Of a stretch of DNA of 64,000 bases, positions 1-64,000 are shown piece by piece; positions within the stretch are counted from its first letter, which is position 1; every line of letters starts with the position of its first letter. Source of the stretch: Streptomyces aurantiacus (GTDB lineage: Bacteria; Actinomycetota; Actinomycetes; Streptomycetales; Streptomycetaceae); contig NZ_CP114282.1 of the NCBI RefSeq assembly GCF_027107535.1, positions 295,959-359,958 of the forward strand. The letters run 5' to 3'. The notes under the pieces are model-generated. The model saw only the letters and a program-made list of their open reading frames with translations, was not told the DNA's origin and searched no databases. The position numbers and the translations under genes are program-made.

Positions 1-851
1 GCGGCGATGTGGACGGTGGCCTCGAAGCGGACGGCGAGCTTGTCGAACCGGGTGGCCACCGCCCGATTGCGCTTGAGCCGGTTGATGCCGCACTCGACCG
101 CGTGCCGGGCCTTGTAGTCCTCGCGGTCGAAGGCCGGCGGTCGCCCGCCGTTGCTGCCGCGGCGTCTGCGATGGCCGGCCTGATCGGCCGGTTCCGGGAT
201 GGTGGCCCGGATCCCGCGTCGGCGTAAGTAGGCGCGGTTGGCGCGCGATGAGTACGCCTTGTCACCACGGACCCGCAGCGGCCGTCTGCGCGGTCGCCCC
301 GCGCCGAGCCGGGGCACACGGATGCCTTCCAGTACGGCCACGAACTGCGGGCTGTCACCCCGCTGCCCTGCCGTGACCAGCAACGACAAGGGCCGTTGGC
401 CTTGTTCGCACGCCAGATGAATCTTGGTGGTCAGACCGCCTCGAGACCGGCCGAGTGCGTGATCGTCCGGCTCGGCGACGATCCCGCCGGGCGGCTCCTT
501 CTGAGTCTTCCCGTCCCGGCGGGCGCCGGCCGCGTGCTGGTGAGCCCGGCAGACCGTGGAGTCGACATTCACCTCCCACGTGATCAGCCCGCCGGCATCG
601 GCCCTGGCCTGCAGCCCGCTCAGTACTGCTGCCCAGACACCGGTGCGTTGCCAGCGACGGAACAGCCCGTAGACCGTCTGCCACGGCCCGTACTGACCCG
701 GCAGGTCCCGCCATGGGGCACCAGTCCGTACCCGCCAGCGGATCCCATCGATCAGCCTCCGCCGGCATGCTGACGGCCTGCCGACCTGCGCGACGGGCAA
801 CAGCGGTTCCAGCACTGCCCACTGCTCATCCGAGAGATCCCCACGTCCCAC
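1..851 (-). CDS. IS5-family DDE transposase, 3' end beyond window edge
   Basis: A single open frame reads leftward from a GTG at 851 and is still open at base 1, so the C-terminus lies outside the window. It starts [19 protein letters not shown], the usual N-terminus of Streptomyces IS5-group transposases. It contains WEVNVDST (first catalytic Asp), [13 protein letters not shown], and a C-terminal [18 protein letters not shown] block with the catalytic Glu. The gene has no in-frame ATG near its start, so GTG is inferred. Known for the family: it catalyses cut-and-paste transposition of its own element. The frame is intact as far as seen, so this copy may be active. Confidence 0.85.
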
Positions 852-905
852 ACCGAGATCATCACGGCATCAGGCGCGGCAACAAACCCCGTTCTAAAAC
901 ACGGC
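1..905 (-). mobile_element. IS5-family insertion sequence, right part only
   Basis: The element surrounds the transposase reading leftward. Its outer end lies about 35 bases upstream of the GTG, where the leftward strand reads GCCGTGTTTTAGAACGGGG, typical of an IS5-group terminal repeat. It is followed outside by CTAG at 906-909, a plausible target duplication. The other terminus is outside the window, so the repeat and duplication cannot be confirmed. Confidence 0.6.
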
Positions 906-921
906 CTAGATCCGCACCCCG

Positions 922-960
922 CCCCGGGCGCGGCATCATCGGCATTCGCCGCGCCCGGGG
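922..960. terminator. Strong GC hairpin between the IS and the ABC exporter
   Basis: A perfect 13-bp inverted repeat (CCCCGGGCGCGGC at 922-934, complement at 948-960) encloses a 13-nt loop. With no T-run it resembles the GC-only terminators common in Streptomyces. It would insulate the exporter operon from transcription entering from the IS side. Confidence 0.55.
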
Positions 961-1030
961 CCCGGCCCCAGATGGGCCGTCCTCAACTCACTCACCCGCC
1001 AGTCGCTTCAGCCTTCGAACGGGAACATCC

Positions 1031-2038
1031 ATGCCTTCATCTGTCATGTCCACATCCAAAAAGGGCGACGGTCACCCATTGCCGACCGCCGTCTCCGCCG
1101 TCGGTCTGCGCAAGTCCTACGGTGACAAGACCGTCCTCGACGGCATCGATCTGCAGATCCCGGCCGGGTCCGTGTTCGCACTGCTCGGTCCGAACGGCGC
1201 GGGCAAGACCACCGCCGTGAAGATCCTCTCCACCCTCATCACCGCCGACCCTGCCTCCGGAGACATCCACATCTGCGGCCACGACCTGGCCGCCGCCCCG
1301 CAGGCGGTGCGTGCCGCGATCGGCGTCACCGGGCAGTTCTCGGCGGTCGACGGCCTGATCACCGGCGAGGAGAACATGCTCCTCATGGCCGACCTGCACC
1401 ATCTCTCCAAGCAGGAGGGCCGCCGGGTCGCCGCCGAACTCCTGGAGCGCTTCGACCTGGCGGAGGCCGCCAAGAAGCCCGCCTCCAGCTACTCCGGCGG
1501 CATGAAGCGACGCCTGGACATCGCCATGACCCTGGTCGGCAACCCCCGGATCTTCTTCCTCGACGAGCCGACCACCGGCCTCGACCCGCGCTCCCGCCAC
1601 AACATGTGGGGCATCATCCGCAAACTGGTCTCCGGAGGGGTCACCGTCTTCCTCACCACCCAGTACCTCGAAGAGGCCGACGAACTCGCCGACCGCATCG
1701 CCGTACTCAACGACGGCAAGATCGCCGCCGAAGGCACGGCCGAGGAGCTCAAGCGGCTCATCCCCGGCGGCCACATCCGGATCCGCTTCACCGACCCCGC
1801 CGCCTACAGGTCCGCCGCCTCCGCACTGCGCGACGTCACCACGGACGACGAGGCACTGGCGCTGCAGATCCCCAGCGACGGCAGCCAGCGCGGACTGAGC
1901 TCCATCCTCAGCTGGCTCGAATCAGAGGGCATCGAGGCGGACGAACTGACCGTCCATACCCCCGACCTCGACGACGTCTTCTTCGCCCTGACCGGCCCCA
2001 CCAACGTCATCAGCCAGACCGAGGAGACCGTCCGATGA
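1031..2038 (+). CDS. DrrA-type ABC transporter ATP-binding protein
   Basis: Cytoplasmic ATPase of a two-gene drug-exporter-type ABC system, 335 aa. Walker A GPNGAGKTT begins near residue 53, the ABC signature SYSGGMKRR near 152, and Walker B IFFLDEPTTGLD near 173. It is followed by LTTQYLEEAD, where Gln replaces the switch His as is usual in the daunorubicin-resistance (DrrA) family. The C-terminal 80 residues form the family accessory domain. The frame is open further upstream, but homology starts just after 1031; ATG 1046 is an alternative start. The stop overlaps the permease start by four bases (ATGA), so the two are translationally coupled. Substrate unknown. Confidence 0.9.
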   Translation: MPSSVMSTSKKGDGHPLPTAVSAVGLRKSYGDKTVLDGIDLQIPAGSVFALLGPNGAGKTTAVKILSTLITADPASGDIHICGHDLAAAPQAVRAAIGVTGQFSAVDGLITGEENMLLMADLHHLSKQEGRRVAAELLERFDLAEAAKKPASSYSGGMKRRLDIAMTLVGNPRIFFLDEPTTGLDPRSRHNMWGIIRKLVSGGVTVFLTTQYLEEADELADRIAVLNDGKIAAEGTAEELKRLIPGGHIRIRFTDPAAYRSAASALRDVTTDDEALALQIPSDGSQRGLSSILSWLESEGIEADELTVHTPDLDDVFFALTGPTNVISQTEETVR

Positions 2039-2820
2039 GCGCCCTCTCCCTCGCCGTCCGCGACTCGAGCACGATGCTGCGCCGCAACCTCCTGCACGCG
2101 CGGCGCTACCCGTCCGGAACCCTGAACCTTCTCCTCGCCCCGATCATGATGCTCCTGCTCTTCGTCTACATCTTCGGCGACGTGATGAGCACGGGCATCG
2201 GCGGCGCGGACCGCTCCGACTACATCGCCTACATCGTCCCCGGTATTTTAATGATGACCATCGGCAGCACCGTGATCGGGGCCGCGGTCTACGTCTCCAC
2301 GGACATGAACGAGGGCCTCATCGCCCGCTTCCGCACGATGAAGATCTACCGCGGCTCCATGATGATCGGGCACGTCGTCGGCAGCGTGCTGCAGTGCCTG
2401 GCCAGCGTGGTCCTCGTCGGTGCCGTCGCCGTGGCCATCGGCTTCCGGTCCACCGACGCCACGGCCCTGGAGTGGCTGGCCGCGTTCGGACTGCTTGCAC
2501 TGTTCGCCGTGGCGCTCACCTGGATCGCAGTCGGCATGGGCATGGCCAGCCCGAACGCCGAGGCAGCCGCCAACAGCGCCCAGCCGCTGATCCTCCTGCC
2601 GCTCATCTCCAGCGCGTTCATCCCGGCCGACACAATGCCGGGCTGGTTCCAGCCGATCGCCGAGTACCAGCCCTTCACCCCGGCCATCGAGACCCTGCGC
2701 GGCCTGCTGCTCGGCACCGAGATCGGCAACGACTGGTGGATCGCCCTCGCATGGTGCGTCGGCCTGATCGCGCTCGGCTACCGCTGGTCGATGGCGCAGT
2801 TCAACCGCGACGCGAAGTGA
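2035..2820 (+). CDS. DrrB-type ABC-2 transporter permease
   Basis: Integral membrane partner of the preceding ATPase, 261 aa. It has the ABC-2 fold pattern: a cytoplasmic N-terminus, about six hydrophobic segments (for example LLLAPIMMLLLFVYIFGDV), and the family-typical FRTMKIYRGSMMIGH coupling region. LILLPLISSAFIPADTMPGW near the C-terminal third is characteristic of DrrB-like permeases. It starts inside the stop of the ATPase gene (ATGA overlap). Known for the family: efflux of hydrophobic drugs or lipids; no substrate can be inferred because no biosynthetic cluster adjoins it. Confidence 0.9.
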   Translation: MSALSLAVRDSSTMLRRNLLHARRYPSGTLNLLLAPIMMLLLFVYIFGDVMSTGIGGADRSDYIAYIVPGILMMTIGSTVIGAAVYVSTDMNEGLIARFRTMKIYRGSMMIGHVVGSVLQCLASVVLVGAVAVAIGFRSTDATALEWLAAFGLLALFAVALTWIAVGMGMASPNAEAAANSAQPLILLPLISSAFIPADTMPGWFQPIAEYQPFTPAIETLRGLLLGTEIGNDWWIALAWCVGLIALGYRWSMAQFNRDAK

Positions 2821-3067
2821 GCACGCGGGCGGGCTGATTCCCCCGGAGCCCGTCCCGCTCCCGGGCGGCGTACTTCGACACCGCGTCGGCGTACGCGCCC
2901 AGTCGGCGTCCTCGACCTGCCAGTCCGGGGCTGCGGTCATTGTCGGCTGGAACTCCCGTGGCAGGCGGAGCCGTTCGGCCAGCGCGAGCAACTGCACTGT
3001 GGAAGCCGCCGCCGACAAGGCCCGCCACGGCGAGCCCGCAGAGGACGATGCCGAAGGCCGAGGGCGA
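2821..3067 (-). other. Probable decayed coding remnant, unidentified
   Basis: No intact gene. On the leftward strand two frames carry protein-like stretches: a hydrophobic AFGIVLCGLAVAGLVGGGFH in one, then LALAERLRLPREFQPTM and YADAVSKYAARERDGL in others. This suggests a small membrane-associated gene broken by frameshifts. Its family was not recognised. Confidence 0.3.
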
Positions 3068-3150
3068 GGGGCCATCCCCGCGGGTGCGGGGAGCAGGAGC
3101 CGCTGCACCCGCACCAAATTCCGGCACACGGGACCATCCCCGCAGGTGGT
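3068..3150. CRISPR. Relic CRISPR: two repeats and one spacer, type I-E-like
   Basis: A 29-base repeat at 3068-3096 (GGGGCCATCCCCGCG...GCGGGGAGCAG) has the palindromic CCCCGC/GCGGGG core of actinobacterial type I-E repeats. After a 33-base spacer (3097-3129) a second copy starts with GGGACCATCCCCGCAGGTG. It matches 17 of the first 19 positions and then diverges, as terminal repeats often do. The 62-base pitch is close to the 61 expected for type I-E. No cas gene and no further repeat were found, so this is a remnant. Confidence 0.6.
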
Positions 3151-3157
3151 CCGCGCC

Positions 3158-3385
3158 ATGATCGACGGTTTGCGGGCGATGCTGGAGCAGGCGTTGCTGG
3201 CAGCGGGAGCCGGTAAGCAGGAGGCGGCAGAGCTGACGTTGTGCACGCTGGCGACGAACAAATCTCTGGCGGTGCTGAGCCGTGCCGGCTTCTCGGGCGA
3301 AGACCTGGCAACCGTCGCGGCAGCCGCCGCTAAAAATGCCAAGGCTCTGCCGAATCTACCGGCCGAACCGTCGGGGCCGCGATAG
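3158..3385 (+). CDS. Small hypothetical protein or 3' gene fragment
   Basis: A 75-residue Ala/Leu-rich frame (starts MIDGLRAMLEQALLAAGAGK) follows the degenerate CRISPR repeat directly. The frame is open upstream through the CRISPR relic, so the true 5' end could have been lost at that junction. It would form amphipathic helices; no family recognised. There is no convincing ribosome binding site before ATG 3158. Confidence 0.35.
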   Translation: MIDGLRAMLEQALLAAGAGKQEAAELTLCTLATNKSLAVLSRAGFSGEDLATVAAAAAKNAKALPNLPAEPSGPR

Positions 3386-3396
3386 GACATCGTTTC

Positions 3397-3993
3397 TTAT
3401 GGCTGTGATGAGGACTGGGCGGCTTTAGGGAAGCCCAGTTCATCCAGCAGCGCGTCGAACAGCTCCTCTACGAAGGTCTCCCGTGCACGTAGCAGTTCCT
3501 CGATCCGGGACTGCTGCGCCGTGGTCTGGACACCAGCTGCTGTAGCCCACGCAAGAGCACCTTCGGCGTCGGCCGGCACCTCCGCATCGAGCTCTGCGCG
3601 CTTACGTCCGATGGCTTCTTCGAACTCCGGGGTGGCTATCCACAGGCTCACGTCGTCTACGTCCTCGGGGTCCTCGACGAGGAGAGCAGCGGCGTTTTCC
3701 AGGTTGAGCCATGCCTGCCAGCGGTGCCCGCCGGTGTTGAGGCCGGTCACGAGGGCGATGCTGCTGTCGGAGACATCAGCGACGCAGGCCGGCGCGCCGG
3801 TCCATTCGACCAAGGTGGGCAGGTGCTCGTCCTCCCAGATGCCTTGCTCCAATTGCAGGGTCTGCCAGCCGCCTGGTCGCGGCTGCCACGCGTACACGTT
3901 GTCCCTCAGCCCTGGACCGGTGCTGCCGAACAGGGGTGCTTCCAGCAGGGGGCGCTCGCTGCGCGCAAAGACCAGATGACCGGAAAAGCCCAT
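3397..3993 (-). CDS. Hypothetical protein of a Streptomyces-type family
   Basis: 198 aa, reading left from ATG 3993 with GAGG a few bases upstream. It begins MGFSGHLVFARSERPLLEAP. It is a soluble, acidic alpha/beta protein with many Trp and Glu, no signal peptide, no membrane segment and no recognisable catalytic motif. The sequence looks complete and undamaged, unlike its neighbours. Similar sequences are, from memory, common single-copy Streptomyces hypotheticals; function unknown. Confidence 0.75.
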   Translation of the reverse strand: MGFSGHLVFARSERPLLEAPLFGSTGPGLRDNVYAWQPRPGGWQTLQLEQGIWEDEHLPTLVEWTGAPACVADVSDSSIALVTGLNTGGHRWQAWLNLENAAALLVEDPEDVDDVSLWIATPEFEEAIGRKRAELDAEVPADAEGALAWATAAGVQTTAQQSRIEELLRARETFVEELFDALLDELGFPKAAQSSSQP

Positions 3994-4080
3994 GGAACCT
4001 CCTCGTCGAATACCAGCGCACCCTACGAGCCGTCACTGACACCACCGGTGCTGGCCGACTGTTGATCCCGATCGATTGGT

Positions 4081-4209
4081 TCACCGGATCAGTCGGCGGT
4101 GGCCGATCAGGGTCGCGGCTATGCCGACAAAGGCGAGAAAGTGTTCGGCCTTGCGTTCGTAGCGGCGGTGGAGCCTTCGGTAGCCGGCCAGCCAGGCGGG
4201 CCGAGCCCG
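4081..4209 (-). pseudogene. C-terminal fragment of an IS5-family transposase
   Basis: The leftward strand encodes WLAGYRRLHRRYERKAEHF then LAFVGIAATLIGHRR and a stop at 4081, the conserved last 40 residues of many actinobacterial IS5-type transposases. Nothing upstream in frame resembles the rest of the protein, so this is a remnant of an older insertion of a different IS5 subgroup from the one at the left edge. Confidence 0.75.
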
Positions 4210-4269
4210 GCCTGGAGCCTCATCCCACCCCGCGCCGTCCGCCAGCGGCTCTACAAAAAGATCCACAGG

Positions 4270-4527
4270 ATGCGAAAGGCGGTTGGAACCCTCGCCCTGC
4301 CCGCCATCGCCACCACCAGCAGCCTCTACTTCACCCACGTCCTGCCCCACAGCGATGCCCCCATCGCCCTGGGCCTCACCGGTCTCGTCGTCCTGTACGA
4401 CTCCGTCATCGCCGTATGCCACACCTGGCACAAACGCCGAACGCTGGCCGCGCCTCGATCTGGAGCAGCTCCTCCAGGACCGTCTGATGCAACAGGACGT
4501 CCCGACACGCCTGTTGCTTCTGGATAG
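4270..4527 (+). CDS. Small membrane protein or fragment
   Basis: About 85 aa starting MRKAVGTLALPAIATTS. It has two hydrophobic segments, one including IALGLTGLVVLYDSVIAV, followed by a basic HTWHKRR and a low-complexity tail. The frame continues upstream into the IS remnant, so the original start may have been lost. No family assigned; it could be the 5' or middle part of a larger gene. Confidence 0.35.
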   Translation: MRKAVGTLALPAIATTSSLYFTHVLPHSDAPIALGLTGLVVLYDSVIAVCHTWHKRRTLAAPRSGAAPPGPSDATGRPDTPVASG

Positions 4528-4540
4528 ACCTGCGGGCTAC

Positions 4541-5284
4541 TGATGGAAGACGCTGGCCAACCCGCTGCGCAAACTCGGCGCCCTCGCCGAGAGGATCTCG
4601 CGACCCGGACACCGATGTCGCGCGACGGCTTCGGCACCTGGCTGCGCACCCCCTGCCGGACCGCGACATCATCGCGAACCCGTCGGCGATGTACGCGGGT
4701 TAAGCGCTCGACGGCGCCGAACCGGACTGGGACCTGACCGAGGTCGCCGCCCACTACCCGTCGGCCCTGCCCGGCCTCCGCGCCGACCGGACGAAGACCC
4801 CGCTGGCTCTGCTCACGCCCAGCGCCGCCCAGGGCTTCACCCTGCTGCGCCACCGTGACGAAGCGCTGGAGGTCTGTCTCACAACTACCACGGCGACGAG
4901 ACCGGCACCCTGACGTCCCTGCTGATGCTGGCCGGCGTGGGCCGTTTCGTCCGGCCCGGCACCGAGGCACCGGTCCTGTACTGGGGCGGCGACATCCACC
5001 CCGGCCTCCCGATGCCCGGCGACGAGCCCCACGCGGTCATGCTCGCCACCCCGACCGGGGCACGCTTCGTCGACACCTACCCGCTCGCCACCCTGATCGC
5101 GGCCCCGACGCCGATCGAGACCGACTTCCTCGCGGCGACCGCCCCCGGCGACGACGGAAACCCCGCCCTGGACGCCCCCGACCTGCTCGACCCCGCCCAG
5201 CTCGCCCAGCCGGCCCCCACCGAGCCAACCGAACAGCCCTGCCGGCCTCTCCTGCCCGCGTCAGAGCCCCCCACCTGTCCGTGA
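4541..5284 (+). pseudogene. Decayed gene, unidentified family
   Basis: Protein-like stretches lie in different frames. One carries ALDGAEPDWDLTEVAAHYP after a stop. After a frame change there is HNYHGDETGTLTSLLMLAG, then PVLYWGGDIHPGLPMPGDEP and a Pro/Ala-rich tail ending at 5284. The pieces are in order and would give one protein of roughly 240 residues. It is therefore read as one gene broken by at least one stop and one frameshift. The 3' end overlaps the convergent regulator gene. Confidence 0.5.
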
Positions 5285-6313
5285 CGTGCCCCGAGCCGCC
5301 GACGCCCCGCGCGCACAGGCGCGGAGCACGGACGCGCCGACCGGGGTGAGAGTGTGCAGCACCGTCGTCGCGTGCCGACTGCTGGTGATCAGCCCCGCGT
5401 CCCGCAGCGCGCTGGCGTGCCGGCTGGCCGACGACGCGGACACCCCGGCGGCCCGTGCGATCTCCCCGGTCGTGGCCCCGGCCGCCGAGGCCCACAGGGC
5501 GGTGGCCCGGGTCTGCCCGAGCAGGGTGGCCAGGGACGCCTCGGGGGAGTCCTCCAGGACGCGCCATCCTTGCGGTGACGAGGCCGACGGCTGCTCGTGC
5601 AGCAGCGGGTACATCAGCACCTGCGGCAGTTCGGGGTCGGCGAGCCCGACCGGGCGGTGCCAGCAGAAGTACGACGGCACGAAGAGCATCCCGCGGCCGC
5701 CCAGGTGCAGATCGCGGTCCACGGCGGGGTGGTAGTCGACGCGCAGGACGGGGGCCTCCCAGCACATGGTGGGGCCGAGACCGGCCAGCATGCCCTCGAC
5801 ACCCCCGTCCAGCAGCCCACGGCACCGCATCGCCCGCTCGGTCTCGATACGGGACTGCATCTGTTCCCCGTACGGGGCGATGGCGACCTCGTAGTAGGCG
5901 CGCAGCACCCGCACGAGTTCCTGGCGCGGCCGTGCCTCGGCTAATCGCGGGGCCCATGACGGGGCTCCCACGACGCGGTCGAGCATGTCCAATTCCTCCA
6001 GGACCCGGCTCGCCGGCGTGGCCAGAACGGCCTCCAGCCCGGCGTCGAAACCGTCGGACGCCTCGAACGGAGTGAGGAAATCCGGGAAGTAGGAGGCCCT
6101 CGGGAGCAGCGGCAGCAGCACGGTGTGCAGAGCACGATCGAGTTTCTTCTCCCGCAGCCGGTGGCGGACGGTGCGGAACCACTCCGCGTAGGCCCAGCGG
6201 CCCTGCCGGGTCTGGAAACGGTGCAGGCTGGCGACGATCTCCCAGAACGGATTAGGGGTCGCGGACAAGCGAGTTCTGGCCAGATCGGCGTCGCTGAAAT
6301 GTATGCGGAGCAT
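5261..6313 (-). CDS. ArsR-type regulator with DUF5937 N-terminal domain
   Basis: 350 aa from ATG 6313, preceded by GGGAGAACGAG. The N-terminal 250 residues match the DUF5937-type region found in many Streptomyces regulators (starts MLRIHFSDADLARTRL). A C-terminal winged helix follows, with TTGEIARAAGVSASSASRHA as the recognition helix region and GLITSSRHATTVLHTLTP as the wing. Such proteins are usually DNA-binding repressors without metal-binding Cys, and none is evident here. It is divergent from the inhibitor gene at 6475 with about 160 bases between, so it may control the secreted cassette (inference). Confidence 0.85.
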   Translation of the reverse strand: MLRIHFSDADLARTRLSATPNPFWEIVASLHRFQTRQGRWAYAEWFRTVRHRLREKKLDRALHTVLLPLLPRASYFPDFLTPFEASDGFDAGLEAVLATPASRVLEELDMLDRVVGAPSWAPRLAEARPRQELVRVLRAYYEVAIAPYGEQMQSRIETERAMRCRGLLDGGVEGMLAGLGPTMCWEAPVLRVDYHPAVDRDLHLGGRGMLFVPSYFCWHRPVGLADPELPQVLMYPLLHEQPSASSPQGWRVLEDSPEASLATLLGQTRATALWASAAGATTGEIARAAGVSASSASRHASALRDAGLITSSRHATTVLHTLTPVGASVLRACARGASAARGTSRTGGGL

Positions 6314-6474
6314 CTCGTTCTCCCCCGATGAGCTCAGCTTTTGCGGTCAGCCGCAACAGCATGGCTCGGTGTCAACTTCTCCGCAATGGTGGAACACGCG
6401 GATCGAGCCGTGGACGCGCATTGTGGCTCGATCAGGCACGCACGGATATCGGCCCACTGCGAGGGGAAGATCAA

Positions 6475-6939
6475 TTGAACAAGGCGACCAAGCGGATTCT
6501 GGCCATCGCGGCGGGAGTGATTCTGCCGGTGGGCGGACTGGCGGGCACGGCCACGGCCAGTTCGGCGAGCGATTCGGTCAAAAGCACCGCTTACGTCTCG
6601 ACCGCGGCACCGGCCGGCGAGAAGGCGATCACCGCGGCACCGCCCGGATGCACGGCGACGAACGTGTGCTTCTGGAACGGCACCAACTACTCGGACGGTC
6701 CGGGAAGACTGTCCGGGTCGAACCCGAACTGGACCGCGTTCTCGCACTCCAGCTGTCCGACCGGCACCTGGAACGACTGCGCCTCCTCGGTCTACAACAA
6801 CGGGACCAGCTGTAGCGCCGTTCTGTGGACCACCGCGAACTACGGCGGGTCCAGGCTCACGCTCGGCCGCGGTTCGGGCCAGACGGCTCTGAGCTCCACG
6901 ATGAACAACGCCATATCGTCCAACAACTGGAGCTGCTGA
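6475..6939 (+). CDS. Secreted peptidase inhibitor, I36 family
   Basis: 154 aa. TTG 6475 is chosen because GAGGGGA lies eight bases upstream and the product then begins with a clean Sec signal peptide (MNKATKRILAIAAGVI, hydrophobic core, cleavage near ATAS-SA). The mature part has six Cys (PPGC, NVC, SSC, NDC, TSC, WSC) and CFWNGTNYSDGPGRL, matching the Streptomyces peptidase inhibitor I36 (SMI-like) fold. Known for the family: inhibition of extracellular metalloproteases. It forms a probable unit with the lipoprotein and second inhibitor downstream. Confidence 0.85.
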   Translation: MNKATKRILAIAAGVILPVGGLAGTATASSASDSVKSTAYVSTAAPAGEKAITAAPPGCTATNVCFWNGTNYSDGPGRLSGSNPNWTAFSHSSCPTGTWNDCASSVYNNGTSCSAVLWTTANYGGSRLTLGRGSGQTALSSTMNNAISSNNWSC

Positions 6940-7042
6940 GCCGGTCGATCACGAGGGGCCGGCGTCCGGGAGCGCCGATTCACGGACACCGGCCCCTGCT
7001 CATCTGCGAGCCCGCACCGACCACTTACTGAGGGGCACCCGG

Positions 7043-8017
7043 ATGGCACGCGGCCAGAGACCTGGTGGTGGCGTTTCGATTTCCTGCGCGCTGGCGGGAT
7101 TTCTCCTGCTCACGGCCTGTGGAGTGGCCGCGCCGGACGCCACGGACGACGAGGGCGGGACGACAGGCCTCACTTCGGCCGAACTCGATCTGCTCACCCG
7201 ATCCGGCTCCTACGTCCAGGGCGAACGCGCGCTGCGCAGGGCCGAATCGGAACTCATCACGGTCTGCATGGCGGACAAGGGTTTCCCGTACCGGGCCGGG
7301 ACATCCGCGTCCGCACCCATGTCCTTCGAGGATCAACTGATCGGCATGGACGAGCGGCGGACCCGAGGGTACGGCCTCTACGCACAGTATGTGGATTCTC
7401 CGGGATCCGGAAAGAAGCGGGAGGGCGGCGAGCCCCTCCCGCCGGGGATGGAGAATGACGCCTATGTGGCCCGGTTGCCCGAGGCGGAAGCGGAAAAGTA
7501 TGTGCACGCGCTGCGCGGAAATGCCTCCGACCACCGTGAGATGCGACTCCCGGACGACCAGAAGATCACTTTTTCGGGCAAAGGGTGCGAGGCGGTGAGC
7601 CGGGAGAAACTGTACGGAAGTCTGGACAACTGGGCGGCCTCCGAACATGTTCCGCAGATCCTCAACAACTCGCTCACGGACCGTGTGACAGCGGATCCCG
7701 CGTACGCGGCCGTCATGCGGAAATGGAAAGAGTGCATGGCCGCGAAGGGATACTCCTACAGGGATCCCGAGGACGCGTACCGGAAACTCAAGGACGAGTA
7801 CGGAGAACGGGGCCCCACCCGGGACATGCGAGAGCGGGAGATCGAGGTGGCGACGGACGACGGCACCTGCGCTCGGCATACGCACGTCCCGAACACCATC
7901 CTTTCTCTCAGAAGGCAGTACGCGAAATCCCTGCCCGCCACCGACAAACGCGATCTCCGCCAACTCGCCGATATATGGAAGGCCGCTGCCACACAGGCCC
8001 GCAAGCTGACCGAGTGA
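7043..8017 (+). CDS. Lipoprotein of unknown function
   Basis: 324 aa from ATG 7043 with GAGGGG seven bases upstream. The signal peptide ends in a lipobox (LLLTAC), so the protein should be lipidated and anchored outside the membrane. The mature region is hydrophilic, rich in Lys/Glu/Arg, with conserved-looking Cys pairs (TVCMADKGFPYR, WKECMAAKGYSYR). That suggests two repeats of a 'C-M-x(2)-K-G-x-x-Y-R' motif, one in each half. No enzyme motif seen. It sits between two I36 inhibitor genes, 12 bases before the second, implying co-expression. Confidence 0.75.
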   Translation: MARGQRPGGGVSISCALAGFLLLTACGVAAPDATDDEGGTTGLTSAELDLLTRSGSYVQGERALRRAESELITVCMADKGFPYRAGTSASAPMSFEDQLIGMDERRTRGYGLYAQYVDSPGSGKKREGGEPLPPGMENDAYVARLPEAEAEKYVHALRGNASDHREMRLPDDQKITFSGKGCEAVSREKLYGSLDNWAASEHVPQILNNSLTDRVTADPAYAAVMRKWKECMAAKGYSYRDPEDAYRKLKDEYGERGPTRDMREREIEVATDDGTCARHTHVPNTILSLRRQYAKSLPATDKRDLRQLADIWKAAATQARKLTE

Positions 8018-8029
8018 GAGGAAGCCCTG

Positions 8030-8494
8030 GTGCAAACAGAGAAAAGGACGAGGACAGGGACGAAGGAGCGGCGGAAGACCGGGGCCAGGAGCAGGGCGAG
8101 AAGCAGAGCGTTGATCGCTGTCGTGGCAGGGGCGCTCGTTTCGCTGGGCGGCCCGGCGACCGGGTCGGCAGCGGCCGACACCGAAGCCGTGGCGCCGCCG
8201 GGCTGCCCGGCGGGGTACCTCTGTTTCTGGACGGGGCCCAACTTCACCGGCGTCCAGGGCCGGCTAGCGGAGCGGACCTGGATCCCGAACTGGTCCGCGC
8301 TGTCCGGCGCGGACTGTCCTGCCGGAAACTGGTCGAATTGTGCGCAGTCCTTCTACAACAACGCGGTCGTCTGCACGGCGGAACTGTGGTCCGCGCCGAA
8401 CTACTCCGGATCCAAGGTCTCCCTGTCCCGAGGGTCGGCACTCGTGAATCCGCCGATCACGCTGCGCGTCTCCTCCAGCAGTTGGCGCTGCTGA
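8030..8494 (+). CDS. Secreted peptidase inhibitor, I36 family, second copy
   Basis: 154 aa from GTG 8030, with GAGAGGAAG upstream and only 12 bases after the lipoprotein stop. A long basic n-region precedes the signal core [15 protein letters not shown]. The mature domain has six Cys at positions equivalent to the inhibitor at 6475 (PGC, YLC, ADC, SNC, VVC, WRC) and [15 protein letters not shown]. It is clearly paralogous but diverged, so the duplication is not recent. The gene ends only about 17 bases before the junction with the serine-dehydratase remnant. Confidence 0.85.
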
Positions 8495-8511
8495 AGACCA
8501 CGCGCCCCCTC

Positions 8512-8863
8512 GGCACTCGATGATGTTCACAGCCAGCCCGCCCCGCGCCGTCTCCTCGTACTTGACGCTCATGTCGGCACCGGTCTCCTTCATCGTCTTG
8601 ATGACCTTGTCGAGGGACACCTTGTGGGTGCCGTCGCCGCGCATGGCCATGCGGGCGGCGGTGTGACGGCCTTCACCGCGGCCATGCCGTTGCGTTCGAT
8701 GCAGGGGATCTGGACGAGGCCGCCGACGGGGTCGCAGGTGAGGCCGAGGTTGTGTTCCATGCCGATCTCGGCGGCGTTCTCGACCTGTTCGGGGGAGCCG
8801 CCCAGCACCTCCGCCAACGCGCCCGCCGCCATCGAGCAGGCCGAGCCGACCGATGCTGCCAGC
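8512..8863 (-). pseudogene. sdaA: L-serine dehydratase remnant, truncated and frameshifted
   Basis: The leftward strand encodes [35 protein letters not shown] and [13 protein letters not shown], the conserved C-terminal part of iron-sulfur L-serine ammonia-lyase. A frame change near 8664 (apparently a repeated AC dinucleotide) leads to [20 protein letters not shown] and [12 protein letters not shown]. The N-terminal three-quarters are missing, and the natural stop just after the final Cys is lost at the rightward-gene junction. Dead fragment, bounded by a rearrangement on each side. Confidence 0.85.
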
Positions 8864-9882
8864 GTGTCGATCGAGGGTTGTGGGTCTTGGCCGGGCAGCG
8901 GGTCTTCGGGGACCAGTTCGTCGTTGAAGGGGAACGGCCGGGGGTGGAAGTTGATGGCGACGGGCTGGGAGAGCCCGGCGTCCAGCAGGTTGATGTGGGC
9001 GTAGCGGACGTCGAGGGTGAGCGCCGTGTTGATCTGCGCGGCGTGCAGGAGGACGTGCGTGGCGGCGATCCGTATGCGGATCGGGCAGGTCAGGATGGCT
9101 CGGCTCAGGTCCAGGCGGCCGCCGCAGACGATGGGGCCTACCAGGGGCCCGTTGAACGTCGTGTCGGGGAAGTCGGCGTCGCCTTTGAAGCGGGCCCCGG
9201 CGAAGACGGCGTCACGGCCGAACGTCGCCTCGTTGAACCGTGCCCTCTCCTCGATCTGTACCGAGACGAAGACGATTCCGTCGGTGAACGTCACGCCGTG
9301 GAAGAAGGCTTCGCCGAACAGCTGGGCCCGGGAGAACAGGGCCCCAGCGGCGAACCTGGCGTGGTCGAAGGCGGCGTCCGAGCCGAAGAGGGTGTCCTGG
9401 AACCAGGCGGAGCCTTGGAAGTCCGCGTGTTCGAAGGCGCCGCCCATTTCGAAGACGGCTTCCTCGAAGACAGCGTCGCGGTGGAAGGAAACCTCGTCGA
9501 ACAGGGCGTCGTCTGCGAACTGGGTGCACCAGAAGAAGGCCTCGCCGGTGAACGTGACGTCCGTGAAGTCGGCCAGCTCCAGGAAGCGGGCGCGGCCGAA
9601 GTCTGCGTCGCCGAAGGTGTTGCCGACTGCTGCCTTGAGCTCTTCCAGCAGTTCCCGGGTGAAGGGCACCCCGCGGCAGTCCACCGCGGCGCCGGCCGAT
9701 AGCGCCCCGAGCTCCTGCCTGCGTTCCTCCAGTTGCAGGTGGGCCAGGCACCGGTCGTACGGTGCCCACGGCACACCGAAGCAGTCGCCGCGATCATCCG
9801 GGAAACCACAGGCAGGCCAGTGAAGCCGAGGGTTCTGCGGCAGGAAGGCCAGGATGGGGCGGCCCTGATGTATCAGGTTCAC
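8590..9882 (-). CDS. Pentapeptide-repeat protein, C-terminus replaced
   Basis: 430 codons from GTG 9882, which overlaps the upstream stop (GTGA). Residues 1-80 include Cys-rich [11 protein letters not shown]. Residues 95-240 are tandem pentapeptide repeats of A(D/N)F-x-x pattern (for example [26 protein letters not shown]) that fold as a right-handed quadrilateral beta helix. After QPSIDTL near residue 340 the frame runs straight into the sdaA remnant, so the original C-terminal part of the pentapeptide protein is gone. The chimeric frame is open, but the tail is meaningless frameshifted sequence. Function unknown; some family members mimic DNA or act as scaffolds. Confidence 0.7.
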
Positions 9883-10406
9883 CGGGTCTGCAGGGCGCCG
9901 CTGTCGATGAGGCCCTGGATGTAGGGCGGCCAGTCCCGGGCCAGGCTCTGGACGATGCCGTCGTGGACGTTCTGGCGGACCTGCGGGGTGACGTGTTCGA
10001 CGTCGCCGTTGGTGTAGTGCAGGCGCAGGCCTTCGCGGCTGGCGTCACACAGGATGGCGTGAGCCTTCTGTGTGAGCGTGAGATACAGCTGCGGGACCTC
10101 CGCCTTGAGGAGTTCGTCGATGACGGCGTCGTAGTCGATGCCGAGGTCGCCCCAGGTCTTGCCCTGGCTGTCGAGCCACAGGGTGATGTCGGAGAAGAAC
10201 ACGGCCTTGCCCGGGCCGTCTTTCGGGTCATGGGCCAAGCCGGTGGCGAGGTCGAGCGCGGTGCCGGCGCCTTTGCTGACGAGGGAGCGGGAGACCATCG
10301 GTGGGGCGATGACGGCTGCGCATTCCCCCCAGCCGTCGCGGGTTTCGGTCGGCCAGGGCAGTCCCAGTACGAGCCATCCGGCCGGTGACAGCAGCGAGTT
10401 GGGCAC
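9879..10406 (-). CDS. Hypothetical protein
   Basis: 175 aa from GTG 10406 with GGGGGAG seven bases upstream. It starts [19 protein letters not shown] and is a soluble, mostly alpha/beta protein with no signal peptide or recognised motif. It is translationally coupled to the pentapeptide gene (GTGA overlap at 9879), so the two probably acted together before the latter was damaged. Family not recognised. Confidence 0.65.
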
Positions 10407-10552
10407 CGTCGTCTCCCCCTTGGTGTCGTGGTCGGGTGTCGAGTTGATCTTTTCTGTCCAATTGCGGTGCGACAAGGCCGCATTGAGCCGTTGCCAGTAC
10501 AGGGAGCGCGGCGGACCGCGTGGGCTGGGTGGCTTCTTCCAGGGTCTTGTCA

Positions 10553-11249
10553 CTCGTTGCTCTTGTCGGCGACCTGGCGCTGGGCCAGGACGTGACCGGT
10601 GTGGTCCATCGCGGCGAGAAGGGTGACGTACGGGGTGGTGGCGGTGCGTGAGCCGCGCAGGGCCTTGCCGTCGACAGCGATCGCCCGCAGTCCGGGGCAG
10701 GCCGGGGTGGTGCGTGCGGTGAGGAAGGCGCCGATCGCCCGGTCCAGGGCGTCGCCGTCCAGCTGGACGAGTAGACGGCGCAGGGTGTGAGGGTGCGGGA
10801 CGGACACGGTGCCGGAGAGCGGGTCGGTGGGGAAACCGAGAACCCGGCAGGCCCACGCAGGGACGTCGCCGATCCATTCCGTGATCGCGGTGAGCGACCG
10901 GGCACCGGCCAGCACACTCACGCGGCCGCGGCGACCAGGGCGGACAACCGGTAGCGGCGGCCACGGACGCCTCTCGGATCGGGTACCAGATCCAGGAAGC
11001 CAGACAGAGCAACCGCGTCCGCCAGCGGGCCCGGCACAGCGGTCCGGCCCAGCTGGTCCAGCGCGGCAGGCATGGGAGAAGATGCAGAAGCGGGCACGGA
11101 CTCACCAAGTGTTCAGGGGACTTCGACACTCACATGATCACGGAGACCGCGCCTGCCCTGCGTCCGCCCCCTGCCCGAACCGGGGTGCCCCTTCCAAGGA
11201 CGGGCCAGCACGGCACTCCGGACGAAACGTGATCATGTAACGGCCCCTG
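10553..11249 (-). mobile_element. Truncated ISAs1-family element, copy 1
   Basis: 697 bases, reading leftward from a terminal repeat at 11249 (CAGGGGCCGTTACATGATC). It encodes the N-terminal half of an ISAs1-type transposase (VLAGARSLTAITEWIGDVP, CPGLRAIAVDGKALRGSRT) and breaks off at 10553 after AQRQVADKSNE. An N-terminal frameshift near the VAAAA/VSVLAG joint is shared with copy 2. The sequence appears identical to 16302-16998 in opposite orientation. It cannot encode a working transposase. Confidence 0.85.
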
Positions 11250-11263
11250 CTTCTCCGGGGCGA

Positions 11264-12193
11264 TCAGGCCGACTTGGCCTTGACCACCGCGAATTCCACC
11301 GAGGTGAGTGTGTGATTGTCGGCGACGGTCATCCCGGACAGCATCGGCGGGGTGTTGGCCTTTCGCAGGGCCGCCATTTCCTCGGGACCGTTCGCCTCGA
11401 AGTTGCACAAATAGCAGCCGAAGCCGTTCGCTGTGAATGTCGTACCGGTGTCCGACCGTTCGGACGGCTCGAAGGTCAGGATGCCCTGCCCACCGCAAGC
11501 GGGGCAGCCGCCGCCTGAAGCCTTCAGGACGACCTCGCCGCCCTTGAGGACCTCCAACGGGTGCGCGAACCCCTGGTGGAGCGGCGGGGGTGCCTTGAGG
11601 GCGCCCTCCTTGACTTCCGCCGGGAGACCCACGAACCGATCCTCGAATGCGTGCCGGGCCTGGGTGATCCGGAGCTGCACGTCCCGGAAAACCTGGTCCT
11701 CCTGCTCGTTCACCGCGTCCTTGACGGCCTTCGTCCACCGTTCCCAGAAGGCGTCCAACGGCTTGCCGAGATCGCTGAGCAGAGTCTCGATCGTACGGGC
11801 GAGGGGAGAGATCATTCCCTTGGCCTTGGCACTGTCGGGGGCAGCGTGGGCCGCGCCGTTGCGCATCGCGATCAGCAGATCGAGCTGGGAGTCCGGCTGG
11901 AGCACGCCGATCTTGCGGAGGAGGACGATGGCGTCCTTGGCACCGACGGTGCGGACCTTGTCCTCGTCCATCTTGAGGTGCCCGCCGAGGTACAGCATCG
12001 TGTCCGCGTTGCGGATCTCGGTGATGTAGAGCGGGTTCTTAGCGGCGAGGACCGCCTTGGCGAGCTTCTCAACGGCGACACCGGCGTGGAGCGCGAACTC
12101 GTCGTACTCCGGGCGGCCATGGTCATCCATGGCCTTGTGGGCGGCCTTCTTGGCGCCCTTGAAGAAGCTCTCGAAGGAGAGCGAATCGTTCAT
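11264..12193 (-). CDS. HEPN-domain protein with C-terminal zinc ribbon
   Basis: 309 aa from ATG 12193. The N-terminal half is all-helical, with FALHAGVAVEKLAKAVLAA and RNGAAH at about residues 109-114. That fits the R-x4-6-H signature of HEPN ribonucleases and RNA-binding HEPN folds. The C-terminal part has CPACGGQG near residue 228 and CYLC near 258, a four-Cys zinc ribbon. HEPN nucleases commonly act in abortive-infection and toxin systems; activity here is inferred only. It is the last gene of the inverted-repeat island, preceded by its own palindromic operator, so it can be regulated separately. Confidence 0.75.
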   Translation of the reverse strand: MNDSLSFESFFKGAKKAAHKAMDDHGRPEYDEFALHAGVAVEKLAKAVLAAKNPLYITEIRNADTMLYLGGHLKMDEDKVRTVGAKDAIVLLRKIGVLQPDSQLDLLIAMRNGAAHAAPDSAKAKGMISPLARTIETLLSDLGKPLDAFWERWTKAVKDAVNEQEDQVFRDVQLRITQARHAFEDRFVGLPAEVKEGALKAPPPLHQGFAHPLEVLKGGEVVLKASGGGCPACGGQGILTFEPSERSDTGTTFTANGFGCYLCNFEANGPEEMAALRKANTPPMLSGMTVADNHTLTSVEFAVVKAKSA

Positions 12194-12210
12194 GACTAGG
12201 ACATTAGCTC

Positions 12211-12225
12211 CCCTGTACTACAGGG
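12211..12225. promoter_or_regulatory. Palindromic operator upstream of the HEPN gene
   Basis: A perfect 7-1-7 palindrome, CCCTGTA-C-TACAGGG on the plus strand, is centred 25 bases upstream of the HEPN start. TGTA-N-TACA cores are typical of GntR-type repressor sites in Streptomyces. TAATGT lies between it and the ATG on the coding strand and could be the -10. The regulator is not evident within the island. Confidence 0.5.
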
Positions 12226-12255
12226 AGCGATCTCATTCACGGACCGGGCTGCGGT

Positions 12256-12447
12256 CTACTCGGGGACCGGCCGCTTCACTCTGCTGAGCGGGTCAGCGAA
12301 GACGTTGAAGTCGCTGACCGACTTGAGAGCGCGAGGGGGCCAGGAGAACGTCCCCCGCACGGGCCATAGCGGCTCTACGTATAGAGAGAAGTCACCCAGG
12401 CCGATGTCGTACCGGAGGCCCTTGGGGCCCGCGCTGACGGACGTCAT
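12256..12447 (-). CDS. Small protein coupled to the membrane protein gene
   Basis: 63 aa from ATG 12447, which overlaps the upstream stop as ATGA. The sequence (MTSVSAGPKGLRYDIGLGDF...) is compact, beta-rich and aromatic, with no membrane segment. Its coupling to the 12444-13130 gene argues that it is real and works with that product. No family recognised. A frame extending further upstream in the same phase is overlapped by the larger gene and rejected. Confidence 0.55.
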   Translation of the reverse strand: MTSVSAGPKGLRYDIGLGDFSLYVEPLWPVRGTFSWPPRALKSVSDFNVFADPLSRVKRPVPE

Positions 12448-13130
12448 GACGGGGTGCCGTCGTCGCCCGCTGAGGGCTGTGGCGGGTGCGGCAGTCCCAA
12501 AAACTCCCGGAGATCGCGGGCCCGCTGCATGTCCTCCTCGTCCAGCCCGGAGCGCTCGGCGTCGCGTTCCAGCGACTCCAGTTCGTGTTGGGCCTGCTGG
12601 CGTCGGTACTGATTCAATTCCTTCGCGATGACCGGGTTCAGGGCCTGTCTCTCCGGGACGTCCGAGCCTCGGACGAAGGTGCCGAGGAACTTGAGTGCTT
12701 CCGCCAAGACGACGCTGGTCTCCACCGTGTACTCGGGCCAGGGAGGGAGCCCGTACCACTCCTTCATCATTGGGAGCAGTACGAGGACCGGATCGCGCGT
12801 CTCCTTATACGCGTCGGGCAGCAGCATGACGGCGCTGTGAGTCGTGGTGATCAAGGTCTGGCGCTCCCGGTTCCAGGCATCTCGGGTCTCCGCTGTACCC
12901 ATCCCCTGGAAGGTCTGGGCCTCCAGATGCACCTTGAGCTGGGTCAGGGTGTCGAAGCCGCGCTGGGCGTTCGCCTGAGCCTGAGCCAGGGCTGTGGCCT
13001 TGTTAGCACTTTTGGTCTGAAACCATGAGCCCAGCAGGGTGAAACCGCCACCGACCAGGGCACCCAGCAGGGCTATGCCGAACTCCATCGACCAGAGCTT
13101 GTCCAAGAACTCGTTCATGCTGGTCATCAT
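12444..13130 (-). CDS. Single-pass membrane protein, island paralogue D
   Basis: 228 aa. Starts at ATG 13130, 13127 or 13118 are all possible; the upstream GTG lies inside the hairpin element. One transmembrane segment, GIALLGALVGGGFTLLGSWF, lies near residues 14-33. It is followed by a long charged helical domain (KSANKATALAQAQANAQRG...), ending in an acidic coiled-coil-like region (QHELESLERDAERSG). The architecture matches the genes at 14364, 15020 and 15547: short N-terminus, glycine-rich membrane span, W/F-Q border, then a cytoplasmic helical body. Preceded by hairpin element 1; coupled to a 63-residue gene. Confidence 0.7.
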   Translation of the reverse strand: MMTSMNEFLDKLWSMEFGIALLGALVGGGFTLLGSWFQTKSANKATALAQAQANAQRGFDTLTQLKVHLEAQTFQGMGTAETRDAWNRERQTLITTTHSAVMLLPDAYKETRDPVLVLLPMMKEWYGLPPWPEYTVETSVVLAEALKFLGTFVRGSDVPERQALNPVIAKELNQYRRQQAQHELESLERDAERSGLDEEDMQRARDLREFLGLPHPPQPSAGDDGTPS

Positions 13131-13184
13131 GCCGACGGGACCCACTCCGTGGGGATGATCCCGTCAAGTCCTTCTGAGCCGGCT
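13131..13184 (-). promoter_or_regulatory. Conserved hairpin element 1 abutting a start codon
   Basis: The coding strand reads AGCCGG, seven bases, GGACTTGACGGGATC, an inner variable inverted repeat (CCCAC-GGA-GTGGG), then TCCCGTCGGC and ATGATGA. The outer arms GACGGGA/TCCCGTC are identical in elements 2 and 3, while the inner stem differs but can still pair. TTGACG could be a -35 box. No Shine-Dalgarno lies between hairpin and ATG. Confidence 0.7.
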
Positions 13185-13231
13185 GCCTGGCGGACTCATG
13201 CCCCGTCTTCACAGGTGAGCAGCAATACGTT

Positions 13232-13627
13232 CTATCCGAACGGGTTGCCGCCCTGCGCTTGGACTCCGGCTGTGGCGGCTTTCAGGTACGCGACGCAGGT
13301 CTCCCACTGGTTCCACGTGAAGAGGACGGTGCGGGAGTTGTTCGCGATGGCCTTCTGCGCTTCGGCGGTCGCGATCCGGAGCTGTCCGCGGTCCTGCTCG
13401 GTGGCGAGCTGCACGTACCCGTTCACGAGGCGGGTGGGCTCCTTGGACTGCACCTTGATGACGTTGCTGAGGGGGACCACGGAGTCCTTGGCGCCGGTCA
13501 CCTTTCCCATGAATTCCCGCTTGATCTCGGCGCGATCTGCGTAGAGCGTCACGGTCGCGACGTAGCCCTTGAAGACCTGCGCTTCGGGCTGGGGTGCAGG
13601 CGCACCCTTGGAGAGGTCGTATGCCAT
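13232..13627 (-). CDS. Small PH-like domain protein
   Basis: 131 aa from ATG 13627. After a Pro-rich lead (MAYDLSKGAPAPQPEAQVFK) the sequence alternates strands as in bacterial PH-like (DUF4429-type) domains: GYVATVTLYADRAEIKREF, VVPLSNVIKVQSKEPTRL, GYVQLATEQ, ending with a helix NQWETCVAYLKAATAG. No membrane span. PH-like domains often bind partners at membranes, so a link to the neighbouring membrane-anchored proteins is plausible (inference). The assignment is from strand pattern and the 'SNVIKVQ...G(Y)VQL' layout only. Confidence 0.6.
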   Translation of the reverse strand: MAYDLSKGAPAPQPEAQVFKGYVATVTLYADRAEIKREFMGKVTGAKDSVVPLSNVIKVQSKEPTRLVNGYVQLATEQDRGQLRIATAEAQKAIANNSRTVLFTWNQWETCVAYLKAATAGVQAQGGNPFG

Positions 13628-14005
13628 CGGATCAGTGTGCCGTCTTGTCCGTCGGTCCGCGTGGAGATCGCCCTCTGTCCTCGGGATTCCTAGCAAATAT
13701 CAGGTTCATCGCTGCAAGGGTTCTGCATATTGACCCTCGGGTATGGCTTTGTCGTAGGGCCTTCCAGGAGGGGCTTGAGAGCCGGAGGCCCTGCTCACTG
13801 CCCAGGGAAGCGAAGGGGACGAAGAACTCGCCGGGCGTGACCAAGGAATCCAGGCATGCACAGACGTGCCGGGATCTTGGCACGCCTGTCATGGCCCAAG
13901 GTCCCGGAGAAGGGACCTACAGCAGTGGAGATCCTGAACTCAGCTCTTGGCGCCGCTGCCGCGAAGACGAAGGCTGATCGAGTCGGCCGTCTGACGCTTC
14001 ATGGC
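13628..14005. other. Gene-free stretch within the island
   Basis: 378 bases with no convincing coding frame. It must contain the promoter of the leftward PH-like gene, being locally A+T-richer around 13690-13730. The short leftward frame at 13632-13892 is Arg/Ser-rich and unlike a real protein. No repeat of the hairpin element is present here. Confidence 0.4.
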
Positions 14006-14233
14006 TCAGGCGGCCTTCCGAAAGGCATTCCGGGGTGCCCGGGTCCTGGCGGCCAGACCGGCGTTGGAGATGTCCTCGAAGTGGAGGAGCTTCGGGCCCC
14101 GGTCTCCGAGGTCCACCGGCGTCAGGAGGCCCCGGTGGACCCACTGACGGATGGTGCCGGGCCTGACGCCCATCATCAGGGCGGCTTCGTCGTAGGTCAT
14201 GAGGTCCTGGGGGTCGATCTGCTCCAGCGTCAC
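14006..14233 (-). CDS. Small MerR/excisionase-type helix-turn-helix protein
   Basis: 75 aa from GTG 14233, with GGAGG five bases upstream. LMTYDEAALMMGVRPGTIRQ followed by WVHRGLLTP is the classic HTH_17/MerR-like winged-helix motif used by excisionases and small regulators. The remainder ends with a basic tail (RTRAPRNAFRKAA). As the only obvious DNA-binding protein in the bracketed island, it is the natural candidate to act on the repeated hairpin elements or as a directionality factor (inference). Confidence 0.8.
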   Translation of the reverse strand: MTLEQIDPQDLMTYDEAALMMGVRPGTIRQWVHRGLLTPVDLGDRGPKLLHFEDISNAGLAARTRAPRNAFRKAA

Positions 14234-14363
14234 AGCAGCCTCCGGGCAAACAAAAGGTCCCCACCAGATTCTGGCAGGGACCCGAGTTCCGAGCAGGGGC
14301 TACCTGCTGTTTCGGATGTTACGGCGCCCTTGCTTCAAAATGCAAGCACTTGGCCGACGGGCG

Positions 14364-14927
14364 TCAAACGATCCCCTGACGGTCGGTCTGTTCGTGCTGC
14401 TCCCTCTCTGCTACATGGTCCGATAGATGACTGAGAGCGCTGGTGTAGTCGACCGACCTTGCAGGGATTTTCTCTCCCCGCCAGTACGCGCCGAGGACCC
14501 GAGACGCCTCGTCGATGACGTTGCGGACCACGACGAACCGCTGAGGATCGTCGAACTGCTCCGGCGTCAGGTGCTTCCAGTCTGTGAGCATGTCCACCAC
14601 CTCTTCGAGTCGGCTCCTGAATTCCGTGCTGGCGAAACTGAACGTGGCCAGGCGCAAGCGGTCCAACTCCGTGTTGAGCAGGTGTTCCCAGCCGGGTTCA
14701 ACAGCTCTGAATCTCTTGCGGCGAATGAGATCTTTGACCGCGAACAAAGCGTTGGCCGCAGATTCAAAGGCCGCGTCATGCAGGATTGCGGCTCGTTGGA
14801 TCTCCATGGCCTTGGCCTGTCTGTGCTGCTGAAACCACACGCCCCCAAAGGCGGCAAAAGCGCCAGCAATAGTACCTCCGAAGCCGATCAAGGCGGATGA
14901 GATCCCAGGGTCCATGCGGATCATCAT
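14364..14927 (-). CDS. Single-pass membrane protein, island paralogue C
   Basis: 187 aa from ATG 14927 (MMIRMDPGISSALIGFGG). The single membrane span is ALIGFGGTIAGAFAAFGGVW, flanked by QQHRQ. A helical cytoplasmic domain follows (ILHDAAFESAANALFAVKDL, RRKRFRAVEPGWEHLLN). It closely parallels the gene at 15547 at the N-terminus (MxPxxxSxLIGFGG), showing descent from one ancestor, while the body has diverged. Preceded by hairpin element 2, which runs directly into the ATGATG start. No enzyme motif; possible sensor, pore or adaptor. Confidence 0.75.
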   Translation of the reverse strand: MMIRMDPGISSALIGFGGTIAGAFAAFGGVWFQQHRQAKAMEIQRAAILHDAAFESAANALFAVKDLIRRKRFRAVEPGWEHLLNTELDRLRLATFSFASTEFRSRLEEVVDMLTDWKHLTPEQFDDPQRFVVVRNVIDEASRVLGAYWRGEKIPARSVDYTSALSHLSDHVAEREQHEQTDRQGIV

Positions 14928-14982
14928 GCCGACGGGACCAGCCCTCTAGGGGTTAATCCCGTCAAGTCCTCGGCGGCCGGCT
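14928..14982 (-). promoter_or_regulatory. Conserved hairpin element 2 abutting a start codon
   Basis: Coding strand: AGCCGGC, eight bases, GACTTGACGGGATTAACCCC, then TAGAGGGCTGGTCCCGTCGGC and ATGATGAT. Outer arms GACGGGA/TCCCGTC match elements 1 and 3. The inner CCC/GGG pairing is kept although the bases between them differ, which is the pattern expected if the structure is selected. Confidence 0.7.
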
Positions 14983-15019
14983 CACGCTGTGAGGGTGGAG
15001 CACTCATCCTGTAGCGGCG

Positions 15020-15508
15020 TCATGACGGGGCCGGATAATGCTCCCAGACCTCCTTGGGGAAGGGTTGGCGACGGAGGACGGTCCCCATCACAGTCCGAAT
15101 GTCCGTGCAGATGATGACGTACCTCGGAGGCCAGGGCTCGGGGGCCGCCACGAAATCCGGCCGGACGTACATCTCGGCGTGACAGCGCTCCAGGAAGTCG
15201 CGGACCGCCTTGTCGTGAAACCGGAGCGCCTGTTCCTCCAGAGCCCGGCACAACTCCTCGCCAGCGGAACCCCACCCAAAGTAGGCGCTGCTGTTCCGAT
15301 CCGGCACTCCCTCCGCGAAGTGCTTGTGGAGCGCATAGCTGATCTTGATGCACTCGTTGGCTGCCGCCTCGGCAAGGCCGGACAGATGCATCCGCTCGGC
15401 CTCGTGGGCCGTCTTGCGCTGCTGCCAGATCACGGCCCCTGTGGACAAACCCGCACCCACGATGGCGCCTCCAAGGCCCATCAGAGCCGCCAATGTCTCT
15501 GCCTGCAC
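15020..15508 (-). CDS. Single-pass membrane protein, island paralogue B
   Basis: 162 aa from GTG 15508, with GGGAGG ten bases upstream. The N-terminus VQAETLAALMGLGGAIVGAG is the same glycine-rich span as its paralogues, then STGAVIWQQRKTAHEAERMH enters a helical domain. It lacks its own hairpin element and lies 38 bases downstream of paralogue A, so it is the second gene of a two-gene unit driven from element 3. A central FGWGSAGEELCRALEEQALR stretch and a C-terminal WPPRYVIICTDIRTVMG segment are specific to this copy. Confidence 0.7.
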   Translation of the reverse strand: MQAETLAALMGLGGAIVGAGLSTGAVIWQQRKTAHEAERMHLSGLAEAAANECIKISYALHKHFAEGVPDRNSSAYFGWGSAGEELCRALEEQALRFHDKAVRDFLERCHAEMYVRPDFVAAPEPWPPRYVIICTDIRTVMGTVLRRQPFPKEVWEHYPAPS

Positions 15509-15546
15509 TACCTAGACCTCCCAGGTCTTACCAGGTCTGACGGGCG

Positions 15547-16173
15547 TCATGACGCGGGCTCTCCACCGTCGGCGGCGTCCTCCTCGCGAGAGTCGACGTT
15601 GGCGGGGTCGGGATCCTGCATCAGCTCGAAGCGGCGTCGCTGGGCCAGCTCGTGCTGAATGGCCCGTTGCTGCTTTGACCCCGTCCGCTCGGAGAGAGGC
15701 GGGAGGGGGTCGGTACGGATGTAGGCCGACAGGAGTTCAGTCAGCTCGTCCGCCAGCTCCGCCAGCCACCCCACCGCGAAGAAGTGCCGGACACCGGCGG
15801 CCCTGAACTTCCGCATGACGGTCAGGAGGTCCCTCACGCGTGTGCGGAGTTCCCGGTCAGGTATTCGGGCCACCGCCCTCTGGGCCCTTTCCATGTGGCC
15901 GAACACGGTGTTCAGGTATTCGGCGTTCTCGTCGGTGCGCATCGTGGCGACTTCGCCTCTGACGGACTCCAGGAACTCTCCGAGCGTGATCAGCTCGTTC
16001 AGGGCCCTGTCCGCCGCTTCCTGGCCTATCTCCGCGAGGCGGGCCTCCCGGGCCAGCTTCCTCTGGTGGGACAGGGTGAGCCACAGGCCCCCGAAGGACG
16101 CCGCGCCACCCACCAGGGCACCGCCGAAACCGATCAGACCGGAAAGCACTTCTGGTTGCATGACGATCATCAT
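15547..16173 (-). CDS. Single-pass membrane protein, island paralogue A
   Basis: 208 aa from ATG 16173 (MMIVMQPEVLSGLIGFGG). The membrane span is LIGFGGALVGGAASFGGLWL. After LSHQRKLAREARLAEIGQEA comes an all-helical body with many Arg/Glu pairs (RTRVRDLLTVMRKFRAAG) and an acidic, Asp/Glu-rich tail. Same plan as the paralogues at 15020, 14364 and 12444. The start codon is embedded in the downstream border of hairpin element 3, so translation may depend on melting the hairpin or on a leaderless transcript. Confidence 0.75.
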   Translation of the reverse strand: MMIVMQPEVLSGLIGFGGALVGGAASFGGLWLTLSHQRKLAREARLAEIGQEAADRALNELITLGEFLESVRGEVATMRTDENAEYLNTVFGHMERAQRAVARIPDRELRTRVRDLLTVMRKFRAAGVRHFFAVGWLAELADELTELLSAYIRTDPLPPLSERTGSKQQRAIQHELAQRRRFELMQDPDPANVDSREEDAADGGEPAS

Positions 16174-16227
16174 GCCGACGGGACCAACCCCCTGGGGCTG
16201 ATCCCGTCAAGTCCATGCTGGCCGGCT
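16174..16227 (-). promoter_or_regulatory. Conserved hairpin element 3 abutting a start codon
   Basis: Coding strand: AGCCGGC, eight bases, GACTTGACGGGATCAGCCCC, then AGGGGGTTGGTCCCGTCGGC and ATGATGA. As RNA it can pair GACGGGAUCAGCCCC with GGGGUUGGUCCCGUC (two G-U wobbles), giving a stem of about 15 bp directly before the start. This is the most regular of the three copies. Confidence 0.7.
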
Positions 16228-16301
16228 CGGCTACTGGCCGTTCAGACTCTCCAGAACGTCGTCCGAGTACGTCAGGAGGTGCCTGTACGCACCCTCGGGG
16301 T

Positions 16302-17343
16302 CAGGGGCCGTTACATGATCACGTTTCGTCCGGAGTGCCGTGCTGGCCCGTCCTTGGAAGGGGCACCCCGGTTCGGGCAGGGGGCGGACGCAGGGCAGGC
16401 GCGGTCTCCGTGATCATGTGAGTGTCGAAGTCCCCTGAACACTTGGTGAGTCCGTGCCCGCTTCTGCATCTTCTCCCATGCCTGCCGCGCTGGACCAGCT
16501 GGGCCGGACCGCTGTGCCGGGCCCGCTGGCGGACGCGGTTGCTCTGTCTGGCTTCCTGGATCTGGTACCCGATCCGAGAGGCGTCCGTGGCCGCCGCTAC
16601 CGGTTGTCCGCCCTGGTCGCCGCGGCCGCGTGAGTGTGCTGGCCGGTGCCCGGTCGCTCACCGCGATCACGGAATGGATCGGCGACGTCCCTGCGTGGGC
16701 CTGCCGGGTTCTCGGTTTCCCCACCGACCCGCTCTCCGGCACCGTGTCCGTCCCGCACCCTCACACCCTGCGCCGTCTACTCGTCCAGCTGGACGGCGAC
16801 GCCCTGGACCGGGCGATCGGCGCCTTCCTCACCGCACGCACCACCCCGGCCTGCCCCGGACTGCGGGCGATCGCTGTCGACGGCAAGGCCCTGCGCGGCT
16901 CACGCACCGCCACCACCCCGTACGTCACCCTTCTCGCCGCGATGGACCACACCGGTCACGTCCTGGCCCAGCGCCAGGTCGCCGACAAGAGCAACGAGAT
17001 CCCCGCCTTCCAGCCCTTGCTGGACAGCGTCGACCTGACCGGCACGGTCATCACCGCTGACGCGCTCCACACCCAGCACGCCCAGGGCACTGGAAGATCG
17101 AAAACCTGCTGCACCACGTCCGCGACCGCACGTTTCGCGAGGACGACTCCAAGATCCATGCTGGTCATCTCCCGCGCATCATGGCCGGCTTGCGCAACCT
17201 CGCCATCGGCGTCCACCGTCAGGACGGCCGCACCAACATCGCCGCCGCCCTACGTCACACCGCTCGCGACTGGCGAAGGCCCCTGGTCGCCCTCGGCATC
17301 ACCGGATGAATCCGGGCAAACCTCGATCATGCAAGGGACCCTG
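16302..17343 (+). mobile_element. ISAs1-family element, copy 2, inactive
   Basis: 1,042 bases between imperfect inverted repeats: CAGGGGCCGTTACATGATC at 16302 and, complementary at the right end, CAGGGTCCCTTGCATGATC ending at 17343. The transposase frame is broken twice. Near 16629 one base is missing between VAAAA and VSVLAG. Near 17085, after [12 protein letters not shown], about 150-200 codons are deleted, rejoining at [17 protein letters not shown] and running to the natural end LVALGITG. The first 697 bases match copy 1 in inverted orientation. No target duplication is obvious. Confidence 0.85.
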
Positions 17344-17546
17344 CAAGCGTGAGTGCCGTCCCGGCCCCTCCCCGCACGGCCGCGGACCCAGCCAAACGAT
17401 GACTGCAACCCGTCAGCACGGGAGCGTTTCCCCAAAGAATCACGTACCAGGCTCAACAAAACAGCCCCGGCATCCCTTATGTCATCAGGATCGACAAGCT
17501 GACTGCTGGCCGCGTGCCAGAAGCGGCAGGAATGAGGGAGGTCGCG

Positions 17547-17819
17547 TTGGCTGACATCGTGGCTGTTGCCGGGCCTGTCACCATCATGGTGCTTACGATG
17601 CTCATCCGGCTCCGGAAAGGACACGGACGGATCGGGCCGTGGGAGGTGCTGCGGGAACTGGCCCGCGGCCGTTCGGCCGCAGCAGCGGAGCGTGAATACC
17701 GGGCCACCGCTGTCGAGGTTCTCGAACGTTTGCCCGCAGGCGGCAGGTTGGACATGGTGGACGACCGCGGACTCCGGCGCACCTACCATGTGTCCGCCTG
17801 GAGCGAGGAAAGCCGGTGA
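17547..17819 (+). CDS. Small membrane protein
   Basis: 90 aa from TTG 17547, chosen because GGGAGG lies five bases upstream; ATG 17532 is an alternative. One membrane span, IVAVAGPVTIMVLTMLIRL, is followed by a basic cytoplasmic domain with AAAEREYRATAVEVLERLPA and a beta-rich end (LDMVDDRGLRRTYHVSAW). It precedes a sigma-factor gene by 39 bases and may be part of that unit. No family assigned. Confidence 0.6.
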   Translation: MADIVAVAGPVTIMVLTMLIRLRKGHGRIGPWEVLRELARGRSAAAAEREYRATAVEVLERLPAGGRLDMVDDRGLRRTYHVSAWSEESR

Positions 17820-17858
17820 CTTCGGCGCACGCGAACTGTTCGGCACAGTGAGGACCGC

Positions 17859-18374
17859 ATGCCCCAAGGACCACCCGGATTCGAGGAGTTCTTCAGGTGC
17901 TATCACCCCACGGTCTGCCGCTACCTGCTCTGGCGTGAGGCGGAACACAGCGTTCTGGAAGACGCCGCTCAGCTCACCATGCTCGCCGCCTACCGCTACT
18001 GGGAGCGTGTGGGTGCGATGAAAGATCCCCGGGGCTGGCTGTTCAAAGTGGCCGGCCAGCGCCTTGACGACGCCCGGCAGGCACGCAGTCGCCAGGGTCT
18101 GCTTCTCGACGCCGCGACGTTACGGGGCCGGATCGCCGCACAGGACGAGGTCGCCGCCTGCGATCTGCGCCTCGACATCATCCACGCCGTCCGTAAGCTT
18201 CCCGCACGCCAGCAGGAAGCTCTCGTCATGCGACTCCAGTTCGGCATGGACTATGAAGAAATCGCGCAAGCGATGGAAGCAACCCCGGCAACGGTACGCT
18301 CCCACGTTCACACGGGCAGAAAGACCCTCAGGGCGATACTCGGGGACTGCGACACGGAAGGAGACCGCGCATGA
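17859..18374 (+). CDS. ECF-like RNA polymerase sigma factor
   Basis: 171 aa from ATG 17859, GAGGA upstream. Region 2 is recognisable (FEEFFRCYHPTVCRYLLW, then DAAQLTMLAAYRYWERVG and DPRGWLFKVAGQRLDDARQA). Region 4 is a typical HTH (LPARQQEALVMRLQFGMDYE, EIAQAMEATPATVRSHVHTG). Such factors redirect RNA polymerase to a small regulon. The stop overlaps the next gene (ATGA), whose product may modulate it; there is no obvious anti-sigma with a zinc motif nearby. Confidence 0.9.
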   Translation: MPQGPPGFEEFFRCYHPTVCRYLLWREAEHSVLEDAAQLTMLAAYRYWERVGAMKDPRGWLFKVAGQRLDDARQARSRQGLLLDAATLRGRIAAQDEVAACDLRLDIIHAVRKLPARQQEALVMRLQFGMDYEEIAQAMEATPATVRSHVHTGRKTLRAILGDCDTEGDRA

Positions 18375-19120
18375 ACATCGACAGGGGTCTTCGGGCAGCC
18401 GTTGAAGCGGTCGACGAGCTGTGGTCGGGAGAGGAGGAGATCGCCGAGCGATACCGGCTCTTCCTCACATCCCTGCAGCCCCGCCCGCTGACAGGTGCTG
18501 TCATCGCGTCCATCGGCAGGGTGCTCGACGGACTGCGCGACGAGGTAGGGGCCTCGTTGTACTTCGCGGTCTACGAAGAGGGCGAGGTCCGGGTGGTCGC
18601 CGAGTCATCTGGGCCGACCGCACCGCCCCTCATCGAGTGGGTGGATTTCCGTCAGACCGCGCACGCTCACTCGTTTGGCAAGTGCCTCCTCGCACAGCTC
18701 GACGAGGACACCCGTCGTGACCACTTGGCGCGTCACCGGATGGGAAGGCTGACGTCCCGCACCATCACCAGCGAACGCCTCCTTGCCCACAAGCTGCTCA
18801 AGCCTTCCCCGCAGGCGTCGCCCTTCCTGGACCTGCAGGAGTACAGCGTGGGTTGGGTCTCCGCCGCGGTCTCCGTCGGTGCCGCCAGCCGCATCGGAGC
18901 CGTGGCCGCCTACCTGCCCGTGGCGATGGCCCATCGCCTCAGAAACGTGGGCGATACCCTCCTCCGCCTGGCCGGCCCGCCACTCGACCTTGCTCTCACG
19001 GGAAGGGCCGACCAACTGCCGGAGAACCCTCCACTGGAGAATCATTTGCCGGCGAGCGGCGACCGAACGATCGCTAACGTGCGCTCGCAGGTCGGCGGTG
19101 CGATGGCCAAGGGCTCCTGA
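18371..19120 (+). CDS. IclR-effector-domain-like protein
   Basis: 249 aa, translationally coupled to the sigma factor (ATGA). The central region resembles the GAF-like effector-binding domain of IclR regulators: LYFAVYEEGEVRVVAESSG, then HAHSFGKCLLAQLDEDTRRD (compare A-x-G-K-x-x-L-A) and RLTSRTITS, followed by VGAASRIGAVAAYLP. There is no N-terminal HTH; instead a short helical lead. Likely a ligand-sensing partner that tunes the sigma factor (inference from coupling). Confidence 0.7.
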   Translation: MNIDRGLRAAVEAVDELWSGEEEIAERYRLFLTSLQPRPLTGAVIASIGRVLDGLRDEVGASLYFAVYEEGEVRVVAESSGPTAPPLIEWVDFRQTAHAHSFGKCLLAQLDEDTRRDHLARHRMGRLTSRTITSERLLAHKLLKPSPQASPFLDLQEYSVGWVSAAVSVGAASRIGAVAAYLPVAMAHRLRNVGDTLLRLAGPPLDLALTGRADQLPENPPLENHLPASGDRTIANVRSQVGGAMAKGS

Positions 19121-19695
19121 AGCGGTCCGACGCGTCGAGGAGGCTGTGAGCGGTAGCGCGCGCCGAAGCGTGCCGGGGCAAGCTGTAGGGAAACCGGCCT
19201 TCGCCGGAGAATTGCTGTGTCATTTGCTGTCACCGACCTGCCCGCAGTGAAAGCACCGATTGCTCACCGTGTACCGACGCGGACACTGCTCAACTAAAGG
19301 GTGTGGCACAAGACTGCGGTCACAGGCCCTGGCCTGCCCAAACGCAGCTTTGTGCAACACCCTTCAGGCCGTGTCGGAGTCGTACGGCATTGACGACAAG
19401 TGCGACTGAGCGCTTCAGTCGGCGAGTGCGCGGTCCAGTCGGCGGATTGAGCGCCATCCCATGTCCTGGCAGGTCCAGACTGGTGACTCGTCCCCGGGGC
19501 TGCGGTCGGGTTTGCTCTGGCTGATCCGCAGAACCGTCCTGCACGTCGGGCCTCGGATGGCCTCAGAGGGCGCTGTCTCCGCCCAGGACAGCCCATCCAG
19601 AAGCACCTCGCTGCCCGGCGCGGCGTGTTCCAGTGCCGGAGCGGTTACAGAAAGTATTTCTCCGTCAAGGAATCTGTCGTCACGGGGGCATTGGC
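19121..19695. other. 575-base gene-free stretch before the NACHT gene
   Basis: No convincing coding frame. It holds an imperfect 68-bp inverted repeat (19297-19364) and, at 19406-19426, CTGAGCGCTTCAGTCGGCGAG, which recurs in the terminator hairpin after the NACHT gene at 22584. The NACHT gene thus has related sequence on both sides. Confidence 0.4.
19297..19364. repeat. Imperfect 22-bp-arm inverted repeat, MITE-like or terminator
   Basis: Left arm AAGGGTGTGGCACAAGACTG..., right arm complementary to AAGGGTGTTGCACAAAGCTG..., with three mismatches in 22 and a 24-base loop. GGGTGTTGCAC-type ends resemble terminal repeats of some IS elements, so it could be a collapsed IS or MITE. It could equally be the terminator of the sigma-factor operon. 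Confidence 0.45.
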
Positions 19696-22578
19696 GTGCG
19701 GTACATGCGGCTTGGTATCTGGGGGACGGCACTGATCATCGCAGCTGCCGTCATCCTTGTCGCAGCGCTGAACGAGAAGGGTCTTACCGATCCCGAGATC
19801 CTGATCGCAGTGTTGGGATTCCTTGTGGCCGCCTTCGGAATGGTGCGGACACTGCTCCATGACGTTGCCAAAGCAGAGCACGAGGCTTCATCCCCCGAGC
19901 GGCTGGACCACCTCGCCGGGCGACTAGCCGACGCGGTCAAGGACGAATGGAAGGAGGAGTGGAGACGGCGTCGGCTGCAGGACCCCGATCCGCTGCCCGT
20001 GCCCTGGGCCTTGCCGGAACCGTGGCTGTCCGACGCAAGCGGCGACTGGGACGACACCGTAGACCCCAGCGACCGGTGGGGGAACATCGCCGAGGTCTTC
20101 AACCGGGTTCCTTCCAGGCGGATGGTGGTACTTGGTGCTCCAGGAAGCGGCAAGACGGTCCTAGCCGTGCGGTTCACCCTGGACGTACTACGGCAGCGCC
20201 AACCCGGCGACCCTGTGCCAGTGATCCTCTCGCTCTCCAGCTGGCGGCCGGATCGCGAGAGCCTCAGTACCTGGGCGACTGCCTCGCTGGCCACCATAGG
20301 GATCACACGAGTCCAGGAGCTCTTCGCCAACGACCGGGTGCTGCTGGTACTGGACGGTCTGGACGAGATTCCCCCACCCCTGCGTACCTGTGCAGTGAGC
20401 AGGCTGAACGCTGAGTTGGATACGGCCAGCCCTGTCCTGCTGACTTGTCGAACGCAGGACTATGCCGAGCAGGTCGAGAGTGGGGGTGCCTTCACATCTG
20501 CTGCGGTGGTGGAATTGAGGCCGCCCTCCTTCGACGACGTGAGCACCTACCTCGTACGCACCGCACGACCGATGCGAGGGGCCTCGGGAGAACGGACCAC
20601 GCGTTGGGACCCGGTCCTCACCCACCTACGAGATCATCCGGACGCTCCCGTCTGCCACACCCTGCGCCAGGTCTTCCAGACGCCGCTGATGGTGGCGATG
20701 GCTCGTGCTGTGTACGGCAATGGCAGGGCCGACCCCGCGGAGCTACTCGATCTTCGCTTCACCATCCCCGCAGACCTCGAGCAGCACCTGCTCGAGGGAT
20801 TTGTGCCGGCAGCCTTCAGCGATTCTCCTGATGCTGGCCGGGCTGGTCGGTGGCTCGGGTTCCTTGCCGCACACCTGGAACGCCGTCAAGCCCGTGATCT
20901 TGCCTGGTGGCGCCTGCAAGTGGCGTTGCCGTGGCCGCTTCGCCTCCTCGGGCCGATCCTGCTTCTGGGAGCCGTCGGAGCCGCGATCAGCACCACTCTG
21001 GATCCGACGGCGGGGTGGGGGGCACCCGTGGAGGCCACCGCCTTGCTGATCGGCGTCTGCATCGGATACGTCGTCCTGTCGCGTGGCCCAGGATTGCCGC
21101 TGGTACAACGAGGCCGCGCCCTACGAAGGCTCTTGCCGCTTGCAGGAACGGCCGCCGTCCTTGGCGCCATAGTCGGCACCATGGGAAGCCTGAGTTTCGA
21201 GGTATTCGGCTACAACGGCCCCTGGTGGTTGAGGCATTCTGCATCGGATGCACAGGATTGGCGGTATGAAGCCTGTTTCGCGATGGTCGGAGGCCTGGCC
21301 ACCGCCGTGGTCCTGGCTGTGATCGGCATCGTCAGCGAGCCGGTACCCTCCACTGCGTCCTTCCGCGGCCGTCGCCAGTCCCGGCCAGCCCTGGTTCTCG
21401 CCACGGCCGCTGTGCTGACCGCGGTCGGTTCGCACCTGTTTTGGGGGCGCCACGAACTCGCTACCGTCACCATCAGCGTTTCCGTGGCGGTCACGATGTA
21501 TGCACTGACAGCTGGGCGCCGAGCGAAGGCCAACTCGGTTGTCAGGCGCAGGGATGCATCCCGCCATAGGCCCCCAGGGAGAGCCAGGAGATGGCAGCGG
21601 CTGGGACAGGCGGTAGGCCGGAGTCTGGCGGCTGGGCTAGTTGCAGGATTCGCCCTCGGCGCTCCTCTCGGTCTGGCAGCGGGGACCGCACTAGCCATCC
21701 GGGCTGGTATCTACCAGACGTTTCCCGAAGGCTCCGATGTGTTTGCCCTCCGTCAGGGCATCCACTGCGCGGTCACCCCGGTTGGCTGGAGCCAGTGCAC
21801 GTCGCCGGAGGGCGAGCGATTCGTGCGTACCTCACGTGAGGTTGAGGTTGTCCGTGTCGGCGACTCGGCGACTACGCCGGAGCGGGCCAAGGCAGAATGC
21901 GCAGGAGGGAAGGGGTGCGCCACCTTCCATGGGCTCATCGAGGTTCACGTCCAAGGGGACCGTGACACCGGGATCTCCTTGGACGTAAGGCTTCCCGACG
22001 GTACCTACGCCCACGATTTTGACTTCGTGGGGAAGCTGCCCCCTCAGACAGCTGATTGGCTCTACAGCCCAGGCCCGGGGCTGTTGTTCAGGAGCGCCGT
22101 GGCCTTCGGCCTCACAAGCGGACTGGCCATCGGTCTGGTCAGCGGCATCGCCGCCGCACTGCACAGGTGGCTGTTCTCACCGGTGGACATCGTCTGCGCA
22201 CTGAGTCCGCGAGGGAGTCTGCGTACGGAACAAACGGCAGCGATTGCCCAGGGCCTCATCGTGTTCCTCTTCAGCTTTGCTACCGTTTTGCTATTCCTGG
22301 CTCTCCCAGCAAGTTTCCGGGAAGGCGAGGTCTCGTGGGTCATCTGGCCACTGGCCGGAATCCTTGCTATCGGCCTGAGTGCCTGGGGTTGGTTCCTCAC
22401 TGCACGCCTGTGGCTCTGCGGCACCGGCAAGCTGCCCTGGCGGCTGATGACCTTCCTGAACGAGGCCCATCGTCGCGGAGTTCTTCGGCAAGAAGGCGCG
22501 GTATACCAGTTCCGGCACGCCAGAGTGCAGACGCAATTGGCGACGGCCTACGAACAGCCAGCCTCCGACACGAACTGA
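19696..22578 (+). CDS. NACHT NTPase with multi-pass membrane domain
   Basis: 960 aa from GTG 19696 (GGGGG upstream; ATG 19705 also possible). Two N-terminal membrane spans (LGIWGTALIIAAAVILVAAL and ILIAVLGFLVAAFGMV) precede a NACHT module. This has Walker A GAPGSGKT at about 147-154, Walker B VLLVLDGLDE at about 215-224 and a sensor-like PVLLTCRTQDY. From residue 400 to the end about eight to ten hydrophobic spans alternate with a soluble loop (670-770). NACHT-membrane proteins are known in Streptomyces and STAND NTPases are widely used as phage sensors. Here the membrane part may be the effector (inference). Stand-alone gene with its own terminator. Confidence 0.85.
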   Translation: MRYMRLGIWGTALIIAAAVILVAALNEKGLTDPEILIAVLGFLVAAFGMVRTLLHDVAKAEHEASSPERLDHLAGRLADAVKDEWKEEWRRRRLQDPDPLPVPWALPEPWLSDASGDWDDTVDPSDRWGNIAEVFNRVPSRRMVVLGAPGSGKTVLAVRFTLDVLRQRQPGDPVPVILSLSSWRPDRESLSTWATASLATIGITRVQELFANDRVLLVLDGLDEIPPPLRTCAVSRLNAELDTASPVLLTCRTQDYAEQVESGGAFTSAAVVELRPPSFDDVSTYLVRTARPMRGASGERTTRWDPVLTHLRDHPDAPVCHTLRQVFQTPLMVAMARAVYGNGRADPAELLDLRFTIPADLEQHLLEGFVPAAFSDSPDAGRAGRWLGFLAAHLERRQARDLAWWRLQVALPWPLRLLGPILLLGAVGAAISTTLDPTAGWGAPVEATALLIGVCIGYVVLSRGPGLPLVQRGRALRRLLPLAGTAAVLGAIVGTMGSLSFEVFGYNGPWWLRHSASDAQDWRYEACFAMVGGLATAVVLAVIGIVSEPVPSTASFRGRRQSRPALVLATAAVLTAVGSHLFWGRHELATVTISVSVAVTMYALTAGRRAKANSVVRRRDASRHRPPGRARRWQRLGQAVGRSLAAGLVAGFALGAPLGLAAGTALAIRAGIYQTFPEGSDVFALRQGIHCAVTPVGWSQCTSPEGERFVRTSREVEVVRVGDSATTPERAKAECAGGKGCATFHGLIEVHVQGDRDTGISLDVRLPDGTYAHDFDFVGKLPPQTADWLYSPGPGLLFRSAVAFGLTSGLAIGLVSGIAAALHRWLFSPVDIVCALSPRGSLRTEQTAAIAQGLIVFLFSFATVLLFLALPASFREGEVSWVIWPLAGILAIGLSAWGWFLTARLWLCGTGKLPWRLMTFLNEAHRRGVLRQEGAVYQFRHARVQTQLATAYEQPASDTN

Positions 22579-22583
22579 TACGG

Positions 22584-22626
22584 CTGAGCGCTTCATCTGG
22601 CGAGACTCGCCAACTGAAGCGCTCAG
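22584..22626 (+). terminator. Terminator hairpin after the NACHT gene
   Basis: CTGAGCGCTTCATCTGGCGAG pairs with CTCGCCAACTGAAGCGCTCAG around a single A, a 21-bp stem with two mismatches, six bases after the NACHT stop. Part of the arm recurs upstream of the gene at 19406-19426. Confidence 0.75.
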
Positions 22627-22795
22627 TGTGCGACACGAGGTCGCACCAGGTAAGTAAGGACAGCCGCATGAAGGGAAGTTGAGGAGGCTGGACTTCGGGT
22701 CAGTGTCAGGGCTCGTCCCCTCGCTCCCATGCGTCGCTGGTAACGGCGGGGTGTGAAGCGGAGCGTTCAAGCCCAAGAGCGTCCCGGCCATCGGG

Positions 22796-23368
22796 GTGCA
22801 ACAGGTGAGGTCCTCACGGCCCGCACAAGGGTTGTCCTGCGCCTGGCTCTGCAGGACCTGTCGAACCAGGCCTGGGAAGAGGTCGCGGCGTTTCGGCGAC
22901 GAACCGCTGCCGCGCGGCGCCGGCGGTCTGTTCGGCTCGCTGCCGCCGGTGACGCTGCGCCAGGACGGCAGCTGGCGCCGGAACATGGCCAGAGCCTTCG
23001 ACGACCTGGTCGCGGATCTCTCGTCCGAGGCAGAAGTCGAGCCGCGCTGCACTGCAGAGGAGATGGCGCTCCATCTGGGCATCGCCCGAGCCCGGGACCT
23101 GACGCGCAACCGGCCGCGCCGCGTACAGGAGACCGTGGGGGAGCTGCCCGAGCACCGCCGCGACTTCGACTGGCATGCCTGCTCCGACCTCCTGTTCCAG
23201 GATCACGACGTCCTGATGCTCTTCGACAGCTCCCTTGACGGTATCGAAGACGGCGGCAGCCAGGTCAACCAGGCGCTCGGCATGGTCAACCTCGCAGCTC
23301 AGGACTGGTTCGACCCCTTCGCCTCCGAGCAGGCCCGTGACCCCAACCGCGGCTTCCGTATCCCGTGA
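22796..23368 (+). pseudogene. Hypothetical protein, probably 5'-truncated
   Basis: The C-terminal 155 codons are protein-like (FGDEPLPRGAGGLFGSLPPV, RNMARAFDDLVADLSSEAEV, RCTAEEMALHLGIARARDL, DFDWHACSDLLFQDHDVLML). They resemble a Streptomyces family of unknown function with a conserved 'CTAEEMALHL' motif. The first 35 codons (MQQVRSSRPAQGLSCAWLC...) are Arg/Cys-rich and look out of frame. The gene has therefore either lost its 5' part or starts internally. No clear ribosome binding site. Confidence 0.5.
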
Positions 23369-23571
23369 CCGGGGTACTCCGGCTGTCGCGTGATGCGCAA
23401 TGTGAGGCGATGCCGCGTCGACGGGAGGCGGGAGGCGGGCGGCGTGCGCAGACGTTCGCGGGTGGAGGGACCGAACCTGATCTGCGGAAACGCTCAGCGA
23501 TCCCATGTAGTCCGTCCGCTCCCGGAGGCGGTGGCTCAGCTTCTCGAGACTTTCCTGACGCTATCCGGTGT

Positions 23572-25521
23572 CTACATGTCGTGAGGCGTGGTGCGGTTTC
23601 CGGGCACGCGGACTACAACGGCCCAGCGGTCCCGTTGCGCGGCGTCGGGGGCGGGAATGTGTTCGGTCCACATGCTGTCGCGGATGTTCGCGAGCCAGTT
23701 GGGCTTCGGCGTGAGGTCCAGGACGGCGAGCATCCCGAGGGTGACTCCCGCAGCTTGATAGGCCACGGTCTGCCCCAGGTACCGCTTGAGGTCCTCACGC
23801 TGTGCCTTCTTCAGCTCGCGCTTGCACTCAATGACGATGTCGAATCCGGGGAACCGGACGATGATGTCGCCGCGGCCTCCGCTGCGGTCGATGGCTTCCA
23901 TCTGGACTTCGAAGCCGGCGCTGTCAAGGTAGTCGTGCAGGTCCTCCTGCAACTCGACCTCATGCGGAAGCGCTTCTCCCTGTTTGGGTGCGAAGAGGTA
24001 TGCGGTCTTCTTCGTGTGCTTGTCGCGGCCGCGGTTTGTCCTGTTCGCAAGGAACCGGATAGTCGCGGTGATGAGACGGATGAAGTGATGTCGCACCGAA
24101 GCGGACAGGAAGTCGGGGCAGTGCTCCAGCCCCGCCACGACGCTGTTGAAGGTGTCCTGCTCGGCCTTGGGCAGAACTGCGATATATCCGAGTTCGCCGT
24201 GGGCGACCTGCTCGCGGAGGCCGTTGAGCATTGCCGGTGGCAGGGCGGTGAGTATCTGGTTACCGAGCGCGGCGGCCAAACTGGGGTGGGCCGCCGGTCC
24301 GCCTTTTCCCGGGCCGTCCACGGCTGGTTCCTCGTGCCGAAGCCCGAGCCTGGACTCCACTGCGGACCGGAGATCTTCGGCAGCGTCCCGGTCCCAGTCG
24401 GGGGGTGCATCGGCGAGCAGGCCACGCACGTGCAGCAGGAGCCCCTCGCGGGCGGCGAAGGCATCCTCGATGCGGGGGGCCACAAGGAGCTGGAGCGCTG
24501 GCGCTGAGCCGGTCGAGGTGAGGCGTACGGAGCGGTGGGCGGTGTAGGCGGCGAGGATGTGCTGGATCGTCTGGCTCGGCCAGGTGGTGAGCGGCGCGTT
24601 GAGGTGGGCGGCGGCCTGTTCGAGGTCGGCGCTGAGGGTGTACCAGGCGGCTTCGGTGTCGTAGCGGCCGTCTCGCCAGCCGGTGCGCAGGCCGGTGAGC
24701 CAGAGTGCGTGTTCGGTGGTGGAGCGCCGTAGTTGTGCTGCTTGTGCGGCGAGGGTTTCGTTGTCGCCGGCTTCGAAGGCCAGGACTGCGTTGATGGCGG
24801 CCCGGTAGGCGGTGGCGTCCGGGCGGTCCTCGTCTGCGCTGATGGCTTCGTTGAAGTGGGTGCGGCTGGTGTCGAGCCGAGTCAGGAGGCTGGAGCGGTC
24901 TGCGGCGTTGAAGGCGTCCGAGAGGTGGCACATGGCCAGCTCGAACGCGGCGTCGGAGCGCAGTTCGGGTAAGTCGAGGAAGGGGCGGAGCGCGGCGGTC
25001 AGGTCCGGGTCGCGCCACTGTTCGTAGGCGGCTCCGAGTGCTCGTACGACGCGGCGTGCGTAGCCCGGGGGTGCGGCTGGAGCCTGGGGGGCGACGAGGA
25101 GGTCGAGGAGTCCGTAGCGCTTGGTGGTTCCGGCGAGTGCCAGGCGCAGGGCGGCTTCGAGGAAGAGGCCGGCGGTCTCCGCTTCGAGGGGGCTGGCGTG
25201 GATCTCGGTTCGGCGCAGGGCGATGCGGTTCAGGGTGGTGGCGTGGTCCTGGAGGTATCCGGGGTGGTCGCAGAGCCGGTCGAGGAGGTCGCCGGTGACG
25301 CCTGGCCGGGTCTCGGTCGTGAGGGCTTCGGCGATGAATGCGGCGGCGCGGTCGGGTGCGGCGAGGTGGTTCCAGGCGGCGAGGAGGGTCTCGGCCGCGC
25401 GGAACCACAGTCGGGAGGTGGCGAGTTGGTCCGCCTGCGCCCACAGCTGGTCCTCGCCGCCGAGGTCTTCGAGTGCGGGGGCGTCTCCGTGGCGGGCGAG
25501 GAGTGTCTCCAGCGGGGTCAC
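23572..25521 (-). CDS. PD-(D/E)XK nuclease-domain protein, ABC-3C-like effector
   Basis: 649 aa from GTG 25521, GGAAGG six bases upstream. Residues 1-420 are helical repeat-like. The C-terminal 150 residues include GGRGDIIVRFPGFDIVIECK at about 547-566. The Asp, the Asp after FPGF, and E-C-K form the restriction-endonuclease-like catalytic triad; a following KRYLGQTVAYQAAGVTLGML completes the fold. It is the last gene of a three-gene operon behind a Rad50-like ATPase, so the likely role is the nucleic-acid-cleaving effector gated by that ATPase (family precedent: ABC-three-component systems). Confidence 0.75.
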   Translation of the reverse strand: MTPLETLLARHGDAPALEDLGGEDQLWAQADQLATSRLWFRAAETLLAAWNHLAAPDRAAAFIAEALTTETRPGVTGDLLDRLCDHPGYLQDHATTLNRIALRRTEIHASPLEAETAGLFLEAALRLALAGTTKRYGLLDLLVAPQAPAAPPGYARRVVRALGAAYEQWRDPDLTAALRPFLDLPELRSDAAFELAMCHLSDAFNAADRSSLLTRLDTSRTHFNEAISADEDRPDATAYRAAINAVLAFEAGDNETLAAQAAQLRRSTTEHALWLTGLRTGWRDGRYDTEAAWYTLSADLEQAAAHLNAPLTTWPSQTIQHILAAYTAHRSVRLTSTGSAPALQLLVAPRIEDAFAAREGLLLHVRGLLADAPPDWDRDAAEDLRSAVESRLGLRHEEPAVDGPGKGGPAAHPSLAAALGNQILTALPPAMLNGLREQVAHGELGYIAVLPKAEQDTFNSVVAGLEHCPDFLSASVRHHFIRLITATIRFLANRTNRGRDKHTKKTAYLFAPKQGEALPHEVELQEDLHDYLDSAGFEVQMEAIDRSGGRGDIIVRFPGFDIVIECKRELKKAQREDLKRYLGQTVAYQAAGVTLGMLAVLDLTPKPNWLANIRDSMWTEHIPAPDAAQRDRWAVVVRVPGNRTTPHDM

Positions 25522-25590
25522 GGTGGGCCTTCCTCGTCGCACGGCGGCGTGCGGGGTGGTGGCACGTTAACGCGTGCGGGGTGGTGGTGG

Positions 25591-27522
25591 TCACCACATG
25601 TAGGCGCCTTCCTCAGCGATCTTCGCACGGTCTTTGTGGATCACTGTGCGGGTCAGTTCACGGTTCGCGGTGGCGGCGATGATCTGGAGACCCTCGGTTT
25701 CTTCGCAGATGGCTTTCAGCTGCTGCAGGGTTTCCGCCAGGTCGGTGCGGATCATCTCCTGCGCGCCGGCGGAGTCGATGAGGAGCAGGCCGGGGTGCCG
25801 GCCTCCGTGCTTCTGGCCGACGCGGAGCAGGGCGAGCAGCGTGGCCATCCGCAGGCGCAGCTGTTCCCCGTCGCTGACGTCTTTGAAATAGGTGGGACCG
25901 TCGTCCTTGTGCAGTCTCATGACGCCGTTCGACTGGAGCTTCACGCCTTGGAGTGCGGCATAACCGAGCCGGACAGCAAGCGTGTAGATCTCGGTACTGA
26001 CCCGGTCCATGATCGGTTTTCCGGCCTTCTGCGCGCGCACGTCGGCTTCCTTGCGGGCGGCTTCCAGGATCCGTTCTTCCGCGTCCGCTTCCGTTGGTGC
26101 TGCAGCCCGGGCGTGCGTGGATGCGCGTTCCTTCAGCTGCCCGCGCAGCCTCTCGACATCGAGATGACGGCGCAGCACGGAACCGCCCGGAAGCGCCGAC
26201 TGCGCGGACGACAGAGCGTGCCGGGCGCTGGTGAGGGCGCTCTCGGCCCGTACGCGTGCGGCTTCTGCTTCACGGACGGTGCCGCTGGCTTCGCGGTCCG
26301 CGGAGCGCAGGGCGTTCACGCCCTCGGTGAGCTGCTCGATCGCGGACGGGTCCTCCAGGGCGTCCTCCGGGGCCGCGGTACCGCAGACGGAGCAGTGGTC
26401 GCCGTTCTGGTCGGAGTGGGCGAGGTCGGCCACGGGGGTGGTACAGCGAGGGCAGCAGGTCGGGTTGAGCGCGCCGAAGTACCGTTTGGCCGCGGTGTTC
26501 TCCCGAAGGTCGCGCAGCTGCATCTGGTCATCGAGGAGAGCCCGGTGGACTTCGGTGTAGCGGATCTGGGCGGCGGTGTGGGCCTGGACGGCTGCCGCGT
26601 GCTCCTGGGCGCAGCGGGCGACCCGGGCGGCAGCGTCTTCCAGGGCGGAGGTCTGGTCTTCCAGGGAGGGTGCGGCCTCGGTAGCGGCCAGGGCGGCCTC
26701 GGCGTCAGCCAGCTGGTCCTTGAGCTCCTGGAGCGAATCGGCGCGGGCCTTCGTGTCCTCGGTGGCGCGGCGGCGTTCGCCGCGCAGTTGCTGGCGGACC
26801 GTCTTCAGCGCGGTCTCGGCGTCGCGGCGGGTACTCGTCCAGGGCAGTCCGATGAACATCTGCAGGAGGCTGACGACGGATCCGTTCTCGGCGGTCTCGC
26901 CGAGCAGGACCTGGGCGTTGCGGTTCCGGGCGATCAGGGCGTGGCTGAACAGCGACCAGTCGGTGACGCCGGCCTTGCCGTCCTCTTCGCCTTTGACGTC
27001 CTGCCGCCAGCCACGGAGGATCTCCAAATTCAGCCGGTTCATCATGTATTCGCCCATGACGGCCTCGAATTCGGCGTGACCGGTGAAGTCGACGGGCGGT
27101 GTGGTCGGTCCTGTTTCCAGGCGGCCGGTCAAGGATCCGGTGCTCTGTCGGAATTCGACACTGAACGGCTCGCCGTCGATCTTGCCGTCGAGGCGGACGT
27201 GGGAGATCCATCGGCGCACCCCGTCCTGGAGCCGGCTGTTCTCGCCGCGCAAGCACCAATAGATCACCTCAAGGACGGTGCTCTTGCCCTTCAAGTTGTC
27301 GCCGGCCAGGCACCAGAGGCCGTCACCGAGGGGCCACACGAAGCGGAAGTCGCCGGTGACGGTGCCCGCCTTGGTGCCGGAGAACTCAATGGACGTGAGC
27401 GAGAGGCGGTGGGGGCGTGGCAGGATTCCGCTCTCGCGGACGTGGTGGTGTTCCAGAACCGCGGCGGCCTCGGACGGGGTGACAGCGGCCCGGCCAGCGA
27501 CGGCTTCGGTGAAGTTGCTCAT
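25591..27522 (-). CDS. Rad50/SMC-like ATPase with CxxC hook, ABC-3C-like
   Basis: 643 aa from ATG 27522. Walker A GDNLKGKST lies at about residues 74-82. A coiled coil (LQELKDQLADAEAALAATEA...) leads to a hook with CCPRC and CSVC (about 353-383), giving two Cys pairs as in zinc-binding hooks. A second coil returns to the signature SDGEQLRLRMATLL near 545, and Walker B GLLLIDSAG follows near 576. The Walker B acidic pair is atypical (D-S rather than D-E), as in several conflict-system ATPases. ATGA overlap with the middle-component gene and 69 bases to the nuclease gene imply one complex. Confidence 0.85.
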   Translation of the reverse strand: MSNFTEAVAGRAAVTPSEAAAVLEHHHVRESGILPRPHRLSLTSIEFSGTKAGTVTGDFRFVWPLGDGLWCLAGDNLKGKSTVLEVIYWCLRGENSRLQDGVRRWISHVRLDGKIDGEPFSVEFRQSTGSLTGRLETGPTTPPVDFTGHAEFEAVMGEYMMNRLNLEILRGWRQDVKGEEDGKAGVTDWSLFSHALIARNRNAQVLLGETAENGSVVSLLQMFIGLPWTSTRRDAETALKTVRQQLRGERRRATEDTKARADSLQELKDQLADAEAALAATEAAPSLEDQTSALEDAAARVARCAQEHAAAVQAHTAAQIRYTEVHRALLDDQMQLRDLRENTAAKRYFGALNPTCCPRCTTPVADLAHSDQNGDHCSVCGTAAPEDALEDPSAIEQLTEGVNALRSADREASGTVREAEAARVRAESALTSARHALSSAQSALPGGSVLRRHLDVERLRGQLKERASTHARAAAPTEADAEERILEAARKEADVRAQKAGKPIMDRVSTEIYTLAVRLGYAALQGVKLQSNGVMRLHKDDGPTYFKDVSDGEQLRLRMATLLALLRVGQKHGGRHPGLLLIDSAGAQEMIRTDLAETLQQLKAICEETEGLQIIAATANRELTRTVIHKDRAKIAEEGAYMW

Positions 27523-28208
27523 GCGTCCTGCCCTTCACTCGCACGGTTCCTCAATGCCCCGAGGCGAGCGCGGACGCGGCTGGTAATGCCCGTGATGCTG
27601 TCGCCAAGATGGGTGCGCTCGTACTCCGCCTGCGCGTACTGGACGTCCTTGAGGCGACTGCCGCTACGGTCTTCAGCCATCAGCAGCACGAGCGCGGCGC
27701 GGTCGTCGTACCAGGCCAGATCCGGCTCGTCGGTGCGCAATTCCTGCGCGGTGAGCCGTCCTGGGGGCAACAGGCAGTAATCCCAGCGGTCGATGTCCGG
27801 TGCCGTGCCCACGGCGTCAATGCCGATCATCCCGTGGGAGAGCAGCAGACCGAGGGCGTCGTCCAGCGGCTCGTACGCGCCAAAGCGCCAGCGGACCATC
27901 GGATACGACTCGAGATCGGGCTCGTCACCCCTCAGCAGCGCGGCCGCCTGGGCGACCGGGTCGACACCGGGCACGGTGTGACCGGCCTCGGCAAAGTTCA
28001 ACAACTCGTCAGCCAGGTAGTCAGGGTTACGCAGCCAGAAATCGAGCGCCTGGAGCTTCTTCTGCCCCCGCAGGATCGTCGCGGCATCCGGATGCGCACC
28101 GCACGGCCTGTCCGGCACTGGGCAGTGGTCCAGGAGAAACAGAATCCGCACCGCGTCCTGAACCCGGCTCGCCCGCCGACTTCGAGTGTGCGTACCGCTG
28201 TCAGCCAT
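27519..28208 (-). CDS. ABC-3C-like middle component
   Basis: 229 aa from ATG 28208 with GAGGGGG just upstream. The sequence follows the pattern of ABC-three-component middle components: RILFLLDHCPV, GQKKLQALDFWLRNPDYLAD, VRWRFGAYEPLDDALGLLLS and HGMIGIDAVG, i.e. winged-helix-like segments linking sensor and effector. It is first in the operon and overlaps the ATPase gene by four bases. Known for such systems from comparative genomics: defence against phages or plasmids; direct evidence for this subtype is not available to me. Confidence 0.7.
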   Translation of the reverse strand: MADSGTHTRSRRASRVQDAVRILFLLDHCPVPDRPCGAHPDAATILRGQKKLQALDFWLRNPDYLADELLNFAEAGHTVPGVDPVAQAAALLRGDEPDLESYPMVRWRFGAYEPLDDALGLLLSHGMIGIDAVGTAPDIDRWDYCLLPPGRLTAQELRTDEPDLAWYDDRAALVLLMAEDRSGSRLKDVQYAQAEYERTHLGDSITGITSRVRARLGALRNRASEGQDA

Positions 28209-28515
28209 CGTCCCCCTCGGCAAGCCGATCACGCCCCGGTACGACGAGTAGCACAACCATGACCGAATGAGTAAGTGGTCGAACACGATCAGTACCCGAA
28301 AGAGCAGCGCTTGAGTCTCTGAGCAAGCAACGCGGACAGCGGCACCCCACGCCGGTGGATCGAGCGGGACGGACCGCGGGTGTCCGGCGACCCAGATGCG
28401 GGGGAGTGGCTCACGCCGCCGCGGTCCCGGCGCAGGAACTGGGAGCGGAGGTCATCCGCTCCAGCATCTGCCGCGCCTGCTCGGCGGCGCTGAACGGGTC
28501 CAGCACCGTGAACCG

Positions 28516-28917
28516 CTAGACGAACCCACCTCCGGGAAGGATGTCCGCGGTGCCGTGGCCGTGTTCACGCAGCCAGGCGAAGACCTTGCCCTTGTCGTAC
28601 CCGTGCTCCAGCGGTTCGGCGAGCTGCCGCTGGGGCACTTTCCCCAGGGCCACCAGCACCTCATACGGGCGGGCCGGCGTCCGCGCGAGCTCGGCGGCTC
28701 CATCCGCTACGTCCGCAGTGGTGGCGCACGCGGCGTAGAGGCCCTGACCCAAGCCTTGAGATAGCTAGCTGGCGCTGTAGCCCAGGTCAAGGAGGTGGAA
28801 GGCCACCGTGCGGGAGAACCGCTCCGGCTTGACCCGCTCGTCGACGGGAATGTTGATCCCTACCGCCCACCACTCCAGCAGTTGCCTGAGCCCCTGAAAC
28901 AGTCCTCGCAGACTCAT
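28516..28917 (-). pseudogene. Decayed small gene or two small frames, unidentified
   Basis: From ATG 28917 the leftward strand encodes MSLRGLFQGLRQLLEWWAVG, then NIPVDERVKPERFSRTVAFH and stops at 28765. The same frame resumes with ADVADGAAELARTPARPYEV and VFAWLREHGHGTADILPGGG, ending at 28516. Both parts are protein-like, so a single gene interrupted by a stop is likely. The 300 bases on its left (28209-28515) hold the promoter side of the ABC-3C-like operon and nothing else recognisable. Confidence 0.4.
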
Positions 28918-28982
28918 TCCTCCTGGCAGACCGCTCCGCCCATCCCTCCCCGCCGGGGACCGGGTCCGGCTACCGTGGGGGC

Positions 28983-29204
28983 ATGGCGAAGGAGATCCGT
29001 ATCAAGGTCGACGACGAGACGTTCGAAGAGCTGCGCCGTCGCGCCGCCGACGACCATGAGGAACCAGATCAGTACGCGAGCCGGCGGCTGACCGACGACC
29101 TCGCGCGAACCCGGTTCCTGGAGGGCGCGAAAGCCTTCGTCGAGGAGCACGGGCAGGCCTTCGCCGACCGCTTCGGGACCGGCCCCAGCAGCCACGCCGC
29201 CTGA
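28983..29204 (+). CDS. Ribbon-helix-helix antitoxin
   Basis: 73 aa from ATG 28983. MAKEIRIKVDDETFEELRRR is a typical RHH beta strand plus helix, followed by AADDHEEPDQYASRRLTDDL and a toxin-binding tail. Its stop overlaps the downstream start (TGATG), as in toxin-antitoxin pairs. Expected to neutralise the Fic-like partner and repress its own promoter. Confidence 0.8.
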   Translation: MAKEIRIKVDDETFEELRRRAADDHEEPDQYASRRLTDDLARTRFLEGAKAFVEEHGQAFADRFGTGPSSHAA

Positions 29205-29578
29205 TGCCGCCTGTTGTGGTCATCGATGAGCGATGGCTGCTGGATATCGCGCAGAACCTCGTGCCCGGCGACCCCGATGTGACCGACTACGGGGCGCTGG
29301 CCGCCGCCGTCGCCCGCCACCGGCACGAGGTCATGGGAACCCTGGTCTACCCAGCCGCACACCACCGAGCTGCTGCGATCCTGCACGCTCTCGCACGGCT
29401 TCCTGCCCTTGAGCACTCGAACGAACTCTTCGCGGCTCAGGCCGCCTACGCCTATCTCCACGCCAGCGGCATCCAGGTCAAGGTCGGCAGCCAGGAGGCG
29501 ATCACGCTGGTCGTCGAGGTCGTCGAGGGCCGCTGCGACGTCCGCCAGGTCGCGGAAGCGCTGAAGAGCTGGGGCTGA
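29204..29578 (+). CDS. Fic/Doc-like toxin component with degenerate Fic motif
   Basis: 124 aa, start overlapping the antitoxin stop. MPPVVVIDERWLLDIAQNLV and the helical layout match the short Doc/Fic-type toxin components of Streptomyces toxin-antitoxin pairs. At the position of the canonical HxFx(D/E)GNKR motif it reads LEHSNELFAAQAAYAYLHAS: the His survives, but the GNKR phosphate-binding segment is SNEL. Nucleotide transfer by the usual mechanism is therefore doubtful. The C-terminal EAITLVVEVVEGRCDVRQVA is conserved-looking. Coupled by overlap to both neighbours. Confidence 0.65.
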   Translation: MPPVVVIDERWLLDIAQNLVPGDPDVTDYGALAAAVARHRHEVMGTLVYPAAHHRAAAILHALARLPALEHSNELFAAQAAYAYLHASGIQVKVGSQEAITLVVEVVEGRCDVRQVAEALKSWG

Positions 29579-29579
29579 T

Positions 29580-29720
29580 GTGCCCGACCATCCCAAGAAG
29601 CACCACTTCGTTCCCCAGTTCCTGCTGCGACGGTTCACCGATCCGGCGGAGCGGCTGGTCGTTCACCGGGTCATGGTGCAGAAGCAGTACCAGGCCAGCG
29701 TGATCAACGTCGGGCACACG
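29580..29720 (+). pseudogene. DUF4238 protein, 5' fragment
   Basis: From GTG 29580, overlapping the toxin region by translation context, the frame reads VPDHPKKHHFVPQFLLRRFT, the conserved start of DUF4238 proteins (normally about 300 aa). Similarity ends near INVGHTLYRP (about 29720), where the sequence passes into the tail of the opposite-strand gene. Only about 47 codons remain. DUF4238 genes often sit in conflict or mobile loci. Confidence 0.7.
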
Positions 29721-29795
29721 CTGTACCGACCTCTACCTCGCTGGGCCCATCGCACCACAGCCGGTTCCAGGTCAACGTTCCGTGCGCCCCGTGCT

Positions 29796-30413
29796 CTACT
29801 CGTCTCGATTGCGCCAGAAGGCAGGGCACTCCGTCTTTGCTGCCGCGGGTAGATCCTTGACGATCCGGCTGCGGGCGGCTGCCAGGGTCCGTGATGTCCC
29901 GGCGCCGTCGACCCGGAAGGTCTCGGACGGCTCGTCGGGACGGTCCATGACAACCACCAGCAGGTGTTCCCCCGTCGAGTAAGCAGGCTCGCCCTTCCAC
30001 TTGCCGCTCATGGTGGTGAACTGGATCTGTCGCTGAGAGCCCTGCTTCGGCTTGATCCAGTCCGTGACGGTGAGCGTGACTTTCACGGCGTCGGCCTGTT
30101 CGGGGTGCTCCTTTATCGCCGCGATGTCTCCTTCGACGATCTTCGGCGAGCAGGCAATCCGTTCCACCTCGGTCAGAGCCTGTCCCTGATCCTGCCGGGA
30201 ACCGGCAGAACCATCATCAGCAAGCCCGTACGCCAGGAGAACCAGGCCGACGGCCGCGGCAGCGACCAACGCGCCGGCAATCGTGCCGGGACGCTTCATC
30301 CAGACGCGGCGCGGACCCTGAGCAGAGTCGCTCTCTCCCTCTTCGGCCGCTTCACCGATCATGCCGAGGGCCAGCCGCAGCTGGTCCTCCTCCGGGCCGG
30401 TCAACGGGGTCAT
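29796..30413 (-). CDS. Membrane protein co-transcribed with ECF sigma factor
   Basis: 205 aa from ATG 30413, one base after the sigma-factor stop. About 40 cytoplasmic residues (MTPLTGPEEDQLRLALGMIG) and one membrane span (AGALVAAAAVGLVLLAYGL) precede an extracytoplasmic beta-rich domain with TVTDWIKPKQGSQRQIQF and AYSTGEHLLVVVMDRPDEP. Position and topology suggest an anti-sigma or signal-sensing partner, but no HxxxCxxC zinc anti-sigma motif is present. Confidence 0.75.
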   Translation of the reverse strand: MTPLTGPEEDQLRLALGMIGEAAEEGESDSAQGPRRVWMKRPGTIAGALVAAAAVGLVLLAYGLADDGSAGSRQDQGQALTEVERIACSPKIVEGDIAAIKEHPEQADAVKVTLTVTDWIKPKQGSQRQIQFTTMSGKWKGEPAYSTGEHLLVVVMDRPDEPSETFRVDGAGTSRTLAAARSRIVKDLPAAAKTECPAFWRNRDE

Positions 30414-30414
30414 G

Positions 30415-30951
30415 TCAGATCGCCTCCACCTGGCGCAGCCGCGCCCGCATTGCGGCCTGAGCCGCGTGCAAGCGGCTCTTGACGGTTCCTTCAGGGACGT
30501 CCAGGAGTTGCGCGATCTCACGGATGGGCAGATCCGCGTAGTAGCGCAGCACCAGGACCTGCCGGTGGGCCGGGAGCATCGATTCCAGTTCGTCCGCCAC
30601 CGCCAGGGCGAGCAGGCGCTGTTCCTCGGAATGCTCCACAGGCGGCTGGGACCAGCGCTCGGCCAGGCGCCGACGCAGCCCGGCGTCTCTGCTCTGTGAG
30701 CGATGCCAGTCACTGGCTACACGGGAGGCGACAACAGTGAGCCAGGCCAGGGGATCGCGCACCTTCGGTCGCGTCGGGTCGGCCTGTTCCTCAAGCAGCT
30801 TGAGCCTGACGCGCTGCACACCGTCGTCCAGCGCATCCCATGGCACGCCGCCCAGCGCCAGCACCGCGCGCACGCGCCTGACCTCGGCCGGATCGACCAA
30901 GGCCGGCTGATCGTCCTCACCGGGCCGTCGTGCGCCACGCCCTCTGGCCAT
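30415..30951 (-). CDS. ECF RNA polymerase sigma factor
   Basis: 178 aa from ATG 30951. Region 2 includes VPWDALDDGVQRVRLKLLEE and DPLAWLTVVASRVASDWHRS. Region 4 is MLPAHRQVLVLRYYADLPIR followed by EIAQLLDVPEGTVKSRLHAA. Just upstream of the two secreted-protein genes' 3' ends in the same direction, with the membrane partner immediately downstream. Its targets may include that secreted pair (inference). Confidence 0.9.
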   Translation of the reverse strand: MARGRGARRPGEDDQPALVDPAEVRRVRAVLALGGVPWDALDDGVQRVRLKLLEEQADPTRPKVRDPLAWLTVVASRVASDWHRSQSRDAGLRRRLAERWSQPPVEHSEEQRLLALAVADELESMLPAHRQVLVLRYYADLPIREIAQLLDVPEGTVKSRLHAAQAAMRARLRQVEAI

Positions 30952-31172
30952 GTACAGGTCCTTCCTCGTTTCCTTAATGACGGGGCAGTCATGGGAAACG
31001 TTCGTCCGAGCCGGGAATCGTCCGCGGCGAGTGTTCAGCCGCCGCTACAGCGACGGCCGGTCTGAGGCAGAGTCCGTGTGAGTGCTCCCCGGTTCTCGGT
31101 GGAGGCCCGCGCCCATCAGCCGGAGGGACCGTGGCGTGGCAGCCGACGGTCCCGTTCCGCTGAGTGGTCGGG

Positions 31173-31934
31173 TCAGGTGCAGGTGTCTGCTGTCGGCTCC
31201 TGTGCGAACTGCCTGGACTCGTCCGGTTCGGCGGCCATGAGTGCGGAGGCGAGATGCGCCGTGTCCTTGCCGGCCATCTCGTCCTTCAGGCCGATGTTGG
31301 GGCCGCCCTCGTCCAGGACCTGGCGTGCCTGTTCTGCGGTACGCTCCCGGCCCTCCAACTCGCCTTCGCCGATCCTGTTGTTGTCATACGGGACGGTGGA
31401 TCCGGCACCCAGACCGCGCCATCGGCCGCCCTCGGGGGAGCAGGGGTCTTCTTCCCACACGATGGCGACGGTGTAACTGTGACCCGCCTGGATCCGAGGG
31501 CTGTCAGCCTTGGCCACCTTGACGCGGTTGTTGATGTCACCGTCGGTGAACTGCCAGCCCATGGAGGGACGGACCCAGGTGCTCGGTGCCGCTTTCGGCG
31601 CGTCGGCACGCGACCAGACAACCTGGTCGATCCTCAGCGTCACGGCCCGGCCGATGAGTCCTTCGCCGCGGTCGAGTTCCGACTGCGCCGGCGGGGTCTC
31701 CTTCTCCGCGGTGGCAGTGACCGCTACGACATGGTCGGCGTAGGTGACCCAGTCGGACGCCGTGCGGCTGGGCAGGTTGTCGGCGCCGTGGGCGATGATG
31801 ATCCGGTCCTGCCGTCCGCGCGGCGTATCGGCAGCGGCAATCGCGGACCAGTCGATGGAGACCGCCGCGGTGACGACGGAAACTGCTCCTGCGAGAACCA
31901 CCGCGATTTTGCTGCGGAATGTCATGCGAGCCAT
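31173..31934 (-). CDS. Secreted protein of unknown function
   Basis: 253 aa from ATG 31934, preceded by GGAGGTGAG five bases upstream. The signal peptide (MARMTFRSKIAVVLAGAVSV) is cleaved near AAA-D. The mature domain is beta-rich (HVVAVTATAEKETPPAQSEL, GRAVTLRIDQVVWSRAD, HSYTVAIVWEED) and ends in a helical tail (LASALMAAEPDESRQFAQEP). It follows the metalloprotease-like gene by 26 bases and is probably co-exported. Family not recognised. Confidence 0.75.
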   Translation of the reverse strand: MARMTFRSKIAVVLAGAVSVVTAAVSIDWSAIAAADTPRGRQDRIIIAHGADNLPSRTASDWVTYADHVVAVTATAEKETPPAQSELDRGEGLIGRAVTLRIDQVVWSRADAPKAAPSTWVRPSMGWQFTDGDINNRVKVAKADSPRIQAGHSYTVAIVWEEDPCSPEGGRWRGLGAGSTVPYDNNRIGEGELEGRERTAEQARQVLDEGGPNIGLKDEMAGKDTAHLASALMAAEPDESRQFAQEPTADTCT

Positions 31935-31960
31935 CTTTCTCACCTCCGGGAAGATCACGG

Positions 31961-32653
31961 TCAGGGCGCCGGGTAAACGTTGTTGATGGACTCGGTATTG
32001 CTGGCACCGAGGTCCAGGGTTTCCACGGGCAATGTCATGCAGCCGAGAGCGTTGTTCCCGTTGCTGACGGAGGGCGAAGCATTGCCTCCGTGCACCAGGC
32101 CGACCGCATGTCCCGTCTCATGGCAGGTGAGCCCAAACGTGTAGTGGTCGTTTCCGCGGATGCGGATGTACTGCTGGTCGCATTCCCAGAGCGCGTACTG
32201 CCCGGAACTCTCGTTGGCGGCAGAGTCATTGCACCAGGTGACGCCATCGATATCTGCGTCCAGGTTCGTCGAACCTTCCTGGTAGACGATGTCGGTTTCC
32301 CCCGACCCGGAGAACACCGGCGTCGAATCGTAATGAATGGCCAGGTCAGTCGGCGAGAACTCATCACTCAGCGTCGACTGCACTCTGAAGCGGTCCTCCG
32401 ACTCCAGCTCGTACTCCCCGGAAGAGTCCATGTAGTAGTAGACATCGGAGTTGTCTGTAAGGCAGTTGAGGATTCCGTCACCACCGTCCGGGTCGGTCTC
32501 ACAGGGAGCTGCGCCGAATCCACCGACCGGGACGATGTTGTCGGTCACCGGTGCCGCCCATGCCACGCTCACTGTGGCCAGGAGCCACGCGGTGACAAGA
32601 GCGAGCACATACCGAATTCTTCCCTTGGCGAACCTTGACACGCGGTATCGCAT
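31961..32653 (-). CDS. Secreted metzincin-like zinc metalloprotease
   Basis: 230 aa from ATG 32653, AAGGGGAAGG upstream. The signal peptide (YVLALVTAWLLATVSVAWAA) is followed by an Asp/Tyr-rich region. HETGHAVGLVHG starts at about residue 178, an exact HExxHxxGxxH zinc site, with a Met shortly after (ALGCMTLP) as a possible Met-turn. The length and 'GLTCHETGHAVGL' layout resemble small Streptomyces neutral proteases or protease-like secreted proteins. First gene of a two-gene secreted unit; the I36 inhibitors elsewhere in the window target metalloproteases in general. Confidence 0.8.
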   Translation of the reverse strand: MRYRVSRFAKGRIRYVLALVTAWLLATVSVAWAAPVTDNIVPVGGFGAAPCETDPDGGDGILNCLTDNSDVYYYMDSSGEYELESEDRFRVQSTLSDEFSPTDLAIHYDSTPVFSGSGETDIVYQEGSTNLDADIDGVTWCNDSAANESSGQYALWECDQQYIRIRGNDHYTFGLTCHETGHAVGLVHGGNASPSVSNGNNALGCMTLPVETLDLGASNTESINNVYPAP

Positions 32654-33077
32654 GTTGTCCTTCCCCTTCTGCATCGAAAAGCGGCGGAACGCTGGAGTAA
32701 TCGGTGCAAAACAGCAGGCCGTGATGCCTGTTGCCGGAATTCCCCGTCCGGGGAGCAAAGCGAAACACCGTGGCGTCAGCCACAGTGGGCTGATCGGTCA
32801 ACGCACGCGGAGATCACACAGGGCCCCTGAATCCATGGCCGCGAAAGGCTACGGCTCCGACAAGTTTCCAATTCCCGCACTGTGCACGAGTACTTCCTCT
32901 CGCAGAGCCGCGAGAGGGCAGGGCAGGGCAGGGCAGTGGGGGATACCCGTCATCGTTGGAGCCGACGCAGTGATCGACTCGCACTCTAGTTCGTCTCCTG
33001 CGTGCGCGTCCATGTCAAATACTGGATGAGTTTCAAGCGGCGGCTCAGGAAACATCGGGTGGTCGCGAAGGGCGGAC

Positions 33078-33314
33078 ATGGCAGGGGCAGGTATGGCACG
33101 CATCCCGGCAGTCAGGGTCGCGAAACCCGGTTACCTTCCCGGTTGGAGCACTCCACCGCAGGACGGTTCCTCCGACATCACCAGCTATCCCTATAACGCC
33201 TGCGGATCGCGGGCCGGGGCGGGCGGCGCGGGCGGCTACGGAGGCAGCGACGGCAGCGCCTACAACGGCGGCAACGGTGCCGCCGGCTGCGTCGTCCTAG
33301 AGTTCAGCAACTGA
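33078..33314 (+). pseudogene. Glycine-rich C-terminal fragment
   Basis: A short frame ending at 33314 with GGAGGYGGSDGSAYNGGNGA and a final GCVVLEFSN. This is the typical end of glycine-rich tail-fibre or cell-wall-associated proteins that close with a hydrophobic strand. Nothing upstream within about 300 bases continues it, so it is read as a 3' remnant. The 32760-33077 interval is otherwise empty apart from the secreted operon's promoter. Confidence 0.35.
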
Positions 33315-33854
33315 CGGCACTTCGTCACCGCTCGGCATCCGGCGAACCCGCCGTGCTGCGCCCGGCCGTACTGCATCTGCTGCACGGCCCTGGCCGGGCG
33401 CTGCACCATCGTGTGTGCGCCGTGCCGGGTTTGGCGAGGTGGAGAAGAGGCAAACCGCCTGCCCACGCCTTTCCCGGGGGTGTGGACGATCGCGGAATGG
33501 GCCGGGGAGAGCAGCCATCACGGCGGTTCCTGGTGGATGGGGACGGGCCCGGTTTGGACGATCGGGTGGTTGATCCGGCCGCTCCGCGCGAAGAGTGGGT
33601 GACATCCGCCCCGGACGGGCGGTCCGCCCGAACATGAAACCGTCCCGCCGTGTCCACGTGATCGGCGTCAGGTTCTCCGCGGCGACGACGTCGCGGACGT
33701 GCCGGATGCCGCGGCCGATCTGCGAGCGGGTCAGGCGGGTGGCGGCCGTGAGCTGGTAGGTGTGCAGGCCGGCGGGGCGTGCTTCCATCAGGGCGACGCG
33801 GACCAGGTCGCCGTAGTGCTCGGCCAGCGGCCGGGCCTCCCGGCGTCGCGGCAC
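33297..33854 (-). CDS. RacP-like winged-helix protein, C-terminus doubtful
   Basis: From GTG 33854 the leftward frame begins VPRRREARPLAEHYGDLVRV and contains ARPAGLHTYQLTAATRLTRS, a helix-turn-helix typical of proteins annotated RacP in actinomycete plasmids and integrative elements. After TWTRRDGFMFG the frame is Arg/Pro-rich and looks out of phase, so a frameshift may have replaced the true end. It sits 3 bases after the stop of another small frame, suggesting an old plasmid-type operon. Confidence 0.45.
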   Translation of the reverse strand: MPRRREARPLAEHYGDLVRVALMEARPAGLHTYQLTAATRLTRSQIGRGIRHVRDVVAAENLTPITWTRRDGFMFGRTARPGRMSPTLRAERPDQPPDRPNRARPHPPGTAVMAALPGPFRDRPHPRERRGQAVCLFSTSPNPARRTHDGAAPGQGRAADAVRPGAARRVRRMPSGDEVPSVAEL

Positions 33855-33857
33855 GGC

Positions 33858-34020
33858 TACTCCTCGCCCTTGAGCAGCTGCTCGTCCAGGGTGAACTCGC
33901 CGTTGTCGAGGGCTCCTTCGAGCCAGTCCGCCGCGGCGCGGACCCGGCCGATCTGCCGGCGGACGGTCTCGCGCTCGTCCTCGGTGAACTCCTGCCCGCG
34001 CCGGCCTACTGCGAGAACCA
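33858..34020 (-). pseudogene. Helical protein fragment upstream of RacP-like gene
   Basis: The leftward frame ending at 33858 encodes QEFTEDERETVRRQIGRVRA, then AADWLEGALDNGEFTLDEQL and LKGEE-stop, a well-formed acidic helical protein. No usable start codon was found (LVLAVGRRG precedes it), so the 5' end is missing. Four bases separate its stop from the next GTG. Confidence 0.4.
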
Positions 34021-34152
34021 AGGCTTGTCAGCCCCCGCGACATCACGCCAACAAGGTCAGTAAGTGGTGAGCCGGGTGAGCCCGGTTGCGCGCTAGTGCT
34101 TCCGGGTCCGAACGACCGGCGGTCACTTGTGACGACAGGCGTTCTACGAGGT

Positions 34153-34623
34153 CTAGGTCTGCTGACCAGCCTGCAGGTCGTCGAGCCGCGCGAGCATCTT
34201 GCTCATCAAGGACGCGAAGCTCTGCGCCTCACGATCCGTGAGCCCGTCGAAGAGCAACTCCCGCACCCTGGCCACGTGAGGGTGAGCAGCGGTGATGATG
34301 GCCTGCTTACCGGCGGGCGTCAGGACGACATAGGCGCCACGTCGGTCCGACCTGCACTCCTCTCGAACGACGAGACCCCGCTTGACCATCCGCGACAGGT
34401 GGTGCGACAGCCGGCTCTGCTCCCAGGCCAGCACCGCGCCGAGTTCGAAGGGACGCAGGCGCTCCTCAGGAGCCTCGATCAGCTCGACCAGGACGGCGTA
34501 GTCGGACTGCGACAGGTCGTTGCACTCCTGCAGTTGCCGGTTGAGCTCGACGTCCAGCCGGCTCTTCACCTGCAGGAACTCGCGCCAGGTGCGCTGCTGC
34601 TTGTCGTTGAGCCACTCGGTCAT
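34153..34623 (-). CDS. MarR-family transcriptional regulator
   Basis: 156 aa from ATG 34623. The winged helix is plain: LSQSDYAVLVELIEAPEERL, then FELGAVLAWEQSRLSHHLSR and MVKRGLVVREECRSDRRGAY with the conserved D-R-R wing. Flanking helices form the dimer interface. It is divergent from the secreted beta-propeller-like gene. A TGACGTCA palindrome overlaps its start and two related sites lie between the genes, so it probably represses both. No sensing Cys is prominent. Confidence 0.9.
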   Translation of the reverse strand: MTEWLNDKQQRTWREFLQVKSRLDVELNRQLQECNDLSQSDYAVLVELIEAPEERLRPFELGAVLAWEQSRLSHHLSRMVKRGLVVREECRSDRRGAYVVLTPAGKQAIITAAHPHVARVRELLFDGLTDREAQSFASLMSKMLARLDDLQAGQQT

Positions 34624-34689
34624 GACGTCATCCTACCTCAGCACTTGACACGTCATCTAAATCAACTAAAGTGCATGACGCGTCATCTA
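34622..34689. promoter_or_regulatory. MarR/propeller divergent promoter with three palindromic sites
   Basis: Rightward promoter: TTGACA (34645-34650), 16-base spacer, TAAAGT (34667-34672). Sites: TGACGTCA (34623-34630), TGACACGTCA (34646-34655) and TGACGCGTCA (34676-34685). The last two are followed by TCTA and lie exactly 30 bases apart, three helical turns. One overlaps the -35 and one follows the -10, consistent with repression by the MarR protein. Confidence 0.7.
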
Positions 34690-34721
34690 TAGGGGATGGC
34701 AAACACCCGACGGAGAACCTC

Positions 34722-35690
34722 GTGACCGGCCCCACCACCCTCATGCACAACATCCGCTTGTTCACCACGACGGGCGCTCTTGCACTTGTCACTCTGCTCG
34801 CGACCGTGCCCGCCAGCGCCGCCAACGCCAGCCAGGCCCCGCCCAGCACGATCACCTACACCGTGCCCGGCGACCGACTCTTCCTCGAGGGCGTCGACAC
34901 CATAGGCAACACCTTCTACACCACGTCCCTCGGCAACGGCGCTGTGTTCCGAGGGCAGCTGGGCGACACCGACTCCGCCGAAGTCTTCCTGCCCGCTGGC
35001 GCAGACGGCCGCACGAGCGCCAACGGCATCAAGGCGACCGACAAGCTGCTCATCGTGGCCGGCGGAACCACCGGCAAGCTCTTCATTTACGACCGCCAGA
35101 GCGCCAAGCTCTTGGCGATCCACACCGTCTCGGGCTCTGGCGACACCTTCGTCAACGACGTCACCCTGACGCCGAAGGGCGACCTGTACGTCACCGACTC
35201 CAGCCGCGACGTCGTCTACCGGGTCAACAAGACCGACATCACCCGGAACTCCACCCTGCGGGTGTTCTCATCCTTTGCCGGCGTCGACCCCAAGGGCGCG
35301 TTCAACGCCAACGGCGTCATCGCGGTGAGCCAGCGGTACCTCGTCGTCGTCCAGACCGACACGGGCAAGCTGTACCGCGTCGCCACCAAGGACGGCTCCA
35401 TCAGCCGTATCAACACCGGCGGCGCGACCGTCACCGGCGGCGACGGCCTCGAGGTGAAGGGCCGCACCCTCTACGTGGTGCGCAACGCCGCGGCCGTCAT
35501 CACGAAGCTCAAGCTGGCAGGCAACCTGGTCAGCGGCCAGGTCGTCAGCGAAAGGACGGACCCGTCGTTCCGCTTCCCCACGACCGCCTCGCTGCACGAC
35601 GGCCGGCTGCTAATCGTCAACGGCCAGCTCGACAAGCTGGGTGGCGGCTCGCTCGAGCCCTTCACGCTCACGGACCTGAAGATCGCGTAA
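34722..35690 (+). CDS. Secreted beta-propeller-like protein
   Basis: 322 aa from GTG 34722 (GGAGAA four bases before the start codon; ATG 34743 also possible). A signal peptide (LFTTTGALALVTLLATVPAS) ends near ASA-AN. The mature part shows repeated four-strand blades of SMP-30/NHL type (GNTFYTTSLGNGAVFRGQL, GDLYVTDSSRDVVYRVNK, RYLVVVQTDTGKLYRVAT, GRTLYVVRNAAAVITKLKL). Similar proteins are annotated as SMP-30/gluconolactonase-like; catalytic residues were not verified. Expression is likely controlled by the divergent MarR. Confidence 0.8.
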   Translation: MTGPTTLMHNIRLFTTTGALALVTLLATVPASAANASQAPPSTITYTVPGDRLFLEGVDTIGNTFYTTSLGNGAVFRGQLGDTDSAEVFLPAGADGRTSANGIKATDKLLIVAGGTTGKLFIYDRQSAKLLAIHTVSGSGDTFVNDVTLTPKGDLYVTDSSRDVVYRVNKTDITRNSTLRVFSSFAGVDPKGAFNANGVIAVSQRYLVVVQTDTGKLYRVATKDGSISRINTGGATVTGGDGLEVKGRTLYVVRNAAAVITKLKLAGNLVSGQVVSERTDPSFRFPTTASLHDGRLLIVNGQLDKLGGGSLEPFTLTDLKIA

Positions 35691-35803
35691 CCGCTCACTC
35701 CAACGACTCCGCCGCCGGCCCCGCAGTGCCGGCGGCGGAGTCCTCGTTCCCGTACCAGAAGGCCGTGCCCGGCACGCTGTCAGACATCCCATGATCTTTG
35801 ATG

Positions 35804-35998
35804 TCAAGCGGCAATTTGTTGATCTTGTTGGTGGTGCGCCCAGGCGGTGTGTTCGTCGTACGGGGTGCCGGTCTTGAGGCAGCCGTGCAGGATCCCGACG
35901 AGCCGGTTGCCGAGCTGGCGGAGCGCGGCCCGGTGGCCTATGCCGCGGGCGCGTTGCTGGTCGTAGTAGGCGCGGGCGCCGGGTGAGGCTTTCAGTGC
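35804..35998 (-). pseudogene. IS110-family transposase, C-terminal fragment
   Basis: The leftward frame encodes SPGARAYYDQQRARGIGHRA then ALRQLGNRLVGILHGCLKTG and a stop at 35804, the conserved C-terminus of IS110/IS116/IS902 transposases. The N-terminal two-thirds are missing. It abuts the DNA-ligase fragment, suggesting this element inserted there before being truncated. Confidence 0.8.
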
Positions 35999-36129
35999 GG
36001 GGTGCCGCGGCGTGAGCGCAGCACCACCTGGCCGTCGTCGACGGAGAGTGCGGCCCGGAATCCGTCCCACTTCGGCTCCGCGGCCGACGACGCCGGCAGG
36101 GCGGGGCTGCGTACCGCTTCGGTGAGCAT
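35999..36129 (-). pseudogene. ATP-dependent DNA ligase, N-terminal fragment
   Basis: From ATG 36129 the leftward strand encodes about 43 residues, MLTEAVRSPALPASSAAEPK then WDGFRAALSVDDGQVVLRSR. The KWDGFR motif contains the adenylated Lys of ATP-dependent (LigD/LigC-type) ligases. The frame is cut at the IS110 fragment, leaving a dead 5' piece. Confidence 0.75.
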
Positions 36130-36137
36130 CGGCTCTG

Positions 36138-36615
36138 GCAAGGTCCAGCCCTGGCCGCCCGCGACCTCAAGGACGGCCGCCGAACCACCCATCCCGAGCT
36201 GGTCTTGTTCCTGTCCTGGGGGGACCTGCAGGACTACGCGGCCTACGACCCGGCGGGACGGGATCTGCAGCCGCTGGTCGACCTCGTCGACACCCATGGC
36301 ACGGACGCCATCCTGTCGGCCGTTGCCCATCTCGTCCCCGAGGACCAGGCAGAGGTAACCGTCTCGACCGCCCACAAGGCCAAAGGGCGAGAATGGGCCG
36401 GCGTGAAGATCGCCGACGACTTCACCCCGCCTAAAGACAGCGACCAGCACGACGCCACCGGCCGTCCTGTACCCGGTCCAATCGACGGCGATGAGGCACG
36501 CCTCGCCTATGTGGCCGTTACCCGCGCTCGGCAATATCTCGATATGGGTGGCCTGTCCTGGATCTATGACCATCCCCACGGGAATCCTGTGTCCGCCCTG
36601 GCATGCGGTACCTGA
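36138..36615 (+). pseudogene. UvrD/Rep-type helicase, C-terminal fragment
   Basis: The rightward frame carries VTVSTAHKAKGREWAGVKIA (helicase motif V region) and DEARLAYVAVTRARQYLDMG (motif VI), preceded by TDAILSAVAHLVPEDQAE. These are the last 150 residues of a superfamily 1 helicase. Motifs I-IV are absent and the 5' side runs into the ligase fragment on the opposite strand, so this is a remnant. Confidence 0.8.
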
Positions 36616-36736
36616 CGCTAGTCCAAACCAGCAGGGGCAGCGGGCGAGGCGACGCTGTTTCATCGCGCCGGAGGACGTCCAGAGTGAAACCATGGTGGAG
36701 GCCGCTCTCAGCCGCTGCGACTAGGCCGACTCCGTC

Positions 36737-37093
36737 GTGATCACGACCGCCACGCCGGGCAACCTCGCGGCGCCCATCGACGCGTTCCGCGCCGCTCTGC
36801 ACCTCGGTGGGCGGCCGCGACGGCTGGCTGATGCGCAGCGGTCTGCCGAGGACGAAATCGCACGACGCTCCTGGCCGGTGGTGGTCGTACGCGATGCCCA
36901 CCCGCTGCGAACCGAGGCCCTGCAGTACCTCTATGGGCTGTGGACCCTGTTCCAGAAGCGCGAACGCCGGATGCCCGTCGTCCTGGTGGGACCAGAGCGG
37001 AGGGGCCGGTCCGTGCTGAGCAGGCCATCACTCGCCAGCCTGCAGAGCTGCATCTTTAGCTGGCACCGCCGCACTTCCTGTCAGCCGCGATGA
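36737..37093 (+). pseudogene. AAA ATPase (TniB-like) fragment
   Basis: PVVVVRDAHPLRTEALQYLY resembles the Walker B-plus-helix of transposition-type AAA ATPases (VVDEAH...LRxEALEYL). MPVVLVGPERRGRSVLSRPS and SLQSCIFSWHR follow, matching the sensor region. Walker A is absent and the ends do not look native, so it is read as a piece of a mobile-element gene. Confidence 0.5.
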
Positions 37094-37174
37094 TTTGCGC
37101 TGAGGCACGGCGTCAGCGCACGCAGCCGCACAAATCACAAGCGCGGCACCTCAGCCAGATGAAACGCTTGGCCC

Positions 37175-37966
37175 ATGAGTGAGCGCAGCCGTGTCACGAT
37201 CGAGAACATCGACACTCGCACGCCGACCGGCGAGTGCCCGAACTGCAAACTGAACGTAGCGTTCGACCACGTCAGCCGACGAGATGTCTGGCCCGCCTTG
37301 AAGGACCGGCCCTTCGGCCCCGCTCGCTCTGGCGCGGACTTCAACGGCACTGGGCCCAGCCCGGAACTGCAGCCCAAGGCCGACGTCTTCCGCGTTGTCG
37401 AGCACATCCTGGCCTGCCAGAGCTGCAGGAAGACTGCCGTAGTGCACCAGCACTGGGGGCCGGACCTACCCAAGGGTGATGATCACGACGCCATCGCCAC
37501 AGCCATCAGAGAGAGGGCATCCAAGCCGCGGCTCCTCCTCCTGGTGCATCCTCGGCGGTCGACGCAGACCCTTGATCCAACCGCCCCGCAGGAAGTCCGC
37601 GACCTCTTCAGCGAAGGCACCAGATGCCAGGAAGCCGGTGCACTGCGGGCAGCAGCAGCGATGTACCGAGCGGCGGTCGAAGAGCTCTGTAAAGATCGCG
37701 GTGCCACCGGTAGGAACCTCAAGGACAAGATCGCCGACCTGACCAGCAGAGGTGTACCCGCTGACGTTGTCCGCGACCTCGACGAGGCCCGGACTCTGGG
37801 CAACTGGAGCCTTCACGACGGGCTGGCCTTCTCCTACGCGGAGGTAGACGACGTAGCTTCGCTGATCCAGGAAGCCGTATTCCTCCTCTACGTCCAACCC
37901 GAACAGCGTGCCGCTCTCCGTGCAGCACGCCAACAACGTCACGATCAGGCACGTACTGGAGCATAA
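37175..37966 (+). CDS. DUF4145 (HEPN-like) protein with N-terminal zinc ribbon
   Basis: 263 aa from ATG 37175. The N-terminal CPNCKLNVAFDH and a later ACQSCRKTAVVHQH supply two Cys pairs for a zinc ribbon. The C-terminal half is the helical DUF4145 domain: QEAGALRAAAAMYRAAVEEL, CKDRGATGRNLKDKIADLTS and LDEARTLGNWSLHDGLAFS. The R...GN...H element is related to HEPN folds. DUF4145 is often linked to restriction and other conflict genes. Intact and standing alone, with a gap to its damaged neighbours. Confidence 0.8.
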   Translation: MSERSRVTIENIDTRTPTGECPNCKLNVAFDHVSRRDVWPALKDRPFGPARSGADFNGTGPSPELQPKADVFRVVEHILACQSCRKTAVVHQHWGPDLPKGDDHDAIATAIRERASKPRLLLLVHPRRSTQTLDPTAPQEVRDLFSEGTRCQEAGALRAAAAMYRAAVEELCKDRGATGRNLKDKIADLTSRGVPADVVRDLDEARTLGNWSLHDGLAFSYAEVDDVASLIQEAVFLLYVQPEQRAALRAARQQRHDQARTGA

Positions 37967-38073
37967 CCGGCTATTTTAGAGGGGCTTGATGGAGGACTTA
38001 GCTGTGGGCTGGGTCAACGGCAGACTTCTGCGGGTCTGACGAACTCTGTGTCGTCCAGCCAGCAGACGCGGTG

Positions 38074-38700
38074 TTAATCAAGGTCGTCCCAGGCCCACGG
38101 TGTAGCAAGACTGCCGTCAGGTTCACGCCCGACCCGGAACTGCTCAGGAGGGTACGAGCCGTACTCGGCGGCCGGGGGAGTGAAGGGCGCAAAGGGCTGG
38201 GACGGCGCAGGCCACTGTCGGCGGTGTTCTTCCGATCGAGACACGGAACTCACCGCCGGAATCTGTGCTGCGCCCGGGCTGCGTGCGTAGCGGGTGGCCA
38301 GGGTGGTGACTTGTTCGTGGGCGCCTGTGGTGTACAGGGCGCTGAGGCGGCGGGTGGCTGCGGTCGGGTTGTCCAGGCTGACGTGCGCGGCAGGGTCGCG
38401 GGCGAGGACCTGTCCCGTCTGTTCGCTTGCGCCTGCCTGGCGCAGACTGTCCAGCAGGTGCGCGACGCCGTCCGCATCATCCAGCAACGCGTGAGCAGTC
38501 ACCCACTGAGCAGGACACTTGTCGCTGGGATCGAGTTCGGCAATCAGACGGATGAGCTGGTCGGACGCGTACGAACTGCCAGCAGCAGATCCCTTGTAGT
38601 AGAGCTGTGCGGCGTCGCGGTGTAGCCCGAAACCCCACGCGGCGTCCGCCAGCTTTGCCAGGTCGGTGCTGCGGGCGTGGGCGGCTGCTGCGATCGAGAA
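38074..38700 (-). pseudogene. TPR-like regulatory gene, 5' side cut by IS21
   Basis: The frame enters from the IS21 boundary at 38700 as FSIAAAAHARSTDLAKLADA. It runs through WGFGLHRDAAQLYYKGSAAG and ALLDDADGVAHLLDSLRQAG, helical pairs like the TPR-type repeats of Streptomyces regulators, to a Pro/Trp-rich tail and a stop at 38074. The insertion removed the promoter and N-terminus. In-frame sequence continues beyond the element for a few codons (VEAAAGD), but a clear 5' part was not recognised. Confidence 0.7.
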
Positions 38701-38767
38701 TGTGGACGTTCGCGATATTCCCCCGCCAAAAGTTTGCGTAATTCCCCCACCCCTCGCCTGATCGGGG

Positions 38768-39541
38768 TCACTTGACCGGGGCCTTGCCGGGCTTGTCGGT
38801 GGGGTTTTTGGGGCGCTTGTTCGGCCGGTAGCTGGGGCCGTTCATGATGACTTGGTGGCTGGTGTTGATGAGCCGGTCCAGGAGGGACTCGGCGACGACG
38901 GGGTTGGGGAAGAGCGGATACCAGTCGCTGGGCGCCCGGTTGCTCGTGATGATCAGGGACCGGCCCTGCCGCTCGGAGACGAGTTCGTAGAGGTCGTCGG
39001 CCTGGGCCGCGCCGAGCTGGCGCATGGCGAAGTCGTCGAGGATGAGCACGTCGGGACGTACCAACTCGCGCAGGCGTTTGTCCCAGGTGCGGTCCGCGTG
39101 GCCGCCGGCCAGTTCGGCGAGGATCCGGCTGGTCTTGGCGAAGCGGACGTGGGCGCCCTGGCGGACCGCGAGGTGCCCGAGGGCCTGGGCGACGTGCGTC
39201 TTGCCGACCCCGACGGGACCGAACAAAATGACCGACTCGCCCGCGTGCAGCCAGCGCAGGGCGCCGAGGTCGCGGATCTGGGCCGCGGGCAGCTTCGAGG
39301 AGGCGGTGAAGTCGAACTCCTCGAGGGTGACCTGCTGCTCGAACTTCGCCCGGTGCAGGCGCCGTTGGAAGGCGACGGTCTCGCGGCGGGTGATCTCGTC
39401 CTGGCAGAGGACCTGGAGGAAGTCGAGGTGGCCGAGCTCGCCGCCGTGGGCCTGGGCGAGGCGGGCATCAAGGGTTTCCAGCATTCCCGAGAGCCGCAGC
39501 GACTTCAGCGACTCGCGCAGGGCGGTGTCCATCACGCTCAT
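38768..39541 (-). CDS. istB: IS21-family helper ATPase IstB
   Basis: 257 aa, start overlapping the istA stop (ATGA). An AAA+ core is clear: Walker A GPVGVGKTH, Walker B DVLILDDFAMR, sensor-like RSLIITSNRAPSDWYPLF. The basic C-terminus has RPNKRPKNPTDKPGKAP. In IS21 elements IstB oligomerises on DNA, selects the target and stimulates the IstA transposase. Confidence 0.95.
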   Translation of the reverse strand: MSVMDTALRESLKSLRLSGMLETLDARLAQAHGGELGHLDFLQVLCQDEITRRETVAFQRRLHRAKFEQQVTLEEFDFTASSKLPAAQIRDLGALRWLHAGESVILFGPVGVGKTHVAQALGHLAVRQGAHVRFAKTSRILAELAGGHADRTWDKRLRELVRPDVLILDDFAMRQLGAAQADDLYELVSERQGRSLIITSNRAPSDWYPLFPNPVVAESLLDRLINTSHQVIMNGPSYRPNKRPKNPTDKPGKAPVK

Positions 39542-41157
39542 CAGATGCTTCCCTCAGCTTCGCCGTGGACCTGGTCGTCGCGGAGCCCGTCCGCCGTGTC
39601 GGGGGGTGTCGCGGAGGCGAACAGCCGCTTCGGTCCGTGGAGGAAAGCCGCGGCTCCCGCATCGCCGCTGGTCTCGGGCTCGGGATCGGTCTCGGTGCCG
39701 GCGATCAGGATGCCCTTGATGGTGCGGTAGGACGGGTCGCCGACCGTGATCGCTCTCGCGCAGGCGGCCTCCAGCCGCGTGTCGCCGTACTTCTTGCGCA
39801 GTCCGAGAACTCCCTGGGCGGCGCGGAGCCGGTAGAGCGCGTTGACCTCCAGCAGCTGGTCGACGACCTCGCGGCAGGCGTCGCCGAGCTCGGACGCCTG
39901 GGTGCGGCACCAGATCGGTGTCTTCATCTGGAAGGCGATCTTCTCCGGCGGGTAGTCGCTTCTGTCGGTGCGTTTGCCCTGCTCAAGTGCCGCGTGAGTC
40001 TTGACCAGTTCACCGTCGAGGAAGACCTGGACCATCGTGGCGGTGGAGCGGACATCGACCCTTCGGCCGATCAGTTTCCAGGGCACCGAGTAGAGGGTGC
40101 GGCCGACCTTGATGTGGATGTCCGGGCCGACCGTCGCGGTCGACCAGCGGGCCAGCACGAACGGGGTGGGCGGCAGCGGCAGCAGCGTCTCCGCCTCCAG
40201 GGCCCCGAAGACCGCCATCGGGGTGGCCCCGCCCAGCGGCCGGCATGGCCGCTGGCCTGCGACGTTCTGGGCCCAGGTGACGGCCTCGGCCTGCATGTGC
40301 TCGATCGAGATGAACTCCCGCCCGCGCCAGAACGAGTCCCGGATGTAGGGCATGGGCCGCTCCACCCTGGGCTTGTCCTTCGGCTTCAGGGCGCGAGCCG
40401 GGTCCACCAACGCCCCGTAGTGGGTGGCGAGTTCGGCATACGCCTTGTTGATTTTCGGGTCGTAGAGATCGGGCTTGTCGACGCCGGTCTTCAGGTTGTC
40501 CGGTACGAGCCGGCGCGGGACGCCGCCGAAGTAGCGGAAGGCCGCGACGTGAGCTTCGGTCCAGGAGTGCTGGTGGAGGTTGAGGACGGGGCGGACGAAC
40601 ATGTGCCGCGAGCACGGCAGGACCATCACGAAGGCCCAGATCCGGTGCCGTTTGCCGGTGCGCGGGTTGATCCACTGACCCAGGAAGCCGTAGTCGATCT
40701 GGGCCTCCTCGCCCGGCTCGATGTCCTCGCGCAGGACGGTGACCTGCGACCTTTTCACGTCGTCGGGCAGCGTGGCGTGCACCCAGCGGCGGAACGCGGA
40801 GATCGACACCTGAAGCTTGTGCTCGTCCCGCAGCCGTTGATGGATCGTGGTGACCGTCACCTCACCCAGCAGGCCCTCGATGTAGTCGCGGTGCCGATCG
40901 ATCTCCGCCCAAGTGATCTGCCGCAGACGGGAGTTGGTCAGCTCAGGGAACCACTCCTTGATCAGCTTGGCCCAGTCGGCCTCGCCCATCGGCGGCCCGC
41001 CCGGAGTGATCCCGGCCGCCTCCGCCGGCGTCAGGTACTTGCGGATCGTCTTGCGGTCCACCCCCAGCGACGCGGCCAGCTCACGCTTCGAGCGGCCTGC
41101 GTACCAGTGGACGTAGATCTCGGTGACATCGACCACGACGAACGTTCTCCTCGCCAT
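39541..41157 (-). CDS. istA: IS21-family transposase IstA
   Basis: 538 aa from ATG 41157. The N-terminal HTH is YAGRSKRELAASLGVDRKTI. The integrase-like core has Asp in AQIDYGFLGQW, Asp in LVPDNLKTGV and Glu in KPRVERPMPYIRDSFWRG, the DDE triad. A C-terminal beta domain (VGRTLYSVPWKLIGRRVDVR) follows. Intact and coupled to istB. Confidence 0.95.
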   Translation of the reverse strand: MARRTFVVVDVTEIYVHWYAGRSKRELAASLGVDRKTIRKYLTPAEAAGITPGGPPMGEADWAKLIKEWFPELTNSRLRQITWAEIDRHRDYIEGLLGEVTVTTIHQRLRDEHKLQVSISAFRRWVHATLPDDVKRSQVTVLREDIEPGEEAQIDYGFLGQWINPRTGKRHRIWAFVMVLPCSRHMFVRPVLNLHQHSWTEAHVAAFRYFGGVPRRLVPDNLKTGVDKPDLYDPKINKAYAELATHYGALVDPARALKPKDKPRVERPMPYIRDSFWRGREFISIEHMQAEAVTWAQNVAGQRPCRPLGGATPMAVFGALEAETLLPLPPTPFVLARWSTATVGPDIHIKVGRTLYSVPWKLIGRRVDVRSTATMVQVFLDGELVKTHAALEQGKRTDRSDYPPEKIAFQMKTPIWCRTQASELGDACREVVDQLLEVNALYRLRAAQGVLGLRKKYGDTRLEAACARAITVGDPSYRTIKGILIAGTETDPEPETSGDAGAAAFLHGPKRLFASATPPDTADGLRDDQVHGEAEGSI

Positions 41158-41543
41158 CCGGGCTGCCCATCGGCCTTGCGAACCACAGGCCGAGAGCCGC
41201 CCCGAGCACCTCCGCGATGCCCCGGTCCCTCGATCCCGAACTCCGCCGTACCCATGGCCAATTAGGAGAATTCGGTATGGGGAATAACGAAGTGCTCAAA
41301 CCACCCAACATGGGGAAAATCGCGATCGTCGACACGAGAAATCCCCCGCCGCTGCCTCGACGCCCTCATGACCATGGCCGGGCAGTGGAAGAGCCGCCCT
41401 GACATCCCCGCCGCAACCAGCGCCGTCCGCGCTGCACGTGACGCGGACCTCATCCCGGAGCGGTGACCGTGAGTTCCTTCTGGTTCCTCATGTCGGGCAC
41501 GGTCAACCGGGTGGATTGACACCCCAGATGCCTACGTGTGTGC

Positions 41544-41607
41544 ATGGGGTCTGATGCAGGTTTGGGTGACAGGTCAACCTGTCACCCAAACCTGCATCAG
41601 ACCCCAT
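41544..41607. repeat. Perfect 64-bp palindrome (31-bp arms)
   Basis: ATGGGGTCTGATGCAGGTTT... is followed after a two-base centre (CA) by its exact reverse complement, with no mismatch over 31 bases per arm. It would form a very stable cruciform or RNA hairpin. It lies between the IS21 right flank and a gene fragment; the left and right flanks do not continue the symmetry. Confidence 0.85.
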
Positions 41608-41781
41608 CACCTTCGCCCCTGTCGAGCACACGACGGAGCGGCTGCCCCTGCTGAGCCTGGACGAGGCGCACGACCTGCTACGCCTACTGCTGGCAGTGGC
41701 GCTCGACGAGGGAGCGCAGTCAGAAGAGGCCAACCGACTGGCGCGCGAAATCGCGGCCCGTATCCCCTCCGAAACCAGGTG
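41607..41781 (+). pseudogene. C-terminal gene fragment
   Basis: The rightward frame from the edge of the palindrome encodes TFAPVEHTTERLPLLSLDEA then HDLLRLLLAVALDEGAQSEE and ANRLAREIAARIPSETR-stop, a well-formed helical C-terminus without a start codon. The palindrome marks its broken 5' end. The 200 bases between IS21 and the palindrome hold another short rightward C-terminal-like frame (GQWKSRPDIPAATSAVRAAR) ending at 41466. Confidence 0.45.
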
Positions 41782-41874
41782 ATGCAGCCCTCGCGCAGAG
41801 TATTCGATGAAGCCGCTACCGACCAACGGCGAGCTGGAGCGTGGCAACGGCCCTTGCCGTGCGCATCGTTGTCA

Positions 41875-42280
41875 GTGCCTGCTCCTACCCTGCTGAAAGA
41901 GCAACGTCGGGAGGCAGCTTGGCGGATGTTCGAGCGTCGGCACGGCTTTCCCCCCCGGCACCAACGAGGTCCGGCCGGCCAGCCGTGCCCATCGAACCGC
42001 GGCTCGCGCGCTTGCTCAAGCGGGCGTTATCCCGGCTGACCTGGTCACTTTCTACGACAGCATCGGCGACGTCACCTGGGCGGACGTCGGCAACGGCTAC
42101 TTCCTCGACCCGGCAAGTGACGTCCTTTTGCGACTTCAGGAGCACGGCTCTGTCGATGCTGGCGCGGACCAGAAGGTGGCCCTCGGCTCGAACGGCGGCG
42201 GCCTCTCCTACGTCGCGGGCCCTGATGGGTCGGTTCATCGGACGCGGACGGCCGGCTCGTCTGCTCCCCGTTCACGGTGA
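41875..42280 (+). pseudogene. SMI1/KNR4 (SUKH) protein, frameshifted at a C-tract
   Basis: From GTG 41875 (start uncertain) the frame reads LLKEQRREAAWRMFERRHGF to a run of seven C (41950-41956). Read with six C, it continues PPGTNEVRPASRAHRTAARA, then VIPADLVTFYDSIGDVTWAD, VGNGYFLDPASDVLLRLQEH and GSNGGGLSYVAGPDGSVHR, a textbook SUKH domain, to TGA 42280. A single extra C therefore disrupts it, by mutation, slippage or sequencing error. SUKH proteins are commonly immunity proteins of polymorphic toxins. Confidence 0.7.
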
Positions 42281-42386
42281 CAGGCCGGCCGCGGCCGCCC
42301 CGTGAAAGACGTCCCCGCACGTGAGTGAGGGCATCGGCGAGCGTTCCCAGCTACGACGTGGCTTCAAGCGGCCCGGAAATAGCAAG

Positions 42387-43826
42387 TTAAGTGTCGAGTC
42401 CTGTGAGGGCGGGCCTGTCCGAAGGTGGCGTGTGAGCGATGAGGGCTGTGCGAAGGTGTTCGGCGGTGTTGCGGTGCTCTTGCGATTGTGCGGACAGTGC
42501 GGTGAGCAGGCTTGCTTCCACACGCAGATACGGGAGTGCCTGTGGTGTGATCGTGGGTATTGCTTGTGGTGTTGGTTTCCGAAGGCGGTCGCTGAGCCCT
42601 GAGAGGGCTGGCATGTGGCGTGCCAGGTGCCTGTCGAGCAGCTCCGCGGTCTGATAGGTGTGGGTGGAGTCGCTCTGGGCGAGGAGACACTGGCGTACGT
42701 CGTCGGCGAAGTCGAAGGTCACCTGGCCGAAGCTGCTTGCTTCTCCAGCGGGCTTTTCAAAGGCGACGAGTAGGTTGCTGGTAAGGACGCGCGATAGATC
42801 ACTGGGGGTGGCTGTCGGTTCTGACTTATCGGCAATGAGGTCCATTACATACCGGTTTAGGGGAGCCATGGCGAGGCTCTTGGCAAGGGCGTATGTGCTT
42901 TCAGGTACCGAGGATTCAAAGGCCGCGACCCGCTCGCTGGCCGTTGTGGACGGTTCGCTCTGTTTTGGGAAGAAAGGCCTCTCCGTCAAGGGGCCTGCGG
43001 GAATGGCTGCGACCGGCTGATGAACGCGTGAGTTGGTCAGAAGCATGCGAACCCACTGATCGATCCATCGTTTGCGAAGTTCCAGCACAGGGATGAGCGT
43101 CGGTGTGGGGCCGATGTTTTCGGCTGGGTGTGCCTGCGGCTCTTCGATTTCGTGAAGTACCAGGTTGTTGTTGGTGCAGCCAGGTGTAGGGGCGCGCAGG
43201 CGTGCTTGGCGGGTGGGTAAGCCTGTGAGTTCCCACTCGATCTCGGGGAGCGTCTGCAGAATGGCTACGACGTGATGGCTGGCCCATGCGCGAAGGTGCT
43301 TGAGAACTTCTGACCGGTGCCAGTGAGGGCCGACTCCGTCGGTAAGCAGAAGGATCATGCACCGGCGGTTAGTGTCCGCCGGGGCGTGAGATAGGGAACT
43401 TGCGTCGGGGGTGAACGTCAGTGGCTTGCCTTGCCGGTTCTTCATGCGGATGACGCGCACGCTGTGAAAGAGCGGGAGGTCGTGTGCGCAGGCTGCGATT
43501 GCGTTGGCGGTCGAGAACCAGGGCTGCATGGACAGGGCAGTGTCGACGACGAGGACGAGTTCCCAGCCTGGTGAGAAGGACAGAGCAAAGGGATCCAGAG
43601 GGCTCTCGTAAATACCGTCGCTTGAGGGCTCACGGGGGCCTTCCAGCTTGGCCAGAAGGTTCAGAGGAGCCATTGCGGTTTCCATGGCCGGGGCCTGTGA
43701 GGTTACGCCCCATTTACTCGGAGGCTCGGTGAACTCAGCCTCGAAAGAGGAGGAGTTGCGCCAGATCGGCAACGCGCTCTGCAGCGGTGAGGCGGTGATC
43801 ACCCAGCGGTCGTCAGGGAGGGTCAC
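42387..43826 (-). CDS. SAV_2336-type vWA-like protein of a VMAP pair
   Basis: 479 aa, start overlapping the upstream VMAP stop (ATGA). Residues 89-200 are vWA-like: WELVLVVDTALSMQPWF gives a degenerate MIDAS (D95, S99), and RCMILLLTDGVGPHWHRSEV supplies the third strand. The remainder is helical, with a C-terminal bundle (VRQCLLAQSDSTHTYQTAEL). It matches the 'SAV_2336 N-terminal domain-related' proteins that occur with VMAP partners in predicted vWA-MoxR-VMAP conflict systems. No MoxR ATPase gene lies on either side. Confidence 0.7.
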   Translation of the reverse strand: MTLPDDRWVITASPLQSALPIWRNSSSFEAEFTEPPSKWGVTSQAPAMETAMAPLNLLAKLEGPREPSSDGIYESPLDPFALSFSPGWELVLVVDTALSMQPWFSTANAIAACAHDLPLFHSVRVIRMKNRQGKPLTFTPDASSLSHAPADTNRRCMILLLTDGVGPHWHRSEVLKHLRAWASHHVVAILQTLPEIEWELTGLPTRQARLRAPTPGCTNNNLVLHEIEEPQAHPAENIGPTPTLIPVLELRKRWIDQWVRMLLTNSRVHQPVAAIPAGPLTERPFFPKQSEPSTTASERVAAFESSVPESTYALAKSLAMAPLNRYVMDLIADKSEPTATPSDLSRVLTSNLLVAFEKPAGEASSFGQVTFDFADDVRQCLLAQSDSTHTYQTAELLDRHLARHMPALSGLSDRLRKPTPQAIPTITPQALPYLRVEASLLTALSAQSQEHRNTAEHLRTALIAHTPPSDRPALTGLDT

Positions 43827-45271
43827 CGTGCCGAGACCTCGTCTGGGGACGTCAGGGGGCTGGGCTCGGGCAGATCTCGGTCAGGATCGTCCCAGATGAG
43901 GACGGCGTCATGCAGGGCCTCTGCTTGCGGGCTCCCGTCTCGAGCTGATTGGACTTGGTTGAGCCTCATGGGCAGTTGTGCGGGGGGCACTTCGTCGAAG
44001 AGTATTTCAGCGTAAGTGCGGAACTGCTGGACGTCGGTGTTGCTGCGGTCCCACATGACGGCGGCCACTCCTTGATGGAGTGCCTCCAACAATTGTGCGC
44101 GGCCGGCTTCGCTGGCTGGCGACTCGGCCAGGATCAGGGGGCGTCTGGCCGGTAGATCGGCGGTTTTGCCAGCGGGGCACAGAGCGCGCCGGGCGGTCGG
44201 GTCCTGGCCAATGAGGCCGGACCAGTGTGCACGCCACGGATCGCGGGTGTCATCCGGACGCAAGCCCATGCTGCGGACGACCACCCGCATGCGAGTCTGT
44301 CCCTCTTGCAGGTCCTCCTCCGGCACACACCAGTGCATTACGGGAAGGTTGATCAGGGATAGTCCGAGCCAGAACTCGACCAGGATCTGACGGGGGGTCT
44401 TCTGGGCGGTCCAGTGGGCAAGGCGCTGGCGCACGACACGCTGCAAATCGCTCTGGCGGACGAGGACATCGTCGTCCTTGAACGTCTGGTCGTGCTGGTG
44501 CCACACGCGCAGGGTGCAGTAATCCTCGTCCAGGCCGTCCGGGAGGAGTACCACCATGATGCGGTGCTCTGGAATGGAGCGGGTGTGCCGGGAGGAGGGG
44601 CGGGCTGAGGAGCGGCAGGCTTTGAGCGGTTTTTCAAGGCCGCGGGCCTGCGCATAGGCCAGATTCCACCGCTGCAGCTGCCGCTGAGCGTCAGGGTCGG
44701 TCAAGGACGCGGCCGCGTGTTCAAGGAAGGCCAGGAACGGAGGTAGCCCGTCGGGCCGTGTGTTGCGACGCATCAGGTGCAGCGTGACGCTCCAGGCGTT
44801 CGTGCAGTGGTCTGGAAGCCTGGGGGGGAACGGGGCGAGCGCTGACCGTGCGACGTCATTGACGTCGAGTGCACAGTCCCGCAGCATCGTGTGCAGTGCG
44901 CTGAGTTCATCCTGGGGGAGGCGTGCGTGCGCGAGATTGAGGTCGCTGAGTAGCCGCAGTTGAGAGACCATCTCGCGGTCACCGGTCACGGCGAGTACAG
45001 CGCGGGTGAGCGAGTCCGTCTTCTCGCCGGTCTGGTCGTTTTGGGCACACCCATGAACGATTTTCGCCAGTTCATCGGTGGCTGATGCTTCGCGCGGAGC
45101 GGGAGGCACGCTGAAAGCGAGGTGGCGTAGGAGCGCTCGGCGTGCGGCTGGCTTGCCCAGTCCCTCTGAGTGTTCCAGGAGGCGGATCATGGCTTGCTCA
45201 AGTAGAACGGTGGACGCTACCGCGCCCAAAAGCTTGGCGGCGGAGATGCCCAGGTCTCTAGATGTGCCCAT
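43823..45271 (-). CDS. VMAP-C-domain protein
   Basis: 482 aa from ATG 45271 (GGGGGGA six bases upstream); a longer reading from 45349 is rejected for lack of a binding site. The N-terminal helical part (LGISAAKLLGAVASTVLLEQ) and a middle block (LSDLNLAHARLPQDELSALH) are followed from about residue 230 by EHRIMVVLLPDGLDEDYCTL and VRSMGLRPDDTRDPWRAHW, the pattern of the vWA-MoxR-associated protein C-terminal (VMAP-C) domain. Predicted bridge between a sensor NTPase and effector. Coupled to the vWA gene; divergent from a small membrane protein gene. Confidence 0.7.
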   Translation of the reverse strand: MGTSRDLGISAAKLLGAVASTVLLEQAMIRLLEHSEGLGKPAARRALLRHLAFSVPPAPREASATDELAKIVHGCAQNDQTGEKTDSLTRAVLAVTGDREMVSQLRLLSDLNLAHARLPQDELSALHTMLRDCALDVNDVARSALAPFPPRLPDHCTNAWSVTLHLMRRNTRPDGLPPFLAFLEHAAASLTDPDAQRQLQRWNLAYAQARGLEKPLKACRSSARPSSRHTRSIPEHRIMVVLLPDGLDEDYCTLRVWHQHDQTFKDDDVLVRQSDLQRVVRQRLAHWTAQKTPRQILVEFWLGLSLINLPVMHWCVPEEDLQEGQTRMRVVVRSMGLRPDDTRDPWRAHWSGLIGQDPTARRALCPAGKTADLPARRPLILAESPASEAGRAQLLEALHQGVAAVMWDRSNTDVQQFRTYAEILFDEVPPAQLPMRLNQVQSARDGSPQAEALHDAVLIWDDPDRDLPEPSPLTSPDEVSAR

Positions 45272-45470
45272 GGAGTGTCCCCCCAGTCCGGCGCGCGGGA
45301 TGTGATGCGTCGGAGCGTGACTCGCATGCGTACTTGAACTGTCCCGCATGACGGCCGGCTTTGCCAGAGCGCATTGGGTCTAACGACAGGGCGTGAATCC
45401 AGACAGCGTCTGCGCGGTAATCCACCCATGTGGAGGCGTGGCGAGGGGTGACAATAGGCGTGTGGGGGAC

Positions 45471-45887
45471 ATGAGCGTGTGGGCGGCGTGGGCTGCTGCG
45501 CTGACGAGCGCGGCGACGTTGATCGTGACCACGGTAGTAGGGGGTCGCCGAGATCAGCGGCGCTGGGCGCGGGATGCTCTCACTGATGCCTTCGTGGCTT
45601 TCCTGGAAGCCAGTTGGCAACATTCGGACCTCTCTCGTGAACAGATGGAAGGCAGCGCTCCACCAAATGGTGCGGCAGAGGCCTACGAGGAGATGCGTAG
45701 CCAGCTGACGCGGCTGCGTCTGCTGGCTTCCGGGCGTGCCCTGGGAGCGTGTGAGGAGTTGCTGCGCTGTCAGAAGGAGGTGCGTCAGACCACACCGGGG
45801 CCGGCCCGGCAGGGTGCGCTCGCCCGTGCGTCGCAGGCACGCCGCACGGTAGTGGCGGCGGCGAAGTCGGAGATGGGCTTGCCGTAG
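45471..45887 (+). CDS. Single-pass membrane protein, island-paralogue-like
   Basis: 138 aa from ATG 45471 (GGGGGA directly upstream; GTG 45462 also possible). The single span WAAWAAALTSAATLIVTTVV near the N-terminus is followed by GGRRDQRRWARDALTDAFVA and a helical Arg/Glu-rich body. This is the same plan and size class as the four membrane proteins at 12.4-16.2 kb, though without the hairpin element. It lies between the VMAP and kinase-STAND genes, so it may serve either. The 200-base gap on its left is a divergent promoter region. Confidence 0.6.
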   Translation: MSVWAAWAAALTSAATLIVTTVVGGRRDQRRWARDALTDAFVAFLEASWQHSDLSREQMEGSAPPNGAAEAYEEMRSQLTRLRLLASGRALGACEELLRCQKEVRQTTPGPARQGALARASQARRTVVAAAKSEMGLP

Positions 45888-45891
45888 ACGG

Positions 45892-48800
45892 TCAGCAGCT
45901 GACATAGCGGCCCAGCCTGTCTTCGATGCTCAACCTCAGTTCTGTCAGAACGCCACGCGCCTGCGGCGTGAGGGGCATCTCCGTGGTGGCTCTAAGTAGT
46001 CGGCTGGCGATGTCTCTGCGTCGTTCGTCAGCTTCCTCCTGGGAGCCGGGCAGCCAGTGGTGCACGATGTTCTTCAAGGCCGCCAGCAGGATTGGATCTT
46101 CGCTGGGAAGGGCATCCAGCAGTGGCTCAACGCTCCAGTACCCCAGGGAGATGATGCGTGCCCTGCCGAGGCTGGGGTGAGAGGTGATCACCTCAGGATG
46201 CATCTGCGCCACCTCATCCATGTCCTCCTTGGCCTTGTAGCTCGGGTCGTCCTTCGCCTTCAGCCGCGTCAAGTATCCGATCGCGCTGATCGCATGGGCG
46301 GCGAGCCGGACTTCGATGGAGCCGTGCACCCCGTGCGAGTGGCGGATGACTGTCGAGAGGTTGTACGGATCGAAGGCCGCTTGTTGCACAAAGGCGAGCT
46401 CTTCATAAAGACCAGCACTGGCGGCCAGGAGCACGAATCGGTGTCCTGCAACACCACTGGGATTCGTTCGGGCGGCCAGAGTGAGCAGCTGGCGCCGTGC
46501 GTTGAGCGGTAGCGCAACGGGTTTGACCGCGGGCGCGTCTAACAGCACATCAGCGCTGCCCAGCAGCGTCAGCATGCGCCGGTCATGGATCGTTTCGGCG
46601 AAGCTTTCCTCGTGCGCTGTGAGGAAGTCGCCCGTTTCCGCACGGGGAAGCAGCGCGCGTCGCCAGGTGGTGGCCCAAGGCCAGTGAAGTGCTGCCTGAT
46701 CCTGGCCTTGCGTGAGCAGGGCGCGGTGGACACGCCAGGCCAGCCGCCGGCCTGTGTCTGCATCGAGGTGCTCGGCCGCACCGACCAACGCCGCCACAGC
46801 CTCCAAGGACTCGCCGTCCAGATCGTCGAGATGGGGGTCGAGCATGCTCGCCAGCATCTCGTGCATCTCTTGCGGGAGGCTGTGCACGAAGGCTGAAGCA
46901 ATCATCAGAGATTTGGCTGTACCTGTCGCAACCAATCGGCGAAGGCATGCTTCATCGACGTCGACGTTGCCTGCGAGCAGATGATGAGCAGCCAGTGCTT
47001 TGAGAGAGTCGTTCTTCAGGGCCAGCATCTGCGTCCACTGATCGGCGCCGACGCCGATGCTGTTGAGAACGTCCGAGGCCAACATCATGGTGGGCGCCGC
47101 GGATCCGTCCCACTGAAAGGCGTGCTGCGCAGCGACTGCTTGATCGATCAGCTGCGGCCAGTCGCGGTAGTCGGCCAGTCCGATCCGGAAGCGGTAAGCC
47201 AAGAGCGTTTCGAGCTGACCACATCCTGCGAGCTGGTTGAGAAGGCGAATGCGTTCGAGATTCAGCTGCTCCACCGTGTCGGTAGCCGCTGTTGCGCGCA
47301 GCAGTGCGTCCAGTTCGTGCAGGCGCCGACGGCAGGCGTCAGCGTAGAGGCGAGTTCGAGCCCGGTCCGGCTGCACCCCTAGGTGTGTGACGGTCTCCCA
47401 CGCCTGAGAGAGCACCTCCCAGGGCTGATCGGCAGCGATCCTGTCCCAGGCCAACCCCACACGACTGTGAAGACGCGCGACTTGCATGCTGCGTAAGGCG
47501 CGCGTGACGAGCCGGGCATCTTGCCGCGCCGGTGGCGCTGCAGGGTCGAGGAAAGTCGTCAGCACTTGCCTTAGGCAGTCGGTGGCGCCGGGAGCGAACC
47601 AGCGGTGCATCATCACCAGACCGTCAAGCGCTGCCTCAGCTGCCTCGGTGGCCACTCCGGCGTTTAACGCTATCTCGCGGAGGATATCCAAGGCACTGCC
47701 GTCCCCATACTTCGCGAGTGCGTAGGCCGATCGTTTCCAGGCAGGCACACTGCTGTCCGCGGCACGCAATACGTCCTTGTGCTCGCGCAGGAATCCGTCG
47801 CGGATGCAGTCGATGACGGGGCTCGAGGGAGCGGCTTGCAGAAGCAGCGCCCCGTACCAGGGGCTGGCGGTCACACCGGCTCTTACAACCGTTTCGGTCG
47901 TCTCCTCCGGCGTATCAGGATCGGTGACCAGTAGCACTGCCGCTTCTCTCCAGCCGTAGCGCAGTACGTGATCGGTGACAGTGTCGAGTTCTGCTTGCGG
48001 AGTCCGCTGCAGGGCGACCGCCCCGCAGTAGGACTGCACCAGGGGGTCGCGGAAGCTGACCCGCTTGGCGACCTCGTCCAGGCACGGTGTCTGAAGCAGA
48101 TCCTCAAGCGACGCCTCTCCGGTGCCCGGCTCTGCGGTGTTCAAGGCCTCTACTGCGTCCGCCTTGCGTAGCGCACCGGATGCATCGAGCTTCTTAGCAA
48201 TCTCGCCAAGGCGCCGGATCACGTCATCGACGTTGACGTTCGACGCCGCGTCCTTCAGCAGGCGCGTCAGGTAGTGCCGCACCAATTCGCCTGGACCAGA
48301 GAGCACGACATCGGTTCCGGCATAGTGATCCACGAGCATGCTCAAGAACTGTGGCTTGCCCGCGAGGTCCCGTAGTGCCACCGCGCCGACATCGTGAAAC
48401 AGGCGATCCTCGAGGCTTTTGAACCGTTTATTCCAGCTATGTTCATCCCGTTTGCGCAGCACTGTGCGCAAAAAGTCCCGTGCAGCCCCCTCGCGGACCT
48501 TGTGCACCACCACGGCCGGCCACCCCAACACCGCCGGGTCGTAGTCCCGAATACGGTCGCACACGAGTAGACCCAGCCGCGGGACCCGCCGGGCAAGCCG
48601 GGCCAGATATACCATGATCTGGCCGCGCTCGCGGCCGTCCACCAGATGAAGCCCGTCCACGGTGACGTGTACGGCGCCCATGGAGATCAACGCCGCCAAA
48701 GTCGCATCGCACAAATGTTCCTGCACGCCGTTGGCGGAACGCAAAAGCCGGTAGACAGTCTTGGGTGCGGCTGGGCCGCGCAGGAATTCCATCACGTCGA

Positions 48801-50997
48801 CGGCCGACACCCACAGTGGCAGCAGCGGACTCTGAGTTGCAGGGATGTCTTCAGAAAGCCTGCGCAGATACAACTCTCGAGCCACCGTCGTCTTGCCCAC
48901 CGAGGGATCGGAGAGCAGCACGACGCGCATCTCTTTCTCGATTAGCATCACACAATCGTCGGCCCCGGCCGATAACGCGCCGAAGCCCTGCTGCACATAC
49001 GGGGCCCCGGGCGTTAACCGGTGTCCTTCCAGCGCGATGTAGGTGAACGAGGAGTCTGCGGCCTGACCCGCGGCGGGGTCAGGCCTCTTCGCTTTTCCCG
49101 GCGGAGCATCCACGCCCGTGAGGTGGCGCTCGAGAAGTTCGCGGCGAGCTGACTGGAGTCTAGGTGACGGTAGGCGGCGCAGTCCCTGGACCACCTGCTG
49201 CAGCACCGCGGCGTCCTTAACGGACGAGGATGCGACCAACAGCAGATCTCCCGCGCCGGAGGCATCTGTGGCTCCGGCATTGAGCAGGGCCTGGCAGGCA
49301 AGGGCCGAGTCGCTGGATGACCAGTCGGTGAACAGCTCATCCAGCGCCCCGAGGCTTTCGTTCGCCACGCCGGCCACGGCGCAGGAGGCTCTGAGACGCT
49401 GCGGGTTTGCGCGTTCGTCCTCGTTGTCAGCCCATTTCAACGTGCGGCAGGCTGCCAGAACCAGATGCTGGGGATAGTGGGTGCGCCAGTCCTCGAGTGC
49501 CGATTCCGGAATCGTTTCCGCCAGCGTGCTACGCACCTGCCACAGGATGCGCAGGGCCAAGCCGAGTTGACGGTGATCTTCGGCCAGTGCTTCTGCGATG
49601 TCGGCGGCTGCAGTGCGGACTTGGTCGTCGTCCCAGAAGGCCGACATTCGAGAGAGGAAGCCCAGGAAGCGCTGCAGCCGAACCAGCTCTCCCCAGCCCA
49701 GCCTCTCGGCAAAGCAGTCGCGGACCAGGCATGTCTCCAACCACGCCGGATCCTGCAGGGTCGCCCCCGACTTGGCGAACGTCGCGAAGTCGATCAGATA
49801 GGGCGTGGAGCCGAGGATGATGATGTTGCGAGGATTGAGGTCACAGTGGACCGGTGAAAACAATCTCTTCGCGGTGCTTTTCCACAACACGGAATGCAGA
49901 TGCCGGGCGGGATGCGCGATCCGCGATCCTTCGAAGGCGATCGTCGTTGCGCTCTCGTCAAACCCGCTGGTCTCGAAAGCGCGAGCCATCGTGGCAGACC
50001 ACGTCTGTGCTCGCACAGCGGTGACCTTGCCGAGGATCTCGACGTCTTTACCCTCCGACTGCGCCTTGCGAATCAGGTTGATGTTCTCGGCGGACTTGGA
50101 CGACCCCAGCAGCTGAACGCGCACCCTGACTGCGCTTTCCCGCAAGTTACCTGTAACGAAATCCTCGCCGACCTCTAGCTTTTTCAGCGTCAGGCGCACC
50201 GTGTCCCCGATTAGCAGAGTCCGGCTGGGGCCAGGTGGGGAGGTGGATTCGACGCCCACGTCACTGGAATGCAGACGTCGCTCCGAGCCGTCGTCGTCTG
50301 CGTTGCCGTCCATCAGTAGGAGATCATCCGACGTTGCTTTGACCTGGCCCACCGATAAGGAGACGTCAAAACCCAGCGAGTTGTTGAACGACAGCAGCCC
50401 TTTCTCCTGAACTTCTCCCGAGTCGTACATGCTGCCGGCCAGAGACGACAGGACCTGTCTCACCAGGCCGACGCACTCCTCGATGGAAGCGCGGCCGTCG
50501 AGCGTCGTGGCAATCACGTCTTCCAGGGACACCATGGCTACTTCTTTGCGGTGATCCCATTCCGTGACGTGTCGGTAGACCACGACATTGTGGCGCGTAT
50601 CGTCGGTGCGCTCGTCCAGCACACCCTGGCTGACTGCGGTGATAGCGACAAAGAGGTTACTGTCACAGGTGTCGCGCAGGCGGCCATACCCTTTCCATTC
50701 TTCGACCGCCGCTGCCACGTCCATCAGCTTGGCTACCTGAAGCGCCGGCTTCCGATTTCCCGCCCGCCGGGTGACGATCTCCAAGACCCGCGCACCGCTG
50801 CGCCCTTCTGTGAGGCTCCGCCGAACTTCGACGCTGGCCACGGTCGCTGGCCATATGCCCAGCTCACGGCACTTGGTCTCGCCTGCTGATGAATCAGAGT
50901 GGCGCACGATGCCCCGGAGGACGTCCTCGACGGAGGCTCGGTAGCGATCTGCCACATCGCATCCGTCAGCCCAGTAAATCTCCAAAGGTTCCGTCAC
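45892..50997 (-). CDS. Giant kinase-like/STAND NTPase fusion protein
   Basis: About 1,701 aa. GTG 50997 has GGGGGG four bases upstream; TTG 51099 or ATG 51045 would extend it. Residues 60-490 resemble a phosphotransferase/kinase fold: HCDLNPRNIIIL at about 382 (catalytic H-x-D-x4-N) and YLIDFATF near 399. This is comparable to the kinase-like ternary-complex-associated domains predicted in bacterial conflict systems. Near 694-703 SDPSVGKTT is a Walker A, and VHVTVDGLHLVDG near 772 is a Walker B-like strand with a non-canonical tail. NACHT-type helical regions and about 700 residues of HEAT-like repeats follow. Likely a sensor-effector; the function itself is not shown by sequence. Confidence 0.8.
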   Translation of the reverse strand: MTEPLEIYWADGCDVADRYRASVEDVLRGIVRHSDSSAGETKCRELGIWPATVASVEVRRSLTEGRSGARVLEIVTRRAGNRKPALQVAKLMDVAAAVEEWKGYGRLRDTCDSNLFVAITAVSQGVLDERTDDTRHNVVVYRHVTEWDHRKEVAMVSLEDVIATTLDGRASIEECVGLVRQVLSSLAGSMYDSGEVQEKGLLSFNNSLGFDVSLSVGQVKATSDDLLLMDGNADDDGSERRLHSSDVGVESTSPPGPSRTLLIGDTVRLTLKKLEVGEDFVTGNLRESAVRVRVQLLGSSKSAENINLIRKAQSEGKDVEILGKVTAVRAQTWSATMARAFETSGFDESATTIAFEGSRIAHPARHLHSVLWKSTAKRLFSPVHCDLNPRNIIILGSTPYLIDFATFAKSGATLQDPAWLETCLVRDCFAERLGWGELVRLQRFLGFLSRMSAFWDDDQVRTAAADIAEALAEDHRQLGLALRILWQVRSTLAETIPESALEDWRTHYPQHLVLAACRTLKWADNEDERANPQRLRASCAVAGVANESLGALDELFTDWSSSDSALACQALLNAGATDASGAGDLLLVASSSVKDAAVLQQVVQGLRRLPSPRLQSARRELLERHLTGVDAPPGKAKRPDPAAGQAADSSFTYIALEGHRLTPGAPYVQQGFGALSAGADDCVMLIEKEMRVVLLSDPSVGKTTVARELYLRRLSEDIPATQSPLLPLWVSAVDVMEFLRGPAAPKTVYRLLRSANGVQEHLCDATLAALISMGAVHVTVDGLHLVDGRERGQIMVYLARLARRVPRLGLLVCDRIRDYDPAVLGWPAVVVHKVREGAARDFLRTVLRKRDEHSWNKRFKSLEDRLFHDVGAVALRDLAGKPQFLSMLVDHYAGTDVVLSGPGELVRHYLTRLLKDAASNVNVDDVIRRLGEIAKKLDASGALRKADAVEALNTAEPGTGEASLEDLLQTPCLDEVAKRVSFRDPLVQSYCGAVALQRTPQAELDTVTDHVLRYGWREAAVLLVTDPDTPEETTETVVRAGVTASPWYGALLLQAAPSSPVIDCIRDGFLREHKDVLRAADSSVPAWKRSAYALAKYGDGSALDILREIALNAGVATEAAEAALDGLVMMHRWFAPGATDCLRQVLTTFLDPAAPPARQDARLVTRALRSMQVARLHSRVGLAWDRIAADQPWEVLSQAWETVTHLGVQPDRARTRLYADACRRRLHELDALLRATAATDTVEQLNLERIRLLNQLAGCGQLETLLAYRFRIGLADYRDWPQLIDQAVAAQHAFQWDGSAAPTMMLASDVLNSIGVGADQWTQMLALKNDSLKALAAHHLLAGNVDVDEACLRRLVATGTAKSLMIASAFVHSLPQEMHEMLASMLDPHLDDLDGESLEAVAALVGAAEHLDADTGRRLAWRVHRALLTQGQDQAALHWPWATTWRRALLPRAETGDFLTAHEESFAETIHDRRMLTLLGSADVLLDAPAVKPVALPLNARRQLLTLAARTNPSGVAGHRFVLLAASAGLYEELAFVQQAAFDPYNLSTVIRHSHGVHGSIEVRLAAHAISAIGYLTRLKAKDDPSYKAKEDMDEVAQMHPEVITSHPSLGRARIISLGYWSVEPLLDALPSEDPILLAALKNIVHHWLPGSQEEADERRRDIASRLLRATTEMPLTPQARGVLTELRLSIEDRLGRYVSC

Positions 50998-51108
50998 GAT
51001 GCCCCCCGACACCTCGCGCTCAGATGCGATGTACCCCATCACCATTGAATCAACGCATTGTAGGGAACGGAACTCGGTAACGTCTGCCGAACGATCCAAT
51101 AACCTACC

Positions 51109-51130
51109 CGTTCACTCAGGTGAGTGAACG
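51109..51130. promoter_or_regulatory. 22-bp dyad operator upstream of the giant STAND gene
   Basis: CGTTCACTCA-GG-TGAGTGAACG has perfect 10-bp arms. On the leftward strand TTCACT and, 16 bases on, TAGGTT form a plausible -35/-10 pair, so the dyad overlaps the -35. A dimeric repressor (TetR-like size) is expected; none is adjacent. Confidence 0.6.
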
Positions 51131-51187
51131 ACTCGCAGATGGCCAACCCGCGGGGCCTGAAGCTGCCAGGGCTGGCTGGCTTGCCAC

Positions 51188-51690
51188 TTACCTCTGCAGG
51201 CGAGGCTCGTGAGAGTGGGCGAGAGGAACGTCCAAGGGCGGCTCGCAGTTCCAAGAACCGATCGGCGTGGAGCTTGCCCGTCTGCATCGTCGGCGCCCAC
51301 GGCCAGATCGGATGGGTGGTATGCCCGTCACCAGAAGGATCAGGGCCCGGTTGTCGCAGGAGATGCGAAAGAAGGGGGCAGATCGGCCGCTCAGTGATGA
51401 GGTGGGTCTTCTATCGCACTTCGGCCGGCGGGCTCCGGACCTGTCAGGTATCCCTTTTTTCAGAGCAGCTCGCAGGTTCACGGAGTCGATCGCGCAACGG
51501 GGCCAGTCCAACTCGCCACGGTGAGCCGAGCCCGTAGAGGACCAGGCGGTGACGTCCACATCGTCGCCATGGGTGAACCGCTGGGCGCCTCCGCCTCCAT
51601 CCGCAACCGCTCCCAAGACGCCCGGCGCTCGGCGGTCCGACCACCGCTCTGTGCCTACCTCATGTAGGTGGCATGCCGCAGGGAATGCCA
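51188..51690 (-). pseudogene. Degenerate IS5-family transposase remnant
   Basis: The leftward strand carries FTHGDDVDVTAWSSTGSAHR and GELDWPRCAIDSVNLRA, the first catalytic region of IS5-type transposases. Shifted frames follow with LLVTGIPPIRSGRGRRR and KLHADRFLELRAAL, corresponding to the L-V-x-G-I-P-P-x-R...KLHADKGY block. Several frameshifts and missing segments show an old insertion. It occupies most of the gap between the STAND operator and the next gene. Confidence 0.65.
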
Positions 51691-51740
51691 CCCGTCGGCC
51701 TTGCTGACGCCACGCCTTGAAGGTCAGTAGGTGCCGCGAC

Positions 51741-52064
51741 TCAGGTACTTACATGATGGTGAGCGGCCATGGTTCGCGGAGCGGCGTGGTGCACGGGCTT
51801 GTCCGCGCCAGCGTCCTGAAGGCGCCGCACCCACACGGACGTCACGGACAGCAGGCCAGTAAAGACCACGAGAAAGAGCACAGATACCCACATCTGCCGA
51901 CTCTCGGGATACTCCCACCCTGACCAGGCAGCTGAAGCCGCCCACAGCAGGACAGCTGCCCCGTAGAAGGTGCGCATCCGGTGTAGATGCCGCACCGCAC
52001 GCAAGGACCTGGAGTGATCATTCTCTGTGGCCGTGTCTCCTGCCGCGTCATCGGCAAGCAGCAT
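51741..52064 (-). CDS. Two-span membrane protein
   Basis: 107 aa from ATG 52064. After a charged lead (DTATENDHSRSLRAVRHLHR) come two hydrophobic spans, TFYGAAVLLWAASAAWSGW and WVSVLFLVVFTGLLSVTSVW, and a His-rich tail (PVHHAAPRTMAAHHHVST). The frame extends upstream, but that part is Arg/Gly-rich and non-native. The ribosome binding site is weak. No family recognised. Confidence 0.5.
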   Translation of the reverse strand: MLLADDAAGDTATENDHSRSLRAVRHLHRMRTFYGAAVLLWAASAAWSGWEYPESRQMWVSVLFLVVFTGLLSVTSVWVRRLQDAGADKPVHHAAPRTMAAHHHVST

Positions 52065-52323
52065 CGACGCCACCACGCGCTTGCCCGCGGACTCGCCGAC
52101 TGACCGGCACAGCCGACTGCGCACGTGCGCGCAGACCTCCAAGCCCCTACCGGTCTCCCTACCAACTCCCCTACCGGCCCCCGTAGTACGCTGCGCACGG
52201 TCTGCGCAGGTCAGGCCGGGTGGTCGGCCCGACCACACAGCCCCGAAATCCAGCCCTCGCTCTCTTCCGGCTCTCCCGGCCCTTCAGTTGTGGGCGCGGT
52301 GTCGGTGGCGGGCAGGGTGCGGG

Positions 52324-52596
52324 ATGTTCTGGAGCAGCGGGAACAGAGGGCGGGCGGTGGGTGGTTCGAAGGCGTACCCGTACGGATCCACGGCAGCGGT
52401 CCGGGGCCATGTGCTGGCGGCGCTCGGGGTGCTGAGGGTGGCAACCGCCGCCCAGGTACGGCAGCTGATGTGTCCGGGCCACAAGGACAACAAGGCGGTG
52501 CGCAACGCCGCCCTCGATCTTGCGCGCCACGGGCTCGCGTACGCATTTCCCGAGAGACGGGAAACACGCTTCGCCGACTCCAGCGAATGTCGATGA
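52324..52596 (+). pseudogene. Replication-relaxation protein, N-terminal fragment
   Basis: The rightward frame encodes GGSKAYPYGSTAAVRGHVLA, ALGVLRVATAAQVRQLMCPG and HKDNKAVRNAALDLARHGL. This is the winged-helix N-terminus of replication-relaxation family proteins, which occur on Streptomyces linear replicons. After about 70 codons homology ends at AYAFPERRET, where sequence downstream of the acetyltransferase gene begins. Truncated. Confidence 0.7.
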
Positions 52597-52644
52597 GAGC
52601 TTCGCTGGTCGAAGAAGACGGGATCGTGAACCAAGCCGAACGAG

Positions 52645-53199
52645 TCATCCATGCGGTGGTCGAGGAGACGGGGTGGCTGCGTGCCACTCGTCTTCGAGGA
52701 CGCTGAACATCTCGGAGTCCCGCCAACCGTCCCGGATCAGCGCGGTGTGACGATGACGTCCTTCTCGTGTCATGCCGAGCTTGCTGAGTACCCGTGCCGA
52801 CCCGAGGTTCCGCGGGTCGCAGGTGGCATAGATGCGGTGGAGCTCGAGATCCTCGAAGCCTCGCGCCAGCAGTTCCCTGCCGATCGCCGTTCCGACGCCC
52901 TGCCCCCAGACCCCAGGATGCACCGCATAGGTGATCTCGCCTTGACGTTGTCCTCGGCTCCGGACATGGAGCTCCCCCATGCCGACGACATCGCCATCGA
53001 AACGGGCTATGTAGGCGAACCGATGCTGAGGTGCGTGCGACCAGGCCGCGACCGCAGCCGCCACGAACGCGCACGTCTGCTCTTCGGTATTCGGCCCCCA
53101 GGTCTGGAAGCGACAGACCTGAGCGAGGGAAGCCCAGGAGTGGACAGCTCGCCAGTCTGCGAGCTCAATTCTGCTCAAGGTCACCGAATGCCGAGCCAT
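52645..53199 (-). CDS. GNAT-family N-acetyltransferase
   Basis: 184 aa from ATG 53199. RimJ/RimL-type GNAT fold: VTLSRIELADWRAVHSWASL, FAYIARFDGDVVGMGELHVR, then ITYAVHPGVWGQGVGTAIGR with the Q-G-V-G-T acetyl-CoA loop, and LELHRIYATCDPRNLGSARV with LSKLGMTREGRHRH. Probably transfers acetyl groups to an N-terminus or small amine; substrate unknown. Complete, with weak ribosome binding site. Confidence 0.88.
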   Translation of the reverse strand: MARHSVTLSRIELADWRAVHSWASLAQVCRFQTWGPNTEEQTCAFVAAAVAAWSHAPQHRFAYIARFDGDVVGMGELHVRSRGQRQGEITYAVHPGVWGQGVGTAIGRELLARGFEDLELHRIYATCDPRNLGSARVLSKLGMTREGRHRHTALIRDGWRDSEMFSVLEDEWHAATPSPRPPHG

Positions 53200-53475
53200 A
53201 AGCTGATCTTGCCAGAGACAGCTGCGCCGACCTACCGGTTCCAAAGCAGGCACACTCAACGACGCTTCCATATCCCTGTTACGGCCTGCCCACTCGGCGG
53301 ACCGGCGGCGGCCACCATGAGTCCTTTCCCCATAGACCCCACGTATGAGGCCCGAATCTGACGTCGGGGCCCCCTCACGCACACAGCGGCGAACACCACG
53401 TTCTCCAGTGCAGGGCCGTGACCTGCATGGTCGGGTCTGTGGTCGGGGCCGACCAGAGCATGGTCGGGTTGGTGG

Positions 53476-54375
53476 TCAGGCCTCCCGGGTGTGCGTCCAG
53501 CTCACGCGCCGGGTGGGATCCTGGACGGGTTGCCACACCGGCGCTGAGGGCCCGTCGCGCAGCAGGTCGGCCATCGCTGCCACCAGGACGGGAACCTCAC
53601 GCAGAAAGGCCGCCTCGGCCGTATCCCGGGCCGCTGCGTGCAGGGCCTGGGCACGGTTGTGGATATCGGCCGGGCCGGTGTTGTCCAGGATGAACAGCAG
53701 CCGCGGAAACAGCGGGTAGCGGCGCCGCCAGGATTCCTCCGGCGGTTCCATGAACGGCTGCCGGGGCCGTCCGACCGGCACGGGTGCGTAACGGTGGAGC
53801 CGGGCGTAAGCACCGATCTTCGAGGCCAGGCGCTCAGGCCCCATGGTCGCCCGGTCGACCTCTATGAACGCCCGCAGCATCGCCCCCTCCTCACTGCTGG
53901 CGCTGCCGGTGCGGTAGTACAGCAGCGCGTCCGGGATGACCGCCTCGCCGTGGCCGAGGGGGTGGTGGACCTCGGGGATCCAGTCGAGCGGCCGGCACAC
54001 TTCGCCGCGGCGCCGGGCATCTTGCACGAACGCCAGCCCGACCTCTGTCACCGTCAGCCCATGCCCCGCCCGCAGCCGCACCGCGGTCCGGTCGGCGGCC
54101 AGCCGGGACGGCTGCCACTCCCGCAGCTCCGGCAACTGCGCGGCCACCTGCGCCCCGTACTCGGTAACGAACCAGACCCGCGTCCGGCCGGCCTGCGCAA
54201 GCGTGACCCGATCCACCAGACCCTCGTTACGGAGTTTGGCCATGCGGCGGCGCGTCTGCTCCACCCGCACCCCGGGCGCGATCAGCAGATGCAGCTGCTC
54301 CGTCGTCGCCATCCGGTACTGCGCCAGCACCGCCAACGCCAGCCGGTCCCCACCACCCGCATCCACATTCACCAT
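53476..54375 (-). CDS. Replication-relaxation family protein
   Basis: 299 aa from ATG 54375. The N-terminal winged helix (LALAVLAQYRMATTEQLHLL, RRMAKLRNEGLVDRVTLAQA) and the C-terminal nuclease-like half (VIPDALLYYRTGSASSEEGA, MLRAFIEVDRATMGPERLAS) match the replication-relaxation (plasmid/integrative element) family. D...E-V-D recalls a restriction-like fold. Its start lies inside the 3' end of a small upstream frame. A marker of plasmid or integrative-element origin for this end of the window. Confidence 0.85.
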   Translation of the reverse strand: MVNVDAGGGDRLALAVLAQYRMATTEQLHLLIAPGVRVEQTRRRMAKLRNEGLVDRVTLAQAGRTRVWFVTEYGAQVAAQLPELREWQPSRLAADRTAVRLRAGHGLTVTEVGLAFVQDARRRGEVCRPLDWIPEVHHPLGHGEAVIPDALLYYRTGSASSEEGAMLRAFIEVDRATMGPERLASKIGAYARLHRYAPVPVGRPRQPFMEPPEESWRRRYPLFPRLLFILDNTGPADIHNRAQALHAAARDTAEAAFLREVPVLVAAMADLLRDGPSAPVWQPVQDPTRRVSWTHTREA

Positions 54376-54641
54376 CGCCCAACCTCGCTACCGGTCCAAG
54401 GCAGCACCCACCCCACCGGGCACCGCGCGTCCCCGCCACAGCAGCAGCCGGCCCCGACCACAACCCCGACCACGAAGGCCCGACCACGGTCACGAAGCGA
54501 CAACACCACCCCCGACCAGGCCCACAACCCCACCCATGAACCGGCCGACAACCCCACCCACAACAGTCCGCGCCCCTCCAGCGCCTGACGACATATCCGC
54601 AGCTCACCACCCCTGCACGGCCGTGGTCGCCAGCCCGACAT
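54369..54641 (-). CDS. Possible small membrane protein upstream of the replication gene
   Basis: 90 aa from ATG 54641, ending six bases inside the next gene. After RPCRGGELRICRQALEGRGL there are two hydrophobic stretches (LWVGLSAGSWVGLWAWSGVV and AFVVGVVVGAGCCCGG). The overlap with the replication-relaxation start supports translation coupling, but GC-rich frames of this length arise by chance and the binding site abuts the ATG. Confidence 0.35.
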   Translation of the reverse strand: MSGWRPRPCRGGELRICRQALEGRGLLWVGLSAGSWVGLWAWSGVVLSLRDRGRAFVVGVVVGAGCCCGGDARCPVGWVLPWTGSEVGRW

Positions 54642-55303
54642 CCCCCTCTGCACACCCCCACACCCCGTCAGCCAGGAAGAAGGAAAGGGGCGGGGATGGG
54701 TGGGCGTGCCTCGGGGGATCGGGGCGCCGTGCTCTTGTTGCGCGTCGGCGGGCCTCCGCGCTCGGGCGACGGGCAAGGCCGGCGCGGAAGGGGACGGGCG
54801 GGGGCGCTGCCGAGCGGTTGCAGGCGCCCCCGCTGATCGATTGCTGAGGCTGTGTCCGTGCCTGCGGCTGTGATTCCGCAATCCTGCAGGGGCTGTTCGA
54901 GGACTGGGAGACCGAGACCATGCACGCCGAGGGCTGGTCCCGCGCCGCCGAACCCAAGGCGCCGCCCGCCCCGCCGGTACATCCCCGTCTCGTACCGCGC
55001 GGGGAAGGCTGAGCCGCGATTCATGCAGGAGCCCGGGACCGAGCGGGGTCCGGGCTCCTGCACCGCACACCGCCGGGGGGAGTCGGCGCGCTGGACCTGC
55101 CCAACGACGTCCGCACCTCAGGGATGCGCAGGGCGTGGCCGTCAATGGCGGCTGCTGTTCTTCCGCTGGGCAGGGCCCCGGCCGAATAGACAGCCCGAGG
55201 GGAGGCGGCCGGTGCGGGGTTAGGCAGTCAGCCTCGCAGGGCCCTCTGCCCCAAGGGGTTGCGGCGGAGGGCCCGCCCCTTTGACCGGTGCGAGGGGGGC
55301 TGT
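54642..55303. other. 660-base stretch with no confident gene
   Basis: Contains a strong hairpin (55025-55061). Just before it is a short rightward frame with a protein-like C-terminus (ILQGLFEDWETETMHAEGWS...PRLVPRGEG) ending at 55012. The frame has no start after an in-phase stop near 54845, so it may be a 3' remnant. Confidence 0.4.
55025..55061. terminator. Strong GC hairpin terminator
   Basis: GCAGGAGCCCGG at 55025 pairs with CCGGGCTCCTGC ending at 55061 around a GC-rich loop. It follows a rightward C-terminal-like frame ending at 55012. Confidence 0.65.
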
Positions 55304-55453
55304 TCAGCGTTTCGTGAGGGCGGCCAGGTAGACCCGCACCAGCTCCGCGCCCGCCGTGCACCGTCCGGTTCCTCTCGGGCACTCGTGGCACGTGCGCAGG
55401 TGTTCCACGTACGTGTCGTAGCTGCGCTGGGCATCGGGTGTCATGGTGTGCAT
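55304..55453 (-). CDS. Small Cys-rich protein
   Basis: 49 aa from ATG 55453 (MHTMTPDAQRSYDTYVEHLR). CHECPRGTGRC provides three Cys, followed by AGAELVRVYLAALTKR. The size and C-x2-C...C arrangement fit a small zinc-binding protein; similar short proteins are frequent in Streptomyces accessory regions. Clean hydrophilic sequence without frame damage. Confidence 0.5.
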   Translation of the reverse strand: MHTMTPDAQRSYDTYVEHLRTCHECPRGTGRCTAGAELVRVYLAALTKR

Positions 55454-55503
55454 TCGTGCCTCCCCGCGACACGCGCCACCGGCGCGCTTGCTTGCCGACT
55501 GTC

Positions 55504-55625
55504 TCCAGCCAAACCCGAGCATATGGCGCGAGGAGCGCGTCTGTACCCCACTGCATGACGACGATGGATGACGAATGGGGCCCGTGCCGGTTCCGTCAAC
55601 GCGGCACGGACCCCGGTGGCGAACC
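55504..55625. repeat. Dispersed ~120-bp repeat, copy A (copy B at 61603-61723)
   Basis: Both copies share GAGCATATGGCGCGAGG, then GCGCGTCTGTACCC and ACTGCATGACGACGA, and a terminator-like hairpin CCGTGCCG...CGGCACGG, with a 12-base indel and scattered substitutions. Copy B lies just downstream of the uridine-kinase-like gene. Could be a mobile terminator-bearing module or remnants of a duplicated gene end. Confidence 0.6.
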
Positions 55626-55779
55626 TACCCGCCTCCCGACCGGGGCACCCCCGCGGTTCGGGGTGCGGTGTCCACGCGTGTGGGTGGCGACAGTCGGCGG
55701 GCTCGACGGGGCGTTCGGCAGAAAGCGGGAGCGGGTGAGCCGCAACTTCCTAGCGCTGTCCCGCAACTGGTCCGGCTGG

Positions 55780-56073
55780 TTAGCCGTGGATGCTTTGGTC
55801 CACGGACTGCCCGCCGAAAGTTCCTGTCACGGTGTTCGAGTTCCCATCGCCTGAAAACTGCTGGTTGCTACCCGCGGACACGTTGTCGTTTTGGCTGTTG
55901 TCCTCATTGGCGTTGCCGTTGCCGAGAACGCCCACTGCGTCGATGGCTCCCGTTGTCTGGGTGAGTTCCTCTCCGGTACCGGGGTCGGGGTCCGCCACCG
56001 CGTTAGTTCCGGACAGGACGAAAGTGGCCCCGGCAAGAGCGAGACCAACAGCTACACGCTTCATGTTGTTCAT
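55780..56073 (-). CDS. Small secreted Asn/Gly-rich protein, tandem copy 1
   Basis: 97 aa from ATG 56073 (MNNMKRVAVGLALAGATFVL); TTG 56082 and ATG 56064 are alternatives, and no strong binding site is visible. A Sec signal peptide is cleaved near AVA-DPDPG. The mature peptide of about 70 residues begins GTGEELTQTTGAIDAVGVLG. It is then very rich in Asn, Gly, Ser and Gln (GNGNANEDNSQNDNVSAGSN, QQFSGDGNSNTVTGTFGG) without Cys. Composition suggests a flexible or fibre-forming surface peptide; it is not a chaplin. Copy 1 of four identical genes. Confidence 0.7.
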   Translation of the reverse strand: MNNMKRVAVGLALAGATFVLSGTNAVADPDPGTGEELTQTTGAIDAVGVLGNGNANEDNSQNDNVSAGSNQQFSGDGNSNTVTGTFGGQSVDQSIHG

Positions 56074-56336
56074 GCCAGGCAAACAATCTTGAGTCCGTCC
56101 GAGTTACGTCCACCACGGAGTTCCGGGACGGTCTTTTGGCGAGGGCGCCTGGCGTTCTGGACTCACCTTGGCGGCCCGGCCAGGTTCACCGTTGTGGTGA
56201 GGACAGTCGGCGGGCTCGGCGGGACGCTCGGCAGAAAGCCAATGAGTAACCGCCCGTGCGAGCGGCGGCCGGGCCCGTGCCGTCCGGCGGCGCACGGCGA
56301 CGATGCCCCCGCACCCGCCCCTACCAATATCGGCAC

Positions 56337-56367
56337 GGGACCCCGGGGCCTGCCATCCCGGGGTCCC
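56337..56367. terminator. Hairpin in each tandem unit (also 57078, 57819, 58560)
   Basis: GGGACCCCGGG and CCCGGGGTCCC, an 11-bp perfect stem with a nine-base loop, occurs once per 741-bp unit between successive gene copies. It lies upstream of each leftward gene, so it would terminate transcription arriving from the previous unit and keep each copy on its own promoter. Confidence 0.6.
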
Positions 56368-56520
56368 TCTGTGCGCAATTCGTTGACCATGCGCCCTCAA
56401 TGACCGGCCGGACCCGGAGACCCGCCCGAACGCGTCCTCAGCCGGCATCGACTACCGGCTGCAACCCACGACGCTGCGCCAGGCCCTGTTCGGGAAGCGC
56501 CCGCACGGGCCGCGGGCCGG

Positions 56521-56814
56521 TTAGCCGTGGATGCTTTGGTCCACGGACTGCCCGCCGAAAGTTCCTGTCACGGTGTTCGAGTTCCCATCGCCTGAAAACT
56601 GCTGGTTGCTACCCGCGGACACGTTGTCGTTTTGGCTGTTGTCCTCATTGGCGTTGCCGTTGCCGAGAACGCCCACTGCGTCGATGGCTCCCGTTGTCTG
56701 GGTGAGTTCCTCTCCGGTACCGGGGTCGGGGTCCGCCACCGCGTTAGTTCCGGACAGGACGAAAGTGGCCCCGGCAAGAGCGAGACCAACAGCTACACGC
56801 TTCATGTTGTTCAT
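56521..56814 (-). CDS. Small secreted Asn/Gly-rich protein, tandem copy 2
   Basis: Identical in sequence to the copy at 55780-56073, with the same signal peptide and Asn/Gly-rich mature region. Its own upstream 450 bases, including the hairpin at 57078-57108, are repeated exactly. Four copies would raise dosage of one secreted peptide without diversifying it. Confidence 0.7.
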   Translation of the reverse strand: MNNMKRVAVGLALAGATFVLSGTNAVADPDPGTGEELTQTTGAIDAVGVLGNGNANEDNSQNDNVSAGSNQQFSGDGNSNTVTGTFGGQSVDQSIHG

Positions 56815-57261
56815 GCCAGGCAAACAATCTTGAGTCCGTCCGAGTTACGTCCACCACGGAGTTCCGGGACGGTCTTTTGGCGAGGGCGCCTGGCGTTCTG
56901 GACTCACCTTGGCGGCCCGGCCAGGTTCACCGTTGTGGTGAGGACAGTCGGCGGGCTCGGCGGGACGCTCGGCAGAAAGCCAATGAGTAACCGCCCGTGC
57001 GAGCGGCGGCCGGGCCCGTGCCGTCCGGCGGCGCACGGCGACGATGCCCCCGCACCCGCCCCTACCAATATCGGCACGGGACCCCGGGGCCTGCCATCCC
57101 GGGGTCCCTCTGTGCGCAATTCGTTGACCATGCGCCCTCAATGACCGGCCGGACCCGGAGACCCGCCCGAACGCGTCCTCAGCCGGCATCGACTACCGGC
57201 TGCAACCCACGACGCTGCGCCAGGCCCTGTTCGGGAAGCGCCCGCACGGGCCGCGGGCCGG

Positions 57262-57555
57262 TTAGCCGTGGATGCTTTGGTCCACGGACTGCCCGCCGAA
57301 AGTTCCTGTCACGGTGTTCGAGTTCCCATCGCCTGAAAACTGCTGGTTGCTACCCGCGGACACGTTGTCGTTTTGGCTGTTGTCCTCATTGGCGTTGCCG
57401 TTGCCGAGAACGCCCACTGCGTCGATGGCTCCCGTTGTCTGGGTGAGTTCCTCTCCGGTACCGGGGTCGGGGTCCGCCACCGCGTTAGTTCCGGACAGGA
57501 CGAAAGTGGCCCCGGCAAGAGCGAGACCAACAGCTACACGCTTCATGTTGTTCAT
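57262..57555 (-). CDS. Small secreted Asn/Gly-rich protein, tandem copy 3
   Basis: Third identical copy in the array; no substitution relative to copies 1 and 2. Upstream hairpin at 57819-57849. Confidence 0.7.
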   Translation of the reverse strand: MNNMKRVAVGLALAGATFVLSGTNAVADPDPGTGEELTQTTGAIDAVGVLGNGNANEDNSQNDNVSAGSNQQFSGDGNSNTVTGTFGGQSVDQSIHG

Positions 57556-58002
57556 GCCAGGCAAACAATCTTGAGTCCGTCCGAGTTACGTCCACCACGG
57601 AGTTCCGGGACGGTCTTTTGGCGAGGGCGCCTGGCGTTCTGGACTCACCTTGGCGGCCCGGCCAGGTTCACCGTTGTGGTGAGGACAGTCGGCGGGCTCG
57701 GCGGGACGCTCGGCAGAAAGCCAATGAGTAACCGCCCGTGCGAGCGGCGGCCGGGCCCGTGCCGTCCGGCGGCGCACGGCGACGATGCCCCCGCACCCGC
57801 CCCTACCAATATCGGCACGGGACCCCGGGGCCTGCCATCCCGGGGTCCCTCTGTGCGCAATTCGTTGACCATGCGCCCTCAATGACCGGCCGGACCCGGA
57901 GACCCGCCCGAACGCGTCCTCAGCCGGCATCGACTACCGGCTGCAACCCACGACGCTGCGCCAGGCCCTGTTCGGGAAGCGCCCGCACGGGCCGCGGGCC
58001 GG

Positions 58003-58296
58003 TTAGCCGTGGATGCTTTGGTCCACGGACTGCCCGCCGAAAGTTCCTGTCACGGTGTTCGAGTTCCCATCGCCTGAAAACTGCTGGTTGCTACCCGCGG
58101 ACACGTTGTCGTTTTGGCTGTTGTCCTCATTGGCGTTGCCGTTGCCGAGAACGCCCACTGCGTCGATGGCTCCCGTTGTCTGGGTGAGTTCCTCTCCGGT
58201 ACCGGGGTCGGGGTCCGCCACCGCGTTAGTTCCGGACAGGACGAAAGTGGCCCCGGCAAGAGCGAGACCAACAGCTACACGCTTCATGTTGTTCAT
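58003..58296 (-). CDS. Small secreted Asn/Gly-rich protein, tandem copy 4
   Basis: Fourth identical copy, the outermost on the right. Its upstream unit sequence (hairpin at 58560-58590) is complete and then passes into unique sequence at 58744, so the ancestral promoter probably lies within the unit. Confidence 0.7.
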   Translation of the reverse strand: MNNMKRVAVGLALAGATFVLSGTNAVADPDPGTGEELTQTTGAIDAVGVLGNGNANEDNSQNDNVSAGSNQQFSGDGNSNTVTGTFGGQSVDQSIHG

Positions 58297-58836
58297 GCCA
58301 GGCAAACAATCTTGAGTCCGTCCGAGTTACGTCCACCACGGAGTTCCGGGACGGTCTTTTGGCGAGGGCGCCTGGCGTTCTGGACTCACCTTGGCGGCCC
58401 GGCCAGGTTCACCGTTGTGGTGAGGACAGTCGGCGGGCTCGGCGGGACGCTCGGCAGAAAGCCAATGAGTAACCGCCCGTGCGAGCGGCGGCCGGGCCCG
58501 TGCCGTCCGGCGGCGCACGGCGACGATGCCCCCGCACCCGCCCCTACCAATATCGGCACGGGACCCCGGGGCCTGCCATCCCGGGGTCCCTCTGTGCGCA
58601 ATTCGTTGACCATGCGCCCTCAATGACCGGCCGGACCCGGAGACCCGCCCGAACGCGTCCTCAGCCGGCATCGACTACCGGCTGCAACCCACGACGCTGC
58701 GCCAGGCCCTGTTCGGGAAGCGCCCGCACGGGCCGCGGGCCGGTAGCGGCTGAGCCCGCTATCCGATGGTCGCAGCGAGTGTTCGCCGGTCGGTGCGCCG
58801 ACTCCGGGAGCAGTCGCCGGGCAGGGACGCCGGGTG

Positions 58837-59124
58837 TCAGGGGCGGGTGTCCACAATGAGGGCCACGGTCGCCGCGAGGATCGTGACCGCGGCCATGACG
58901 ACCAGCACCGTTCTCACCCCCCTCACGTGTCGACCTGCGCAGGACACGGGGGCCGGCCCCGGCAAGATGCTCCAGGGCACGGGTGAACACTTGCCCTCTG
59001 CCGGCATCCGGCGGGCTTGGGCGTCCGTCTCCCGCAACTGCACGCACCACGCACAGGTGTCTTCTGCATGGCCGGCACTCCGGGCGCCGGGACCCGGATC
59101 GAAACAGTCACCGAAGGCTTCCAT
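58837..59124 (-). CDS. Possible Cys-containing membrane-anchored small protein
   Basis: 95 aa from ATG 59124 (MEAFGDCFDPGPGARSAGHA). It has CAWC and further Cys in the soluble part and a C-terminal span VLVVMAAVTILAATVALIV. A separate 27-residue product from an internal GTG with GAGGGG before it is possible. Low confidence because of GC-driven open frames; the adjacent 59125-59408 interval shows nothing else. Confidence 0.35.
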   Translation of the reverse strand: MEAFGDCFDPGPGARSAGHAEDTCAWCVQLRETDAQARRMPAEGKCSPVPWSILPGPAPVSCAGRHVRGVRTVLVVMAAVTILAATVALIVDTRP

Positions 59125-59408
59125 AGCTGCTCAACGACCGACTCCCGGCAAACGGCCGGAGCCTCACCCATTTGCCCCGGCCTCCCTGTTCAGCCGGACT
59201 TATCGCAGGAGCCTGAGCACGTCGTCGCCTCCCCGGGAGGAAGCGCATTCCCTGACAGCGACGTGGTGTCGCCTGCCGTCTGCTGGTCACACGAGGTGAT
59301 CAGCCGCCGAAGGCGCCGTCAGCGTGACGTACGGCCGCAGCCGCAACCGAAGCAGCCCTCGCGACGCTCTGGACCGGTAGTCCGCAAAACACTGGTTGGG
59401 AGACAGAG

Positions 59409-59730
59409 ATGACCCCCTGGAGCAACGAGAACCTCAGTTCCTGCGCCTACGCCGACCCCTACGCCGTTCCGGACCTCCCTGAGAGCACCTGGCCGACGCC
59501 CGTCCATGCCGGTGACGACCTGGACTACTTCCTGCCGCCGCCCAACCCCGCCGAACGCCTCAACTCGATCCTTGACCCGCGCGATGAACGGCGGCTTGCC
59601 CTGAATGCGACGCTCACCGCCGCCAGTACCCCCCCCGATGCCGGAAGACCGCGCGGTCATCGACCAGCTCAGCGCCCTGCCGGCAGACGTCAGCACCGTC
59701 CTCCAGCGCTGGCTGCACCACGCCCTGTGA
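59409..59730 (+). pseudogene. Small gene frameshifted at a C8 tract
   Basis: From ATG 59409 (GGGAGA upstream) the frame reads MTPWSNENLSSCAYADPYAV, then DDLDYFLPPPNPAERLNSIL and DPRDERRLALNATLTAAST up to eight C (59629-59636). With seven C it would continue PPMPEDRAVIDQLSALPADV and STVLQRWLHHAL-stop at 59730, clearly the natural end. Expected product 106 aa, family unknown. One extra C breaks it, as in the SUKH gene. Confidence 0.6.
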
Positions 59731-59814
59731 ACCCTGGAAGGGACCCGCGACCGTGCGCGACGCGCTGCATCGGGTGGTGACCGGCCCGAGTACCGTCCCG
59801 GCCCGGTCGCGTCC

Positions 59815-60096
59815 TCACCCGCCGACGGCCACAGGGCGTGGGGGCAGTCCAGGTGGCACTATCCAGACGAGCTGGCCGTGCTGCGGCCGTTCGGCCGGCG
59901 GACAAGCCAGCCGAGTTGCTGGCTGGATGTTGTCGGCCCGGACGTCGAAGCGCACCCGGTGGCCCGCGACCAGCACGCGGTCCGCGTCGCCGTGCACCGC
60001 CGACCGGTGGGCGACAGCCTCCCAGCCGCCGCCGTCCTGAGTGATGGCACCCACACCCCGTTCGGGATCGAACCACTTCACCACACCGCTCGGCAC
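59815..60096 (-). CDS. Cold-shock-domain protein
   Basis: 93 aa from GTG 60096 (GGGGG six bases upstream; the frame is open further). VPSGVVKWFDPERGVGAITQ, then DGGGWEAVAHRSAVHG and LVAGHRVRFDVRADN follow the OB-fold cold-shock layout G-x-V-K-W-F-(N/D)...G-F-G-x-I. The aromatic FGFI is replaced by VGAI, weakening the nucleic-acid-binding surface. A non-CSD tail follows. Divergent from standard CspA; possibly plasmid-borne. Confidence 0.7.
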   Translation of the reverse strand: MPSGVVKWFDPERGVGAITQDGGGWEAVAHRSAVHGDADRVLVAGHRVRFDVRADNIQPATRLACPPAERPQHGQLVWIVPPGLPPRPVAVGG

Positions 60097-60347
60097 AGGC
60101 ACCCCCAGCTCTTGACGCCACCGGATGGGAGCCCTCAGCATCTGCCCGCGCATGATCGCCGACAACCGGCGCGGGTCCTGGCGCGCGAGGCAGACACCCC
60201 GCGCCCGACCAGGCTTCACTACCCCAGCAAGCGCGCTGGCCGGCTTTCCGGCCGTGCTCAGCGCTGCGGGAAAGCCGTCACAGAAGACCGTGGCACGGAA
60301 GGGGTACTGGCACGTCGGCCCAGCTCGCGAGTGCGCGGCCAGCCCGG

Positions 60348-60881
60348 TCAGGGTGGGATGAAGGCGTCGACCGCCAGGGCGCCGTCGTCGTCCATGCGGA
60401 CCTGGTCGGCGAGTTGGGCGAGGACCTGTTCCGGCTCAAGACCGGTACGGGCGGCGATCACGCGCAGCCGGCGGCTCACCTCGGCAGACAGCCACACCTG
60501 CGCCTTCCACTCATCACGCTCATCCTGACGCTCCATCTGCCACGCGGCACGGCGGGGGAGAGCACCCTCCCGCTGCGCGTCGCGTCCCCGCGCCCACGTA
60601 CTGCCCTGCACGTCCCCCTCCGGGCTGTAGACCGGCCACCCCTGAGCGTCCGTCAGGGCGGCGACACGGCGCCACTCGGCATGCCGCGCCACCCACTGCT
60701 CCGCGAGGTCCTCCGGGTCACCGTCGTACGGGTCACAGCCGACGGCGGGGGAGTGCAGCTGCTGCCGGGTCTCCCGCTCACGCCGCTGCGCTTCCGCGAC
60801 CTTGTCCGCGACCTGCGCCACGCTCAGCCCCTGGCCCTGGCGCCGGACCGCAGCCCGGGCCACATCATCGGCACTCCACAT
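60348..60881 (-). CDS. Hypothetical plasmid-type protein
   Basis: 177 aa from ATG 60881, overlapping the previous stop by one base (TGATG). Hydrophilic and helical: MWSADDVARAAVRRQGQGLS, VAQVADKVAEAQRRERETRQ, then ERQDERDEWKAQVWLSAEVS and RRLRVIAARTGLEPEQVLAQ. The C-terminal part looks like a ribbon-helix-helix/coil region and may bind DNA. No named family. Confidence 0.6.
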   Translation of the reverse strand: MWSADDVARAAVRRQGQGLSVAQVADKVAEAQRRERETRQQLHSPAVGCDPYDGDPEDLAEQWVARHAEWRRVAALTDAQGWPVYSPEGDVQGSTWARGRDAQREGALPRRAAWQMERQDERDEWKAQVWLSAEVSRRLRVIAARTGLEPEQVLAQLADQVRMDDDGALAVDAFIPP

Positions 60882-61015
60882 CACGCGCTGCCCTCCTGCG
60901 CCGCCCACGCCAGACCGAGGCCGGCCAACTGCGCACGACGCTCCGCACTCTGGCTGCCCAACGCCGCGAGCGTGCTCGTATCGGCAGCGAGAAGGGCATC
61001 CGCTGGGGCGGACAC
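60881..61015 (-). CDS. Very small protein coupled to the hypothetical gene
   Basis: 44 aa from GTG 61015 (or GTG 61021): VSAPADALLAADTSTLAALG then SQSAERRAQLAGLGLAWAAQ. Its TGA overlaps the next ATG (TGATG), which argues for translation. Amphipathic helical; function unknown. Confidence 0.5.
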   Translation of the reverse strand: MSAPADALLAADTSTLAALGSQSAERRAQLAGLGLAWAAQEGSA

Positions 61016-61066
61016 CCCCACTCAGCCGCAGCATGACCGGGCCCGGTGAGCCGTTCCCGTCATCTC

Positions 61067-61414
61067 TCAGCCATTACCGACCCGGCTTGGTGCCAACTCG
61101 GCGATGACCTCGGCACCATCAACTGCTCCCGTCAGCGAGCGCACATCCGCGACGTCGTATTCGGCCACCGCGGCGGCGATCACCACGGCGCCCTGCTCGT
61201 CGCCGGGACCATCGCCTCGGAACGCCTCGACGGCAGCCTGCGACTCCCACCGCTCGAAGATGTTGATGCGCCCGGAATCCACCAGGTCTGCGGTGATAGC
61301 GAAGTCGAGGCAGCCCGTTGTGCGGCGGGCCAGTTCAACGACGCTCACACAGCCTGCGAGGTAGGAATCACGCTGTTGAGGGTCGACAACGATGTGCCCT
61401 GCGACGATCACCAT
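61067..61414 (-). CDS. Antibiotic biosynthesis monooxygenase (ABM) domain protein
   Basis: 115 aa from ATG 61414. Ferredoxin-like ABM fold: MVIVAGHIVVDPQQRDSYLA, ELARRTTGCLDFAITADLVD and SGRINIFERWESQAAVEAFR are the usual strand-helix pattern, including the conserved W-E-S. Small cofactor-free monooxygenases oxidise quinol-type substrates; the actual substrate is not indicated. Stands alone. Confidence 0.85.
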   Translation of the reverse strand: MVIVAGHIVVDPQQRDSYLAGCVSVVELARRTTGCLDFAITADLVDSGRINIFERWESQAAVEAFRGDGPGDEQGAVVIAAAVAEYDVADVRSLTGAVDGAEVIAELAPSRVGNG

Positions 61415-61602
61415 GTGCTGCTCCTTGCTGGGTCCGAACCGGCAGTCGCCAACTATGACCGTCGACCGAGGCCAGACTCATCGGCGCGCAGGATGGGAAC
61501 TCCCGGTCCATACCCCTGCGCTTGGGCCAACTCCACCGTTGGCTACGGACCGTGACAGGGCTAACTGGCCGTACCTGGGGAATTCTTGCTGGCCGCTGTC
61601 AT

Positions 61603-61723
61603 TCCAGTCAAAGCCGAGCATATGGCGCGAGGGGCGCGTCTGTACCCACTGCATGACGACGAGGGAGGGCCCCGTGCCGGTTCCGTCAATGCGGCACGGA
61701 CCCCGGCGCCAAACCTACCCGCC
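61603..61723. repeat. Dispersed ~120-bp repeat, copy B
   Basis: Matches 55504-55625 (see that entry), lacking 12 bases in the middle. The CCGTGCCG/CGGCACGG hairpin is retained with one loop substitution, suggesting that the stem is the conserved part. Confidence 0.6.
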
Positions 61724-61738
61724 CCCCGCCGAGAGTGG

Positions 61739-62329
61739 TCAGTGCCCGGTGACCACGAGATGAGCCCGTTTCTCGGGACGGGTGGCGGCCAGGTAGTGCT
61801 CTTCTGCCAGACGCCAGCGAGACTCCCAGTCGATGGGGCCGTGGTCGTCGCCGCGCTCTCGGAGACGGCGCAAGGATTCCTCACGCAGGCTGTCGACGTA
61901 GACAAGCAGGTCGTAGTAGTCGGCAAGCTCGGGTCGGGCCGTGTAGACGCCCTCCACGACAACGATGCTGGAGGCGGAGACTCTGTGGAGTTCGCCCGGG
62001 GCCAGGTCGCCCGTGATCCAGTCGTAGCGCCGGTAGACAGCATCGCGGCCGGACGTGAGCGGAAGGAGTACTTCCTCGCGCAGCCGCTGCCAGTCGAAGT
62101 AACGGTGGTAGCCCTCCTCAGGATCCAGATGGACACGCTCCTTCGCATCCATCGGGCGGTAGAAGTCGTCACCATGCACCACCGCGGCGCCACGCAACTC
62201 CACGAGGGCCATCGCCAAGGTCGTTTTACCGGAGCCACCCACACCGTCGATCGCGACCAAAGCAACGCCGCTGCGGCTTCGAGCATCGATGGCAGCGGCC
62301 ACCTGTTCAGCACTGACCGGGAGCATCAT
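61739..62329 (-). CDS. Uridine kinase-like P-loop kinase
   Basis: 196 aa from ATG 62329 (62326 also possible; the frame is open to 62506). Walker A IDGVGGSGKTTLA, then VVHGDDFYRPMD (the D-D-F-Y of uridine/pantothenate kinase-like proteins), RYDWITGDL and SIVVVEGVYTARPEL with the lid DSLREESLRRLRERGDDHG. It probably phosphorylates a nucleoside or similar small molecule. A repeat-borne hairpin about 35-70 bases downstream can serve as terminator. Confidence 0.85.
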   Translation of the reverse strand: MMLPVSAEQVAAAIDARSRSGVALVAIDGVGGSGKTTLAMALVELRGAAVVHGDDFYRPMDAKERVHLDPEEGYHRYFDWQRLREEVLLPLTSGRDAVYRRYDWITGDLAPGELHRVSASSIVVVEGVYTARPELADYYDLLVYVDSLREESLRRLRERGDDHGPIDWESRWRLAEEHYLAATRPEKRAHLVVTGH

Positions 62330-62613
62330 TATGGCCGCATCCTGTTCCCAGCAGGCAGCCCGACAGAAGAGCAGAGGCTCCCGCGTCTCCGACCCGTTGA
62401 GGTCGAAATACCTGACCACCCCCTCGGCGTTCGGTCCACCGTTGTTCGAACCGTGCGCCATCCAAAGTGATGAACAGGTGCTGCCCATTCCCGGGCTCTG
62501 GTCCACTTCGTGTGGTCGCGTACGCAGAGTGACTGTTGATCTTCGTGCGATGGCAGTTGAGGTCGCCCGAAAATCGCCCGGCTGGACGGTGGTGTGGTCG
62601 ACAGTCCTTCGCC

Positions 62614-63879
62614 GTGAACGAAGTGCTTCCGCAGTTGGATGAGCTGCTGTTCTCCTCGGTCGAGGGCGTGTTGTTGGAGTCGGTCGAGGTGTCCGACACA
62701 GTCGTCCGGGTCGAGGCTCGTACGACCGCAGGACGGGCGGCCTGTCCGGAGTGCGGATGCTGGTCAGGGCGCATACATGCCTCCTACCTGCGGTTTCCTC
62801 GTGATCTGCCGACAGCGGGCAAGCTGGTCGTGGTGTCGTTACGAGTGCGGCGGTTCGTCTGCGCGGAGGACTCCTGCACGCGCAAAACCTTTGCTGAGCA
62901 AGTCCCTGGGCTCACGCGTCGGTTCGGACGACAGACCGAGCGGTTGCGATCGACGCTGGTGTCGGTCGGCCTCGCGCTCGCAGGCCGGGCAGGCGCCCGC
63001 ATGACGGATGCCTTCCAAGTCCCGGTCAGCAGGAATACCCTGCTGAGGCTGATCGCCTCGCTTCCGGACCCCGTCACCACCACACCCCGCGTGGTCGGCG
63101 TGGACGAATACGCCCAGCGCAAGGGCCGTATCTACGGAACCGTGCTCGTCGACGTCGAAACACGTCGTCCGATCGACCTCCTTCCCGACCGGGAGGCAGA
63201 CACGCTCGCGGCCTGGCTCGCCGAGCGGCCCGGCATTGAGATCATCTGCCGTGACCGGGCCCCCTTCTTCGCCGAAGGCGCCACCCGAGGCGCCCCGCAG
63301 GCCCTCCAGGTCGCCGACCGATGGCACCTCTGGCACAACCTGGGAGAAGCCGCTGAGAAATGCGTCTACCGGCACCACGGCTGCTTGCGCCCCACGCCGG
63401 CGCAGCCGGAGGAACCGCAGGAAGAAGCGGAGCCAACCGCATCGTCACCCTGGCCGACAGGGCACCGGTTCGCCGAACGCACCCGCGCCAATCACGCCAC
63501 CATCCATGCTCTCCTCGACGCCGGTCACAGCAAGCGATCCGTCGCCCGGCAACTCGGCATGACCCTCAGCACCATCCTGCGCTTCTCCCGCGCCGCCACC
63601 CCGGAGGAGATGTTCACCGGCCAGTGGCAAAGCCGTGCGACCAGGCTCGACGACTACAAGCCCTACATCGACCAGCGCTGGCAGGAAGGCTGCACCAACG
63701 CCTGGAAACTATGGGAGGAGATCAAGGAACAAGGCTATCCACGCGGATACGCCAGCGTCCGTGACTACGTCAGCAGGACTCTTCGCGGCAAGCCCCAACC
63801 GGTCGGCCCCCGACCGCCATCGGCCCGCGCCGTCACGCGCTGGATCCTCACGCACCCCAGGGCTGATTCAAAGTCCTGA
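62614..63879 (+). CDS. ISL3-family transposase, 3' truncated
   Basis: 421 codons from GTG 62614. An N-terminal zinc finger (CPECGCWSGRIHASYLR plus FVCAEDSC) and PVSRNTLLRLIASLPD precede the DDE-type core with RVVGVDEYAQRKGRIYGTVL and VADRWHLWHNLGEAAEKC. After RAVTRWILTHP, near 63850, the frame passes into unrelated sequence (RADSKS-stop), where family members normally continue for tens of residues. Probably inactivated by the insertion that begins there. Confidence 0.85.
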   Translation: MNEVLPQLDELLFSSVEGVLLESVEVSDTVVRVEARTTAGRAACPECGCWSGRIHASYLRFPRDLPTAGKLVVVSLRVRRFVCAEDSCTRKTFAEQVPGLTRRFGRQTERLRSTLVSVGLALAGRAGARMTDAFQVPVSRNTLLRLIASLPDPVTTTPRVVGVDEYAQRKGRIYGTVLVDVETRRPIDLLPDREADTLAAWLAERPGIEIICRDRAPFFAEGATRGAPQALQVADRWHLWHNLGEAAEKCVYRHHGCLRPTPAQPEEPQEEAEPTASSPWPTGHRFAERTRANHATIHALLDAGHSKRSVARQLGMTLSTILRFSRAATPEEMFTGQWQSRATRLDDYKPYIDQRWQEGCTNAWKLWEEIKEQGYPRGYASVRDYVSRTLRGKPQPVGPRPPSARAVTRWILTHPRADSKS

Positions 63880-64000
63880 GGATCATGGAAACGTGCAGGT
63901 CGCTGCGGTGTGACGATCCGGCTGAAGGCCGTCACGAACACAACGAAGCTCCGGTTGACGGGGTGATTTTCCCAAGTCGCCCTGCCCGTCCGGAGCTTCG
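63852..64000. mobile_element. Probable end of another insertion element, cut by window edge
   Basis: Sequence interrupting the ISL3 gene. It contains CGAAGCTCCGG (about 63945) and its exact complement CCGGAGCTTCG at the last bases of the window, an 11-bp inverted repeat, as seen in subterminal regions of IS elements. No transposase is visible yet; family not determined. Confidence 0.35.

Follow-up and report, generated by a model that had tools for sequence, protein, structure and literature searches.

The closest described counterparts of the regulatory element reported here are the Start-Associated Sequences (SAS/ESAS) of Cluster K mycobacteriophages (PMC3203893) and Cluster EF Microbacterium phages (PMC7302621). 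As the available portions of these papers describe them, SAS/ESAS are repeated, strongly conserved sequences placed right before several start codons in actinophages, and they are imperfect inverted repeats in which the spacer varies and the left arm is the better conserved one, all of which applies to the present element as well. However, the element sequence is a different one, and the 13-bp GGGATAGGAGCCC-type Shine-Dalgarno-like sequence that SAS/ESAS carry at the ribosome-binding position (PMC3203893) is absent from it, with ATGATG-N5/6 found instead. In the same accounts, SAS/ESAS occur on genes of different families, whereas the element described here is paired with a 3′ motif and precedes a single family of membrane paralogues in 24/24 retained copies, which were selected by pattern. 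Cluster EG Microbacterium phages contain 18-bp start-associated inverted repeats, GATCAACCNNGGTTGATC (PMC7302621), and the inner arms of our element (GATCARCC/GGTTGRTC) look similar to these by eye, a likeness that may be due to chance. The EG repeats differ, as far as the text available from that paper goes, in being located 14-22 bp upstream of starts with a spacer of 2 nt and no tie to membrane paralogues. Should the proteins encoded in the arrays described below exclude phages, then the arrays would also bear upon the role of actinophage start-associated repeats, which is left open in the accessible parts of the papers on them.

For the encoded proteins, the nearest parallel is actinophage prophage-mediated defence with a membrane part, as reported for Butters gp30/gp31, Sbash gp30/gp31 and CarolAnn (PMC7542560, PMC6426596). 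This is a works-like analogy only, based upon the common theme of prophage cargo that includes a membrane protein. From what the available sections convey, these and RexAB-type systems combine four spans with a cytoplasmic partner, whereas here there is one span and an HTH gene is the sole constant partner. The current analysis points to a family of membrane proteins in Streptomyces prophages, accompanied by a regulatory element that sequence alone suffices to locate. In a literature search by title or abstract opening, which covered few subscription papers and no preprints, no description of either the family or the element was found.

Results

The locus is an island of ~5 kb within a window of 64,000 nt, the whole stretch of Streptomyces aurantiacus DNA that was analysed and to which all positions refer. 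Its eight ORFs are all encoded on the minus strand between inverted IS arms (10553..11249, minus strand; 16302..16998, plus strand), just as the original prediction had it. The arms are 697 bp in length, 100% complementary and 5052 nt apart, and no third near-identical copy was found in the whole genome. A scan of the left copy alone yielded DDE_Tnp_1_assoc as the only domain match of its 123-aa ORF. It is well supported that the anatomy of the island is that of IS-flanked debris of Streptomyces prophages, and the debris is in three pieces: the end of a membrane-paralogue array (a1-a2-a3-HTH), the start of an array (PH-like gene and a4) and a HEPN piece from elsewhere in such phages. From the mosaic map, the join between array end and array start probably lies somewhere in 13655..13831 (no strand). 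The adjacent 13832..13962 (minus strand) is non-coding DNA that in prophages is found before a terS-like gene, matching L004 (7023-7150), L022, L011 and L019. A comparison of the initial 20,000 bases of contig C1 with its final 14,959 gave no terminal repeats. The PH-like gene (13232..13627, minus strand; the name is that of the original prediction) is 88-92% identical in four prophage loci, and the putative PH-like label rests upon a sub-threshold DUF4429 match of its product (E 0.017).

The third piece includes the HEPN gene (11264..12193, minus strand), for which the proposed HEPN domain and zinc-ribbon-like C-terminus are borne out by the invariance of R111 and H116, which constitute an R-X4-6-H motif, and of four Cys among 42 sequences and by a predicted HEPN-like fold. 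Relative to described HEPN domains (2hsb, 1o3u, 1wol; MntA-HepT type), this putative RNase adds a C-terminal part with the four invariant Cys, and no partner gene was identified. The neighboring 63-residue ORF (p63; 12256..12447, minus strand) had been listed as encoding a coupled protein. It is not an independent gene, as 59 of its residues can be aligned (71%) with the C-terminus of a longer phage ORF; judged by sequence, p63 is mostly a C-terminal remnant of that ORF at the join. These observations bear directly upon the proposal that all eight genes act together as a single system for conflict or signalling in which HEPN is the effector, a scenario we consider very improbable. While the genes share a strand and the same IS arms, and HEPN and an array do co-occur in one prophage contig (~22 kb apart), neither HEPN nor p63 adjoins any array besides that of the window among the loci tested, p63 is a remnant and joins separate the island pieces. 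That prophages of this kind carry HEPN as cargo, outside the array, is well supported. What remains of the proposal is that the paralogues accompany each other and the HTH gene, with anchor and HTH found together in 14/37 loci (the set after leaving out the window and one duplicate), and that prophage cargo suits a conflict role. Homologues of HEPN and p63 are indeed scattered; those of the HTH gene and the membrane paralogues are not.

The four membrane paralogues are all encoded on the minus strand: a1 at 15547..16173 (208 aa from the first ATG, with a likely start 12 nt further on at 16161), a2 at 15020..15508, a3 at 14364..14927 (likely start 14915) and a4 at 12444..13130 (likely start 13118). 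They had been described as having a common anchor but divergent bodies. The paralogy stands, with scores of 151-192 bits against the profile of alignment A4, which itself includes a1-a4, whereas the bodies do share features, with near-invariant R110, R153 and P158 among 63 sequences. Nor are the N-terminal spans unrelated by profile, and at the sequence level a1-a4 are a single family over their full length. Each protein combines a Gly-rich span with a helical body, and the single apolar span, as read by eye, falls within a long predicted helix (residues 16-75). Identity between array-mates is at most 31% (28 pairs). In shuffles that ignore phylogeny, close array-mates were in excess of those in the observed arrays, though under one measure among three this excess was non-significant (8.8% of shuffles). 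The dN/dS of a1 is 0.15-0.35 (15 pairs from six orthologues). Pfam, PADLOC and PHROGs contain no entry naming the family, and plasmid records contained no a4 homologue. An HPt/CheA P1 phosphotransfer domain was considered for a1 and rejected, as the family alignment has no conserved phospho-accepting His.

In Streptomyces prophages, the arrays comprise one to four members and lie at a fixed position; a MerR-like HTH gene comes next and then, by synteny, the terminase region (terL). In the window, the HTH gene closing the array is located at 14006..14233 (minus strand), and its small product, correctly anticipated as an HTH protein, is MerR-like (PHROG 2474, E 6e-15). This constant position ahead of the terminase region, together with a core distribution restricted to prophages, could be taken to indicate that the paralogues serve the phage lytic cycle, for example in membrane anchoring of packaging or replication or in lysis timing, which would account for their placement, with the HTH gene starting the late region. 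We regard such a role as possible, if unlikely: an essential structural function would hardly suit sets of one to four divergent proteins whose make-up changes from phage to phage, strays are retained outside recognised prophages and no homologue of a1 or a4 occurs in 50,697 phage records, although related terminases are present there. Some of the strays reside beside R-M, GmrSD and TIR-NB-ARC genes and others near ordinary genes (nitrate reductase in L096). PADLOC matches among stray neighbors include R-M and type IV restriction as well as many helicase models matching the same two proteins (among the families listed, 25 of 171); this sample covers 90 of 113 proteins from 20 stray loci, and we claim no enrichment for defence. 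An HNH-like protein, a label given by eye and having no Pfam match to an HNH domain, was rejected as a constant array partner, since L010 and L089 are the only loci in which it was seen next to an array.

Directly upstream of three of the four paralogues is a 43-bp inverted-repeat element (a1, 16168..16210, containing the inverted repeat and ATGATG; a3, 14922..14965; a4, 13125..13167; all minus strand), with conserved ATGATG-N5/6 just before the start codon. The exception, a2, has a GTG start and a Shine-Dalgarno site. Anti-SD pairing has a median of -1.7 for 29 element genes vs -6.2 for 12 internal array genes, and 6/29 genes start out of frame with the element ATGATG. The lack of a Shine-Dalgarno site and these out-of-frame starts suggest that the element is a leaderless promoter-operator. 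Leaderless mRNAs make up 21-22% in two Streptomyces species, with TANNNT as the -10, according to the portions of that work available. The candidate -10, CATGAT, differs from this at position 1, and a TTGACG ~30 nt before it is too far for a -35. Five first genes that lack the element have a pairing value of -6.2 because of the AGGA in their CAGGAT, so that this box may serve as ribosome site rather than as -10. As elements are also present in loci with no detected HTH gene (L023, L088, L089, L090, L092, L104), the regulator may be something other than the HTH protein.

Alternatively, the element could act as RNA by folding into a hairpin immediately ahead of the start codon, which would control translation and perhaps be bound by protein. 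The sense strand does fold better than the antisense in 20/23 copies, 91.9% of cells pair in the right register and the loop or spacer length varies among copies. Yet compensatory changes were seen in 0/11 pairs, with none in the right register either, Rfam returned no match, three loci (L089, L094, L095) have kept the left arm after losing the right one and no Shine-Dalgarno site lies near the start, all of which leaves a hairpin a rather doubtful prospect next to a promoter-operator. Among isolated phages, a search for the element gave eight records at E 2. The single match inspected, in RetrieverFever, lies inside a gene on the opposite strand and was dismissed as chance.

At the other end of the paralogue genes, a palindromic motif is found at the stop codon in 27/47 family members vs 18/293 other genes. 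In the window, the motif is TGACGCCCGTC in a1, overlapping the stop codon (15539..15549), with counterparts at the a3 stop codon (14356..14366) and in a4 (12433..12446, together with the join to the remnant of the longer phage ORF), all on the minus strand. A full cassette is thus well supported as 43-bp element, membrane-protein ORF and palindromic stop-codon motif, with some members lacking one or both signals. Homology confined to the cassette at both ends was observed in 13/39 alignments (6 locus pairs), in L016, L013 and L025 an earlier stop codon precedes the 3′ motif by 10-13 nt and a TGACGGG/CCCGTCA half-site is common to both ends by eye. It is conceivable from such features that the ends are sites of a dedicated recombinase and the array is integron-like. 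We find this improbable, as ordinary homologous recombination between near-identical elements would yield the same pattern, homology ends elsewhere in 20/39 alignments and all cassettes seen encode one protein family.

Discussion

The array proteins are probably cargo that alters the host response to other viruses. More specifically, the arrays may be exclusion or defence cargo, cassette-borne and expressed in the lysogen, and we give this best explanation, taken as a whole, about an even chance of being correct. It has several parts. Firstly, the element would serve as promoter-operator, with CATGAT as -10 giving a leaderless mRNA and the repeat bound by the HTH protein or a host factor. Secondly, the membrane proteins would be made in the lysogen, pair via the GxxxG span and face the cytoplasm, where each subfamily would counter its own range of incoming phages at the membrane, through exclusion or abortive infection. 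Thirdly, mosaic exchange might occur at the conserved cassette ends, which would explain why arrays differ in make-up. A bolder and decidedly tentative extension is that membrane exclusion proteins form a modular, non-redundant repertoire in Streptomyces prophages, with full cassettes that are self-contained (palindromic promoter-operator for a leaderless mRNA, ORF and palindromic end motif) and swapped whole between phages at the conserved ends, with selection keeping array-mates dissimilar such that each prophage has its own exclusion barcode. If the proteins do exclude phages, then the arrays would be a readable exclusion code, testable cassette by cassette.

Within the island, a 69-bp direct repeat (family D1) is present in three copies. 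The core of this repeat occurs three times in the 9.9-Mb genome, in each case inside the island. Like the 43-bp element and the stop-codon palindrome, it had been overlooked at first reading.

The anchor protein family

The island (11250–16301) consists, as originally predicted, of eight minus-strand ORFs lying between inverted IS copies, whose 697-bp arms are 100% identical; no third near-identical arm exists in the genome, which comprises two contigs totalling 9.9 Mb; one of them, the 360-kb contig C1, has the window at its right end. The four membrane proteins, hereafter anchors, had also been predicted to be paralogues with divergent bodies. The paralogy was borne out, whereas the divergent bodies were not, as a single family extends across the full length of the proteins. 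Among 63 sequences, G18 and G22 of the GxxxG motif are invariant, while G15, R110, R153 and P158 are nearly so. A 22-member profile, scored on the 7998 candidates sharing the most words, matched 74 proteins, and wherever the organism was named, it was a Streptomyces. In whole-genome searches, anchor matches at E 1e-3 occur in 99 of 295 genus genomes (at least 78 bits in 21 of the 295, as counted among the matches listed), and matches at E 1e-10 occur in 4 of 197 class genomes, two of which are members of another family (45 bits). Pfam, PADLOC and PHROGs yielded only weak, scattered matches. A distant fifth member (63 bits) is encoded far from the window, at 54921–55430 of C1, and lacks the 5' element described below.

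Anchor arrays in prophages

A recurrent gene order is evident in prophages: zr215, DUF2637-like, g229, sometimes the PH-like gene, one to four anchors, the MerR-like HTH gene closing the array, terS-like, terL and portal. The order is incomplete in many prophage loci, often at contig ends. The labels zr215 and g229 were coined here, terL matches PHROG 2 (E 7e-43), terS-like was assigned by position only, and DUF2637-like and portal are provisional names, given in part by position. Leaving out the window and one duplicate, anchor and HTH genes co-occur in 14 of 37 loci. Among these 14, terS-like or terL is also present in 10 and the PH-like gene in 4. A homologue of the terminase from prophage L004 was not found in the window's genome, in a search run without a positive control. 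By eye, TTGC..-N17-CATAAT-like promoters lie upstream of the HTH genes (window 14300–14350, L004 5645–5690, L005 5640–5675), and the palindrome in the spacer differs from phage to phage, as expected of phage-specific operators.

Members of one array share at most 31% identity in all 28 pairs (12 arrays, 31 members), and for 21 of these members another of 26 loci holds a relative at least 60% identical. Among 5000 shuffles, which ignored relatedness, an equally low mean array-mate identity arose in 0.2%, an equally low maximum in 1% and equally few pairs above 50% in 8.8%.

Conserved cassette ends

In the island, three of the four anchor genes are preceded by a 43-bp element comprising an inverted repeat and ATGATG; the 69-bp repeat of the island includes TTGACGGGATCAGCCCC-n-GGTTGGTCCCGTCGGCATGATG. 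Pattern scans returned 8 genome stretches, of which the two from Paraburkholderia and Gottesmanbacteria were dismissed as chance, and 11 viral ones, including two from contigs of the existing set. From 30 rows, 6 were removed as chance, and all 24 retained copies directly precede an anchor ORF, a uniformity that is overstated because the copies were selected by pattern. A covariance model matched 34 of 295 genus genomes at E 0.01, only 7 of them with at least 37 bits and the remainder weakly. At E 1e-5 it matched 3 of 297 family genomes, and all three belong to the same genus as the window. At the other end, 27 of 47 anchor members carry the palindrome GACG.CCGTC (≤1 mismatch) at or just past their stop codon, compared with 18 of 293 neighbouring genes.

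Orthologous anchor genes were aligned with at most 500 nt of flank, yielding rows that are directional and not independent. Similarity starts at the element edge (-7 to +1) in 42 of 65 alignments; the others comprise 14 with a start at -20 to -8, 4 with one further out and 5 with one inside. Where the query carries the 3' motif, similarity ends there in 19 of 39 alignments, before it in 14 and beyond it in 6. Both boundaries coincide with the cassette ends in 13 alignments (6 locus pairs), and this coincidence fits an exchange of whole cassettes, which would proceed via homologous or site-specific recombination.

Possible functions of the 5' element

The start codon mostly lies 12 nt after ATGATG, in frame. 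In 6 of 29 genes it lies 11 nt after and out of frame (one variant is at 9), and thus the conservation of ATGATG seems to serve something besides coding. Element genes nearly lack anti-SD core pairing (median -1.7, n=29), in contrast to the internal array genes, which possess it (-6.2, n=12; Mann-Whitney p 5e-8, relatedness ignored). In five first genes that lack the element, CAGGAT or a similar box lies close to the start. These genes also score -6.2 for anti-SD pairing, so their box is as likely a ribosome site as a -10.

Since 21–22% of mRNAs are leaderless in two Streptomyces species, with a TANNNT -10 (excerpts of PMC4895711 and PMC8780764), the simplest reading is that the element would drive leaderless transcription and the repeat would serve as operator. 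Against this, CATGAT deviates from TANNNT at position 1; no -35 lies at normal spacing from CATGAT. Alternatively, the element could act as an RNA structure, given that in 20 of 23 copies the antisense strand folds less well than the sense strand, but its pairs exhibit no compensatory change and an Rfam search gave no match. The closest regulatory kin of the element are the start-associated repeats that actinophages of Cluster K (excerpts of PMC3203893) and of Clusters EF and EG (excerpts of PMC7302621) carry. The EG consensus GATCAACCNNGGTTGATC (PMC7302621, excerpt) resembles the inner arms of the element, a likeness that may be due to chance.

Neighbours of anchor genes

Several stray anchors, outside recognised prophages, have potentially defence-related neighbours: a PstI-type methylase/endonuclease pair directly follows two of them in locus L088, and one each is near GmrSD (L089), a TIR-NB-ARC-TPR protein (L023) and a Cas12f1-like TNB protein (L090). 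Other strays have ordinary genes nearby, nitrate reductase in L096 being one example. By eye, an HNH-like ORF of one kind comes after the same anchor subfamily in prophage L010 (6099–6734) and in the stray locus L089 (8359–9081).

In L104, positions 3893–4339 encode a protein with a Pycsar effector domain (PF18967, E 1e-14), and two anchor genes lie a few kb away. In L024, an Abi_C protein (PF14355, E 3e-23; 507–1340) is encoded ~4 kb upstream of the anchor gene; similar ORF starts are present at the left edge of L134 and in L137. In L137, the longer homologue of the 63-residue ORF is followed by two tandem HEPN-type ORFs (9354–12364), which match the HEPN protein of the window at 64% and 33%. 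In the window itself, a NACHT-domain protein (PF05729, E 3e-11; 19633–22578) is flanked by 23–24-nt repeats (19403–19446 and 22581–22627).
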